Shown: positions 1-44,859 of the stretch, one piece after another | Position numbering within the stretch: the first letter of the stretch is position 1 | Layout of the letters: every line of letters begins with the position of its first letter | Origin: Candidatus Nomurabacteria bacterium | Lineage (GTDB): Bacteria > Patescibacteriota > Saccharimonadia > Saccharimonadales > Saccharimonadaceae | DNA length: 44,859 nt | Assembly: GCA_031255735.1 (NCBI GenBank) | Contig: JAIRRY010000021.1 | Location: forward strand, 1-44,859 | Direction: 5' to 3' | Notes under the pieces: model-generated | The model's database searches: none | What the model saw: the letters and a program-made list of their open reading frames with translations, nothing else | What the model was told of the DNA's origin: nothing | Program-made: the position numbers and the translations under genes

Positions 1-932
1 GGCCAGACAATTTGGGCGAGCTAAAAAGCAAAATCCGCGCCACGCTGTCGGCGGCTGGTGCGAACGAAGTGCTGACGTATAGTTTTGTCAGCGGCCAGCT
101 GCTCGAAAACGCCGGTCAAAGCCCGGATAATTCTTATAAAATAACTAATTCGATTAGCCCAGAGCTGCAATATGTGCGGCAACAAATTGTGCCGAGTTTG
201 CTGGAAAAAGCCAGAGAAAACTTGCGCGAAGGTTATGACAAGTTTGCTTTGTTTGAGATGAATCAGGTTTTCTGGAAAAGTGAAGGGCTTAACGGCGAAA
301 ATGTACCAGTTCAGTTTGATAACTTCGGATTTGTGATTGTGGATAGTAAAAACACGGCTGGTTATTACTCTGCTAAAAAATATGTGGACGAATTGGCGCT
401 TGGGCTTGGTTTAACAGTGCAGTTTGTGCCGCGCGACAAACCGCACGAAGTTGGCGTTTATTTCGAACCGAAACGTTCGGCGGACTTGTTCATCAGGGAC
501 AAGCGCATTGGTATGGTTGGCGAAATCAAAAATAGTGTTGCCGACAGATTCAAGTTGCCGCACCAAACTGCGGCTGCCGAGATGGGCGTCGACTTAATAT
601 TGGATGCTATTCAGGAATCAGCCAAAAACAAAAGTTACCAGAAGAAAAGCCGTTTTCCGAGTGTTGAACGCGACATTACTTTTCAAGCTGTTTCCAATCT
701 GGAATACGCCAAACTGGAAAATCTTATCTGTAAAACTTTGGAAAAGCAAAAACTTTGGTTTCAGTATGTTCCATTGTCGATCTACCAGGGCGACGGCCAA
801 GCAACCAAAAACATCAGCTTCCGCCTGAGCTTCGCAAGTTATGAAAAAACCCTCGGCGGCGAAGAAATTGCTGTTATAATGGACGCTATTGCAGAAGGTG
901 CAAAAAAAGATTTAAAAGCAGAGGTAATTTAG
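1..932 (+). CDS. pheT: Phenylalanyl-tRNA synthetase beta subunit, C-terminal part (5' truncated by window)
   Basis: Open frame runs in from the window edge; C-terminal FDX-ACB-like segment (SRFPSVERDITFQ...SFRLSFASYEKTL). Confidence 0.88.
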   Translation, partial: PDNLGELKSKIRATLSAAGANEVLTYSFVSGQLLENAGQSPDNSYKITNSISPELQYVRQQIVPSLLEKARENLREGYDKFALFEMNQVFWKSEGLNGENVPVQFDNFGFVIVDSKNTAGYYSAKKYVDELALGLGLTVQFVPRDKPHEVGVYFEPKRSADLFIRDKRIGMVGEIKNSVADRFKLPHQTAAAEMGVDLILDAIQESAKNKSYQKKSRFPSVERDITFQAVSNLEYAKLENLICKTLEKQKLWFQYVPLSIYQGDGQATKNISFRLSFASYEKTLGGEEIAVIMDAIAEGAKKDLKAEVI

Positions 933-1664
933 ATGAGTGAAACTAAAACTAGTGTACGAATTTTCGTTGGCCTTATGGCGTTCTTGATGGTAGTAAGTAC
1001 TTTGGGGCTTTATGTTGTTATAATTTTGGGTAATCAAAGTCAGTCTAAAGAACAAGCTGCGGCCAACCAGGCACAGATTCAGTTTAACGAAAAAGTTCAG
1101 ATTCAACAATCTAAGCTGAGCGTGCAAGCCGCTGAGCTCAGTAAAAAATACTACGACGAGTTTGTGGCTTATAAAAACGAAGTTAGATCGTTTAACGCAG
1201 CAGCGGTTACCGAGCTAAAAACCCGCGACTTAAAAGCTGGTGACGGCGCGAAAATAACTGAAGACTTTGAAGATTACAGTATGTACTATATCGGTTGGCA
1301 GCCAGATGAAAAACTCTTTGACTCATCACTTGAAAACGAATCTTTAAAAGCGCCTTTGCCTGGTAGTGGCAGTTATATTGTGGGCTGGAATGAAGGTGTA
1401 ATTGGTATGAAAGTAGGTGGCGTGCGTGAAATTACTATTCCGGCCGATAAGGCGTATGGTAGTGGTAGTGGCGAGAACGAACAAGGCCAGCCGCTCGGCC
1501 CGCTTAAGTTTATCGTTATGGTGATTGAGAAAATTGACGACATTTCATACCCCAAGGGCACTTACGATCTATGTATGAAAGCCAATAAACAATATATCGA
1601 TCAATATGGCAAAGAAGCCGTCGATCAGTTTATGTGTGGAACTTATAAAGACGAGGAAAAGTAG
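933..1664 (+). CDS. FKBP-type peptidyl-prolyl cis-trans isomerase with N-terminal TM anchor
   Basis: N-terminal hydrophobic segment; FKBP-like GWNEGVIGMKVGGVREITIPADKAYG. Confidence 0.85.
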   Translation: MSETKTSVRIFVGLMAFLMVVSTLGLYVVIILGNQSQSKEQAAANQAQIQFNEKVQIQQSKLSVQAAELSKKYYDEFVAYKNEVRSFNAAAVTELKTRDLKAGDGAKITEDFEDYSMYYIGWQPDEKLFDSSLENESLKAPLPGSGSYIVGWNEGVIGMKVGGVREITIPADKAYGSGSGENEQGQPLGPLKFIVMVIEKIDDISYPKGTYDLCMKANKQYIDQYGKEAVDQFMCGTYKDEEK

Positions 1665-2569
1665 TGAAAGACTTGGTGATAATTGGATCTGGACCAGCGG
1701 CTTTTGGTGCGGCAATCTACGCTGCGCGCGAAGAAATTGACACCACTGTATACGAAAAATCAGTTATTGGCGGGCTTCTGGTTACTATCGATCACGTAGA
1801 TAATTATCCTGGTTTTCCAGATGGTGTAGAAGGTAGCGAATTAGTCAAAAATATGCAACTTCAGGCTGAACGTTTTGGCGCTGAGGTGGAATACGGCGAA
1901 GTGAGTCGTATTAAACCAAACGGTTCGGGCGCATACATTGTAACGGTAGACGGCGAAGATGTTACGGCGCGCGCGGTGCTTATCGCGAGCGGCTGGACAT
2001 ATAACGCTATGGGCGTGCCAGGCGAAAAAGAATACAAAAATCGCGGCGTGCATTATTGCGCCACCTGCGACGGCCCTTTTTATAAGGATAAAAAAATATT
2101 AGTGGTAGGCGGCGGTAACTCGGCAGCGCAGGAAGCGGTGTTCCTAACTCGTTTTGCTAGCCAGGTTGAGATTTTGGCACGCAGCAGTTTCAAAGCTAGT
2201 GCGGTTTTGCAGAAAAAAGTAAAAGAGCATGGTATCAGTGTTCATGAAGGTGTAGGCGTGGCTGAAGTTTTGGGCGACGGCAATCACGTAACGGGGCTGA
2301 AAGTTATAGATGAAAAGGGTGAGCGCGAAATTTCAGCTGAGGGCATTTTTGTGTTCGTAGGCATTCACCCGTCTAGCGAGTTTGCGGCTGAATCAGGCTT
2401 AGAGCTAGACGAACAGGGTTATATTAAAACGGGCTCTAGCTATCAAACTAGCCTGCCAGGCGTGTTCGTGGCGGGCGATATTCGTAGCGGCTCAACCAAG
2501 CAGATTATCACGGCTGCGGGCGAAGGTGCAGCTGCGGCTAAAGCTATCGGCAAGTACTTAGCTGAATAA
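1664..2569 (+). CDS. trxB: Thioredoxin reductase (FAD/NAD(P)H-dependent)
   Basis: GSGPAAFGAAIYAAR FAD motif, CATCDGPF redox motif, VFVAGDIRSG. Confidence 0.93.
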   Translation: MKDLVIIGSGPAAFGAAIYAAREEIDTTVYEKSVIGGLLVTIDHVDNYPGFPDGVEGSELVKNMQLQAERFGAEVEYGEVSRIKPNGSGAYIVTVDGEDVTARAVLIASGWTYNAMGVPGEKEYKNRGVHYCATCDGPFYKDKKILVVGGGNSAAQEAVFLTRFASQVEILARSSFKASAVLQKKVKEHGISVHEGVGVAEVLGDGNHVTGLKVIDEKGEREISAEGIFVFVGIHPSSEFAAESGLELDEQGYIKTGSSYQTSLPGVFVAGDIRSGSTKQIITAAGEGAAAAKAIGKYLAE

Positions 2570-2583
2570 AAAAGTTGTTCAGA

Positions 2584-2634
2584 ATACGCTATATGTAGCG
2601 TATGAAGCTGCAGTAAACGCTATATATAGCGTTT
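2584..2634. repeat. Two tandem palindromes (ATACGCTATATGTAGCGTAT and AAACGCTATATATAGCGTTT) between convergent genes, possibly a bidirectional terminator
   Basis: Read directly; same core recurs at 8650-8687. Confidence 0.7.
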
Positions 2635-3436
2635 AGCTTTCTAGAGCTTTTTTGATCTCTTCTACAATAAACGGTGAGCGGCGAGGACTGACAGAGTGTC
2701 CATTGGCGCTCTCGGCTAGGCTAATGTGCGCGTATTTAGCTAATTTGAGCAGGTTGGCGCGGCTTACTATGGAGTCGAATGTGCCGTTTACTAGTAGCAC
2801 GGGGATATTCAGCCGTTTTACTTCGTCCCAGGCGTGGCCTTTTAGTACAACATTATCCATACTGCGCCTGAAAGCTGGCGACTTGGCGTACTTAGCTTCA
2901 AAGTTTGAAAATTTTTCCACCACACCCGCAACTTTTTTGCCACCCTTACTGCCAGCAGCCTTCTTCAGGTTATCTAACATGGCGGCGTATAGAACGTCGC
3001 TTGGGATGCGTTGTTCCTTAGGTGTCATAAATGGCGGCGACACCAGCACTAACTGCTTGGCGCTATTATATCTTGCCGTATATTCGGTGGCTAGTAACGC
3101 ACCCATCGAGTGCCCCACGATTGTAATCGGGCCAGTTATAAATAGGCCACCTAAAGTGCGATGAATAGCGCGAACTTGGTCGCGCACTGCAAACTTGTTC
3201 CACTTTGGCGAAGCCGATTTGCCAAAGCCGAGCAGGTCTATGCCGATTAATCGTACGCTTTCAAAAGTTGGGTCTTGTTTTATGATTTTTAGCAGCTCAT
3301 CCCAGGTGTGTGATGAAGCAGCGACGCCATGCAAAAACACCAGCGTATTGCGTTCTATCCCTTTAGGACGTTTGTCGAACGCCACGTGTAATTTGTAAGG
3401 CACGCTAAGAGTCTTGTGGATAAACTTGTCGAACAT
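2633..3436 (-). CDS. Alpha/beta hydrolase
   Basis: HG motif (VFLHGVAASSHTW), GHSMGA nucleophile elbow, C-terminal NGHS. Confidence 0.85.
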   Translation of the reverse strand: MFDKFIHKTLSVPYKLHVAFDKRPKGIERNTLVFLHGVAASSHTWDELLKIIKQDPTFESVRLIGIDLLGFGKSASPKWNKFAVRDQVRAIHRTLGGLFITGPITIVGHSMGALLATEYTARYNSAKQLVLVSPPFMTPKEQRIPSDVLYAAMLDNLKKAAGSKGGKKVAGVVEKFSNFEAKYAKSPAFRRSMDNVVLKGHAWDEVKRLNIPVLLVNGTFDSIVSRANLLKLAKYAHISLAESANGHSVSPRRSPFIVEEIKKALES

Positions 3437-3480
3437 GTACGTATTATACTATCATAGGAACGTAACTTAAAGGAGATAAG

Positions 3481-4011
3481 ATGGCAGACTTTAATAAAAT
3501 CCTTACGCCTGGCGACTACGAGAACGGCGACATCAACGTGGTAATTGAAATCCCAGTTGGTAGTATTCAGAAGATTGAATGGAGGCGTGACTTGGCGTGC
3601 TTCATGATCGATCGCATCGAGCCGAGCGCATTCCCGAAGCTAACTAACTACGGTTTCATCCCGCAAACTCTTGATGAAGACGGTGATGAGCTAGATGTGC
3701 TTTTAGTATCAAACGAAAAGTTAACCACGGGCGTGTTTTTAGAAGCTAAAGTGCTCGGCGTGATGAAATTTAGCGACGACGACGAAGTTGACGATAAGAT
3801 TATCGCTGTGCCCGCGGACGATCGCAGCACTGGCAACCCATACAAAACGCTGGAGGATTTGCCAGAGCAGCTAATTAAGCAGCTAGAATTCCACTTCAAT
3901 CACTACAAAGACCTTAAGAAACCTGGCACAACTAAGGTTGAGGGTTTCTTCGGGCTTGATGAAGCTAAGCAAGTTATCGCCGATGCGATTGACCGCTGGA
4001 ACAAGCAGTAA
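3481..4011 (+). CDS. ppa: Inorganic pyrophosphatase
   Basis: Family I PPase motifs (VVIEIPVGS, YGFIPQTLDEDGDELDVLL). Confidence 0.93.
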   Translation: MADFNKILTPGDYENGDINVVIEIPVGSIQKIEWRRDLACFMIDRIEPSAFPKLTNYGFIPQTLDEDGDELDVLLVSNEKLTTGVFLEAKVLGVMKFSDDDEVDDKIIAVPADDRSTGNPYKTLEDLPEQLIKQLEFHFNHYKDLKKPGTTKVEGFFGLDEAKQVIADAIDRWNKQ

Positions 4012-4098
4012 TATTGCCCAAGCTATAAAATAGCGCGATTCTAGACAGTTTAAGGTGGCTAGTGATATAATAACCACAAGTGTAATTAGGGGGCTCAA

Positions 4099-5112
4099 AT
4101 GGTAAAAATTGCGATAAACGGGTTCGGTAGGATTGGCCGATGTAGTTTTAAGATTGCCTTTGAGCGGGCGGACGTTGAGATTGTGGCGATTAACGACTTA
4201 ACAGACGTAGCAACCTTAGCGCATTTATTAAAATACGATTCTTCATACGGCATATATGGCCGCGATGTGCAAGTAAGCGACGCGCTAGATGAACTGATTG
4301 TGAACGGTAAACATATCAAGTGTTTTGCCGAAACCGACCCTGCTAAATTGCCGTGGGGCAAGTTGGGTGTTGATGTAGCGCTTGAGTGCACGGGTGCCTT
4401 TACCGACCCTGCCAAAGCACGCGCTCACATTGATGCAGGTGCAAAGAAAGTGGTCATTTCCGCCCCAGCAAAGGGCGACGGCGCTAAAACCATCGTGATT
4501 GGTGCGAACGAAGACACGCTCACGGTTGATGATGAAGTAATCAGCAACGCGTCGTGCACCACTAACTGCATAACGCCAGTCATGGCGGTGCTGGAGAACA
4601 ATTTCGGGATCGAAAAGGCCATGATGACTACGGTGCACAGCTATACGGCTAGCCAGCGCTTGCAAGATGCGCCAGCTAAAGACCTGCGCGAAGCTAGGGC
4701 AGCAGCCGAGAATATCGTGCCAACTAGCACGGGTGCTAGCAAAGCGGCGGCCTTGGCGCTGCCTGCGCTTAAGGGTAGGTTTTGTGGTTTAAGCGTGCGC
4801 GTGCCAACTCCAGTAGTCAGTTTGGCTGATTTTGCAGTGCTTATTAAAAAAGATACCACCAAGGAAGAGATCAACACGGTGTTTAAAGAAGCTGCAACGG
4901 AAGACTACTATCAAGGGATTTTGGCGGTAACTGAAGAAGAAATGGTTAGTGGCGATTTCAAGGGCAATAGCTATTCGGCAATTGTGGATCTTAGCTTAAC
5001 CGACGTAGTGGGTGGAAATTTGATTAAAGTGGTGGCTTGGTATGATAACGAATGGGGCTATAGTAATCGTTTGGTGGAACTAAGCGCCGATTTCGGAAAG
5101 ATGGTGAAATAA
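4099..5112 (+). CDS. gap: Glyceraldehyde-3-phosphate dehydrogenase, type I
   Basis: INGFGRIGR, SNASCTTNCITP active site, WYDNEWGYSNR. Confidence 0.96.
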   Translation: MVKIAINGFGRIGRCSFKIAFERADVEIVAINDLTDVATLAHLLKYDSSYGIYGRDVQVSDALDELIVNGKHIKCFAETDPAKLPWGKLGVDVALECTGAFTDPAKARAHIDAGAKKVVISAPAKGDGAKTIVIGANEDTLTVDDEVISNASCTTNCITPVMAVLENNFGIEKAMMTTVHSYTASQRLQDAPAKDLREARAAAENIVPTSTGASKAAALALPALKGRFCGLSVRVPTPVVSLADFAVLIKKDTTKEEINTVFKEAATEDYYQGILAVTEEEMVSGDFKGNSYSAIVDLSLTDVVGGNLIKVVAWYDNEWGYSNRLVELSADFGKMVK

Positions 5113-5564
5113 TGAAAGTTTTTGTAGGCGCAGATCACAACGGGTTTCATCTGAAAGGCCAGGTGTTGTTATTTTTACAACAGTCGGGCTACGAAGCGGT
5201 TGACGTGGGCGATGACAAACTAGACCCAGAAGACGATTTTCCGCAGTTTGCTAAAAAAGCTGCGCTAGCAGTGTTGGCCGAAGGCGGCGATGCTCGTGCA
5301 ATCTTGCTTTGTGGTGGTGGCCAAGGGATGTGCATGGCGGCCAACCGCTTTAAGGGTATCCGCGCTTCGGTGATTTGGGATAGTGTTGAGGCCCGCATGA
5401 CGCGTAACGACAACGACAGTAACGTGCTATGCTTGCCGTCGCGCCTACTAGATGGTGAGAATAAAACCTGGCAAGACATCATAGATACTTGGTTAACCAC
5501 ACCGTTTGCGGCTGCAGCGCGCTATGTGAGGCGTAACAACGAACTCGACGAGATAGGAGGTTAA
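5112..5564 (+). CDS. rpiB: Ribose-5-phosphate isomerase B / RpiB-LacA family
   Basis: GADHNGFHLK start, CGGGQGMCMAANRFKGIRA; overlaps gap stop. Confidence 0.88.
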   Translation: MKVFVGADHNGFHLKGQVLLFLQQSGYEAVDVGDDKLDPEDDFPQFAKKAALAVLAEGGDARAILLCGGGQGMCMAANRFKGIRASVIWDSVEARMTRNDNDSNVLCLPSRLLDGENKTWQDIIDTWLTTPFAAAARYVRRNNELDEIGG

Positions 5565-5565
5565 A

Positions 5566-6213
5566 GTGGCGGTAATTGCGCCAACGATTTTAGTAGAAGA
5601 TGTAGAAAGTTATAAGGCTAAAGTGGTGCAGCTACATGAGTTTGCTGAACGTGTACAGGTAGATATTACCGACGGCGAGTTTGCTACAGCTAATACCATT
5701 GATGAAAGCCAAGTATGGTGGCCAACCGAGTGGCAGACCGACCTACATATGATGGTTAAAGAACCCAGCAAGCATATTGATACATTGATTAAGCTTAGCC
5801 CGAATTTAGTAATCTTTCACGCTGAAGTTGAAGAAGACCTACTGCCTACCATTAAAAAGCTAAAAAACGCTGGTATTGGTGCTGGTGTGGCACTTCTTAA
5901 GCCAACTTTTCCAGCTAGTGTGAGTAAATATATCAAGGCCGCCGATCACGTTATGATTTTTAGCGGCGATCTTGGGCATCAAGGCGGCAAAGCCAGCCTA
6001 TTACAGCTAGAAAAGGTGCACCTAATCAAGAATATCAACCCAGATACAGAAATTGGCTGGGATGGTGGCGCTAACCTAGATAACGTATTTAATATGGCAA
6101 GCGCTGGTGTGGATGTAATTAATGTTGGCGGCGCGATTGAACGCGCTAGCGACCCAGCTGCTATGTATAGGTCGTTAGTTGAAACCGCCAATAAACACGG
6201 AGTCGTTTATTAA
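5566..6213 (+). CDS. rpe: Ribulose-phosphate 3-epimerase family protein
   Basis: VQVDITDGEF, DLHMMVKEP, IGWDGGANLDN; TIM-barrel pattern. Confidence 0.78.
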   Translation: MAVIAPTILVEDVESYKAKVVQLHEFAERVQVDITDGEFATANTIDESQVWWPTEWQTDLHMMVKEPSKHIDTLIKLSPNLVIFHAEVEEDLLPTIKKLKNAGIGAGVALLKPTFPASVSKYIKAADHVMIFSGDLGHQGGKASLLQLEKVHLIKNINPDTEIGWDGGANLDNVFNMASAGVDVINVGGAIERASDPAAMYRSLVETANKHGVVY

Positions 6214-7184
6214 TGCCGGTTCGGGTGGTTTGCGTTGGCGCGGTGTATCAAGAGGCTTATTTAAGTCACTCGCCGATTTTTAAGCCAGTGCACGAAGGTA
6301 TGCGCGGCGATTTCACCGAAATAAAGCTGGGCGATACAGTAGAGGTAGAGCGCGTGGATCTTAAGGTTGGCGGCACGGCCTTGAACGCGGCGGTTACGTT
6401 CGCTAGGCAGAGTTTTGAGGTTGGTTTTGCGGGTACAATTGGCCACGATACGGCTGGCCAAATGGTGGTTGATCTACTAGACCGCGAATGCATTGATCGT
6501 GGGTTGGTGGCATATTCGCGAAAATGGCACACTGGTTTTGCCACGGTACTTCTTTCGCCTAAAGGTGAGCGCACGCTACTTCTACACCCTGGCGCTGCTG
6601 GCGACTATAGCGGCCTAAATGTGCCAAAGATTATTGAAAAGAACCCTAACTGGATTTACATCACGTCGCTTAAGGGTGATTTTGTGAAGCTTCGTGAGCT
6701 ACTGGAAGAATGTGTAAAAGCCAAAATCAAGATTGCTCTAAAACCTGGCTTGGCTGAACTTAAACAACTAAGTAAATTGCGCCCGTTGCTTGAAGATGTT
6801 GACTTACTACTGGTGAGCGCCCGTGATGCCAAGAGTATTGTAGGTGGCGAAACTCTCGATGAATTAGTACATCATTGTCTTAATCTTGTGCCAAGCGTAG
6901 CAATTACGGCAGGCGTAGACGGCTCGATCGTGTCTGACAGTAAAACCGTGGTGCGGGCTGGTTTGTATGAAGATGTGCACGTGATAGATAAAACGGGCGC
7001 TGGCGACGCTTTCGATTCGGGGTTGCTCGCCGCGCTGCTAGCTGGTAAACCACTCGCCGAGGCGGTAGTGTTCGCTAGTGCCAACGCCGTGTCGGTGGCG
7101 CAGCATATTGGCGCGCAAGCTGGTATCTTAAACTTAAGCACGAAACTACACCCAATGCTAATTAAGGAAACTAAGTTGCGATGA
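6213..7184 (+). CDS. PfkB-family carbohydrate kinase
   Basis: KVGGTALNAAVTFAR and DKTGAGDAFDSGLLAALL signatures. Confidence 0.88.
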   Translation: MPVRVVCVGAVYQEAYLSHSPIFKPVHEGMRGDFTEIKLGDTVEVERVDLKVGGTALNAAVTFARQSFEVGFAGTIGHDTAGQMVVDLLDRECIDRGLVAYSRKWHTGFATVLLSPKGERTLLLHPGAAGDYSGLNVPKIIEKNPNWIYITSLKGDFVKLRELLEECVKAKIKIALKPGLAELKQLSKLRPLLEDVDLLLVSARDAKSIVGGETLDELVHHCLNLVPSVAITAGVDGSIVSDSKTVVRAGLYEDVHVIDKTGAGDAFDSGLLAALLAGKPLAEAVVFASANAVSVAQHIGAQAGILNLSTKLHPMLIKETKLR

Positions 7185-7723
7185 GTCAGTTGGCAAAGTT
7201 ATTGCAAGCTAATACTCACAGGCTAGATTTTGTAACGAGTTCGCTTAACAAAAACTGCCATATGGCAATTGACGCCAAACTCATGGGCGACTTGCACGAA
7301 ACGGTGGCGCGTGCCATGCATAATCTAGGGCTAGACCCTGAGAACACCACTGGCCCCGAGCTTTATCGAGCGTTGGGTAATCGTTTCCATGAAGATTTTA
7401 AGCAACTCGTTAAAACGCCCAAATTCGATAAGAAGGCGTTGCAGAAACTGATGGAGCAAAAGGGTTCACCGAGGTTTTGGCGAGATACTCTGTGGGCTGG
7501 CGCGCTTTACGACAAACGCCCGCTATCGTTTAATGTGTTCGATATGTTTCAGAGCTTTTCGGCCGATATACCTTACGCGGCGCATGGCTACGAAAATTTT
7601 AAAGAAAGTTTACTAGGTGAGTTAGTTAGTAGATACGAAGCTAGAGGTGCGAATCACATATTGTTAGATAAGCTCAAGCATGTTACTATAGTGCAAGAAA
7701 ATAATACCAAAAAGGGAAGATAA
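7181..7723 (+). CDS. Hypothetical protein in sugar-phosphate operon
   Basis: Overlaps upstream stop (ATGA); no recognised domain. Confidence 0.7.
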   Translation: MSQLAKLLQANTHRLDFVTSSLNKNCHMAIDAKLMGDLHETVARAMHNLGLDPENTTGPELYRALGNRFHEDFKQLVKTPKFDKKALQKLMEQKGSPRFWRDTLWAGALYDKRPLSFNVFDMFQSFSADIPYAAHGYENFKESLLGELVSRYEARGANHILLDKLKHVTIVQENNTKKGR

Positions 7724-7726
7724 ATA

Positions 7727-8335
7727 ATGAAATATCAAATTTGCGTATCCGGTGCTGCTAGTGGTGACACCGTGCAGCAATCTCATGAATTAGCATACAC
7801 ATTAGGCAAAACGATTGCTGAATCTGGCCACACTTTGACTACTGGTGCAACCGTTGGTTTGCCGCATTTTGCCGCGCAAGGCTTCATGAGTGTTAAAAAC
7901 TCTAAGGGCGTATCGGTTGGTTTTTCACCAGCCAGCAGCATCCGCGAGCATATCTCGGTTTATCGCCTGCCAACTAAAGAATTCGACTACATCAACTTTA
8001 CGGGCATGGCTTACGTTGGTCGCGATGTTCACTTGGTTCGCAGTAGTGATGCTGTTATAACTGTGGGCGGCCGTATGGGCAGCCTGCATGAGCTTTCCAC
8101 AGCGCTTGAAGCCAAAAAGGTTTGCGGTATTCTGCTTGGTAGCGGCGGTTTGGCCGATTACGCACAAACTTTGTTCGAAAACATCTGGGCGCCGAATATG
8201 GAAAACGTAGTTTTCGATAAAGACCCAGAAAAGTTGGTACGCAAGGTTATTCGCAGGTTAAATGAGCGCTATAAAGATTTTCATCCGCTAGCTAACGACG
8301 GCCAAATTAGTAAAGAACGCGCGGGTTTAGGTTAA
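7727..8335 (+). CDS. LOG/SLOG-type Rossmann protein (TIGR00725/lysine decarboxylase-like)
   Basis: TGATVGLPHFAAQG and VGGRMGSLHELSTALEAKK. Confidence 0.72.
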   Translation: MKYQICVSGAASGDTVQQSHELAYTLGKTIAESGHTLTTGATVGLPHFAAQGFMSVKNSKGVSVGFSPASSIREHISVYRLPTKEFDYINFTGMAYVGRDVHLVRSSDAVITVGGRMGSLHELSTALEAKKVCGILLGSGGLADYAQTLFENIWAPNMENVVFDKDPEKLVRKVIRRLNERYKDFHPLANDGQISKERAGLG

Positions 8336-8372
8336 GCCAACCGTTGCGCACGCGGCAACTAGCGCAACCCCG

Positions 8373-8401
8373 TTGCAAGGCGTCCCTAGTTGTGGTAAGA
8401 T
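8373..8401 (+). promoter_or_regulatory. Promoter TTGCAA-N17-TAAGAT upstream of rpmG, embedded in inverted repeats
   Basis: Read directly; spacing 17. Confidence 0.55.
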
Positions 8402-8438
8402 GATTTAAGTCTAATAATATTTAAGCTGAAGAGAAGAG

Positions 8439-8645
8439 ATGGCGAAGAAAACTACAAAGCGTAAATTGGTAGGTTTGGTAAGCGATGAGAGCGGCAATCG
8501 CACTTATTACACGACCAAAAATACTCAGAATACGACCGAGAGAATCAGCTTGCGCAAATATGACCCAGTTTTGCGTAAACACGTTACTTACACTGAAACG
8601 AAAAAGAGCCTTGGCCGTAACGAAGTAAAAGCCAAAAAACACTAA
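8439..8645 (+). CDS. rpmG: 50S ribosomal protein L33
   Basis: Short basic protein with KRKLVGLVSDESGNRTYYTTKN...LRKYDPVLRKHVTYTETK. Confidence 0.87.
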   Translation: MAKKTTKRKLVGLVSDESGNRTYYTTKNTQNTTERISLRKYDPVLRKHVTYTETKKSLGRNEVKAKKH

Positions 8646-8649
8646 TTCG

Positions 8650-8692
8650 TACGCTATATATGGTGGTTGTACGCTATATATAGCGTATTTTT
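8650..8692. repeat. Second locus of the TACGCTATATATAGCGTA palindrome, followed by a T-run (likely rpmG terminator)
   Basis: Half copy at 8650-8660, perfect 18-nt palindrome 8670-8687 followed by TTTTT. Confidence 0.7.
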
Positions 8693-8802
8693 AGTAGTTT
8701 TGGTAAAATAAGAGAGCGTTAAGGGGAAAGGGTAGGCGGATACGTTAGCTCTCCGTTTGATGGAGAAACTATAGGTTTGCCCTGTAAGCCAAAGGCGCAT
8801 TT

Positions 8803-8876
8803 AGGGGCGTAGTTAAACGGTATAACGGCGGTCTCCAAAACCGCTATTCATGGTTCGATTCCGTGCGCCCCTGCCA
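8803..8876 (+). tRNA. trnW: tRNA-Trp (CCA), 3' CCA encoded
   Basis: Acceptor AGGGGCG/CGCCCCT, anticodon loop CTCCAAA, T-loop GGTTCGATTCC. Confidence 0.93.
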
Positions 8877-8880
8877 AGAT

Positions 8881-10842
8881 ATGGATTTTAAACTTGTTAG
8901 TAAGTACCAACCCACAGGGGACCAGCCCGAAGCAATTCGGTTGCTTAGCGAAGGCTTAAAACAGGGCAGGCGCGAACAGGTGCTAAAAGGCGTAACGGGC
9001 AGCGGTAAAACTTTCACTATGGCTAATATCATCGCTGCTAAAGGTGCGCCCACGTTGGTGCTAGCGCATAATAAAACCTTAGCCGCGCAGCTGTTCAGCG
9101 AATTTAAAGAGTTCTTCCCAGAAAACGAAGTACATTATTTCGTGAGCTATTTCGATTACTACCAACCCGAAGCGTATATCGCGAGCAGCGATACCTACAT
9201 CGAAAAAGACAGCAAAATTAACGACGAGATTGACCGTTTGCGTCACGCGGCCACCGATGCGCTACTAAGCCGCCGCGACGTGATTGTGGTGGCTAGCGTT
9301 TCGTGCATCTACGGTATCGGCAGCCCCGAAAGCTACGACCACATGTCGATTAGGCTGAAAAAAGGCGAGCAACGCAAACGTGATAAGTTTCTGCGGCATT
9401 TAGCCGATATTCAGTATCACCGTAACGACGTAGATTTCGCGCGCGGCACTTTTCGCGTGCGTGGTGATACGGTAGATGTCATCCCAGCTAGCGGCGACAT
9501 GGCTTATCGGGTTGAGTTTAACTTTGATACGGTGGAGCAGCTGACGGTAGTTGATAGTTTAACGGGTGAAATACTAGAGCGGCCAGAAACGCTCACCATT
9601 TTCCCTGGCAGTCACTTCGTTACGCCTAAAGAAAAACTAGATGCGGCGCTGATTGATATTAAAAAAGAGTACGAAGATCGCCTGCGCTACTTTGAGAAGA
9701 ACGGTAAATTACTTGAGGCTCAGCGCTTAGCTCAGCGCACCAAGTACGATATTGAGATGTTGGAGGAAACTGGTTTCGTAAAGGGCATCGAAAACTACAG
9801 CCGCTACCTAACAAACCGCGCGGCTGGCGAACAACCAGCTACCCTGCTTGATTTCTTCCCTGATGATTTTTTGCTACTAGTTGACGAATCACATATGAGT
9901 TTGCCCCAAGTGCGCGGCATGTACAACGGCGATCGTGCACGTAAAGAGGTGTTGGTGGAATACGGGTTTCGTCTGCCAAGCGCCCTAGATAATCGCCCGC
10001 TCACCTTCGATGAGTTTAACAGCCACATCAATCAAGTAGTTTACGTTTCGGCTACGCCAGGTGATTACGAATTAGCTCGCAGCGGTGCGCCCATAGAGCA
10101 AGTAATCCGCCCCACTGGGCTATTAGACCCTGAAGTGGAAGTGCGCCCAACCGAGCACCAGGTAGATGATCTGGTGAATGAAGTGCAAGAACGGGTTGCG
10201 AAGCACCAGCGCGTGCTAGTTACCACTTTAACTAAGCGTATGGCGGAAGATCTTACGGAATATCTGAAAGATCTAGGCATTAAAACGGCTTATGTGCATA
10301 GCGATATTGATACGTTGGAGCGTTCGGATATTTTGCGCGATCTGCGTGAGGGCGTTTACGACGTGCTGGTGGGTATCAATCTGCTCCGTGAAGGGCTAGA
10401 CTTGCCTGAAGTTTCGCTTGTTGCCATTCTTGACGCCGACAAAGAGGGTTTCCTGCGTAGTGAAAGTGCGCTTATCCAAACTATCGGCCGCGCTGCTCGC
10501 CACGTGGAAGGCAAGGTGATAATGTATGGTGACGTCGTGACGGGCTCGATGCGGGTGGCCATCGACGAAACTAACCGTCGCCGTGCAATCCAAGAGAGCT
10601 ATAACCAAGCACACGGCATTAAGCCGCGCAGCATCAAAACAGAGGTGAAACAGGGGCTGCGTGCCATAATTCCGCAAAAAGACTCGAAGTCGCGGTTGAA
10701 CTTGAAGAAGATCCCGAAGGAGGAATACCCAGGGCTAATTAGCGAGCTCACTAACCAGATGGAGCTGGCAGCTGCTAACTTAGAATTCGAAAAGGCCGCC
10801 GAGCTGCGCGACGTTATAGGCGAAATTAAAGAAAAGTTGTGA
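8881..10842 (+). CDS. uvrB: Excinuclease ABC subunit B
   Basis: [12 protein letters not shown] Walker [24 protein letters not shown]-terminal UVR motif; start at ATG 8881, downstream of tRNA-Trp. Confidence 0.96.
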
Positions 10843-10864
10843 ATCTTATAGGTTATAACAACAG

Positions 10865-10892
10865 AAAGAGCCCCACGAGTGGGGCTCTTTTC
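10865..10892. terminator. Bidirectional intrinsic terminator (uvrB on +, ncRNA on -)
   Basis: AAAGAGCCCCA-CGAG-TGGGGCTCTTT with flanking T tract. Confidence 0.88.
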
Positions 10893-11431
10893 AAGCTTGA
10901 GTACTGAGTCAGGATGGCGCCGCTCTACGCGGCCGTGTTTACCCGTATCTTTAATACGGGTTCCTGCCGAGAGAGTACTACGCTCTCGGATTGCCCCCTG
11001 CTCAGGGGCCTTGGTATTCTGGCGCCGCTGCCGCGGCTTCCCTGTAGACCACCAGTCATGGACTGGCTAAAGACGATCTCGTACGGCTTTGAGCCGCAAA
11101 CTCGAAAACGCCTGTGCCACAGGTTATTAGATACTCACCCAGCCATCGCTTACTCTTCCCCGTGCGCCGCGATGGATTCACGCACGGGTTTAATCCTTAG
11201 GTTTGACAGGTCGACGTCACCGTCGTTGCCTGTCCAGGAGGATGCCCGCGTGTATCGACTTACACCTCTGATAAATACTGTAGGTGTAAGCTCGATGCGG
11301 GCTGGCTGGGCACAATAAAACATGCCCCATCAGCCCACATCGACTGTGGAATATCTAAACTAATTAACCTTCATTCAAGCTTATTAATGTACTGGCAATT
11401 AATGCCTCTGTAACCTCTTTTCAAGGCTACG
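10865..11431 (-). ncRNA. Candidate ~570-nt structured ncRNA of unassigned family
   Basis: Minus-strand promoter TTGACA (11466-11461), 17-nt spacer, TATAAT (11443-11438); about 12 hairpins; long-range pairing of 10893-10900 with 11375-11382; terminator at 10865-10890; no credible CDS. Confidence 0.72.
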
Positions 11432-11437
11432 TTAACC

Positions 11438-11466
11438 ATTATAGCACACATACCATATAATGTCAA
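11438..11466 (-). promoter_or_regulatory. Consensus promoter TTGACA-N17-TATAAT for the ncRNA
   Basis: Reverse complement TTGACATTATATGGTATGTGTGCTATAAT. Confidence 0.88.
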
Positions 11467-11664
11467 TACTATTTATGCAAAAAGTTAAAAATATGGTAAA
11501 ATAAAAGTAACTAACAGAGAGGATAGTATGAGTAAAGATTATACGCTGATTCAAGCGATTGCCAATAATAACCAAGATGCGAGCGGCATTTAGGTTATTT
11601 CTATGTATTCAAAAACTGCCGAACATGCTAACATGGCAATATAGTAATTTCTTGGAGGGAGAAA

Positions 11665-12345
11665 ATGGGACAAACTCAACAACGGCCCGTGGTGGCGCCT
11701 GTTAAAATAAATGCGCCGCAGGCATCGCAAGGTTTAATAACAACGCTTAATGGTGTGTCTTTGGCGTTTGCAGCGCTATTTTCGGTGGTCAGTGTTTTCG
11801 CGGCAATTGCTACTTTCACAGATGGAGAATGGTCATTTGACATTCCGATTATCAGCTCGTTTAATATTTCTGGAGCGTCAACATTGTTTGTGACTGCGTT
11901 GGCGTCGTTGGTGTTCGCATTAGTTTCGTTTTTTACAGTTCGTAAAATCACCGATGCTGAAAAATTGAAGAGCGTTTATGCCACCTGGTCGGTAGTTTAC
12001 GCGATTATATCAGTTATATTCGTATCGGCGGTTGTGGCCACCGTCTTTTATGCGCTGTTCGTAGTTGGCGATAAGAGCGTGTCACAAAAGGGTCTGTGGC
12101 TAAGCGGCTTCTTGCCAAGCTTGATTGTGGCAGCTACTAGTGTGGCTATTACTTTACTTTACAAAGCAGTGGCTGGCGGTAAGTTAGCGATTCTGAGCAT
12201 TATTAACCTGGTGGTTATGTGTGTGGCGGTGCTTGGCCTACTACTTACAATTATCTCTATCTTTGTGCAGTACTACGGCGACAAAAAGAGTAACAACAGT
12301 TACAGCGACTACAGTAGGGTCTTGGAAGATTATTACGACCTATAG
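11665..12345 (+). CDS. Hypothetical multi-pass membrane protein
   Basis: SD-like GGAGGGAG before ATG; several hydrophobic helices. Confidence 0.72.
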   Translation: MGQTQQRPVVAPVKINAPQASQGLITTLNGVSLAFAALFSVVSVFAAIATFTDGEWSFDIPIISSFNISGASTLFVTALASLVFALVSFFTVRKITDAEKLKSVYATWSVVYAIISVIFVSAVVATVFYALFVVGDKSVSQKGLWLSGFLPSLIVAATSVAITLLYKAVAGGKLAILSIINLVVMCVAVLGLLLTIISIFVQYYGDKKSNNSYSDYSRVLEDYYDL

Positions 12346-12430
12346 CAAGTAGAGAGTTATTCATCACGGTTGCCGCTGGCTGTAAGCTGGTGGCAACTGT
12401 TTCATCCGTGATATAATAGGCGTATTAACT

Positions 12431-12721
12431 ATGGCAAAAATTACTAAAGACGAGATAATTCATCTGGCCGACCTGGCCAATTTAACGCTAAGCGAGGCCG
12501 AGATTGAGCAACTGGGTGGCGACTTGAATAATATCGTGGCTTACATTGAGCAACTGAGCGAGCTTGATACAAGTGGCGTTCAGCCAACTTATATGACAGT
12601 AGATCTTGAAAACGTGACGCGCGCCGACGAAATTATCGACTATGGCTTAGGCCGCGAGGAGCTACTGAAACTAGCGCCCGAACAGGCTGGCGGCCAGATT
12701 AAAGTCCCGAAGGTGTTATAG
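12431..12721 (+). CDS. gatC: Asp/Glu-tRNA amidotransferase subunit C
   Basis: IHLADLANLTLSEAEIEQLGGDLNNIVAYIEQLSELDT. Confidence 0.92.
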   Translation: MAKITKDEIIHLADLANLTLSEAEIEQLGGDLNNIVAYIEQLSELDTSGVQPTYMTVDLENVTRADEIIDYGLGREELLKLAPEQAGGQIKVPKVL

Positions 12722-14116
12722 ATGAGCGAAATTGCGAAAATCGTAGATAGGGTTAAATCTGGCAAAAGTTCGGCTATGGAAGAAGTTAAGGCGGCTTTGA
12801 GGCGTGCTGAAGACCATGAAGGATATAATATTTTCATCAACATGACGAGTGAGCGAGCTTTGGGGCGTGCCCGCGAGATTGACAAAAAACTAATCAAGGG
12901 TGAGGATGTTGGCGCGCTAGCTGGTGTGCCGTTTGCCGTTAAAGACAACTATCTAACTTTTGGTGCGCCAACAACGGCGGCCGCCAAAATGCTTGAGAGT
13001 TTTGATGCACCTTTGCAGGCCACGGCGGTTGAAAAGCTAGAGGCCGAAGGTGCAATTTGCATTGGCAAAACGAACTTAGATGCTTACGCGCACGGTGGTA
13101 GCACCGAGAATTCGTATTTTGGCCCAACCTTGAATGCTGTGGATAAAACTCGTGTGGCTGGCGGCAGCAGCGGCGGCTCGGCTGTGGCTGTGGCGCTAGG
13201 CATAGTACCATTCGCGTTGGGTAGCGACACGGGTGGCTCAATTCGCCAGCCTGCAAGCTTCAACGGCGTGGTTGGCATCAAGCCAACTTATGGGACGGTT
13301 AGCCGTTATGGCGTGGTAGCCATGGCTAGCAGCACCGACGTGATGGGCTGCTTTACGAAAGAAGTTGCTGATTCTGAATTAGTCATGAGTATCATGGCTG
13401 GCCACGACGAGCGTGACGGCACAACACTGCCCAATTCCCCATTGCAGGTGCCGTACCTGCAAAAAGGTAAGATGAAGGTTGGCATCATCAAAGACTGCAT
13501 GGGAGACGGCGTTGACACTGAAGTGAAAGCCGCCACCGAGCAGTATGTGAAGAAATTAACAGATGCAGGACATTCAGTTAGTGAAGTTAGCTTGCCCATG
13601 TATAAATACGCTTTGGCGATCTACTACATTGTAGTGCCAGCTGAAGTATGCAGCAATTTAGCGCGCTACGACGGTATCCGTTACGGGTATCGCGACGGCA
13701 AAACTCTCAGCGACGTGTTCGGCAAAAGCCGCGATGGTGGCTTTATGCCCGAAAACAAGCGCCGCATCATGATTGGCAACTACGTGCTAAGTAGCGGATT
13801 TTTCGACGCTTATTACCTGCAGGCACAGAAGGCCAGAACGCTACTTATTAACGAGTACGACAAAGCCTTTAAAGATCACGATGTGCTGCTCAGCCCCGTT
13901 GCGCCAAATCCAGCTTTTAAATTAGGTGAAAATACTGCCGATCCATTGAAGATGTACTTGGAAGATATCATGACAGTGCCGCCAAGCTTGGCGGGGCTAC
14001 CTGCTTTTAGTGTGCCAGCTGGCAAAACTAAAGCTGGCTTGCCTGTCGGCGTACAGCTAATCGGTAAACGTAAATGTGACGCGCAATTGTTCGCGCTGGC
14101 AAAGGAGATGGAATAA
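12722..14116 (+). CDS. gatA: Asp/Glu-tRNA amidotransferase subunit A
   Basis: Amidase signature GGSSGGSAVAVALGIVPFALGSDTGGSIRQPASF. Confidence 0.95.
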   Translation: MSEIAKIVDRVKSGKSSAMEEVKAALRRAEDHEGYNIFINMTSERALGRAREIDKKLIKGEDVGALAGVPFAVKDNYLTFGAPTTAAAKMLESFDAPLQATAVEKLEAEGAICIGKTNLDAYAHGGSTENSYFGPTLNAVDKTRVAGGSSGGSAVAVALGIVPFALGSDTGGSIRQPASFNGVVGIKPTYGTVSRYGVVAMASSTDVMGCFTKEVADSELVMSIMAGHDERDGTTLPNSPLQVPYLQKGKMKVGIIKDCMGDGVDTEVKAATEQYVKKLTDAGHSVSEVSLPMYKYALAIYYIVVPAEVCSNLARYDGIRYGYRDGKTLSDVFGKSRDGGFMPENKRRIMIGNYVLSSGFFDAYYLQAQKARTLLINEYDKAFKDHDVLLSPVAPNPAFKLGENTADPLKMYLEDIMTVPPSLAGLPAFSVPAGKTKAGLPVGVQLIGKRKCDAQLFALAKEME

Positions 14117-14535
14117 TGCCCCCTTCATTAATATTTTTCGTAGTAGCAATTATTGTGGTTGGTGCGCTGATATTCTTTATGATGTCGGTAACCAGGCACA
14201 AGCCCGTGGCGCTCAATCAAGAAGAATATCAGGCTAATTGGCTAAAAATTGAGCACGCTTTGGCGCGTGATGACGAGTCTAGTTATAACATGGTGGTGCT
14301 AGACGCCGACAAATTGGTGGATAAGGCCATGGTAGAGCTGGGCTTTTATGGCAACACTTTTGGCGAACGCCTCAAGAAAAACGGCACTAAGTTTAGTGCG
14401 CTCAATTCTTTGTGGCACGCTCACAAGTTGCGCAATAGCATCGCTCATGAGCATGATTTCAAGTTGAGCTACGATCAGTCTAAGCGGGCGCTCAGCAGTT
14501 TTAAACAAGCTCTGCAAGACCTAGGGGCGATTTAA
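14116..14535 (+). CDS. Membrane-anchored protein with HEPN-like C-terminal domain
   Basis: N-terminal TM helix; RNSIAH (R-x4-H) motif in a helical region; overlaps gatA stop and abuts gatB start. Confidence 0.7.
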   Translation: MPPSLIFFVVAIIVVGALIFFMMSVTRHKPVALNQEEYQANWLKIEHALARDDESSYNMVVLDADKLVDKAMVELGFYGNTFGERLKKNGTKFSALNSLWHAHKLRNSIAHEHDFKLSYDQSKRALSSFKQALQDLGAI

Positions 14536-15986
14536 TGGCTACACCTGAGCAGCTAGCTAAGTATGAGATGACGATTGGCATTGAGTGCCACGTGCAGCTC
14601 AACACGCGCACCAAGCTTTTTAGCGGTGTGGATAATGATGCCAGAGAGCGCGAGCCCAACACGGTAGTTAGCCCTGTCGATTATGCTTTGCCAGGCACGT
14701 TGCCAATCTTGAACCGCGAGGCTGTCGATAAGGCTATTTTAGCTGGTGCGGCGCTTGGTTCGAAAATCGCGAATGTCAGCCGTTTCGACCGCAAACATTA
14801 TTTTTACCCTGACCTTCCCAAGGGCTATCAGATTTCTCAGATGTACCAGCCGATTATTGGCGCGGGCGTGGTAGACGTTTACGACTTCGCCACGGGCGAA
14901 ACGTCGCAAGTTCGCATCGAGCATGCTCATCTTGAGGAAGATGCGGGTAAGCTATCGCACGCCAGCGGATATAGTTTGGTAGACCTAAACCGTTGCGGCA
15001 CGCCACTTATCGAAATCGTATCCATGCCTGACATTCACTCGAGCACACAGGCCAAAAATTATGCTGCTACCTTGCACCGTCTGATGGTTTATGCGGGCGT
15101 TACAAACGGCGACCTTTATCACGGTAATATGCGTTTTGATGTCAATATTTCTTGCGCGCCAAAGGGCTCTAAGCAACTCGGCACTAGAAGTGAAGTGAAA
15201 AACCTGAACAGCTTTAAGAGTGTGCAAGCGGCAGCCGATTTTGAGTTTAACCGCCAGGTAGAATTGTTAGAGGCTGGCAAAAAAGTCAACCAGGAAACCC
15301 GCGGTTGGGATGAAGCTAAGCAGAAAACTACCTCGCAGCGTTCCAAAGAATATGCTCAAGATTATCGATATATGCCCGACCCAGATATCCCGCCAGTAGT
15401 GCTCAGCGATGAGCATATCGCCGAAGTGGCGTCTAGGGTGCCAACCATGCCGCATCAATATCGCGCTAGTTGGGAGAGCATGAATCTTGACTCTTCAGTG
15501 GTGGAATCTTTGCTAGATAATCCACGGTTGGCCAATAAGCTTACCCAGGTTTTAGATGGCTCAAGCGCTAAACTAGCTGCCCGCGTGGCGCATTGGTTCA
15601 CGCTGGTGCTTGCAACCGATTCAGAACTTGACGACGAAAAAGTGGTTGCTGTGCCCACCGAACACCTGGTGGAGCTTGCCACTATGGCCGATCAAGCCGA
15701 GCTTAGCAGTACCGCCGCCAAAGATGTGTTTATAAAACTTGGCGGGAGTAAAACTCCTCGCCAGCTAGCTAAAGAAATGAACTTATTGCAGGTGAGCGAC
15801 ACGGGTGAAATCGAGAAGATCGTCGACGAAGTATTGGCCTTGCCCGAGGCTTCTCAAGCTGTGGCAGACATCAAAGCGGGCGAATTTAAGGCAGTTGGCT
15901 TCCTGGTTGGCCTCGTTATGAAGCACTCAAAAGGTAAAGCGAACCCAGGCTTGGCTCAGCAGGTAATCCGTGAGAAGTTGAGGTAG
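14535..15986 (+). CDS. gatB: Asp/Glu-tRNA amidotransferase subunit B
   Basis: TIGIECHVQLNTRTKLFSG, RKHYFYPDLPKGYQISQ. Confidence 0.96.
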   Translation: MATPEQLAKYEMTIGIECHVQLNTRTKLFSGVDNDAREREPNTVVSPVDYALPGTLPILNREAVDKAILAGAALGSKIANVSRFDRKHYFYPDLPKGYQISQMYQPIIGAGVVDVYDFATGETSQVRIEHAHLEEDAGKLSHASGYSLVDLNRCGTPLIEIVSMPDIHSSTQAKNYAATLHRLMVYAGVTNGDLYHGNMRFDVNISCAPKGSKQLGTRSEVKNLNSFKSVQAAADFEFNRQVELLEAGKKVNQETRGWDEAKQKTTSQRSKEYAQDYRYMPDPDIPPVVLSDEHIAEVASRVPTMPHQYRASWESMNLDSSVVESLLDNPRLANKLTQVLDGSSAKLAARVAHWFTLVLATDSELDDEKVVAVPTEHLVELATMADQAELSSTAAKDVFIKLGGSKTPRQLAKEMNLLQVSDTGEIEKIVDEVLALPEASQAVADIKAGEFKAVGFLVGLVMKHSKGKANPGLAQQVIREKLR

Positions 15987-15987
15987 T

Positions 15988-16533
15988 ATGTGGCAAAAAA
16001 TCAGGCCAGATAAGGTTATTTTTGACGGCAAATGGCGCAAAGTGCTTGAAAAAACCTACAAAATGCCCGACGGCACTGAAAAGTCTTTCGAGATCCTTAA
16101 CGCTCAGTTTGATCATCGTGCAGTGGGTATTGTTGCCGTCACCGAAGATGGTATGGCTGTGGTTGCTGAGCAGTATCGCCCAGGGCCAGACGAATTATTG
16201 CAAGAAATCCCCGCGGGCATGGTAGATGAAGGCGAAGACTTGAAAGTGGCCGCCTTGCGCGAGCTTAAGGAAGAAACAGGTTACGAGGGCGATCCCGCTA
16301 AAACCATTTACCTTGGGCCTTATTGGCGCGATCCTTACTACGATTTAGCGAGCCACTATTTTTTCGTGCCAGACGTTAAGCTAGTTACCAAGCAGAAACT
16401 TGACGAAGGCGAGTTTGTTGATGTTAAATTGGTGCACCCAGCCGAATTGCTGGAGATCGCGCGAGCAGGTAAAACAACAGAGGCGGTGGGTGTGCTGCTA
16501 GCGCGTGATTATTTAGAGAAGTATAAGGAGTAA
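15988..16533 (+). CDS. NUDIX hydrolase (ADP-ribose pyrophosphatase-like)
   Basis: Nudix box GxxxxxEDLKVAALRELKEETGYEG. Confidence 0.9.
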   Translation: MWQKIRPDKVIFDGKWRKVLEKTYKMPDGTEKSFEILNAQFDHRAVGIVAVTEDGMAVVAEQYRPGPDELLQEIPAGMVDEGEDLKVAALRELKEETGYEGDPAKTIYLGPYWRDPYYDLASHYFFVPDVKLVTKQKLDEGEFVDVKLVHPAELLEIARAGKTTEAVGVLLARDYLEKYKE

Positions 16534-16534
16534 T

Positions 16535-17416
16535 ATGAGTTACGAAACGCCAACCAAGGCGGTGATCACTGATGCGGGCTTTGCGAGCCGCTTTTTGCCG
16601 CTCACTAAAACTATCCCCAAAGCTATGATACCGATTGGTGCTAAGCCTGCCATGCAGCTGTGCGTTGAAGAGTGCGCTGAAGCTGGCATCAAAGAGATTA
16701 TCATTGTGGCTACCCCTGGCACTATGGGTAAAGCTATCTACGACGATTATTTCTTAAATCGTGCCGAACACGTTAAGGCACTGCTTGAAAAACAAGGTAA
16801 GGCAGATCGCTTTAAGCCCGTCGAAGACATTTTAAGCCTGCCGAAAATTACCGTGATCGAACAAGACCCTAGCCTGCCATACGGTAATGGCTCACCGATT
16901 GCTAGCGCGCGCCAGTTTGTTGACGGCGAAGCTTTCGTTGCCTTGTATAGCGACGATCTGATTATCGGCGAAGGCGACGTTAAGACCTTAATCGACACTT
17001 ATGCGAAGTACCCAGACGCCAAAGCGGTGATTACCGCGCAAAATATGCCGCGAGAGGTGTGGCATAAGTACGGTATGATCGCCCTAAAAGACGAAACCAA
17101 GCACACCTTGAGCCATATCGTTGAAAAGCCTAAAATAGAAGACTCGCCGTCGAGCTTAACATCGTACGGCAGGTATCTGCTCACACCTGAGGTGTTTGAC
17201 TATCTTGTGCCAAGTAACACAGGGCTAGACGACGAGCTCTGGACGGTAGATGCAATTACTAAGCTTGCTGAAACGGGCGACGTGTATGTAGTGCCGAGCC
17301 GTGGCACGTGGTTGACCACTGGCGACCCCAAGAATTACTTCTTAGCGCACCTAGAATATACTTTGAAAAACGAAGATTACAAGAGTGAAATTAATGATAT
17401 TTTAGCTAGATATTGA
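16535..17416 (+). CDS. galU: UTP-glucose-1-phosphate uridylyltransferase
   Basis: AGFASRFLPLTKTIPKAMIPIGAKPAMQL and VEKP motif. Confidence 0.9.
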   Translation: MSYETPTKAVITDAGFASRFLPLTKTIPKAMIPIGAKPAMQLCVEECAEAGIKEIIIVATPGTMGKAIYDDYFLNRAEHVKALLEKQGKADRFKPVEDILSLPKITVIEQDPSLPYGNGSPIASARQFVDGEAFVALYSDDLIIGEGDVKTLIDTYAKYPDAKAVITAQNMPREVWHKYGMIALKDETKHTLSHIVEKPKIEDSPSSLTSYGRYLLTPEVFDYLVPSNTGLDDELWTVDAITKLAETGDVYVVPSRGTWLTTGDPKNYFLAHLEYTLKNEDYKSEINDILARY

Positions 17417-17441
17417 CCTTTTATTATATTTATTCTATAAT
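17413..17441 (+). promoter_or_regulatory. Promoter TTGACC-N17-TATAAT overlapping galU stop codon
   Basis: Read directly. Confidence 0.75.
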
Positions 17442-17513
17442 ACACTTGATAGCAACTTTTAACTTACTATCACGTACATCAGGTAACTAATTTAAGATTG
17501 CACGCTTTAATTT

Positions 17514-17561
17514 TATGCGTGTATACACGCATATTTTTGTTGTTTTAGAACAAAAATATGC
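17514..17561 (+). promoter_or_regulatory. Overlapping inverted repeats in a ~280-nt 5' leader
   Basis: Perfect 20-nt palindrome TATGCGTGTATACACGCATA (17514-17533) sharing GCATA with the 13-bp stem GCATATTTTTGTT/AACAAAAATATGC (17529-17561). Confidence 0.6.
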
Positions 17562-17729
17562 CAGCGTCTTTAGTTATATCTATATGGTGAGCACTTTAAA
17601 ATCTCCCTGATGATCAAGGGCGGCGTCTTGGGCTTTAAGCTAAAACCCAGCACACCGTTCTTGATGAAAGTTGACGATGCTGATACACAGGGTATTAGCG
17701 CAACTTTTGTGGTAGAAAAGAGGTTTATC

Positions 17730-18473
17730 ATGGATACTAACCCGATTGTGAGGTACGTGATCCAGCGAAAAGAGCTGGATATCGCCATTTTAAGCGGCAA
17801 ACGCGACCCGGAGGTGATTTGCCCGCATCTGCAGGCAATCATTGATGGGTCGGCGCTCAAGCAGAGCGCCATTCCGTGGAGCCCAGTCTGCACCTACGTG
17901 CAGAAGCTCAAGGCTCGTAGCGACTTGCGCGGATGGGGGCTGACAGACGAGCGATTGCTCAACCTGGCGCTCACTCTGCAAGATCACGCCGGCCCACTCC
18001 AGCCTGAAGGCATCAGCTTGACGCTGGGCAAAGGGCTGAAGTACGACCTGGCCGAGGCGGAAGCTTGGGCGAAGGACAACTTCGCCGAGCTTGGCGTAAG
18101 CTTCACCGTCCGCAAGAGCAGATACTCGATGAAGCTGTACGGCGGCGCAGAGCTGCCGACGGCGCCAACCGTAGCCCCTGCTCATCTTGACCTAGAGAAG
18201 TTCTGGGACAAGAAGGACGGCATTTCGGTCGATTGGGTCCGCGAACAAGACGCCGACCTGCCGACGACCGAGCCGTATTGGCTGCTGTGCCTCAACCCTG
18301 AGGCGTGGCTGGCCATCGACGGCAAAACCATGCCAGTGCTGAGAAGCCCTGGCGTGATGGTTGGCGATGACTACGTGCTGAGCTTCATCCGCGATGGCGG
18401 CGAGGCGTGCGTGAACTACAACTGGTCGGACTACCAGTGGGCGAACGCCGCGATTGCGGCTTTCAGGGGGTAA
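17730..18473 (+). CDS. Hypothetical protein, GC-rich compared with neighbours
   Basis: SD AGAGG before ATG 17730; no recognised domain. Confidence 0.7.
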   Translation: MDTNPIVRYVIQRKELDIAILSGKRDPEVICPHLQAIIDGSALKQSAIPWSPVCTYVQKLKARSDLRGWGLTDERLLNLALTLQDHAGPLQPEGISLTLGKGLKYDLAEAEAWAKDNFAELGVSFTVRKSRYSMKLYGGAELPTAPTVAPAHLDLEKFWDKKDGISVDWVREQDADLPTTEPYWLLCLNPEAWLAIDGKTMPVLRSPGVMVGDDYVLSFIRDGGEACVNYNWSDYQWANAAIAAFRG

Positions 18474-18539
18474 AAGAGAACTCGGATCTTGGATCCTTGT
18501 TCCTTGAAAGGCCGGATTTATATCCGGCCCGCTCTCTTT
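18473..18539 (+). terminator. Three-helix 3' element/terminator after the 17730 gene
   Basis: AAAGAGA/TCTCTTT enclosing GGATC-ttg-GATCC and GGCCGGAT-TTAT-ATCCGGCC. Confidence 0.55.
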
Positions 18540-18568
18540 CTGATAAAATTATATTGAGCCATTAGCCC

Positions 18569-18784
18569 ATTTTAGACCAATGGCTTGGTATTTTCACCTC
18601 TGCTGGAGTCTTGCAACCTACGAGCTGCAAGAGTGTGCAAGTGAAAATTACCGAATACTCCGTGTTTTGACTGGGCCGACAGCGCGCACGACGACTGGGC
18701 TTCGCCGGTCGTCAGGGATTTGTAGCCCTACGCCCTTGGCCACTTGGTTCTTTAGGAAACCGACCTCTAAGGGCAGTTTTTTTA
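18569..18784 (+). ncRNA. Candidate structured RNA ending in a terminator-like hairpin with T7
   Basis: Helices GGTATTTTCAC/GTGAAAATTACC, TCTTGCA/TGCAAGA, GACGACTGG-GCTTCG-CCGGTCGTC, GCCCTT/AAGGGC followed by TTTTTTT; no convincing promoter found. Confidence 0.4.
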
Positions 18785-18940
18785 TTGATAAAGTTATAGC
18801 GTTTTGTATACCTCGGCAGTATTAGTGCATCAAGCGGCCACACTACACCCATAGCCAAACACCACCCATACAGGCCTTACTTGATGGCATATTACAATTT
18901 AGAGGTCGGAGTTTAGGAGGTTATGGATGTATACAAGATA

Positions 18941-18969
18941 TTGACTTTTTATGCCGCTTGTGCTACAAT
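18941..18969 (+). promoter_or_regulatory. Promoter TTGACT-N17-TACAAT
   Basis: Read directly; upstream of the 19025 gene. Confidence 0.75.
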
Positions 18970-19024
18970 GGAGGAGAGTGGGCAAGTAATTGCCTAGCGG
19001 CAAAAAATAAACAAGGATATAAAT

Positions 19025-19294
19025 ATGGATGAAGCGTCACAAATATTAGTAATTATACTGTCGGCTGCTCTTGCGGTTTTCCTAGTGTTGGGTATCACGT
19101 TGATGATAATGCTGATAAAACTTAGTAATCAGATCAAAAAAACCGCCGTGTCAATTCGCACAACTAGCGAGGCTGTTGAAAATGTGGTGACGAGTATCGC
19201 CAAGTTAGTGTCGCCGGCTATAGTCGTTAAGACAATTAAGGAAGTTTTTGATAAAATTAAACCAAGTAAAAGTACAAAAAAGGAGAAAGAATGA
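19025..19294 (+). CDS. Small membrane protein with N-terminal TM helix
   Basis: Hydrophobic N-terminus, basic C-terminus, coupled to next gene. Confidence 0.72.
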   Translation: MDEASQILVIILSAALAVFLVLGITLMIMLIKLSNQIKKTAVSIRTTSEAVENVVTSIAKLVSPAIVVKTIKEVFDKIKPSKSTKKEKE

Positions 19295-19563
19295 GCAAAA
19301 AAGGTAAATTTGCACTCGGTGTGGCATTGGGTGCTATAGGTGGGGCAATTGCAGGTATCTTAACTGCGCCAAAAAGTGGTAAGGAGACTCGCGCTGATAT
19401 AAAAAAGAAAGCGGGCGAAGTTAAGGCTGATGCCGATAAAAAGGTCGCTGAAGCTAAAAAGATGGTTGAAAAAACTGCTAAAGAAGTTGACGCCAAAGCT
19501 AAAGACTTACAAAAGCGTACTAAAGCCGCTGCCAAGGCTGCCAAAGAAGAGTTTACGAAGTAG
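19291..19563 (+). CDS. YtxH-domain-like protein
   Basis: GVALGAIGGAIAGILTAPKSGKETRADIKKKAGE plus Ala/Lys coiled coil. Confidence 0.78.
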   Translation: MSKKGKFALGVALGAIGGAIAGILTAPKSGKETRADIKKKAGEVKADADKKVAEAKKMVEKTAKEVDAKAKDLQKRTKAAAKAAKEEFTK

Positions 19564-19628
19564 ATTCTCTGTTTTTTAAAAAGTATAGTCGCTAAAAGGC
19601 GGCTATATCTTTAAGCAGAGGCTTTTTA

Positions 19629-19657
19629 TTGACCCTTTATACTGTTTGTGCTAATAA
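19629..19657 (+). promoter_or_regulatory. Promoter TTGACC-N17-TAATAA
   Basis: Read directly; spacer resembles the 18947 promoter spacer. Confidence 0.65.
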
Positions 19658-19668
19658 TTGAATGAGTT

Positions 19669-20595
19669 ATGGATAATTCAGGTACTCCCATTCAGTTTGG
19701 TTCTGCTTCTGCAGAGCCGGGTGTAGCGTCGGACGCACCTATTATTATCAACAACGGCTCACGTGGTGGCTCAAAGAAAAAATTTATCATAATTGGTGTT
19801 ATTGTGGCAGTGCTTGCTGCGGTGGGTGTGGTTATTGCGCTGCTTGCTTTTTCTGGTAAGCTGTCTGGCGGGCTTGAAAGAGATAAAGCTATGACCGCAC
19901 TCAGAGATATATCAAAAAATGCGTCAGATTTGGAATATCTTTTAGACAAGATCTACAATGGTGAGATTAGTATGGCTGAAACTAGGAGCGATGATCTTGG
20001 TAGGATGCTATCTATGTATAATTCAGTTAAGAAACAGTATGAGTCTGTAAGTAAGGTGAGTAGAGTGTCTGGTGCCAGTGCAGATACTAGTAAGGCATTC
20101 GCTAATGCTATCATTAAAACCAAGGAATGGGTAGATGCGTACAGTAGTGATATGCAGATGTTGGCTGATTTTAATGACGGGTTTATTAAGAAATTAACCG
20201 AAGTGAGAGATGTGCCAGTTCCTGAAGATAAGCTTAACTCGGAAAAGTTGATGGCTTGGGAACATAACGCACAGGCGAGAAAACTGCTCTCAAGTAACGA
20301 TAACGGGGTTAAGGCTGTGGCCGAGCAACTTGATGCATATATAAAATCTAGAGTCGAGATAATAGCAGAATACAATAGGCTTGGCTGTGAAGATGCCAAA
20401 GAAGTGGCGCCTTCATGTTTGGATATTAGGGTGTCACTCTCTGTGTCGCACGGTGATGACAGTATAGGCGCTGATGTTTTAATGGGAATGGTGTCGAGTT
20501 TTCGCGGAAAATATAGCGATAAACAGACTGACGCGCGCGCTTTAAGTGAGCTTGCGTTTGATGCTTCTATAGATATAGAAGAAGGAGAAAAATAG
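19669..20595 (+). CDS. Hypothetical single-pass envelope protein
   Basis: Gly-rich N-terminus then TM (KKFIIIGVIVAVLAAVGVVIALLAF), helical ectodomain. Confidence 0.75.
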   Translation: MDNSGTPIQFGSASAEPGVASDAPIIINNGSRGGSKKKFIIIGVIVAVLAAVGVVIALLAFSGKLSGGLERDKAMTALRDISKNASDLEYLLDKIYNGEISMAETRSDDLGRMLSMYNSVKKQYESVSKVSRVSGASADTSKAFANAIIKTKEWVDAYSSDMQMLADFNDGFIKKLTEVRDVPVPEDKLNSEKLMAWEHNAQARKLLSSNDNGVKAVAEQLDAYIKSRVEIIAEYNRLGCEDAKEVAPSCLDIRVSLSVSHGDDSIGADVLMGMVSSFRGKYSDKQTDARALSELAFDASIDIEEGEK

Positions 20596-23500
20596 TGCGC
20601 TTCGCGAGGACCAAGATATGGCTTCTTGTAGCTCTAGTATTTGTCTCGACGTTGTCGGCTGCGTGGCCTATTGATAGCGCCTATGCGGACGACACCGCAA
20701 CTAACGCGAGAAACGAAATTAAAACTGCCTATGAATACATTGAAGAATCCGCCAAGATGCAGTTACTGACAGAGGCGCTCTTTCAGTGTGCTGCTGAATA
20801 TAGTAACGATGGTAAAGCCTTAGCACCTAATGACGCCCAACAAGGTAAGAACTTGTTTGGCTCTTATGTTAACCGCGATGACCCATGGCTTGAAGAAATT
20901 GTTCAGGGCAGTGTTGATGACGCGCGCATAGATTGCAACGAAGGCAATAATTCACTGATAGCTCAAACCGCATCAGCACTTGGCATCGAGATGCAGCACT
21001 TGGTTTGCGATGCTGATGATCCGACAAAACCGGGTATTTTGAAGCAGCGTGTATACGATGTCAGTAAGGGTAGCTATGTTGACGGCAAGTGTAATGATTG
21101 GGGTGCCACTGGCAACACCGTGCTTTACTACTACAATTGCCCAGCGGGTGGCTGTGCAGGTAATGCTACAGCTGGTCAAAATGAGCCATGGGCAAAGAAT
21201 ATCCTTAAGGCCTACCAGAGATGGCATAATAAAGATGAATTGAGTAAGGTTTACTCAGCAGATATAAAATCTCAATCGGAATTGTTTCATTTTACTGCTG
21301 CGGAAAAAGGAGGCTATCTTGCATATACACTTTATCGCAAAGACTTGACGATTGGTTGTAAGTCTAATCTTAGGGACGTCGGGGAAACGGGAGATAGGGT
21401 TTATACTAATCAGTTTAAATACATTGAACCGGAAACTGGGATTATAGAATCTAGGTGGATAGCTGGAGATATTAAGCCGCCTGGTGGTAATAGTAGTGGT
21501 GGCCGCACCTTTATTGGTAATTTCACCTGTACCGAGATAGCAAAGAGAGCGTCGGACTTTGCGAATAATATGCAGACTAAGATGTTTGACTATATTAAGA
21601 AAATTTGTGGAAAATATTTGAAGAAGCAGCTTATTGATGATGGGCTCATTGATGAGTATCAAGCCGTTATTGATGAAGGGTCTAGCGAAGAAGCGGTCGC
21701 TAATGCTAAGAAATATTTAGCAACTGCCGAAGCCGCTGTGAGAGATGATAAATATTGGAAAGAAATTCCTAAGGAAGATGGGCCGCCCGCTAGGACTATT
21801 GGGCGTGAATGCTTAAACCAAGAGGACCTGCCAGGTATAAGTGGCGTGAATTGGCGGGAATACGACGAAATCCCTGAAGAAGAAGCTAGTACCTGTAATA
21901 CTGGCACGGCGCTTGGTTGGATACTATGCCCGGTTGCAGAGTTTCTTGGTGGGCTTATTGACAGTTTATATGTGTGGATGGAAGAAAATCTTTTGAATAT
22001 ACCTTTAGGTATCTTTAGCTCTGATAGTGATACATTTAGGGTGTGGCAGGTATTCCGCGACATAGCCAATGTCGTATTTGTAATACTGTTACTAGTTGTA
22101 ATATTATCTCAGGCCACTGGTATAGGTATCAATAACTACGGCATTAAAAAAGTATTACCCAAGATAATAATGATGGCACTTCTCGTTAACCTGTCGTTCT
22201 ACGTTTGCCAGTTAGCCGTAGATTTATCAAATATCGTTGGTAATCAGGTATACCGTATACTTACTTCTATGCCAAATACTAGTATGGAATTAGAGTCATT
22301 TACGGAAGGAAGCTCTGGTGGTGGAATAGTCGCTGTCATATTAGGGGGCGGCCTAACTATTGGTTTATTCGCGTTTGGTGCTTTAGGTGGTTTGATGCTC
22401 ATTCTGTTGGGCGCACTTATAGCCATACTATTGGCGTTTCTTATACTTATTGTTCGACAGGCCGCAGTAGTGCTCCTGATTGTTCTTTCCCCTCTTGCCT
22501 TTGTATGTTATATGTTGCCAAATACCGAAAAGCTATTTCAGAAATGGTTGGGTATGTTTAAGGGGATGTTACTTATATTTCCAATGATTGGTGTTGTTAT
22601 GGGCAGTGGTAAGTTGGCTGGCGCCATAATACAGCATGCGAAACCCGATGATAAGTTCTTCACACTCGTAGGTATTGCGTGTACTATACTGCCGTTCTTT
22701 GCCTTACCATCACTAATACGCGGATCAATGAATGCCTTGGGCACGCTCGGCGCCAAGATAGCTGGCATGCGTGCCGGAGCTGGCATGCGTGCTAGAGGTA
22801 TGGCTAGTGTGAAAAAGGCTCCAGCAAATAGCGCTCTTGGTCGTAAAATTAGAGGTGGTGTTGGCGATAGAATAGGTAATAGTCGCCTCGGCAAAAGCAG
22901 CGTTGGGCGGATGATAGGTGTTAATCGTTGGGGTGCAAGGCAGACGGCGGCCGTTTCCGAATTAGATGCGGCAGATACGAAAGCCGCAGTAGCGCTTGCT
23001 GCTGCGCAAGAAAAGCGCAAAGGAGCTTTTGCTACAGACGACGAATTAGCTGATGCGATGAATAGGGCATACAGAGCTGGTGATACGGCAACAGGCGATG
23101 CTATGCATTCTAAATTAGTGTCGCACGGGTCATCGGGGCTAAACGCCATATATAATGCCGTTAGGGAAATGGAGAAAAATGCTAAAGATGGCGACGCGAA
23201 GGCTCAGTCTGGTTTACAGGCGTGGAAGACCAATGTACGTGATCAACACAGCGGAACATATAAGGCTAAGGCGATGGATATGTTCGACGCGGCAAGCGGA
23301 GGCGATGACCTTATAGGCTATGATTACACTAAATCAATAAAGGGTATGGAAGACGCGGAACTTGCTGGCCAGGGTAAAGGGTTTTGGGCACGTGCTGCCA
23401 CGGGTGGCGAATATAATACAGTAACGGCTAGTGCAAATAATCCAACAGTTACGCAGGCGCAAATTGATGCAGCAGTTGCCGCAGCACCTAATGCGCTAGG

Positions 23501-23753
23501 TGACAATAGTGATAAGATTGAGAGAATAGCAAGCGGTGACTTAGCTAGTGCGCTAGGTGATACTGGAAAGGTTGATGCAGCAGCCAAAGCAGGTGTTATA
23601 GTAAATCCACAAACGGCAGCGCAGCGTACTGTTAAGGCAACTGAGGATACTGCTAAAGCAACTAAGGCTACTGCGGTTAATACGTATAATATATCTCAGG
23701 ATACGATTGAGATTCGACACGATACCCATGACATAAATGATAAATTACCATAG
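20595..23753 (+). CDS. Large secreted/multi-TM protein, VirB6/TrbL-like (type IV secretion-related)
   Basis: Signal peptide, ~430-aa Cys-containing extracytoplasmic region, TM block (FRDIANVVFVILLLVVILSQATGIGINNYGIKKVLPKIIMMALLVNLSFY), ~350-aa Ala-rich tail. Confidence 0.65.
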   Translation: MRFARTKIWLLVALVFVSTLSAAWPIDSAYADDTATNARNEIKTAYEYIEESAKMQLLTEALFQCAAEYSNDGKALAPNDAQQGKNLFGSYVNRDDPWLEEIVQGSVDDARIDCNEGNNSLIAQTASALGIEMQHLVCDADDPTKPGILKQRVYDVSKGSYVDGKCNDWGATGNTVLYYYNCPAGGCAGNATAGQNEPWAKNILKAYQRWHNKDELSKVYSADIKSQSELFHFTAAEKGGYLAYTLYRKDLTIGCKSNLRDVGETGDRVYTNQFKYIEPETGIIESRWIAGDIKPPGGNSSGGRTFIGNFTCTEIAKRASDFANNMQTKMFDYIKKICGKYLKKQLIDDGLIDEYQAVIDEGSSEEAVANAKKYLATAEAAVRDDKYWKEIPKEDGPPARTIGRECLNQEDLPGISGVNWREYDEIPEEEASTCNTGTALGWILCPVAEFLGGLIDSLYVWMEENLLNIPLGIFSSDSDTFRVWQVFRDIANVVFVILLLVVILSQATGIGINNYGIKKVLPKIIMMALLVNLSFYVCQLAVDLSNIVGNQVYRILTSMPNTSMELESFTEGSSGGGIVAVILGGGLTIGLFAFGALGGLMLILLGALIAILLAFLILIVRQAAVVLLIVLSPLAFVCYMLPNTEKLFQKWLGMFKGMLLIFPMIGVVMGSGKLAGAIIQHAKPDDKFFTLVGIACTILPFFALPSLIRGSMNALGTLGAKIAGMRAGAGMRARGMASVKKAPANSALGRKIRGGVGDRIGNSRLGKSSVGRMIGVNRWGARQTAAVSELDAADTKAAVALAAAQEKRKGAFATDDELADAMNRAYRAGDTATGDAMHSKLVSHGSSGLNAIYNAVREMEKNAKDGDAKAQSGLQAWKTNVRDQHSGTYKAKAMDMFDAASGGDDLIGYDYTKSIKGMEDAELAGQGKGFWARAATGGEYNTVTASANNPTVTQAQIDAAVAAAPNALGDNSDKIERIASGDLASALGDTGKVDAAAKAGVIVNPQTAAQRTVKATEDTAKATKATAVNTYNISQDTIEIRHDTHDINDKLP

Positions 23754-23973
23754 AGGCATAATGGCAGAAATGAGTAAGAAGATTAAAAATAGAGAATGCG
23801 ATAGGCTTTTTCTCCTCAATTTCCTCCGCGGGATATTCTTTGGCGCAGGCAGCGTTATTGGCGGCACAATTGTTATTGCTGTTTTAATTTGGTTTCTAAG
23901 CCTCTTTACTTACATTCCTGGTGCGGTAGGTGATTTCGTAGATGCCGTCATTAAGACGCTAAATAACCGCTAA
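23737..23973 (+). CDS. Small membrane protein, DUF5665-like
   Basis: LLNFLRGIFFGAGSVIGGTIVIAVLIWFLSLF; true start probably ATG 23761. Confidence 0.65.
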   Translation: MINYHRGIMAEMSKKIKNRECDRLFLLNFLRGIFFGAGSVIGGTIVIAVLIWFLSLFTYIPGAVGDFVDAVIKTLNNR

Positions 23974-24049
23974 CGTTGTAAATATTACTTACAAAAAATG
24001 TCGGCAAAGCGAGTGTTTTTAGCTTAACTGGTATATAATTAATAATAGG

Positions 24050-27000
24050 ATGGAAGGTGAAAAACAGAAAGGCTTAGTGCCGTCTGATTATGTTCACTTA
24101 CATAATCACACACATCACAGTTTACTCGACGGTCTTACGAAAATAGAAGATCTGGTTGAGCGCGTTAAGGAGCTTGGTATGGAGGCCGTGGCTGTTACTG
24201 ACCACGGCACTATGAGTGGCCTAATCGAACTATACAAGGGGGCTACTGGCGTTGGCATAAAGCCTATTATGGGCGCAGAGCTTTATATGGCAGCGCGAGG
24301 CATGGAAGACCGCGACCCCGCCAAAGACAAAGAGCGCTTCCATGTCACTCTGTTAGCTATGAATGACGAAGGTTATCGTAATCTGATGTATCTTTCCACC
24401 GAAGCAAACCTACACGGCCTATACTACAAGCCGCGCATTGATCACAAAATTCTGGAAGAGCATAGTGAGGGTATAATTTGCCTAAGTGGCTGCGCTAGCG
24501 GTGAAATTAGCGTGCGGTTAATTGACGGCGACTATAATGGCGCTAAGAAATTAACCGAGTGGTACTACGGTGTTTTCGGCGACAGGTTCTACTTAGAGAT
24601 GCAAGACCACGGCCATCCAGACTCACCGCTGCATTGGGATACACAAACTAAGGTTAACGAAGGCTTGCAAAAATTATCTAAAGATCTCAATATCCCACTG
24701 GTCGTTACATGCGATGCTCACTACTTGTGTCGCGAAGATAAAGAAGCTCATGAAATTTTACTTTGCGTGGGTACGGGCTCGTATCTTAGTGATACTAATC
24801 GCATGTCGTTAAGCAACTTTGATCTTTTCGTAACCGACCCTAAAGATATCATTGAGCGCTGGGGTAGGTCGCACCCAGAGGCCGTGCAAAACACTAAGCG
24901 CATTGCCGAGCGCTGTGAGCTAAACTTGAAGTTTGGTGAATTTTTGATCCCTAAATTTCCGCTTCCTGAAGGCGAGAAAAGTGAGGAAGAATACCTGAAT
25001 AAACTCATTTTCCGTGGTTTGGCGCATCGTTACGGTGGTAAAACCAAAGAAGAATCGAAAAATATAACTATCACCGAAGCGCGCAAGTGCTTGCCCGAGC
25101 ATGTGCTGGAGCGCATAGATATGGAAGTTGGCGTGCTCGGTAAGATGGGCTTTAACGGATATTTTTTGATTGTGCAAGACTTCATCAACTGGGGTAAAGA
25201 CAACGGTATTGTGTTTGGGCCAGGCCGTGGCTCTGCGGCTGGATCTATTATTGCCTACGCCCTCGGCATAACTGAACTTGACCCGCTTCACTACGACCTA
25301 CTTTTCGAGCGCTTTCTAAACCCCGACCGCATCAGCATGCCTGATATTGATGTTGATATTCAAGATACGCGCCGCGACGAAGTGATAAAATATTGCACCG
25401 AGAAGTATGGCGATTCTCGCGTGGCTAATATCTGTACGTTTGGTAAAATGATGGCCAAAAACGCCGTGCGTGATGTGGCGCGTGTGCTAGAAGTTTCATA
25501 CTCCGAGTCTGATCGCTTGGCTAAGCTCATTCCCGACCCCGTGCAGGGCAGGCATACGCCGCTCAAAAAGAGTTTGGTGGAAGACCAAGACTTAAAGCAA
25601 GAGTATGAAACCAACCCAACCGCTAAGCAGGTTTACGATTTTGCCACGCGGCTTGAGGGCACGATTCGCTCGCATGGTGTGCATGCCTGCGGCGTGGTGA
25701 TTGCGCCAGACGATCTTGTAAAATACGTGCCGCTTGAGATGGCGCAAAAAGGCGTGGTGGCTACTCAATATCCTATGGGACAGATTGAAGACTTGGGGTT
25801 GCTTAAGATGGATTTTCTGGGGCTTTCGAACCTGTCTATTATCAATAACGCTCTGCGTATAATTCGCAAAGTGTATAAAAACAACATCAAACTGGGCGAC
25901 CTACCACTCGACGATAAGGAAACGTACAAACTTTTTCAGCGCGGCGACACCACGGGCGTGTTCCAGCTTGAATCTGCGGGCATGAAGCGCTACTTGCGTG
26001 ATCTTAAACCAACTACGTTTGAAGATATAATCGCTATGGTGGCGCTTTATCGCCCTGGGCCAATGCAGTTTATCGACTCGTTCATCTCTCGCAAGCACGG
26101 TAAGGAAGACATAACTTACTTGCATCCTGGCATGGAAAATTCATTAAAAAACACTTATGGCATTTTGGTCTACCAAGAACAGTTCATGCAGATCTCTAAA
26201 GAGTGGTGTGGCTTCACGGGCGGCCAAGCTGATACTTTGCGCAAAGCAGTTGGTAAAAAGAAAATCGACATGATGAAAAAAGTAAAGCCTGAGTTCATAG
26301 AAGGCGCTGTGAAAGTTGGCGGCGCAACGAAGGAGATTGCTGAAAAGTTTTGGGATCAGCTGGAAGAATTTGCTAACTACTGTTTCAATAAAAGCCACGC
26401 AGCTTGTTACGCTATGATCGCCTACTGGACGGCCTACATTAAGGCGCACTACCCAGACGCTTTTATGGCGGCACTCATGACCAGCGACGCTGGCAATATT
26501 GATCGCTTGGCAATTGAGATCGCTGAATGTAAGCACATGGGGATCGAGGTGTTAGCCCCGAGTGTTAACCAAAGTTATGTTGAATTCGCGGTTGTTCCAA
26601 ACGAAAACAAAATCCGGTTTGCTTTGCCAGCCGTTAAGGGTGTGGGTACATCCGTGGCCGAACTGGTGATAGATGAGCGCGACGCGAACGGGAAGTTCAA
26701 AACTGTCGAAGATTTCGCCAAACGCTTGCCGTCAACTAAGTTCAATAAGAGAGCCTGGGAGTCGTTGATAAAAACTGGCGCGTTCGACGATTTCGGCGAT
26801 CGCTCAGACTTACTTTTTAATCTAGACAGGATACAAGCTTTTGGTAGTAAGATCCAAAAAGAACAACTAAGCGGCCAGACAGACCTATTTAGTATGATGG
26901 GCGATGCCGCGGTGGCGATGAAACAGCCTGGTGTAGACATTACGCCGTCGCCCGCTAAGCATACAGATAAGGAGCAGCTAATGTGGGAGCGCGAGCTGAT

Positions 27001-27724
27001 GGGGCTTTATATTAGTTCACATCCGCTTGATAGTTATGAAGAATACTTCGCTGAGCAAACTTTATCTTTTGACCAAGTTACACCTGAAATTGACGGCCAG
27101 AGCGTGACGGTTGGCGGTATTATTGCGGCGGTGCGAACCATTATTACTAAATCGGGTTCAAAAATGGCCTTCGTGCGGCTGGAGAGTAAAACTAGCGAGC
27201 TTGAAGTTATTGTTTTTCCGAGCGTGTTTGAGCAAGTTGGTGCTAGCCTAGTGCAAGATGCCGTAATTCGCGTAGATGGAAAAGTGAACGCGCACGATCA
27301 AAATGGTAACACTACAGATGCGAAAGTGATAGCCAGTAGCATTGTAGTTCTAACTGATGAAGAACTGGAGCGCTACGAAAAAACTGGTGTGGCCATGCAA
27401 GCGCCCGTCGGTAAGAAACCGTTTAAAAAACGCCAACCCAAAAATGTAGCTTTAGAAGTTAGCGAAACTGCTGTGCTACAAACTACTATGGAACCGATCA
27501 AACTATATAAGTTGTATGTTCATATTAAAGACCCTAATAACGAAGTGGCTCTGCGTGAGCTAAAAAAACATTGCTCGGCGCACCCAGGTGTGGAAGATAT
27601 GGTGTTGGTGCTTGGCGATGGCAGTGATAAAAAAGCTATGCGCATGCCATTTCGAGTGGAAACAAGCGAGCTAACAAGCATTCTCGTCAAAGCGTTCGGC
27701 GAAGAATGTGTAAAAGTTAAATAG
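24050..27724 (+). CDS. dnaE: DNA polymerase III subunit alpha
   Basis: PHP domain (HLHNHTHHSLLDGLT), PDIDVDIQDTRRDEVIKY, HHH/OB regions. Confidence 0.96.
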   Translation: MEGEKQKGLVPSDYVHLHNHTHHSLLDGLTKIEDLVERVKELGMEAVAVTDHGTMSGLIELYKGATGVGIKPIMGAELYMAARGMEDRDPAKDKERFHVTLLAMNDEGYRNLMYLSTEANLHGLYYKPRIDHKILEEHSEGIICLSGCASGEISVRLIDGDYNGAKKLTEWYYGVFGDRFYLEMQDHGHPDSPLHWDTQTKVNEGLQKLSKDLNIPLVVTCDAHYLCREDKEAHEILLCVGTGSYLSDTNRMSLSNFDLFVTDPKDIIERWGRSHPEAVQNTKRIAERCELNLKFGEFLIPKFPLPEGEKSEEEYLNKLIFRGLAHRYGGKTKEESKNITITEARKCLPEHVLERIDMEVGVLGKMGFNGYFLIVQDFINWGKDNGIVFGPGRGSAAGSIIAYALGITELDPLHYDLLFERFLNPDRISMPDIDVDIQDTRRDEVIKYCTEKYGDSRVANICTFGKMMAKNAVRDVARVLEVSYSESDRLAKLIPDPVQGRHTPLKKSLVEDQDLKQEYETNPTAKQVYDFATRLEGTIRSHGVHACGVVIAPDDLVKYVPLEMAQKGVVATQYPMGQIEDLGLLKMDFLGLSNLSIINNALRIIRKVYKNNIKLGDLPLDDKETYKLFQRGDTTGVFQLESAGMKRYLRDLKPTTFEDIIAMVALYRPGPMQFIDSFISRKHGKEDITYLHPGMENSLKNTYGILVYQEQFMQISKEWCGFTGGQADTLRKAVGKKKIDMMKKVKPEFIEGAVKVGGATKEIAEKFWDQLEEFANYCFNKSHAACYAMIAYWTAYIKAHYPDAFMAALMTSDAGNIDRLAIEIAECKHMGIEVLAPSVNQSYVEFAVVPNENKIRFALPAVKGVGTSVAELVIDERDANGKFKTVEDFAKRLPSTKFNKRAWESLIKTGAFDDFGDRSDLLFNLDRIQAFGSKIQKEQLSGQTDLFSMMGDAAVAMKQPGVDITPSPAKHTDKEQLMWERELMGLYISSHPLDSYEEYFAEQTLSFDQVTPEIDGQSVTVGGIIAAVRTIITKSGSKMAFVRLESKTSELEVIVFPSVFEQVGASLVQDAVIRVDGKVNAHDQNGNTTDAKVIASSIVVLTDEELERYEKTGVAMQAPVGKKPFKKRQPKNVALEVSETAVLQTTMEPIKLYKLYVHIKDPNNEVALRELKKHCSAHPGVEDMVLVLGDGSDKKAMRMPFRVETSELTSILVKAFGEECVKVK

Positions 27725-27730
27725 CGTTAG

Positions 27731-28624
27731 CTATATTTTGCAGGTGTATCCAGAGTCTTCCATGTCTTTTTTGTAAAATTCGATCCCTTTGTCTTTGTTT
27801 GAGAGCTTATTGATGTAGTCGCTACTAGCTTTAGCCGACACAGTTATTTTTTTACCGTCTAGCTTTAGCTCGGAAAAATCGTATTCAGTGCCAGTCAAAT
27901 TGACAAGTATTTCAATATTCTCTTTAAGTTTAAGAGTTTCAGCTTGCTCGAAAATCGTTTTGGCGTCGGATTCGCTGTCGAATATATAGGATATTCGCAT
28001 CTCATCACTTTGTAATGTGTCGCCACGGAATTTAGCGTTGGATTCGATCTGAGTAGTCATTGTACGATTATTATTCGTCGTATCATACGACATAGAGCAA
28101 GATAAAGTTTTAGTGCCGAGTATCGGAATAATGAAAATTGCTGCCACAGCAGCACCAATTATAACGAGCACGGCCACGACTATTCCGATAATTCGCCCAG
28201 TTTTAGGCTTATTACCTGGTAGGCTGTAGTTTGGTGCCATATTCGGCTTACCAACTGCTGGAGCTGGCTGTAACTGAGGCATTTGCTCCGGAGCTGTTGA
28301 TGCTACGGGAGTAGGTTGGAAAAAACCGGTTTCGGCCGGAGTGGTGGCCATTGGATCCACAGACGCGGTTGGTTGCGGTTCCGTAAGTGTAGAAGCTTCC
28401 GGCATAGCTGTGGTTGGTTCGGTGGCCATAGGCTGTTGGATTTCTGTAGCAATTGCAGGCTCGGTGGCCGATACTGGCTCTGGAGCTACTACTACTGGTG
28501 CAGGCTCGGGCGCTTCTGGCGCAGCGTAAGGCTGCGGCTCCGTAATAGGGGCCGCTTCCACTACTGGTTGATCTTGTGGCGGTTGTGCTCCCGCATTTGG
28601 TATTTGGTTGGGGTTGTCGTCCAT
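27731..28624 (-). CDS. Hypothetical protein: Pro/Ala-rich disordered N-terminus, TM helix, C-terminal ectodomain
   Basis: SD-like AGGAAAT upstream; TM IIGIVVAVLVIIGAAVAAIFIIPIL. Confidence 0.75.
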   Translation of the reverse strand: MDDNPNQIPNAGAQPPQDQPVVEAAPITEPQPYAAPEAPEPAPVVVAPEPVSATEPAIATEIQQPMATEPTTAMPEASTLTEPQPTASVDPMATTPAETGFFQPTPVASTAPEQMPQLQPAPAVGKPNMAPNYSLPGNKPKTGRIIGIVVAVLVIIGAAVAAIFIIPILGTKTLSCSMSYDTTNNNRTMTTQIESNAKFRGDTLQSDEMRISYIFDSESDAKTIFEQAETLKLKENIEILVNLTGTEYDFSELKLDGKKITVSAKASSDYINKLSNKDKGIEFYKKDMEDSGYTCKI

Positions 28625-28681
28625 TTTTTATTTCCTTAGAGTTTATGGTTATCTTGGTTACAATTTTATAAGATATAGCAC

Positions 28682-29176
28682 TTATTTGCAAGCTAATTGA
28701 TATAAGGCAATACCAGCGGCGACTGACACATTAAACGACTCTTTTTGCCCAAACATGGGTATCTCGAGAGTCTTGTCGCATAATTTTAGCACCTCTGGTG
28801 GGATGCCATTCACCTCTTCACCTAAAATCAGCACTATTTTTGGTATTGGCACAAAATCTTGCAGCTTAACGCTATCTGGACACTGTTCTAGCCCTAAAAT
28901 GGTATAGTTTTGACTTTTATATCGTTTGATGGCATTAAAAACGTTCTCAGAGCGTTCAAATGGCACTATATTTTCGGCTCCAAGCGCCGTTTTGGCGATT
29001 TGGGTAGTTATCTTACTACTGATATGCGGTAGCCTAGAATCGCCTTCTACGCGCGGATACGGCGTATAGCCACTAAAAATCAGCCTTGAAACACCAAAAC
29101 CTTCACAAGTTCTAAATATAGAACCCACGTTATAAACTGATCGAATATTGTGCGCAAGCACCACAAGTTCTGGCAT
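28682..29176 (-). CDS. SpoU/TrmH-family RNA methyltransferase
   Basis: LAHNIRSVYNVGSIFRTCEGFG, LILGEEVNGIPPEVL, SFNVSVAAGIALYQL. Confidence 0.9.
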   Translation of the reverse strand: MPELVVLAHNIRSVYNVGSIFRTCEGFGVSRLIFSGYTPYPRVEGDSRLPHISSKITTQIAKTALGAENIVPFERSENVFNAIKRYKSQNYTILGLEQCPDSVKLQDFVPIPKIVLILGEEVNGIPPEVLKLCDKTLEIPMFGQKESFNVSVAAGIALYQLACK

Positions 29177-29227
29177 AAAACTATTGTATCACTACTAAAA
29201 CCACAAGCTTTTTGCTACAATGGCGTT

Positions 29228-30847
29228 GTGAACGAAGATGAAATTCAAGAACGGCGAAGAGCTCGTGATGAAGAGGCCGCCGAACAGCGAGCGCGTATTA
29301 TTGGCTTGCCCTATCTAGATACGCGCTCTTTTGAACGCACTAGTAAGCTCACCAGTGGCATTCTAGATGTGTCTGATATGTATAAAAATCACGTTGTGCC
29401 GCTACGTAAGGGCGATGGCGAGCATCCGTACGAATTTATGGTAACTAGTCAAACGCCGCGTAGCCTAATTGAAAGTATACGTAAAGAGTACAATAATAAC
29501 GGCATCGACATTGAATTCTACCTTATTTCAGACAGCGCTTACCGAGTTTTCATGATGCGCTATGACCCACCTAAAGAAATTATTTACGATGACATCAAAA
29601 TTTCCAAGTCGGACGACAGGGGCGCCGTTGAAGAAGTTAGCAAGCTGCTTGAATCTGTTGCAACTGATAAAGTATTCAACTTTTTGATCGACCAAGCCGA
29701 TAAACTCCATGCTAGCGATATTCACATCGAAAACCTGCGTGGTGCAATTCGCGTACGTATGCGCGTGGACGGCATTTTGCATCCCATCGCTGAGCTGAGT
29801 AAAGATAAATATCGTATTTTTATTGGTGAGCTGAGTAGCCGCGCTAATGTGTCGCTGGCGGCCACTACACCGCAGTCGTCGCATATCCAAACAGACATCA
29901 CGCGTGGCGGTAAAACGCATATGCTTAACATCCGTGTAGAAACCGTGCCAACGCTTTATGGGCAAGACGCCGTGCTGCGCCTGTTTAATTTCAACGAGTC
30001 GGATCTCGACCTTAATCTTTTGGGGTTGGGTAAACAAGAGCTGGAGCAGGTGAAACAAGTTATCAGCCATCCGCGCGGTATGGTTTTGCTGGTTGGTCCA
30101 ACTGGCTCTGGTAAATCAACTACACTCTATAGTATTTTGAACGCCCTGAACACTTTTGAACGTAAAATTATCACTTTGGAAGACCCTATTGAATTTAGCA
30201 TAAATGGCATTACGCAGATCCCGATTCGCACAGGCGACCAAGCCATGTTTACTGATGCTTTACATAGCGTGCTCCGTCTCGATCCAGATGTGGTGATGGT
30301 GGGCGAAATTCGCGACCAAGATACCGCTAAAACGGCCATTCAAGCTTCGATTACTGGGCACTTAGTTCTTTCGAGTTTCCACGCTAACTCTACATCGGCT
30401 GCCTTCTCACGCATGATTGACCTAATAGGCGTTAACCCGATTTTTAGTTCGTCAATTCGTATGTTGATTGCTCAGCGCTTGCTACGCAGGCTAGACGATA
30501 ATACCAAGGAAGAGTACGAGCCAGACGAAGCCACTAAAAAGTGGGTTCGCGAGGCCTTGAAGCACTTACCCGACGATAAAAAACCAAACCTCGACAAATT
30601 TAAATTGTGGCAGGCGGTGTCGACGCCAGAATCACCGTTTGGCTACGTGGGGCGTATTGTGATAATGGAACAGATGGTGGTTGATGAAACTATCCAAAAG
30701 TTTATCCGCGGCGACGTAACAGATACTAACACCGAAGCGATTGAAAAACAGGCTCGTAAAAATGGTATGCTTACACTGCTTGAGCATGGTGTTTTGGCGG
30801 CTTTGCGCGGTGAAACAACCCTTGAGGAAGTTAATAGAGTCTTATAG
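29228..30847 (+). CDS. GspE/PilB-type secretion/pilus ATPase
   Basis: Walker A LVGPTGSGKSTTLY, LRLDPDVVMVGEIRDQDTAKTAIQASITGHLVLSSFHAN; likely GTG start at 29228. Confidence 0.9.
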   Translation: MNEDEIQERRRARDEEAAEQRARIIGLPYLDTRSFERTSKLTSGILDVSDMYKNHVVPLRKGDGEHPYEFMVTSQTPRSLIESIRKEYNNNGIDIEFYLISDSAYRVFMMRYDPPKEIIYDDIKISKSDDRGAVEEVSKLLESVATDKVFNFLIDQADKLHASDIHIENLRGAIRVRMRVDGILHPIAELSKDKYRIFIGELSSRANVSLAATTPQSSHIQTDITRGGKTHMLNIRVETVPTLYGQDAVLRLFNFNESDLDLNLLGLGKQELEQVKQVISHPRGMVLLVGPTGSGKSTTLYSILNALNTFERKIITLEDPIEFSINGITQIPIRTGDQAMFTDALHSVLRLDPDVVMVGEIRDQDTAKTAIQASITGHLVLSSFHANSTSAAFSRMIDLIGVNPIFSSSIRMLIAQRLLRRLDDNTKEEYEPDEATKKWVREALKHLPDDKKPNLDKFKLWQAVSTPESPFGYVGRIVIMEQMVVDETIQKFIRGDVTDTNTEAIEKQARKNGMLTLLEHGVLAALRGETTLEEVNRVL

Positions 30848-30990
30848 TAGCGCATAGTTTATCGCTGGGCTGGGTAGTTCAGAATGGTTTCAATGCTTCT
30901 AATTAAACACTTGTCAAGAGGTGGTAGGCCGTGGTATAATCTTAAATCGAAACTAAGAAACACTAATTTTCAAGAAAAAGAGAGAGCGAG

Positions 30991-31479
30991 ATGAGTTTTG
31001 AGTTGATCAAAAAAGTTGGCGAGCAGCAGAAAAAACATGCCGTGGTAGATGTGCGTAGTGGCGACACTGTTCGTGTTCATCAAAAAATTAAAGAAGAAAA
31101 TAAAGAGCGTGTGCAGGTTTTTGAGGGCGTGGTAATTCGCGTTGACCGCAAGGCTTCACATACCGCTCGCATCACAGTGCGCAAGGTTGCTAGTGGCGTG
31201 GGTGTTGAGAAGAGCTTTTTGCTACACAGCCCGCTAGTTGAGAAGATTGAAATTGTGCGCCGTAGTAAAGTGCGCCGAAATTATCTAACTTACCTGCGCC
31301 AACGTAGCGGTAAAAGCGCTCGCCTCAAAGGTGTGGATTTCGACCGCAAGGCTGTAAACGATGTGCCTGAAGTGTCGGCTGAAGCTGATAAATTGGCTGA
31401 AGAGGTAGCCGAGCTGGAGCAACCGGCTGAGGCATCTACCGAAGAGACAAAAGAAGCCGAAACTCCTGCAGCTGAGTAA
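30991..31479 (+). CDS. rplS: 50S ribosomal protein L19 with acidic C-terminal extension
   Basis: DTVRVHQKIKEENKERVQVFEGVVI, VEKSFLLHSPLVEKIEIVRRSKVRRNYLTYLR. Confidence 0.93.
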   Translation: MSFELIKKVGEQQKKHAVVDVRSGDTVRVHQKIKEENKERVQVFEGVVIRVDRKASHTARITVRKVASGVGVEKSFLLHSPLVEKIEIVRRSKVRRNYLTYLRQRSGKSARLKGVDFDRKAVNDVPEVSAEADKLAEEVAELEQPAEASTEETKEAETPAAE

Positions 31480-32402
31480 TGGCAATCCTAGGAATTGACG
31501 AAGTGGGGCGCGGTGCATGGGCCGGCCCCTTAGTTGTTGGTGCGGTAGTTTTAGCTGAGTCAATCGATGGGCTAGCTGATAGCAAGAAGCTTACCAAAAA
31601 GCGTCGCGAAGAATTGACTAAACAGATAAAGGCTAGCGGTGCAGGTATTGGCCTGGGCTGGGTATCGGCTGCCAAGCTAGATGAAATTGGCCTGAGTGAG
31701 GCATTAAAACTGGCTACACGCCGAGCGGTAGAGCAGGTTAAAGTACCATATCACGAGATCACGATTGACGGCACGATAAATTTTCTAGCTGGCACTAACA
31801 AGAGTGATTTTGTAACTACTCTTAAAAAGGCGGATCAGCTAATATCGTCAGTTAGTGCAGCTTCGATTGTAGCTAAAGTGGCGCGAGATGCCTACATGGC
31901 CGAGCTTGAGGCCAAGTATCCTGGCTATGGTTTCGCAGAACACGTAGGATACGGCACAGCGGCGCACCGTAAGGCACTTGCTAAGTTTGGCGCCACGTCA
32001 GAACACCGCATGAGTTTTAAGCCACTTGGCGCGGTTACTGCTAAGACTAGTGGTATTAAAACCACCAAGAAGTTGGGTGACGCAGCTGAGGAAAAAGTTG
32101 CGGCTTGGCTAGAGCAACAAGGATACAAGATTGTTGCTCGTAATTGGAAAACCAAGCTCTGCGAGATTGACATCGTTGCCGAGAAAGATAAGAAACTATA
32201 TTTTGTGGAAGTAAAATATCGTAAGAATTCCGAATATGGTAGCGGGCTCGAAGTTATAACGCCCAAAAAACAAACTCAGATGGCGTTTGCTAGCGAAGTT
32301 TTTACTAACACGTATAGCTTAGTGGGTGTGGATAAATGCCTGGCGGCGGTTGATGTAACAGGGGAAAGTAACGAAATTAGGGATTTCCGAATTTTGTCGT
32401 AA
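31479..32402 (+). CDS. rnhB: Ribonuclease HII fused to C-terminal YraN/UPF0102 nuclease-like domain
   Basis: IDEVGRGAWAGPLVVGAV (RNase HII) followed in one frame by LCEIDIVAEKDKKLYFVEVKYRKNSEYGSGLEVITPKKQ (YraN). Confidence 0.92.
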   Translation: MAILGIDEVGRGAWAGPLVVGAVVLAESIDGLADSKKLTKKRREELTKQIKASGAGIGLGWVSAAKLDEIGLSEALKLATRRAVEQVKVPYHEITIDGTINFLAGTNKSDFVTTLKKADQLISSVSAASIVAKVARDAYMAELEAKYPGYGFAEHVGYGTAAHRKALAKFGATSEHRMSFKPLGAVTAKTSGIKTTKKLGDAAEEKVAAWLEQQGYKIVARNWKTKLCEIDIVAEKDKKLYFVEVKYRKNSEYGSGLEVITPKKQTQMAFASEVFTNTYSLVGVDKCLAAVDVTGESNEIRDFRILS

Positions 32403-32409
32403 AAAAGTG

Positions 32410-32438
32410 TTGACACGGCATTTTGGTTCGTGTATATT
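32410..32438 (+). promoter_or_regulatory. Consensus promoter TTGACA-N17-TATATT
   Basis: Read directly. Confidence 0.85.
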
Positions 32439-32444
32439 AGATTT

Positions 32445-32642
32445 TACCGGCCAATGCTGGCCTGCACCTTAATGTTTTATATATACGCTGTCGGTGATAG
32501 ATTATGTCTTCACGGACAGAGTGCTGGCTGCTTATACGGCTTCGGTTGTATTTGTTGTCAGCACCCTGTTCGGGAAGTTGCTTGCTTGCAAGTTATCTTC
32601 CTGGCAGGAATGAAAAGTGCGCCTTCGGGCGTTCTTTTCATT
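32445..32642 (+). ncRNA. ssrS: Candidate 6S-like RNA (long irregular hairpin with central bubble)
   Basis: Apical helix 32508-32526/32559-32577, asymmetric bubble with CTTG-CTTG-CAAG hairpin on the 3' strand, lower helix 32488-32499/32594-32607, terminator 32609-32642. Confidence 0.5.
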
Positions 32643-33330
32643 TTGTGATGACCTCCTGCTTTGGGCATTTGCTTAGCACGTTTTTCAAAGCATCGTGTTC
32701 AGCTTGAGTTACCCATAAGGAGTATTTTTGTTTCACAGTAATTTGGCGCGCAGCGTATTCACAGCGAAAGGCTTTATTACTAGGTAGCCAAGCAGCAGCA
32801 TCGCCGTCGCCTTTTTGTTGATTAGCCCTACCTTCAACTGCTAGTAGCTCAAGTGGGTCGTTGGCTAAGGCTTTGCGTGTGACGGTATCTAGTAGCTGTG
32901 CGCCTTTTTGCCAAGCGTCGCTTAGAGCTACGACATGATCAATCTGCACCGATGAGCTAGTGCCCGCACCACGTTTAAAACTAATGGTTCCACCTGTGTA
33001 AGGGTCGTTTAGAGTTCCTGCTATAACCAGGCAGCCATCTAGTTTCGTTTCTACTAGATCGCGCTGCAAAATCACATTGCGAGTGTCACAGCCGTCAATT
33101 TCACCCCAGCCGTTGCCAAACTCATTGCGGCTGTAGCCAGTTTTGGGAGCGCGGTCTTTAACGGGCAGCTTTTTCAATGCATTTATAGCTAGGCTTACAT
33201 TATTATTGCTGTACGGTACACTTTCAGTTGGTTTAGACTCGTAATTAGATGGGTTAAATATAGTAATCGCACCAATGCCAACTAACATCAAGCTAAACGT
33301 TATTATTCGCCTAAACCTCAACTTGTTCAT
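32638..33330 (-). CDS. Secreted HNH/DUF1524-type nuclease
   Basis: N-terminal signal/TM; GEIDGCDTRNVILQRDL, VQIDHVVALSDAWQKGA, CEYAARQITVKQKYSLWVTQAE. Confidence 0.82.
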   Translation of the reverse strand: MNKLRFRRIITFSLMLVGIGAITIFNPSNYESKPTESVPYSNNNVSLAINALKKLPVKDRAPKTGYSRNEFGNGWGEIDGCDTRNVILQRDLVETKLDGCLVIAGTLNDPYTGGTISFKRGAGTSSSVQIDHVVALSDAWQKGAQLLDTVTRKALANDPLELLAVEGRANQQKGDGDAAAWLPSNKAFRCEYAARQITVKQKYSLWVTQAEHDALKNVLSKCPKQEVITK

Positions 33331-33354
33331 AGTCTAATGATACAATATAAATAT

Positions 33355-35907
33355 ATGGATAGATTAGTTAAGTACTTTGTGCCGAAGAATTACAAACTTT
33401 TGCTGGAAATTGATAAAACACAGCATAAGGTGTTGGGTGTGGTGAATGTCACGGGTGAAGCTATGGCTACTACTATTAAGCTACACACTAAAGACCTTGA
33501 TATTAATCGTCTAACCGTATGTAGCGAAAAAAAACGGGCACATAAGTTTACACAAGATGGCGACGAGCTCACGATTTACGACGTACGGCCAGGTGAAACT
33601 ACTGTAACGATTGAATACGAGTTCGAACTGACAGATAGTATGCACGGTGCTTACCTTTCAACCTATCAGCTAAACGGCAAAACCGAAACCATTATAGCTA
33701 CTCAATTTGAGAGCCACTACGCCCGCGAAGTTTTTCCTTGTATAGATGAACCAGAAGCTAAGGCCGTTTTCGACCTAACTATTACCACTCCAGATACGGA
33801 AGACACGGTAGTTAGTAATATGCCTGTTCTAACAGAGGTGGTTGAGCCCGTGAAGTCCGTGAAGTCCGTGAAAAGTCGCGTGAAAACCGTGAAAACTGTG
33901 CATTTCACGCCCACGCCACGCATGAGCACCTATCTGCTAGCTTTTTGCGTGGGTAAGTTCCAGCGTCTCAGCGGTAAAACTAAGAGTGGCATAGACGTGT
34001 CGATTTACGCTACGCCTGCTCAAAACCCAGAATCTCTTATATTAGCGTTGGATATTGCTACACGTTGCCTCGACTTTTACGAAGAATATTTCGATGTGCC
34101 GTATCCGCTCCCTAAGTGCGATCATTTAGGTCTGCCAGATCTTGAGGCGGCCGCCATGGAAAACTGGGGGCTGATAACTTGCCGTGAAGCCTGTTTGCTA
34201 GCCGATCCGCAGCTTACTCCGCTTGAAGCAAAACGTCTTCTTGTTACGGTGATTGCTCACGAATTGGCACATATGTGGTTTGGTAACCTCGTTACTATGA
34301 GGTGGTGGGATGACTTGTGGTTGAACGAGAGTTTTGCCACCGTGATGGAGTATGTAGCCGTCAACGCTATCGAACCTACCTGGCAGATCTGGAAGGATTT
34401 TGACACTTCGTATATGGTAAGTTCGCTGCGGCGCGACGCGATGGACGGCGTGCAGCCTGTATATCAAGATGTAAACCACCCCGATGAAATACAGGCGCTG
34501 TTCGACCCATCGATTGTTTATGGTAAGGGGGCGTGCCTGATGCGCATGTTGATGCATATGATAAGTGAAGAAGACCTTCGCAAAGGTTTGAGGGCGTATT
34601 TTGAAAAGCATGCCTACCAAAATACCGAAGGCAGCGACCTGTGGGCAGCTTTAAGCGTAGCGGCTGGCATTGACGTGGGTGATTTTATGAATTGGTGGAT
34701 TGATCGCCCTGGTTACCCTGTGGTTAAGGTTGAACTTGAACTAGGTAAGATCACGCTTACTCAGCAGCGTTTTACGCTTGGCAGTGCGCCACAGCTTACC
34801 TATCCAATTCCGCTTGATAGCAATCTCGATTTCATGCCAAAAATTTTAGATATTACCCGCTCGGTGGTTGAAGATAAATCTATTACATTAGGCACGGTAG
34901 TACGGCTTAACCAAAGCGGTACGGGGCAGTTTATTACCAGCTACGACGCACCGAGCTTTACTAACCTATTAAACAGTGTAGATATAACTGACTCGCTGGC
35001 CTGCTTTCGTATTATGACCGAGCAAACACTCCTCGCTAATGCGGGGTTAGCTAGCACTTTACAGATTTTTGAGCTACTCGAAAAGTTCGCTGAAAGTAGT
35101 GACGACGGTGTATGGTCAGGTATCAGCCTGGCACTACGCGACATGTCGTGGTTTGTGGAAATCGACACGCCTGAATACGAGGCCTTCAAAAAATATCGTT
35201 GTAAACTGGCAGAGGTGCAGTATAAACGTTTGGGTTGGCAGCCTAGGCCCACCGACACCGACAAAGATGTGGCACTGCGTAGTCTTGTAGCTGGTTTGAT
35301 GATCGCGGGTGGCAGCGATGAGGTGGTAGGCCAGGCGGTGGCAACCTACGACGCAGCTGAAAGCTTAGAAACTATAGATCAAAATCTGCGTTGTTTAGTA
35401 TTAACCGCCAAGGTGAGATATGATGAAACGCCCGAACTAATAGATAAGCTAATAAACCAATATCACACCACGCCGTCGAGTGATATTCGTAATGATATTG
35501 GTGTAGCGTTGTGTAGTAGTAAAAACCCCGTCACGATTAAAAAGTTATTAAACGTTAGTTTAGATAAAACTATCGTGCGCCTGCAAGATACCGCTCATTG
35601 GTTGGTGCACTTGATGCGTAATCGCCGTTTCACTGCTACCGCCTGGAAATTTTATCGCCAGAATTGGAGCTGGTTTGAGCGCGAACTGGGTGGCGACAAG
35701 CACTATGCTAACTTCCCGCGTTACATGGCCGCCACACTCTATACTAGGCAACAACTGCACGAATACGAAGATTTCTTTGGCCCAAAGAGTGCTGAGCCAG
35801 CTTTAGCACGTAATATTAATGTGGGTATTAAAGAAATTCGCGACCGCGTGCAATACATAGCCAAAGAAGCTCCAACCGCGCGCAGATACTTATTGAAGCA
35901 ATTCTAA
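33355..35907 (+). CDS. pepN: M1-family aminopeptidase (aminopeptidase N-like)
   Basis: AMENWGLITCRE and HELAHMWFGNLVTMRWWDDLWLNESFA zinc-binding motif. Confidence 0.92.
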   Translation: MDRLVKYFVPKNYKLLLEIDKTQHKVLGVVNVTGEAMATTIKLHTKDLDINRLTVCSEKKRAHKFTQDGDELTIYDVRPGETTVTIEYEFELTDSMHGAYLSTYQLNGKTETIIATQFESHYAREVFPCIDEPEAKAVFDLTITTPDTEDTVVSNMPVLTEVVEPVKSVKSVKSRVKTVKTVHFTPTPRMSTYLLAFCVGKFQRLSGKTKSGIDVSIYATPAQNPESLILALDIATRCLDFYEEYFDVPYPLPKCDHLGLPDLEAAAMENWGLITCREACLLADPQLTPLEAKRLLVTVIAHELAHMWFGNLVTMRWWDDLWLNESFATVMEYVAVNAIEPTWQIWKDFDTSYMVSSLRRDAMDGVQPVYQDVNHPDEIQALFDPSIVYGKGACLMRMLMHMISEEDLRKGLRAYFEKHAYQNTEGSDLWAALSVAAGIDVGDFMNWWIDRPGYPVVKVELELGKITLTQQRFTLGSAPQLTYPIPLDSNLDFMPKILDITRSVVEDKSITLGTVVRLNQSGTGQFITSYDAPSFTNLLNSVDITDSLACFRIMTEQTLLANAGLASTLQIFELLEKFAESSDDGVWSGISLALRDMSWFVEIDTPEYEAFKKYRCKLAEVQYKRLGWQPRPTDTDKDVALRSLVAGLMIAGGSDEVVGQAVATYDAAESLETIDQNLRCLVLTAKVRYDETPELIDKLINQYHTTPSSDIRNDIGVALCSSKNPVTIKKLLNVSLDKTIVRLQDTAHWLVHLMRNRRFTATAWKFYRQNWSWFERELGGDKHYANFPRYMAATLYTRQQLHEYEDFFGPKSAEPALARNINVGIKEIRDRVQYIAKEAPTARRYLLKQF

Positions 35908-37934
35908 ACTTTATTCACTACTGGTATAACGATGGGTGTATGGCCTGTTGAATCGTACAAAATATGCGCTACGTCGTCTTTTATCTCTTGTTTTAGTGTG
36001 TCCATGCTGGCATCTAGGCTGGAATGGTCGGTTTTGGTGCGCAGATAATGGCGAATTTTGCCGATTAGCTCTTCGCTGTCGTTTAGATAAACAAAGGCGC
36101 GGCTAATGACATCTGGTGTTTTAACTAGGCGACCAGTTTTCTTGTTCAGGGTTAGTACGATGATGAAAATGCCCTCGTTGCTGATATGCAGGCGGTCTTT
36201 AACTACAGCGTCGTGCACTTCGTTACCCGTGCCGTCGTATAGCTCGCTGCCAACGTTGATACGGCCATTTTTCTTGATAGTTTTATCGGGTAGAAATTCC
36301 ACAACGTCACCGTCGTCGCACACTAAGATGCGCTCGCGTGGGATGCCGCAAACGTTTTCGGCCATTTCGGCGCTGTGGTGCAGCATATAAAATTCACCGT
36401 GGTTTGGGATGTAGTTAAGCGGCTTTAAGGTTTGCACGTATTCAACGTGATCTTCAAAGTAGGCATGGCCAGAAAGGTGTAGCGGGCCCATGCCGTGCAC
36501 GTGGTTTTTGCCGTGGCGGATAACTTCTGCGCCTTCACGCATTAGGCCGCTTTCGGTGTTCACAACATGAATTTCATTGCCAGGGATGGGATTGGAGCTG
36601 AACACCACCACGTCGGTGTTTTTTACCTTAATATACTTGTGCTGGCCAGTAATCATGCGGTTTAATACGGCGTTAAGCTCGCCTTGAGAGCCCGTGCAGA
36701 TGATAGCCACGCGGCTATCGGGTAGCTTTATGATGTCTTCCATCTTCATAATGACATCTTTAGGCACTTTGATTTGGCGGCTGCGCAGAGCCACTTCAAG
36801 GTTGTTAATCATGCTGTAGCCTGCGAATGCCACTTTGCGGCCATGCTTGGCGGCCTCTTCAAGCGCTCGTTGAATGCGCAAAATCTGGCTAGAGAAGCTG
36901 CTGATGATGATGCGACTATTTTTGTATTCGTTCATCACCTTGCCGAAGCTATCGCCAACTTCAATTTCGCTCCAGGTGTGGCGGCCCGGCGTGTCGATAT
37001 TGGTGGACTCGTTAAGCATAACGTGGATACCTTCTTTGGTGGCGATTTCAGTTAAGCGAGTCATATCGAAAGGTTTGTCGATGGGGTTGTCTTCAAAGCG
37101 CCAGTCGCCGCTAAATAGCACCACGCCGTTTGGCGTGCGCACTACAATGGCGGTGCTGCCTGGGATGGAGTGCAAAACGTGAACAAATTCTAAGCTAAGG
37201 CTGGGGCTTACCTGAATGATGTCGTGTTTCCAAGGTTCAACGTTAATGTAGTTCATCTCAGGCACTTCGGGCAGCTCGTTCATGCTTTTTTTGACCATAT
37301 TAAGTGTAAACTCGGTGCCATAGATAGGGGTGATGTGTGGAAAGCGTGGCAACAGGTGTTGCACAGCGCCGATGTGGTCTAGGTGGCCATGCGTGAAGGC
37401 GATGGCTTTAACTTTGCGAAGGTTTTTTTCAATGTATTCGATGTTTGGCACCATGTAATCTACACCAGGGTAATCTTCGTTGACAAACATAATACCCATG
37501 TCGACCAGGATAATCTCGTCGCCATATTCAAGCGCGGTCATGTTTTTGCCGATACCCATTTCACCTACGCCACCGATAGGGATAATTCGCACAGCGTTTT
37601 TAGTGGGGCGAGCGGCGCGCAGCTGAGCTGGCGACACCTGCTGGCCGTTAAAGCCGTTATATAGCGATTTATTGATGGGTGTTTCGCTGATGATATGTTG
37701 CGTAGCCCTAGCATGTACGTCGCTGGCCACCATGCGCTGGGCGCGCACCATTTCGCCGTGGCGAGTGGTGGTGTTAAGCGGCACATGGCGTCGCGAACCG
37801 TCTTTAGCTTCGTCGTCGGGCGACTTTTTGGGTTTATTGGCGGCTAGTTTCTGCCTATTTTTTAGTTCTTTGAGTTTTTGCTCGCGCTGGGCTAAAAGCT
37901 TCGCACGTCTAGCTTCTTCAGATATTTTAGTCAT
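35904..37934 (-). CDS. rnj: Ribonuclease J (metallo-beta-lactamase fold) with ~110-aa basic N-terminal extension
   Basis: IPIGGVGEMGIGKNMTALEYGDEIILVDMG, THGHLDHIGAVQ, GSQGELNAVLNRM. Confidence 0.92.
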   Translation of the reverse strand: MTKISEEARRAKLLAQREQKLKELKNRQKLAANKPKKSPDDEAKDGSRRHVPLNTTTRHGEMVRAQRMVASDVHARATQHIISETPINKSLYNGFNGQQVSPAQLRAARPTKNAVRIIPIGGVGEMGIGKNMTALEYGDEIILVDMGIMFVNEDYPGVDYMVPNIEYIEKNLRKVKAIAFTHGHLDHIGAVQHLLPRFPHITPIYGTEFTLNMVKKSMNELPEVPEMNYINVEPWKHDIIQVSPSLSLEFVHVLHSIPGSTAIVVRTPNGVVLFSGDWRFEDNPIDKPFDMTRLTEIATKEGIHVMLNESTNIDTPGRHTWSEIEVGDSFGKVMNEYKNSRIIISSFSSQILRIQRALEEAAKHGRKVAFAGYSMINNLEVALRSRQIKVPKDVIMKMEDIIKLPDSRVAIICTGSQGELNAVLNRMITGQHKYIKVKNTDVVVFSSNPIPGNEIHVVNTESGLMREGAEVIRHGKNHVHGMGPLHLSGHAYFEDHVEYVQTLKPLNYIPNHGEFYMLHHSAEMAENVCGIPRERILVCDDGDVVEFLPDKTIKKNGRINVGSELYDGTGNEVHDAVVKDRLHISNEGIFIIVLTLNKKTGRLVKTPDVISRAFVYLNDSEELIGKIRHYLRTKTDHSSLDASMDTLKQEIKDDVAHILYDSTGHTPIVIPVVNKV

Positions 37935-38049
37935 TTTTACTCCGTGTAATCATACAAAAAACAGTATTTTTAGTTAAGTTTTTGTACAAGTAGTATTATT
38001 TAGTACCCCTAGTGTAGCAAAGTGGATATGCATTGTCAAGGGCATAGTA

Positions 38050-38078
38050 TTGACAATTTAGCAAAAGTTTGCTATAAT
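38050..38078 (+). promoter_or_regulatory. Consensus promoter TTGACA-N17-TATAAT
   Basis: Read directly. Confidence 0.88.
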
Positions 38079-38086
38079 GAAGAAAT

Positions 38087-38175
38087 AGACACCTCAAATA
38101 GGACGAGGAGTCTAATTTTGAGTGCCCGCGTTGCGGGCTCGATTCAGAAAGGAGGTGAGCTGTATGATTCAGCTC
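38087..38175 (+). promoter_or_regulatory. Riboswitch-like leader with competing anti-SD pairings and start codon in a hairpin loop
   Basis: CACCTC (38090-38095) can pair with GAGGTG (38152-38157, SD) or sit in hairpin AGAC-A-CCTC/GAGG-A-GTCT (38087-38113); ATG in loop of GAGCTG/CAGCTC. Confidence 0.5.
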
Positions 38176-38421
38176 GCTATCTGTAGTTTCTTGCTCGCAA
38201 CTTTTGGCGCACTTTGTGTGCTAGCGGGTAAGAGGTGGCTCAGGGCGGTTTCCGTCGCCGGGATCGTGATTGACGTGTTTATCGCGTCGCCGATCCTAGT
38301 GGCGGATGTCAGCTTGGCACCGATCCTTATCGTGATCGGTTTTGCTATGGCTGGCGGCTTCGCAGTCGCCTTGGCGACAGTCATTGGGAGAGCCCGCAAC
38401 ATCAGCCATCAGGCCGAATAG
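38164..38421 (+). CDS. Small (85-aa) multi-TM membrane protein
   Basis: Strong SD AAGGAGG before ATG 38164; mostly hydrophobic. Confidence 0.72.
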   Translation: MIQLAICSFLLATFGALCVLAGKRWLRAVSVAGIVIDVFIASPILVADVSLAPILIVIGFAMAGGFAVALATVIGRARNISHQAE

Positions 38422-38460
38422 GCCTACCGGGGCGGCCAAAAGCCCGCCCCAACTCCATGT

Positions 38461-38489
38461 TTGACAAAGTTTTAGCGGTTTGCTAACAT
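38461..38489 (+). promoter_or_regulatory. Promoter TTGACA-N17-TAACAT for nusA
   Basis: Read directly. Confidence 0.75.
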
Positions 38490-38584
38490 TAAAGTATTGT
38501 ACATTACCGGCCGACAGGTCGGTTGTTTTAATATCAATTAACAATTTGACTGTACGTTTTTCGGGTCCTGCCACTCGGTCCGCC

Positions 38585-38626
38585 CCTAAAAATTTTGCCA
38601 CACTAAAGTGGGCAAACATTTTTGGG
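38585..38626 (+). promoter_or_regulatory. Long stem-loop in nusA 5' leader
   Basis: CCTAAAAATTTTGCCAC pairs with GTGGGCAAACATTTTTGGG with single-nt bulges; loop ACTAAA. Confidence 0.6.
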
Positions 38627-38675
38627 TGCTGCCCCGCCTCGTGTCACCCCAAAAACGCCTTAGGAAGGAAATAAA

Positions 38676-39800
38676 ATGGAATCATTAGACTTAAAACAAA
38701 TGGTAGAAGGCATCAAGCTGATTGCCGAAGAGAAGAACTTGCCTGAAGATACGGTTTTTAGCATCATCGAGCAGGCGATTGCCGCTGCCTGGCGCCGCGA
38801 TAACGGTGAAAAAGACCAGAATGTGCGAGCCGAGCTTAATGTTAACACCGGTGAAGCTGAAGTTTTTGTAATGCGCGACGTGATCGAAGATGACGTGGCC
38901 TACGACCCAGTAACTGAAGTTCCGCTGGCCGAGGCTAAAAAGCTTAAAAAAGGCGCGAAAGTGGGCGACGTGATTGAAGATTCGCACACCGTGACTTCTT
39001 TCGGCCGTGTGGCGGCGCAAACCGCTAAGCAGGTGGTGATTCACCGCTTGAAGGAAGCCGAAAAAGAGGTGGTGCTCGAAGAATACGAAGACAAAGTTGG
39101 CACGGTGGTAACAGGTACGATTATGCGTGTTGAGCCGCGCCTTGTAAGTATTGATCTCGGCAAAGCTACTGGTATTATGCCAAAAAGTGAGCAAATTGAC
39201 GGTGAATATTACAGTGTTGGTGCGCGCACTAAGGTGTATATTAAGGAAATTGACCGCGAAGGGCGTAGTGGTGCGCAGCTAATTCTTAGCCGTGGCAACG
39301 AGGCATTTATTGAATACCTGTTCCGCCAAGAAGTTCCTGAAATTGAAAATGATACTGTAGAAATTAGAAATATCGCCCGCGAGGCTGGCCGCCGCACTAA
39401 AATTGCTGTATCTAGTAATGTGCCTGGTGTTGACCCTGTAGGTACGTTCGTGGGTGGTCGCGGTGTGCGTGTGCAGGCTGTGATGAACGAAATTGGCGAC
39501 CGCGAGAAAATCGACATCGTTACTTTTAGCGACAACCCCAGCGAATTTATCCGTGGTGCTTTAAGCCCAGCCGAGATAATTAAAGTAGACATTAACGAGA
39601 AAGACAAGAGTGCCAAGGTGTTTGTGGCCGAAGACCAGCAAAGTATTGCCATTGGCCGCAGTGGTCAGAACGTGCGCTTGGCGTCGCGCCTCACTGGCTA
39701 CAAGCTTGACATTGAGCTGGCTAGCAAACCCGCACCTAGGGCGCGCAAGAACATCGAAGACAATCTGATGAGCGCTATTGAGGCTTCGGCCGAAGAGTAA
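38676..39800 (+). CDS. nusA: Transcription termination/antitermination factor NusA
   Basis: N-terminal NusA domain, S1, KH (VDPVGTFVGGRGVRVQAVMNEIGDREKIDIV), AIGRSGQNVRLASRLTG. Confidence 0.94.
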   Translation: MESLDLKQMVEGIKLIAEEKNLPEDTVFSIIEQAIAAAWRRDNGEKDQNVRAELNVNTGEAEVFVMRDVIEDDVAYDPVTEVPLAEAKKLKKGAKVGDVIEDSHTVTSFGRVAAQTAKQVVIHRLKEAEKEVVLEEYEDKVGTVVTGTIMRVEPRLVSIDLGKATGIMPKSEQIDGEYYSVGARTKVYIKEIDREGRSGAQLILSRGNEAFIEYLFRQEVPEIENDTVEIRNIAREAGRRTKIAVSSNVPGVDPVGTFVGGRGVRVQAVMNEIGDREKIDIVTFSDNPSEFIRGALSPAEIIKVDINEKDKSAKVFVAEDQQSIAIGRSGQNVRLASRLTGYKLDIELASKPAPRARKNIEDNLMSAIEASAEE

Positions 39801-39817
39801 AATAGCTCACATAAGGA

Positions 39818-39852
39818 GAAACCTTTGGCATTTAGTCCAAAGGTTTCTTTTT
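39818..39852 (+). terminator. Intrinsic terminator after nusA
   Basis: GAAACCTTTGG-catttagt-CCAAAGGTTTC-TTTTT. Confidence 0.93.
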
Positions 39853-39878
39853 GTAACGTTTATGGTTATAATACTTAT

Positions 39879-40409
39879 ATGAGCAAGGTAAAGAAGTATA
39901 TAGTTTGGCTGATGGCAGGATTGATCGTGCTAATTGGCGTTACTATCGGAACGATAGCAGTATTAAACAAAATAAAAAATGATAAGTCGGGCGAGGTAAG
40001 TACTATGCAAGATGATAAGCGCTACAGTGACTTAGACGCGAAACAAGAGAAAGCCATCGCTCTTGCGCAGAGTGGAGATTCCGAAGGTGCCAGACGGCTA
40101 GCGGCTGATAATGTGGCTGAGGCAGAGCGATCGGGTGATAACGAGAAGGTTTATTGGGCAAAAACTTATCAAGCTATTGTTTATACGGAAACTGGCGATA
40201 AGCAAAAAGCTTTAGACATCTATCTTGAATTACTTAATATGGATGTGGAGCAAGAAAAACTGTCTACTCTGTACTACATAGTGGCTATTTACCGAGAGTT
40301 AGGCGACGGGCAAAGCGAGCAGAAGTACTTGCAGCAGTATATAGAGATGTCTGACGGTAAAGCGCCGGCTGAATATAGTGAACGACTTGAGGAGTTAAAG
40401 AATGCGTAG
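39879..40409 (+). CDS. Membrane-anchored TPR-like protein
   Basis: N-terminal TM; TPR-like repeats (AKTYQAIVYTETGDKQKALDIYLELL); TATAAT 6 nt before ATG. Confidence 0.75.
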   Translation: MSKVKKYIVWLMAGLIVLIGVTIGTIAVLNKIKNDKSGEVSTMQDDKRYSDLDAKQEKAIALAQSGDSEGARRLAADNVAEAERSGDNEKVYWAKTYQAIVYTETGDKQKALDIYLELLNMDVEQEKLSTLYYIVAIYRELGDGQSEQKYLQQYIEMSDGKAPAEYSERLEELKNA

Positions 40410-42990
40410 AATTGCAAAGTATCTAATTATCGCCGCATTCGCGGTTTGTGGAGTTTTTTTGGGTGCTACTACAGCATCTGCTGCTGGTGGTGGGGCAATT
40501 GGTGGCGGTGGTTCCGGCTCTGGCGGCGGCGGTGGCGGTGGTGCCTGGACCCGGTACGGTTTTGAGTGGAGAGTATTTAACTTGAATGGCAGTGGGCCAA
40601 GCCGCTTCACTGACGGTACCCAGTGGAATTATGTTAAGAGCGCATGCTCTGGGTCAGACTCGGTGTACGCCTTTGTAGTTTACACCAGGCCAAATGCTGG
40701 TGGCGATGCTTGGGTCTATAGATATGATTCGAGTTGGTATAATTTTAGAAACCCAATTCGTAGCCGTTTTATAGCATCTGAAGCTGCAGCTAGAGCTGAA
40801 TACGACGCTTTACCTGCCAATATCAAGGGCGGCTATGCGTGGGGGTCTAATGTGGCTTGGTTCTGTCGCTGGGATGGTGATTGGAATTTATCACGAGCTG
40901 ATATAACCGTGAGGCCCACACCAACAGATTATAAGGGTGTAACTGTCACCTATACACATAGAGCGTATAACGATAGTGGCAATGGCGCTGAAAACATTAA
41001 TATCAGAGCTTTACAAAGTGGCGTTCAAAAAGGCTCCTGGACATTAAACATTGGCTCAAACGCCTGGAGCGCCGATAGAAATTCTACTCAGGGATTAGCG
41101 AAAACAGACGTCGGCAGGGGAAGATACTGTCGCAACACTGAGGCAAGGCCAAAATCTGGCAAAGACGGCAGAGCTGTTACTAGTGGTCAGGCGTGCGTTG
41201 ATGTTTATTCGCCGTGGTTAATTAGGCCTTCGTCTTCAATAAGTTTGCCCGACGGTTGCTTGATATCCAACCCAAATCGCACTAAGCCTGGTTGCGCAGT
41301 CACGTTTAAACACACAGTTCAAGAGAGTAACGCACGTGTATTGAAGAATGATACAGGTGGTAATGTTAAGGTTGACGCCACGGTTTATCAATACGTCAAC
41401 GCTGGCAATAACACAACTAAGCCAAGCAGCCTAACTAGGGTAGATGGCGCTGGTGGCTCAAATACATCATTTGATGAGAGCGCATATATTATTAACGCTA
41501 AGGCTAATAGTGCGTCGGTAACTCAAGATCACGTGGGTAAAACCATATGCCAGTTTGTTCGTTCAAGTTATTGGGGAAGAAATAGGCCGAGTAATTCGGC
41601 GAATGGCTTTAACGATTCCACACCAGTTTGCGTGTACGTACCATATAATTACGCCACGGCGGTTCAGAATGATATGTCGACTTATGGTAAAGATGCAGTG
41701 GTGGAAGCTGGCACTACGGTTAAGATAGGGGCTGAGTTTTCTCTGACTGATGTTGGCACTGGCACTAAGCTTAACTCTTATCACACTAAGTCTAAAACCT
41801 TGAACTGGGCACTTAATGTTACTTGCGAAGGTTTAAGGGCAGGTGAAGTTTGCTCTGGTGGTAGTAGTGGGCAAGCCAGTATAGATACTGCTACAGGTTC
41901 GTTCAAGAAGTATCAAGATATTGTGGTGCCAGATTATAACTTGGGAGCGCGGTTGTGTTTTGTGGCGTCAATTGCGCCGAGAGCTGTGATTTTAGATGTT
42001 GATCAAGGTGACATAACTGTAGCGGAAAAGTACTGTTTCCGTGTCGGTAAAGCGCCTAAGGTTCAAGTTAGAAACGGTGGTGTTTCAGCTCCTGGCGGCA
42101 TTACGGCTAAAGTAACTAATCGCCTTAACGCTATTAACGGCAATGGCAGCCCATCAGCTAACCGCGGTATTTATGGTTCGTGGTCGGAATACGAGGCTGT
42201 ATCAGCGAGCAATATAAACGGTCTTGCGTCTTTGGCGGCATTTCAAAAACCAGCGCAAGATATAGCCCAGGCAACTTATAGTCGTGCTACATTCGGGAAC
42301 GTTGATCCAGGCGGAACGACAGTTTTAGGTCGCTTCAAAAATGGTGAAGACTCAAGCGTAGCTAATGTAGTTGATTATTTCTATGAGATTGTGAAATCTA
42401 TGCCAAGTGGAGTAGTGTACAGCGACAACACTATTTTAACTGATAAAAATGAAGAGTCGCTATATAATGGTACGGGTAAAGTGGTAATTGGCGGTGGTGT
42501 GGTGCCAAAGGGTCATACAGCCATTATCTATACAACAGGCGATATCGAAATTACTGGTAATATTGAATATGAGAACGGCGTTTATAGCTCAACGTTGGAA
42601 ATTCCGCAAGTAGTTATTATTAGCCGCAAAAATATACGCATTCACGATAGCGTAACTCATGTAGATGCTTGGTTGTTGGCGCATAGTAGCACAGCAAGTG
42701 TGGCTGGCACGATTTATACTTGTGCTGGCAGTGGTGAGTCTGTTAATCAAGTTATAGAACGTCTGAGCGGTTCGGTGTGTAGCAACAGGCTTGATATTGG
42801 TGGGCCGATTTACGCTGATAAATTACACTTACTGCGTACGGCTGGTGCTGAAGCTACAAATCCCAAAGAGCCAGCAGAGATCTTCACGCTACCTTCAAGT
42901 ACTTTCTTGTGGGCATATGATTATGCTAACAAAAAGAATGTTGGTTACGCAGCAACAAGGTATTCGATTGATATTCCGCCGAGATACTAG
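40402..42990 (+). CDS. Large secreted surface protein with Gly-rich linker after signal peptide
   Basis: Signal peptide AAFAVCGVFLGATTASAAG followed by GGGAIGGGGSGSGGGGGGG; overlaps TPR gene. Confidence 0.78.
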   Translation: MRRIAKYLIIAAFAVCGVFLGATTASAAGGGAIGGGGSGSGGGGGGGAWTRYGFEWRVFNLNGSGPSRFTDGTQWNYVKSACSGSDSVYAFVVYTRPNAGGDAWVYRYDSSWYNFRNPIRSRFIASEAAARAEYDALPANIKGGYAWGSNVAWFCRWDGDWNLSRADITVRPTPTDYKGVTVTYTHRAYNDSGNGAENINIRALQSGVQKGSWTLNIGSNAWSADRNSTQGLAKTDVGRGRYCRNTEARPKSGKDGRAVTSGQACVDVYSPWLIRPSSSISLPDGCLISNPNRTKPGCAVTFKHTVQESNARVLKNDTGGNVKVDATVYQYVNAGNNTTKPSSLTRVDGAGGSNTSFDESAYIINAKANSASVTQDHVGKTICQFVRSSYWGRNRPSNSANGFNDSTPVCVYVPYNYATAVQNDMSTYGKDAVVEAGTTVKIGAEFSLTDVGTGTKLNSYHTKSKTLNWALNVTCEGLRAGEVCSGGSSGQASIDTATGSFKKYQDIVVPDYNLGARLCFVASIAPRAVILDVDQGDITVAEKYCFRVGKAPKVQVRNGGVSAPGGITAKVTNRLNAINGNGSPSANRGIYGSWSEYEAVSASNINGLASLAAFQKPAQDIAQATYSRATFGNVDPGGTTVLGRFKNGEDSSVANVVDYFYEIVKSMPSGVVYSDNTILTDKNEESLYNGTGKVVIGGGVVPKGHTAIIYTTGDIEITGNIEYENGVYSSTLEIPQVVIISRKNIRIHDSVTHVDAWLLAHSSTASVAGTIYTCAGSGESVNQVIERLSGSVCSNRLDIGGPIYADKLHLLRTAGAEATNPKEPAEIFTLPSSTFLWAYDYANKKNVGYAATRYSIDIPPRY

Positions 42991-43063
42991 CCGAAATAAG
43001 CACAAAACACTAACGCACCGTGGTAAAATGGAGCTACGGTGCGTTCTCACGTAATTAAGGCGT

Positions 43064-43109
43064 GCGCGCGTGGCGGAATTGGTAGACGCGCTAGCTTCAG
43101 GTGCTAGTG
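43064..43109 (+). tRNA. tRNA-Leu (CAG) 5' half; T-arm and 3' acceptor strand not found (apparently truncated)
   Basis: GCGCGCGTGGCGGAATTGGTAGACGCGCTAGCTTCAGGTGCTAGTG matches the tRNA-Leu 5' half through the anticodon arm. Confidence 0.75.
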
Positions 43110-43237
43110 CGTGCGGTGCTTATTACGACGATACTACAGAGGTGAAATGGATCTGGTAAGATCTATTTTTTCATATAGACACCCTATTTGACACCTTATG
43201 AATATACGAGTAACTACATATATAGAAATACGACACC

Positions 43238-44365
43238 TTATAGAGCGATGTTCTGAGCAAGCGTATTGAGTGCCGTTGTTTGGTTTTCTAAACTCGAATG
43301 TGTATAGATTTGTAATGTAGTAGCAATGTCGGAATGTCCTAAAATTACTTGTGCGTCCTTTGGCGATACGCCAGCATCTTTTAATAACGTGGCTACGGTG
43401 TGGCGTATTTCATGCAAACATAGTTTCGGCAAGCCGGCATTTTTGGCTAGCCACTGAAAAGTCGTTAATAAACTTCGTGGATCGACGGGGTTACCTATGC
43501 TGCTGTGAAATATCAAATCGTCAGCATAGTCATATTTTGCTTCAGCAAGTTTATGTCGAAGCAATGCTGACTTTACTCTTGGCAAAAGCGGTAAATCTCG
43601 AATGCTTGACTTGGTTTTTGGCTCAGAAACCACTAATTTATATCTCACTTCAGCAATTGTCTGGCGAATATGGATTTCATTTTTCTGGAAGTCAATATCT
43701 CTCCACCTCAATCCTATGACTTCGCCTCTACGCAAGCCATAATGAAACATTATTTCAAACAGAGCAGAATACTTATGGTCCTTAATAAAATCTAAAAATC
43801 TAGCGACCTGCTCTTTATCCCAGACTTTACGCTCTTTATACTTGTATTTCGGAGTATCGACTGACAGTGTGACGTTCCTACTGACAAGTTCGAGCTTGAC
43901 GGCATCTTTGATGGCAGTAGAGAGCAATTGTTTGGCTACTTTTTGGACATATCGACTCTTACCGTCTTGTTCGAACTTGGTCAACATCATCCGGATATGG
44001 TCGGGACGAAGCGATGTGAGTGGTATGTTACCAACGGTGGGCATTAAATGATTTTTAACCGTCATTTCACGTCCAGCTTGGGTTATATCGCGGACTCGTG
44101 GGGCGGAGATGTACTTTAACCAGTATTCTAAATATTCACCAGTCGTTCGTTTACTACGAACAATCGGCGTGCCCCTATCGGCAAGTGCCATCTCCTCTCG
44201 CATTCTTGCTATGACTGCCTGCTTATCTTTGAGGATAACCGACTGACGTTTTTTCGTCCCACCTGGCAACATTACGGTATATCTACCCATCCAGCGACCG
44301 TCAGATCGCTGGACGATAGAGCCTTCGCCTTTAGAGCGACGTTTTTTATTTTTAGAAGAAGTCAT
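43238..44365 (-). CDS. int: Tyrosine recombinase/phage-type integrase
   Basis: GLRRGEVIGLRW, LHEIRHTVATLL, ILGHSDIATTLQIYTH catalytic motifs. Confidence 0.95.
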   Translation of the reverse strand: MTSSKNKKRRSKGEGSIVQRSDGRWMGRYTVMLPGGTKKRQSVILKDKQAVIARMREEMALADRGTPIVRSKRTTGEYLEYWLKYISAPRVRDITQAGREMTVKNHLMPTVGNIPLTSLRPDHIRMMLTKFEQDGKSRYVQKVAKQLLSTAIKDAVKLELVSRNVTLSVDTPKYKYKERKVWDKEQVARFLDFIKDHKYSALFEIMFHYGLRRGEVIGLRWRDIDFQKNEIHIRQTIAEVRYKLVVSEPKTKSSIRDLPLLPRVKSALLRHKLAEAKYDYADDLIFHSSIGNPVDPRSLLTTFQWLAKNAGLPKLCLHEIRHTVATLLKDAGVSPKDAQVILGHSDIATTLQIYTHSSLENQTTALNTLAQNIAL

Positions 44366-44660
44366 TCATTCCTTTCTTCCTAGTCTCAACGCTTTCAAGG
44401 TATTCCTTGAGGGACTTAAGACGAACTAGCCGCCGACCACCGATAATGACTGTTGGTAACTGGCGAGAATTGACCAGTTTATAGTAAATCCATTGGCTAA
44501 CATTCAAGTAGCCCATAACCTGTTTCATACTTAGCAATGTAACTTCACTCATATCCAAATCATCTCCCTGTTCTATCTCTATATAATTATTTTGCCGCGC
44601 TTTCGCGGGTGCGCCAAGGCTTTTTTGTCGCTTTTTTTGAGAAATATGTTGTTCTAGCAT
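44352..44660 (-). CDS. Excisionase-family helix-turn-helix protein
   Basis: LLSMKQVMGYLNVSQWIYYKLVNSRQLPTVIIGGRRLVRLKSLKEYLE. Confidence 0.85.
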   Translation of the reverse strand: MLEQHISQKKRQKSLGAPAKARQNNYIEIEQGDDLDMSEVTLLSMKQVMGYLNVSQWIYYKLVNSRQLPTVIIGGRRLVRLKSLKEYLESVETRKKGMNDFF

Positions 44661-44859
44661 AATTTACCTCTGTTTGGCAACCACCCCACCATCAAACCAG
44701 CCATCTCGTCACGAGTGATTACCCTGAAGATTTGGGCGACTTCACCAAATCGTTCAGTTATTTTCGGCTCCAATGACTGTTTTCTGGTTTCATCCGGCAC
44801 TATCCAGACAACGAGCGGCAAGGTCGGTGGTTGCACATTTCGCCAATAGCTAACATAAA
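44654..44859 (-). CDS. C-terminal part of an unidentified element-encoded protein (truncated by window)
   Basis: Frame open to window edge; overlaps the HTH gene; family not recognised. Confidence 0.45.
   Translation of the reverse strand, partial: YVSYWRNVQPPTLPLVVWIVPDETRKQSLEPKITERFGEVAQIFRVITRDEMAGLMVGWLPNRGKLC

Follow-up and report, generated by a model that had tools for sequence, protein, structure and literature searches.

Genomic setting

The window, by which we mean the whole 44,859-nt stretch of DNA analysed here, is contig C9 of a Candidatus Nomurabacteria bacterium genome (Saccharimonadaceae) of 652 kb in 29 contigs; at 86.6% completeness and 0.15% contamination the assembly is incomplete. 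The best relatives of its uvrB gene are found in Candidatus Saccharibacteria MAGs (76% identity) and in a genome of the same genus, G040 (87%). On the plus strand uvrB (8863-10842) is followed at 11665-12345 by an ORF for a 226-aa membrane-like product, for which no Pfam family was found, and beyond this by gatC, gatA and gatB. Between uvrB and the 226-aa ORF, and thus within the uvrB-gatC interval, the minus strand specifies a predicted noncoding transcript of approximately 570 nt (11432 to 10862, its start being placed from the -10 box). It is convergent with uvrB, stops before this gene, and has nothing downstream of it on its own strand.

In G040, a few tens of bases separate uvrB from a 72-aa ORF (MSKSNYPIAISIAANAQDENEAIEG...), which is followed by gatC. 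The RNA is missing from this syntenic site, which means that it was either gained in the lineage of the window or lost from that place in G040. Next to the RNA, though not part of it, lies a plus-strand ORF of 21 codons (MSKDYTLIQAIANNNQDASGI*; 11528-11593), which looks like what truncation has left of the 72-aa ORF found whole behind uvrB in G040. Synteny comparison with other Saccharibacteria revealed gatC or other genes behind uvrB, never this RNA, and genes seem to come and go in the uvrB-gatC interval.

Promoter, terminator and coding potential

The transcript is preceded by a sigma-70-type promoter (TTGACA-N17-TATAAT; 11466-11438, minus strand), one of only two exact copies of this sequence in the 44.9 kb. 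All 12 of the 12 consensus bases are present, together with a TG extending the -10 box, and the perfect promoter reported in a preliminary description of this locus, made from the sequence, is therefore confirmed. A second promoter-like site (TTGGCA-N16-TATAAT; 11565-11538, minus strand; 11/12) is found about 100 nt further upstream and could be the source of a longer 5′ form of the RNA. At the other end lies an intrinsic terminator (10865-10890, minus strand). This had been called strong; the 11-bp stem is present, but the T tract (CTGTTGTTAT) is only modest.

Inside the RNA the minus strand contains no ORF of at least 60 aa, the longest having 57 aa and lacking a convincing ribosome site, and on this strand the earlier view that the gap between uvrB and 11528 holds no credible CDS is upheld. 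On the plus strand, a 134-aa ORF (10914-11318) specifies a Cys/Arg/Pro-rich sequence with no Pfam match and was taken as spurious.

Comparison with known RNA families

All models of Rfam 15 were compared using cmscan with the whole window at gathering thresholds, and with positions 10800-11560 permissively at E ≤ 5. At gathering thresholds the window yielded tRNA-Trp alone, this being its sole tRNA (8803-8876), and the RNA locus gave no match. The permissive search of 10800-11560 produced chance-level matches only, of a terminator-like or hairpin-like kind. RNase P, tmRNA, SRP, and group I and II introns went unmatched even at E ≤ 5, and the models for the large RNAs OLE (RF01071), ROOL (RF03087) and GOLLD (RF02032) matched at neither setting. 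The preliminary description had excluded RNase P, tmRNA and SRP by eye and had called for a scan that would also cover OLE, ROOL and GOLLD; the outcome is congruent with that exclusion, and the genes for RNase P RNA (RF00010; G000:C27:13742-14079, G000 being the genome of the window) and tmRNA (RF00023; G000:C27:10609-10992) are both located on contig C27.

A match to STnc320 (29 bits, against a gathering threshold of 50) is merely the antisense of the terminator. LOOT RNA (RF03000) has no match in the window and was not found in G000. It is present in G040 (C1:58699-58813, minus strand; L116 18699-18813) with 83 bits, immediately ahead of an ORF for a lipoprotein- or membrane-like product.

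Predicted secondary structure

The transcript from 11432 to 10862 has a minimum free energy (MFE) of -257.0 kcal/mol and a z-score of -10.8 against 100 shuffles (-10.2 and -11.1 in repeats). At about -11 this is far beyond shuffled sequence, as expected from the earlier claim of a highly structured RNA of about 570 nt. The opposite (plus) strand reaches -228.2 kcal/mol and a z-score of -7.6, so that the minus strand folds better. By the same method (20 shuffles), the RNase P RNA and tmRNA of the same genome have z-scores of -2.2 and -2.3. In a GC-adjusted scan of 500-nt windows the RNA is among the most folded stretches; 38001-38500 (plus strand) is equally extreme, and the folding of the RNA is thus not unique in the window.

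The predicted fold begins with two small 5′ hairpins at 11394-11430 (11430-11423/11417-11410 and 11406-11403/11397-11394; pair probability 0.99). These are followed by the 5′ arm TAAGCTTGA (11375-11383) of a closing helix, the 3′ arm of which, TCAAGCTTG (10892-10900), lies at the far end of the RNA; the predicted pairing 11383-11375/10900-10892 has a probability of 0.84, in agreement with the proposal that the ends can be closed by a helix. A large branched domain is predicted for 11127-11358. At 11292-11343 is a promoter-proximal 5′ hairpin (GUGNGNUG ... CAGCCANCNCNC), whose stem 11343-11331/11304-11292 is the most stable of the entire RNA and had been missed in the preliminary description. 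A 10-bp hairpin, GCTTACACCT/AGGTGTAAGT (11258-11291; 0.98), comes next, and then an internal domain (11143-11250; pair probabilities 0.73-1.0) in which the hairpin 11234-11205 carries the GNRA loop GUGA. The following domain (11041-11123) is closed by CCTGTGG/CTACAGG and contains two hairpins, its main helices having probabilities of 0.92-0.98. The 3′ domain (10904-11037) consists of the hairpin 11037-11024, the helix 11021-11023/11008-11010, and a multibranch helix (11005-10993/10918-10904) with three hairpins.

Nearly all of the stems listed earlier occur in the MFE fold, with pair probabilities of about 0.7-1.0. The exception is CCCGTGCG/CGCACGGG (11188-11181/11166-11159), which is present as sequence but is rivalled in the fold by 11250-11245/11188-11183 and 11175-11169/11149-11143. 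The internal domain (11250-11143) has two competing predicted foldings around 11188-11159, which could represent a switch or merely uncertainty. Since no full-length homolog was found, the helices outside the 5′ hairpin are predictions from energy alone.

Search for relatives

By blastn, 295 genomes of the family contained no relative of the RNA apart from its terminator, and 393 genomes of the class gave only short chance matches; the two samples overlap, and the number of distinct genomes is smaller than their sum. A match in G040 to query positions 479-501 is short and lies inside coding sequence, and was attributed to chance. Neither the 50,697 phage records nor the 72,556 plasmid records searched with blastn yielded a relative, and pattern searches of viral contigs gave nothing that was confirmed by nhmmer or by the hairpin model R3 described below. 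A single-sequence model of the 3′ domain (R1; 10900-11042), used with strict filters, found no relative in 394 family genomes. The RNA is single-copy in its own genome. As far as sequence comparison can tell, it is an orphan with a body that is so far unique in the sampled genomes. It had been suggested that homologs be gathered near uvrB and examined for covariation; full-length homologs were not found, and the 5′ hairpin alone could be compared.

A shared 5′ hairpin

R2, a single-sequence covariance model of 11346-11255, matched G534:C20:65653-65702 (31.9 bits) and G040:C1:43322-43399 (28 bits), the next-best score in G040 outside the latter locus being 14.2. The resulting three-sequence alignment is almost gapless and GUGNGNUG...CAGCCANCNCNC is kept. 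In it 96.6% of the pair cells are kept and seven of 20 pairs have changed on both sides, figures which lean toward structure because the rows were chosen by a pairing model, which inflates covariation. The model derived from this alignment, R3, matched further loci in G186 (66 bits), G521 (47), contig C23 of the window's own genome (33.2), G076 (27.6), G027 (26.4) and G485 (24.3). With the window hairpin as a founding row there are eight further loci in the family; those in G534, G186 and G521 are orthologous leaders and do not count as three independent events.

In all nine loci a sigma-70-like promoter with 0-3 mismatches of 12 is located 37-140 nt upstream on the same strand. Such promoters are found at 0.1, 0.8, 3.3 and 20% of random points for 0, ≤1, ≤2 and ≤3 mismatches, respectively. 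As the model knows nothing of promoters, their presence is support that is independent of it. The weakest R3 matches, in G023 and G506, had no promoter and were dropped. When 40 genomes of genus g2 were searched with looser filters G485 alone matched, indicating that the element is sporadic.

The window hairpin (11343-11292), of which the RNA contains a single copy, sits approximately 90 nt from the -10 box, and so falls within the 35-140 nt behind a sigma-70-like promoter that define the promoter-proximal CAGCCA element. The comparison shows it to be part of a 5′ element that other strongly promoted transcripts of the family also carry close to their start, some of these being mRNAs and some apparently noncoding.

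Transcripts headed by the hairpin

In G534, G186, G521 and G000:C23 the hairpin lies in the leader of a gene for a 111-aa protein with the motif NLTPH. This protein matches the PDB chains Crn4b, Crn4a and Crn4 (E = 4e-9, 4e-5 and 5e-4) and also the PADLOC model Unk_01, "sometimes fused to CARF". Crn4 is a CRISPR-associated ring nuclease (PMC12830947). The Crn4-like gene of the window's own genome (G000:C23 around 35034; L358 7563-8060, plus strand) lies behind a near-consensus promoter and an extended leader that is folded, an arrangement repeated in three genus g2 genomes. In one of these, G534 (L208 1636-1968), the gene is beside a phage-type integrase and has a Csx3-AAA gene downstream. We know of no published RNA family for the leader of the Crn4 gene of Saccharibacteria.

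Elsewhere the hairpin precedes a 265-aa protein, matching no known family (G040), and a 144-aa ORF (G027). In G076 (L230) and G485 (L231), where z-scores range from -3 to -6, only tiny ORFs are found directly behind it, and these two loci therefore look like stand-alone RNAs. The Crn4 leaders share with the window RNA a consensus promoter and a hairpin 73-88 nt after the -10 box, but they continue into the 111-aa coding sequence, whereas the window RNA has no ORF and a long folded body.

Stem-loops at the 5′ end stabilise bacterial mRNAs, for instance that of ompA. As in that case, the window RNA, which is probably strongly transcribed, carries an extended stem-loop close to its 5′ end; unlike the ompA type, which is found on mRNAs, the CAGCCA hairpin also occurs on a noncoding RNA, where a stabilising role is putative.

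Folding behind strong promoters

In the GC-adjusted scan the most folded stretches of the window lie behind near-consensus promoters, at 11466 (minus strand) and at 17413, 32410 and 38050 (plus strand), with z-scores over the first 300 nt of -8.6, -7.7, -7.9 and -7.7, respectively. Two of the seven window promoters (4042 and 30911) lead into ordinary sequence. In G040, 70 near-consensus promoters had a median z-score of -1.36, compared with -0.38 at random sites (p = 4e-5), an excess to which tRNAs and terminators close to promoters may contribute. A z-score of -11.75 was obtained for the Crn4 transcript of the window's own genome. Strong folding is thus common to several strongly promoted transcripts here, some of which are coding, and because the coding transcripts are equally folded, folding alone is no proof of RNA function. 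Among the clearly noncoding cases observed the window RNA is the largest, and 32439-32645 looks like a smaller one.

Interpretation

The sequence feature is real and very probably an RNA gene, and the evidence supports a free-standing structured RNA gene that has its own promoter and terminator and belongs to no known family. To our knowledge, little has been described of noncoding RNA in Patescibacteria, including Saccharibacteria, beyond the housekeeping families. An RNA this large and folded is costly in a genome of some 0.65-0.75 Mb, which suggests that it has a real job.

We lean, with some reserve, toward a stand-alone, probably strongly expressed and stable, trans-acting structural RNA that carries the 5′ hairpin module of some strong transcripts of the lineage. 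Transcription of the minus strand from about 11432 to about 10862 would yield the RNA of some 570 nt. Its ends would be shielded from nucleases by the closing helix (11383-11375/10900-10892) together with the 5′ hairpin. Thus protected, the RNA would accumulate and serve as a scaffold, structural or binding, that acts in trans and is not the leader of a downstream gene. We judge this the most likely reading because the RNA has its own promoter and terminator, nothing lies downstream on the same strand, and both ends are in helices. The 5′ hairpin would probably be a stabilising or binding module, and the multi-helix body may be lineage-specific, either acquired or heavily remodelled after the sister species diverged. 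A bolder version, which we offer only tentatively, is that this is the first recognised of a set of lineage-specific large structural RNAs that combine a shared 5′ module (consensus promoter and CAGCCA hairpin) with a fast-evolving body and serve as an RNA-only or RNA-protein scaffold.

The RNA might instead descend from a folded mRNA or leader whose coding sequence was lost, leaving a by-product of a strong promoter. The same promoter-hairpin module heads mRNAs elsewhere, strong promoters here often lead into folded mRNAs, and the apparent truncation of the neighbouring 72-aa ORF suggests a site in flux. Against such decay, no frame is still open, and helices that drift would have eroded are near-perfect over the full length, on the transcribed strand in particular; we regard this origin as unlikely.

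We are equally doubtful, if not more so, that the RNA is a decoy or sponge, the hairpin titrating a protein or nuclease that acts on the Crn4 and other mRNAs and thereby tuning them in trans. The hairpin is indeed common to the Crn4 leader of the same genome (G000:C23, 33.2 bits) and to others, and the RNA has a strong promoter of its own. Known sponge RNAs, however, carry many copies of their target site and this RNA has one; the Crn4 hairpin of its own genome is quite diverged, and 500 nt of further structure would be left unexplained.

The preliminary description likened the RNA to OLE, ROOL and GOLLD, and an oligomer-forming ornate RNA of this type would act as an RNA-only cage or scaffold. 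Like these, the window RNA stands alone, is several hundred nucleotides long, has many helices, paired ends and its own terminator, and is strongly promoted; by size and closed multi-domain architecture they are its nearest kind. Membership is not supported. Besides the absence of an Rfam match, conservation was seen for one hairpin only, and no homologs were found in which conserved kissing loops could be compared. The comparative evidence is confined to the 5′ hairpin, which occurs on mRNAs too, and the argument from size and architecture is weakened by the other highly folded transcripts of this genome, coding ones among them, that start from near-consensus promoters. ROOL and GOLLD are RNAs of phages and prophages, often near tRNA islands (PMC12286853), whereas the window RNA lies neither in a phage nor beside a tRNA island, its flanks being uvrB and gatC-gatA-gatB. 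Its placement with these RNAs is hence unsupported, and we consider an oligomer of this type improbable.

A DNA-level or mobile element, that is, a hairpin-rich insertion whose transcript has no role, would fit a single inserted block that relatives lack and that is missing at the corresponding site of G040, but is very improbable given one copy in the genome, no visible ends, target duplication or transposase, and an oriented promoter and terminator with strand-asymmetric folding.

The RNA is less surprising than it first appeared, because folded transcripts are common in the lineage and conservation of the body is not demonstrable. In one respect it is more interesting, as the 5′ module links it with a larger group of transcripts that is open to testing. 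The shared hairpin, found also on Crn4 ring-nuclease-like genes, provides a concrete handle for asking what binds or protects it, and raises the question of why many of the lineage's strong transcripts fold so extensively.

Other folded transcripts in the window and in G040

Three further strongly promoted transcripts of the window, all on the plus strand, deserve mention. At 32410-32645 a TTGACA-N17-TATATT promoter is followed by approximately 200 nt that are folded and end in a terminator-like stem, GCGCCTTCGGGCG, the only ORFs being short and unassigned; this is a candidate for a second noncoding RNA. At 17413-18540 a GC-rich ORF that matches no Pfam family lies behind a near-consensus promoter and a long leader, in which CATATTTTTGTT...AACAAAAATATG and ATCAAGGGCGGCGTC...CTTGAT are predicted to fold; leader elements much like this one occur at least twice in G040 (C1:196152 and C4:72331). 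At 38050-38560 the second exact TTGACA-N17-TATAAT promoter of the window is followed by a transcript with strong predicted folding, within which a small membrane-like ORF starts at about 38164.

In G040, whose non-ORF stretches were scanned for folding, a promoter at C3:111383 is followed by some 300 nt that are rich in GC, strongly folded and free of ORFs, and by a stem resembling a terminator (G040:C3:110968-111383, minus strand; L138 10968-11383). This is possibly a stand-alone RNA of the sister genome, unlike the window RNA in sequence.
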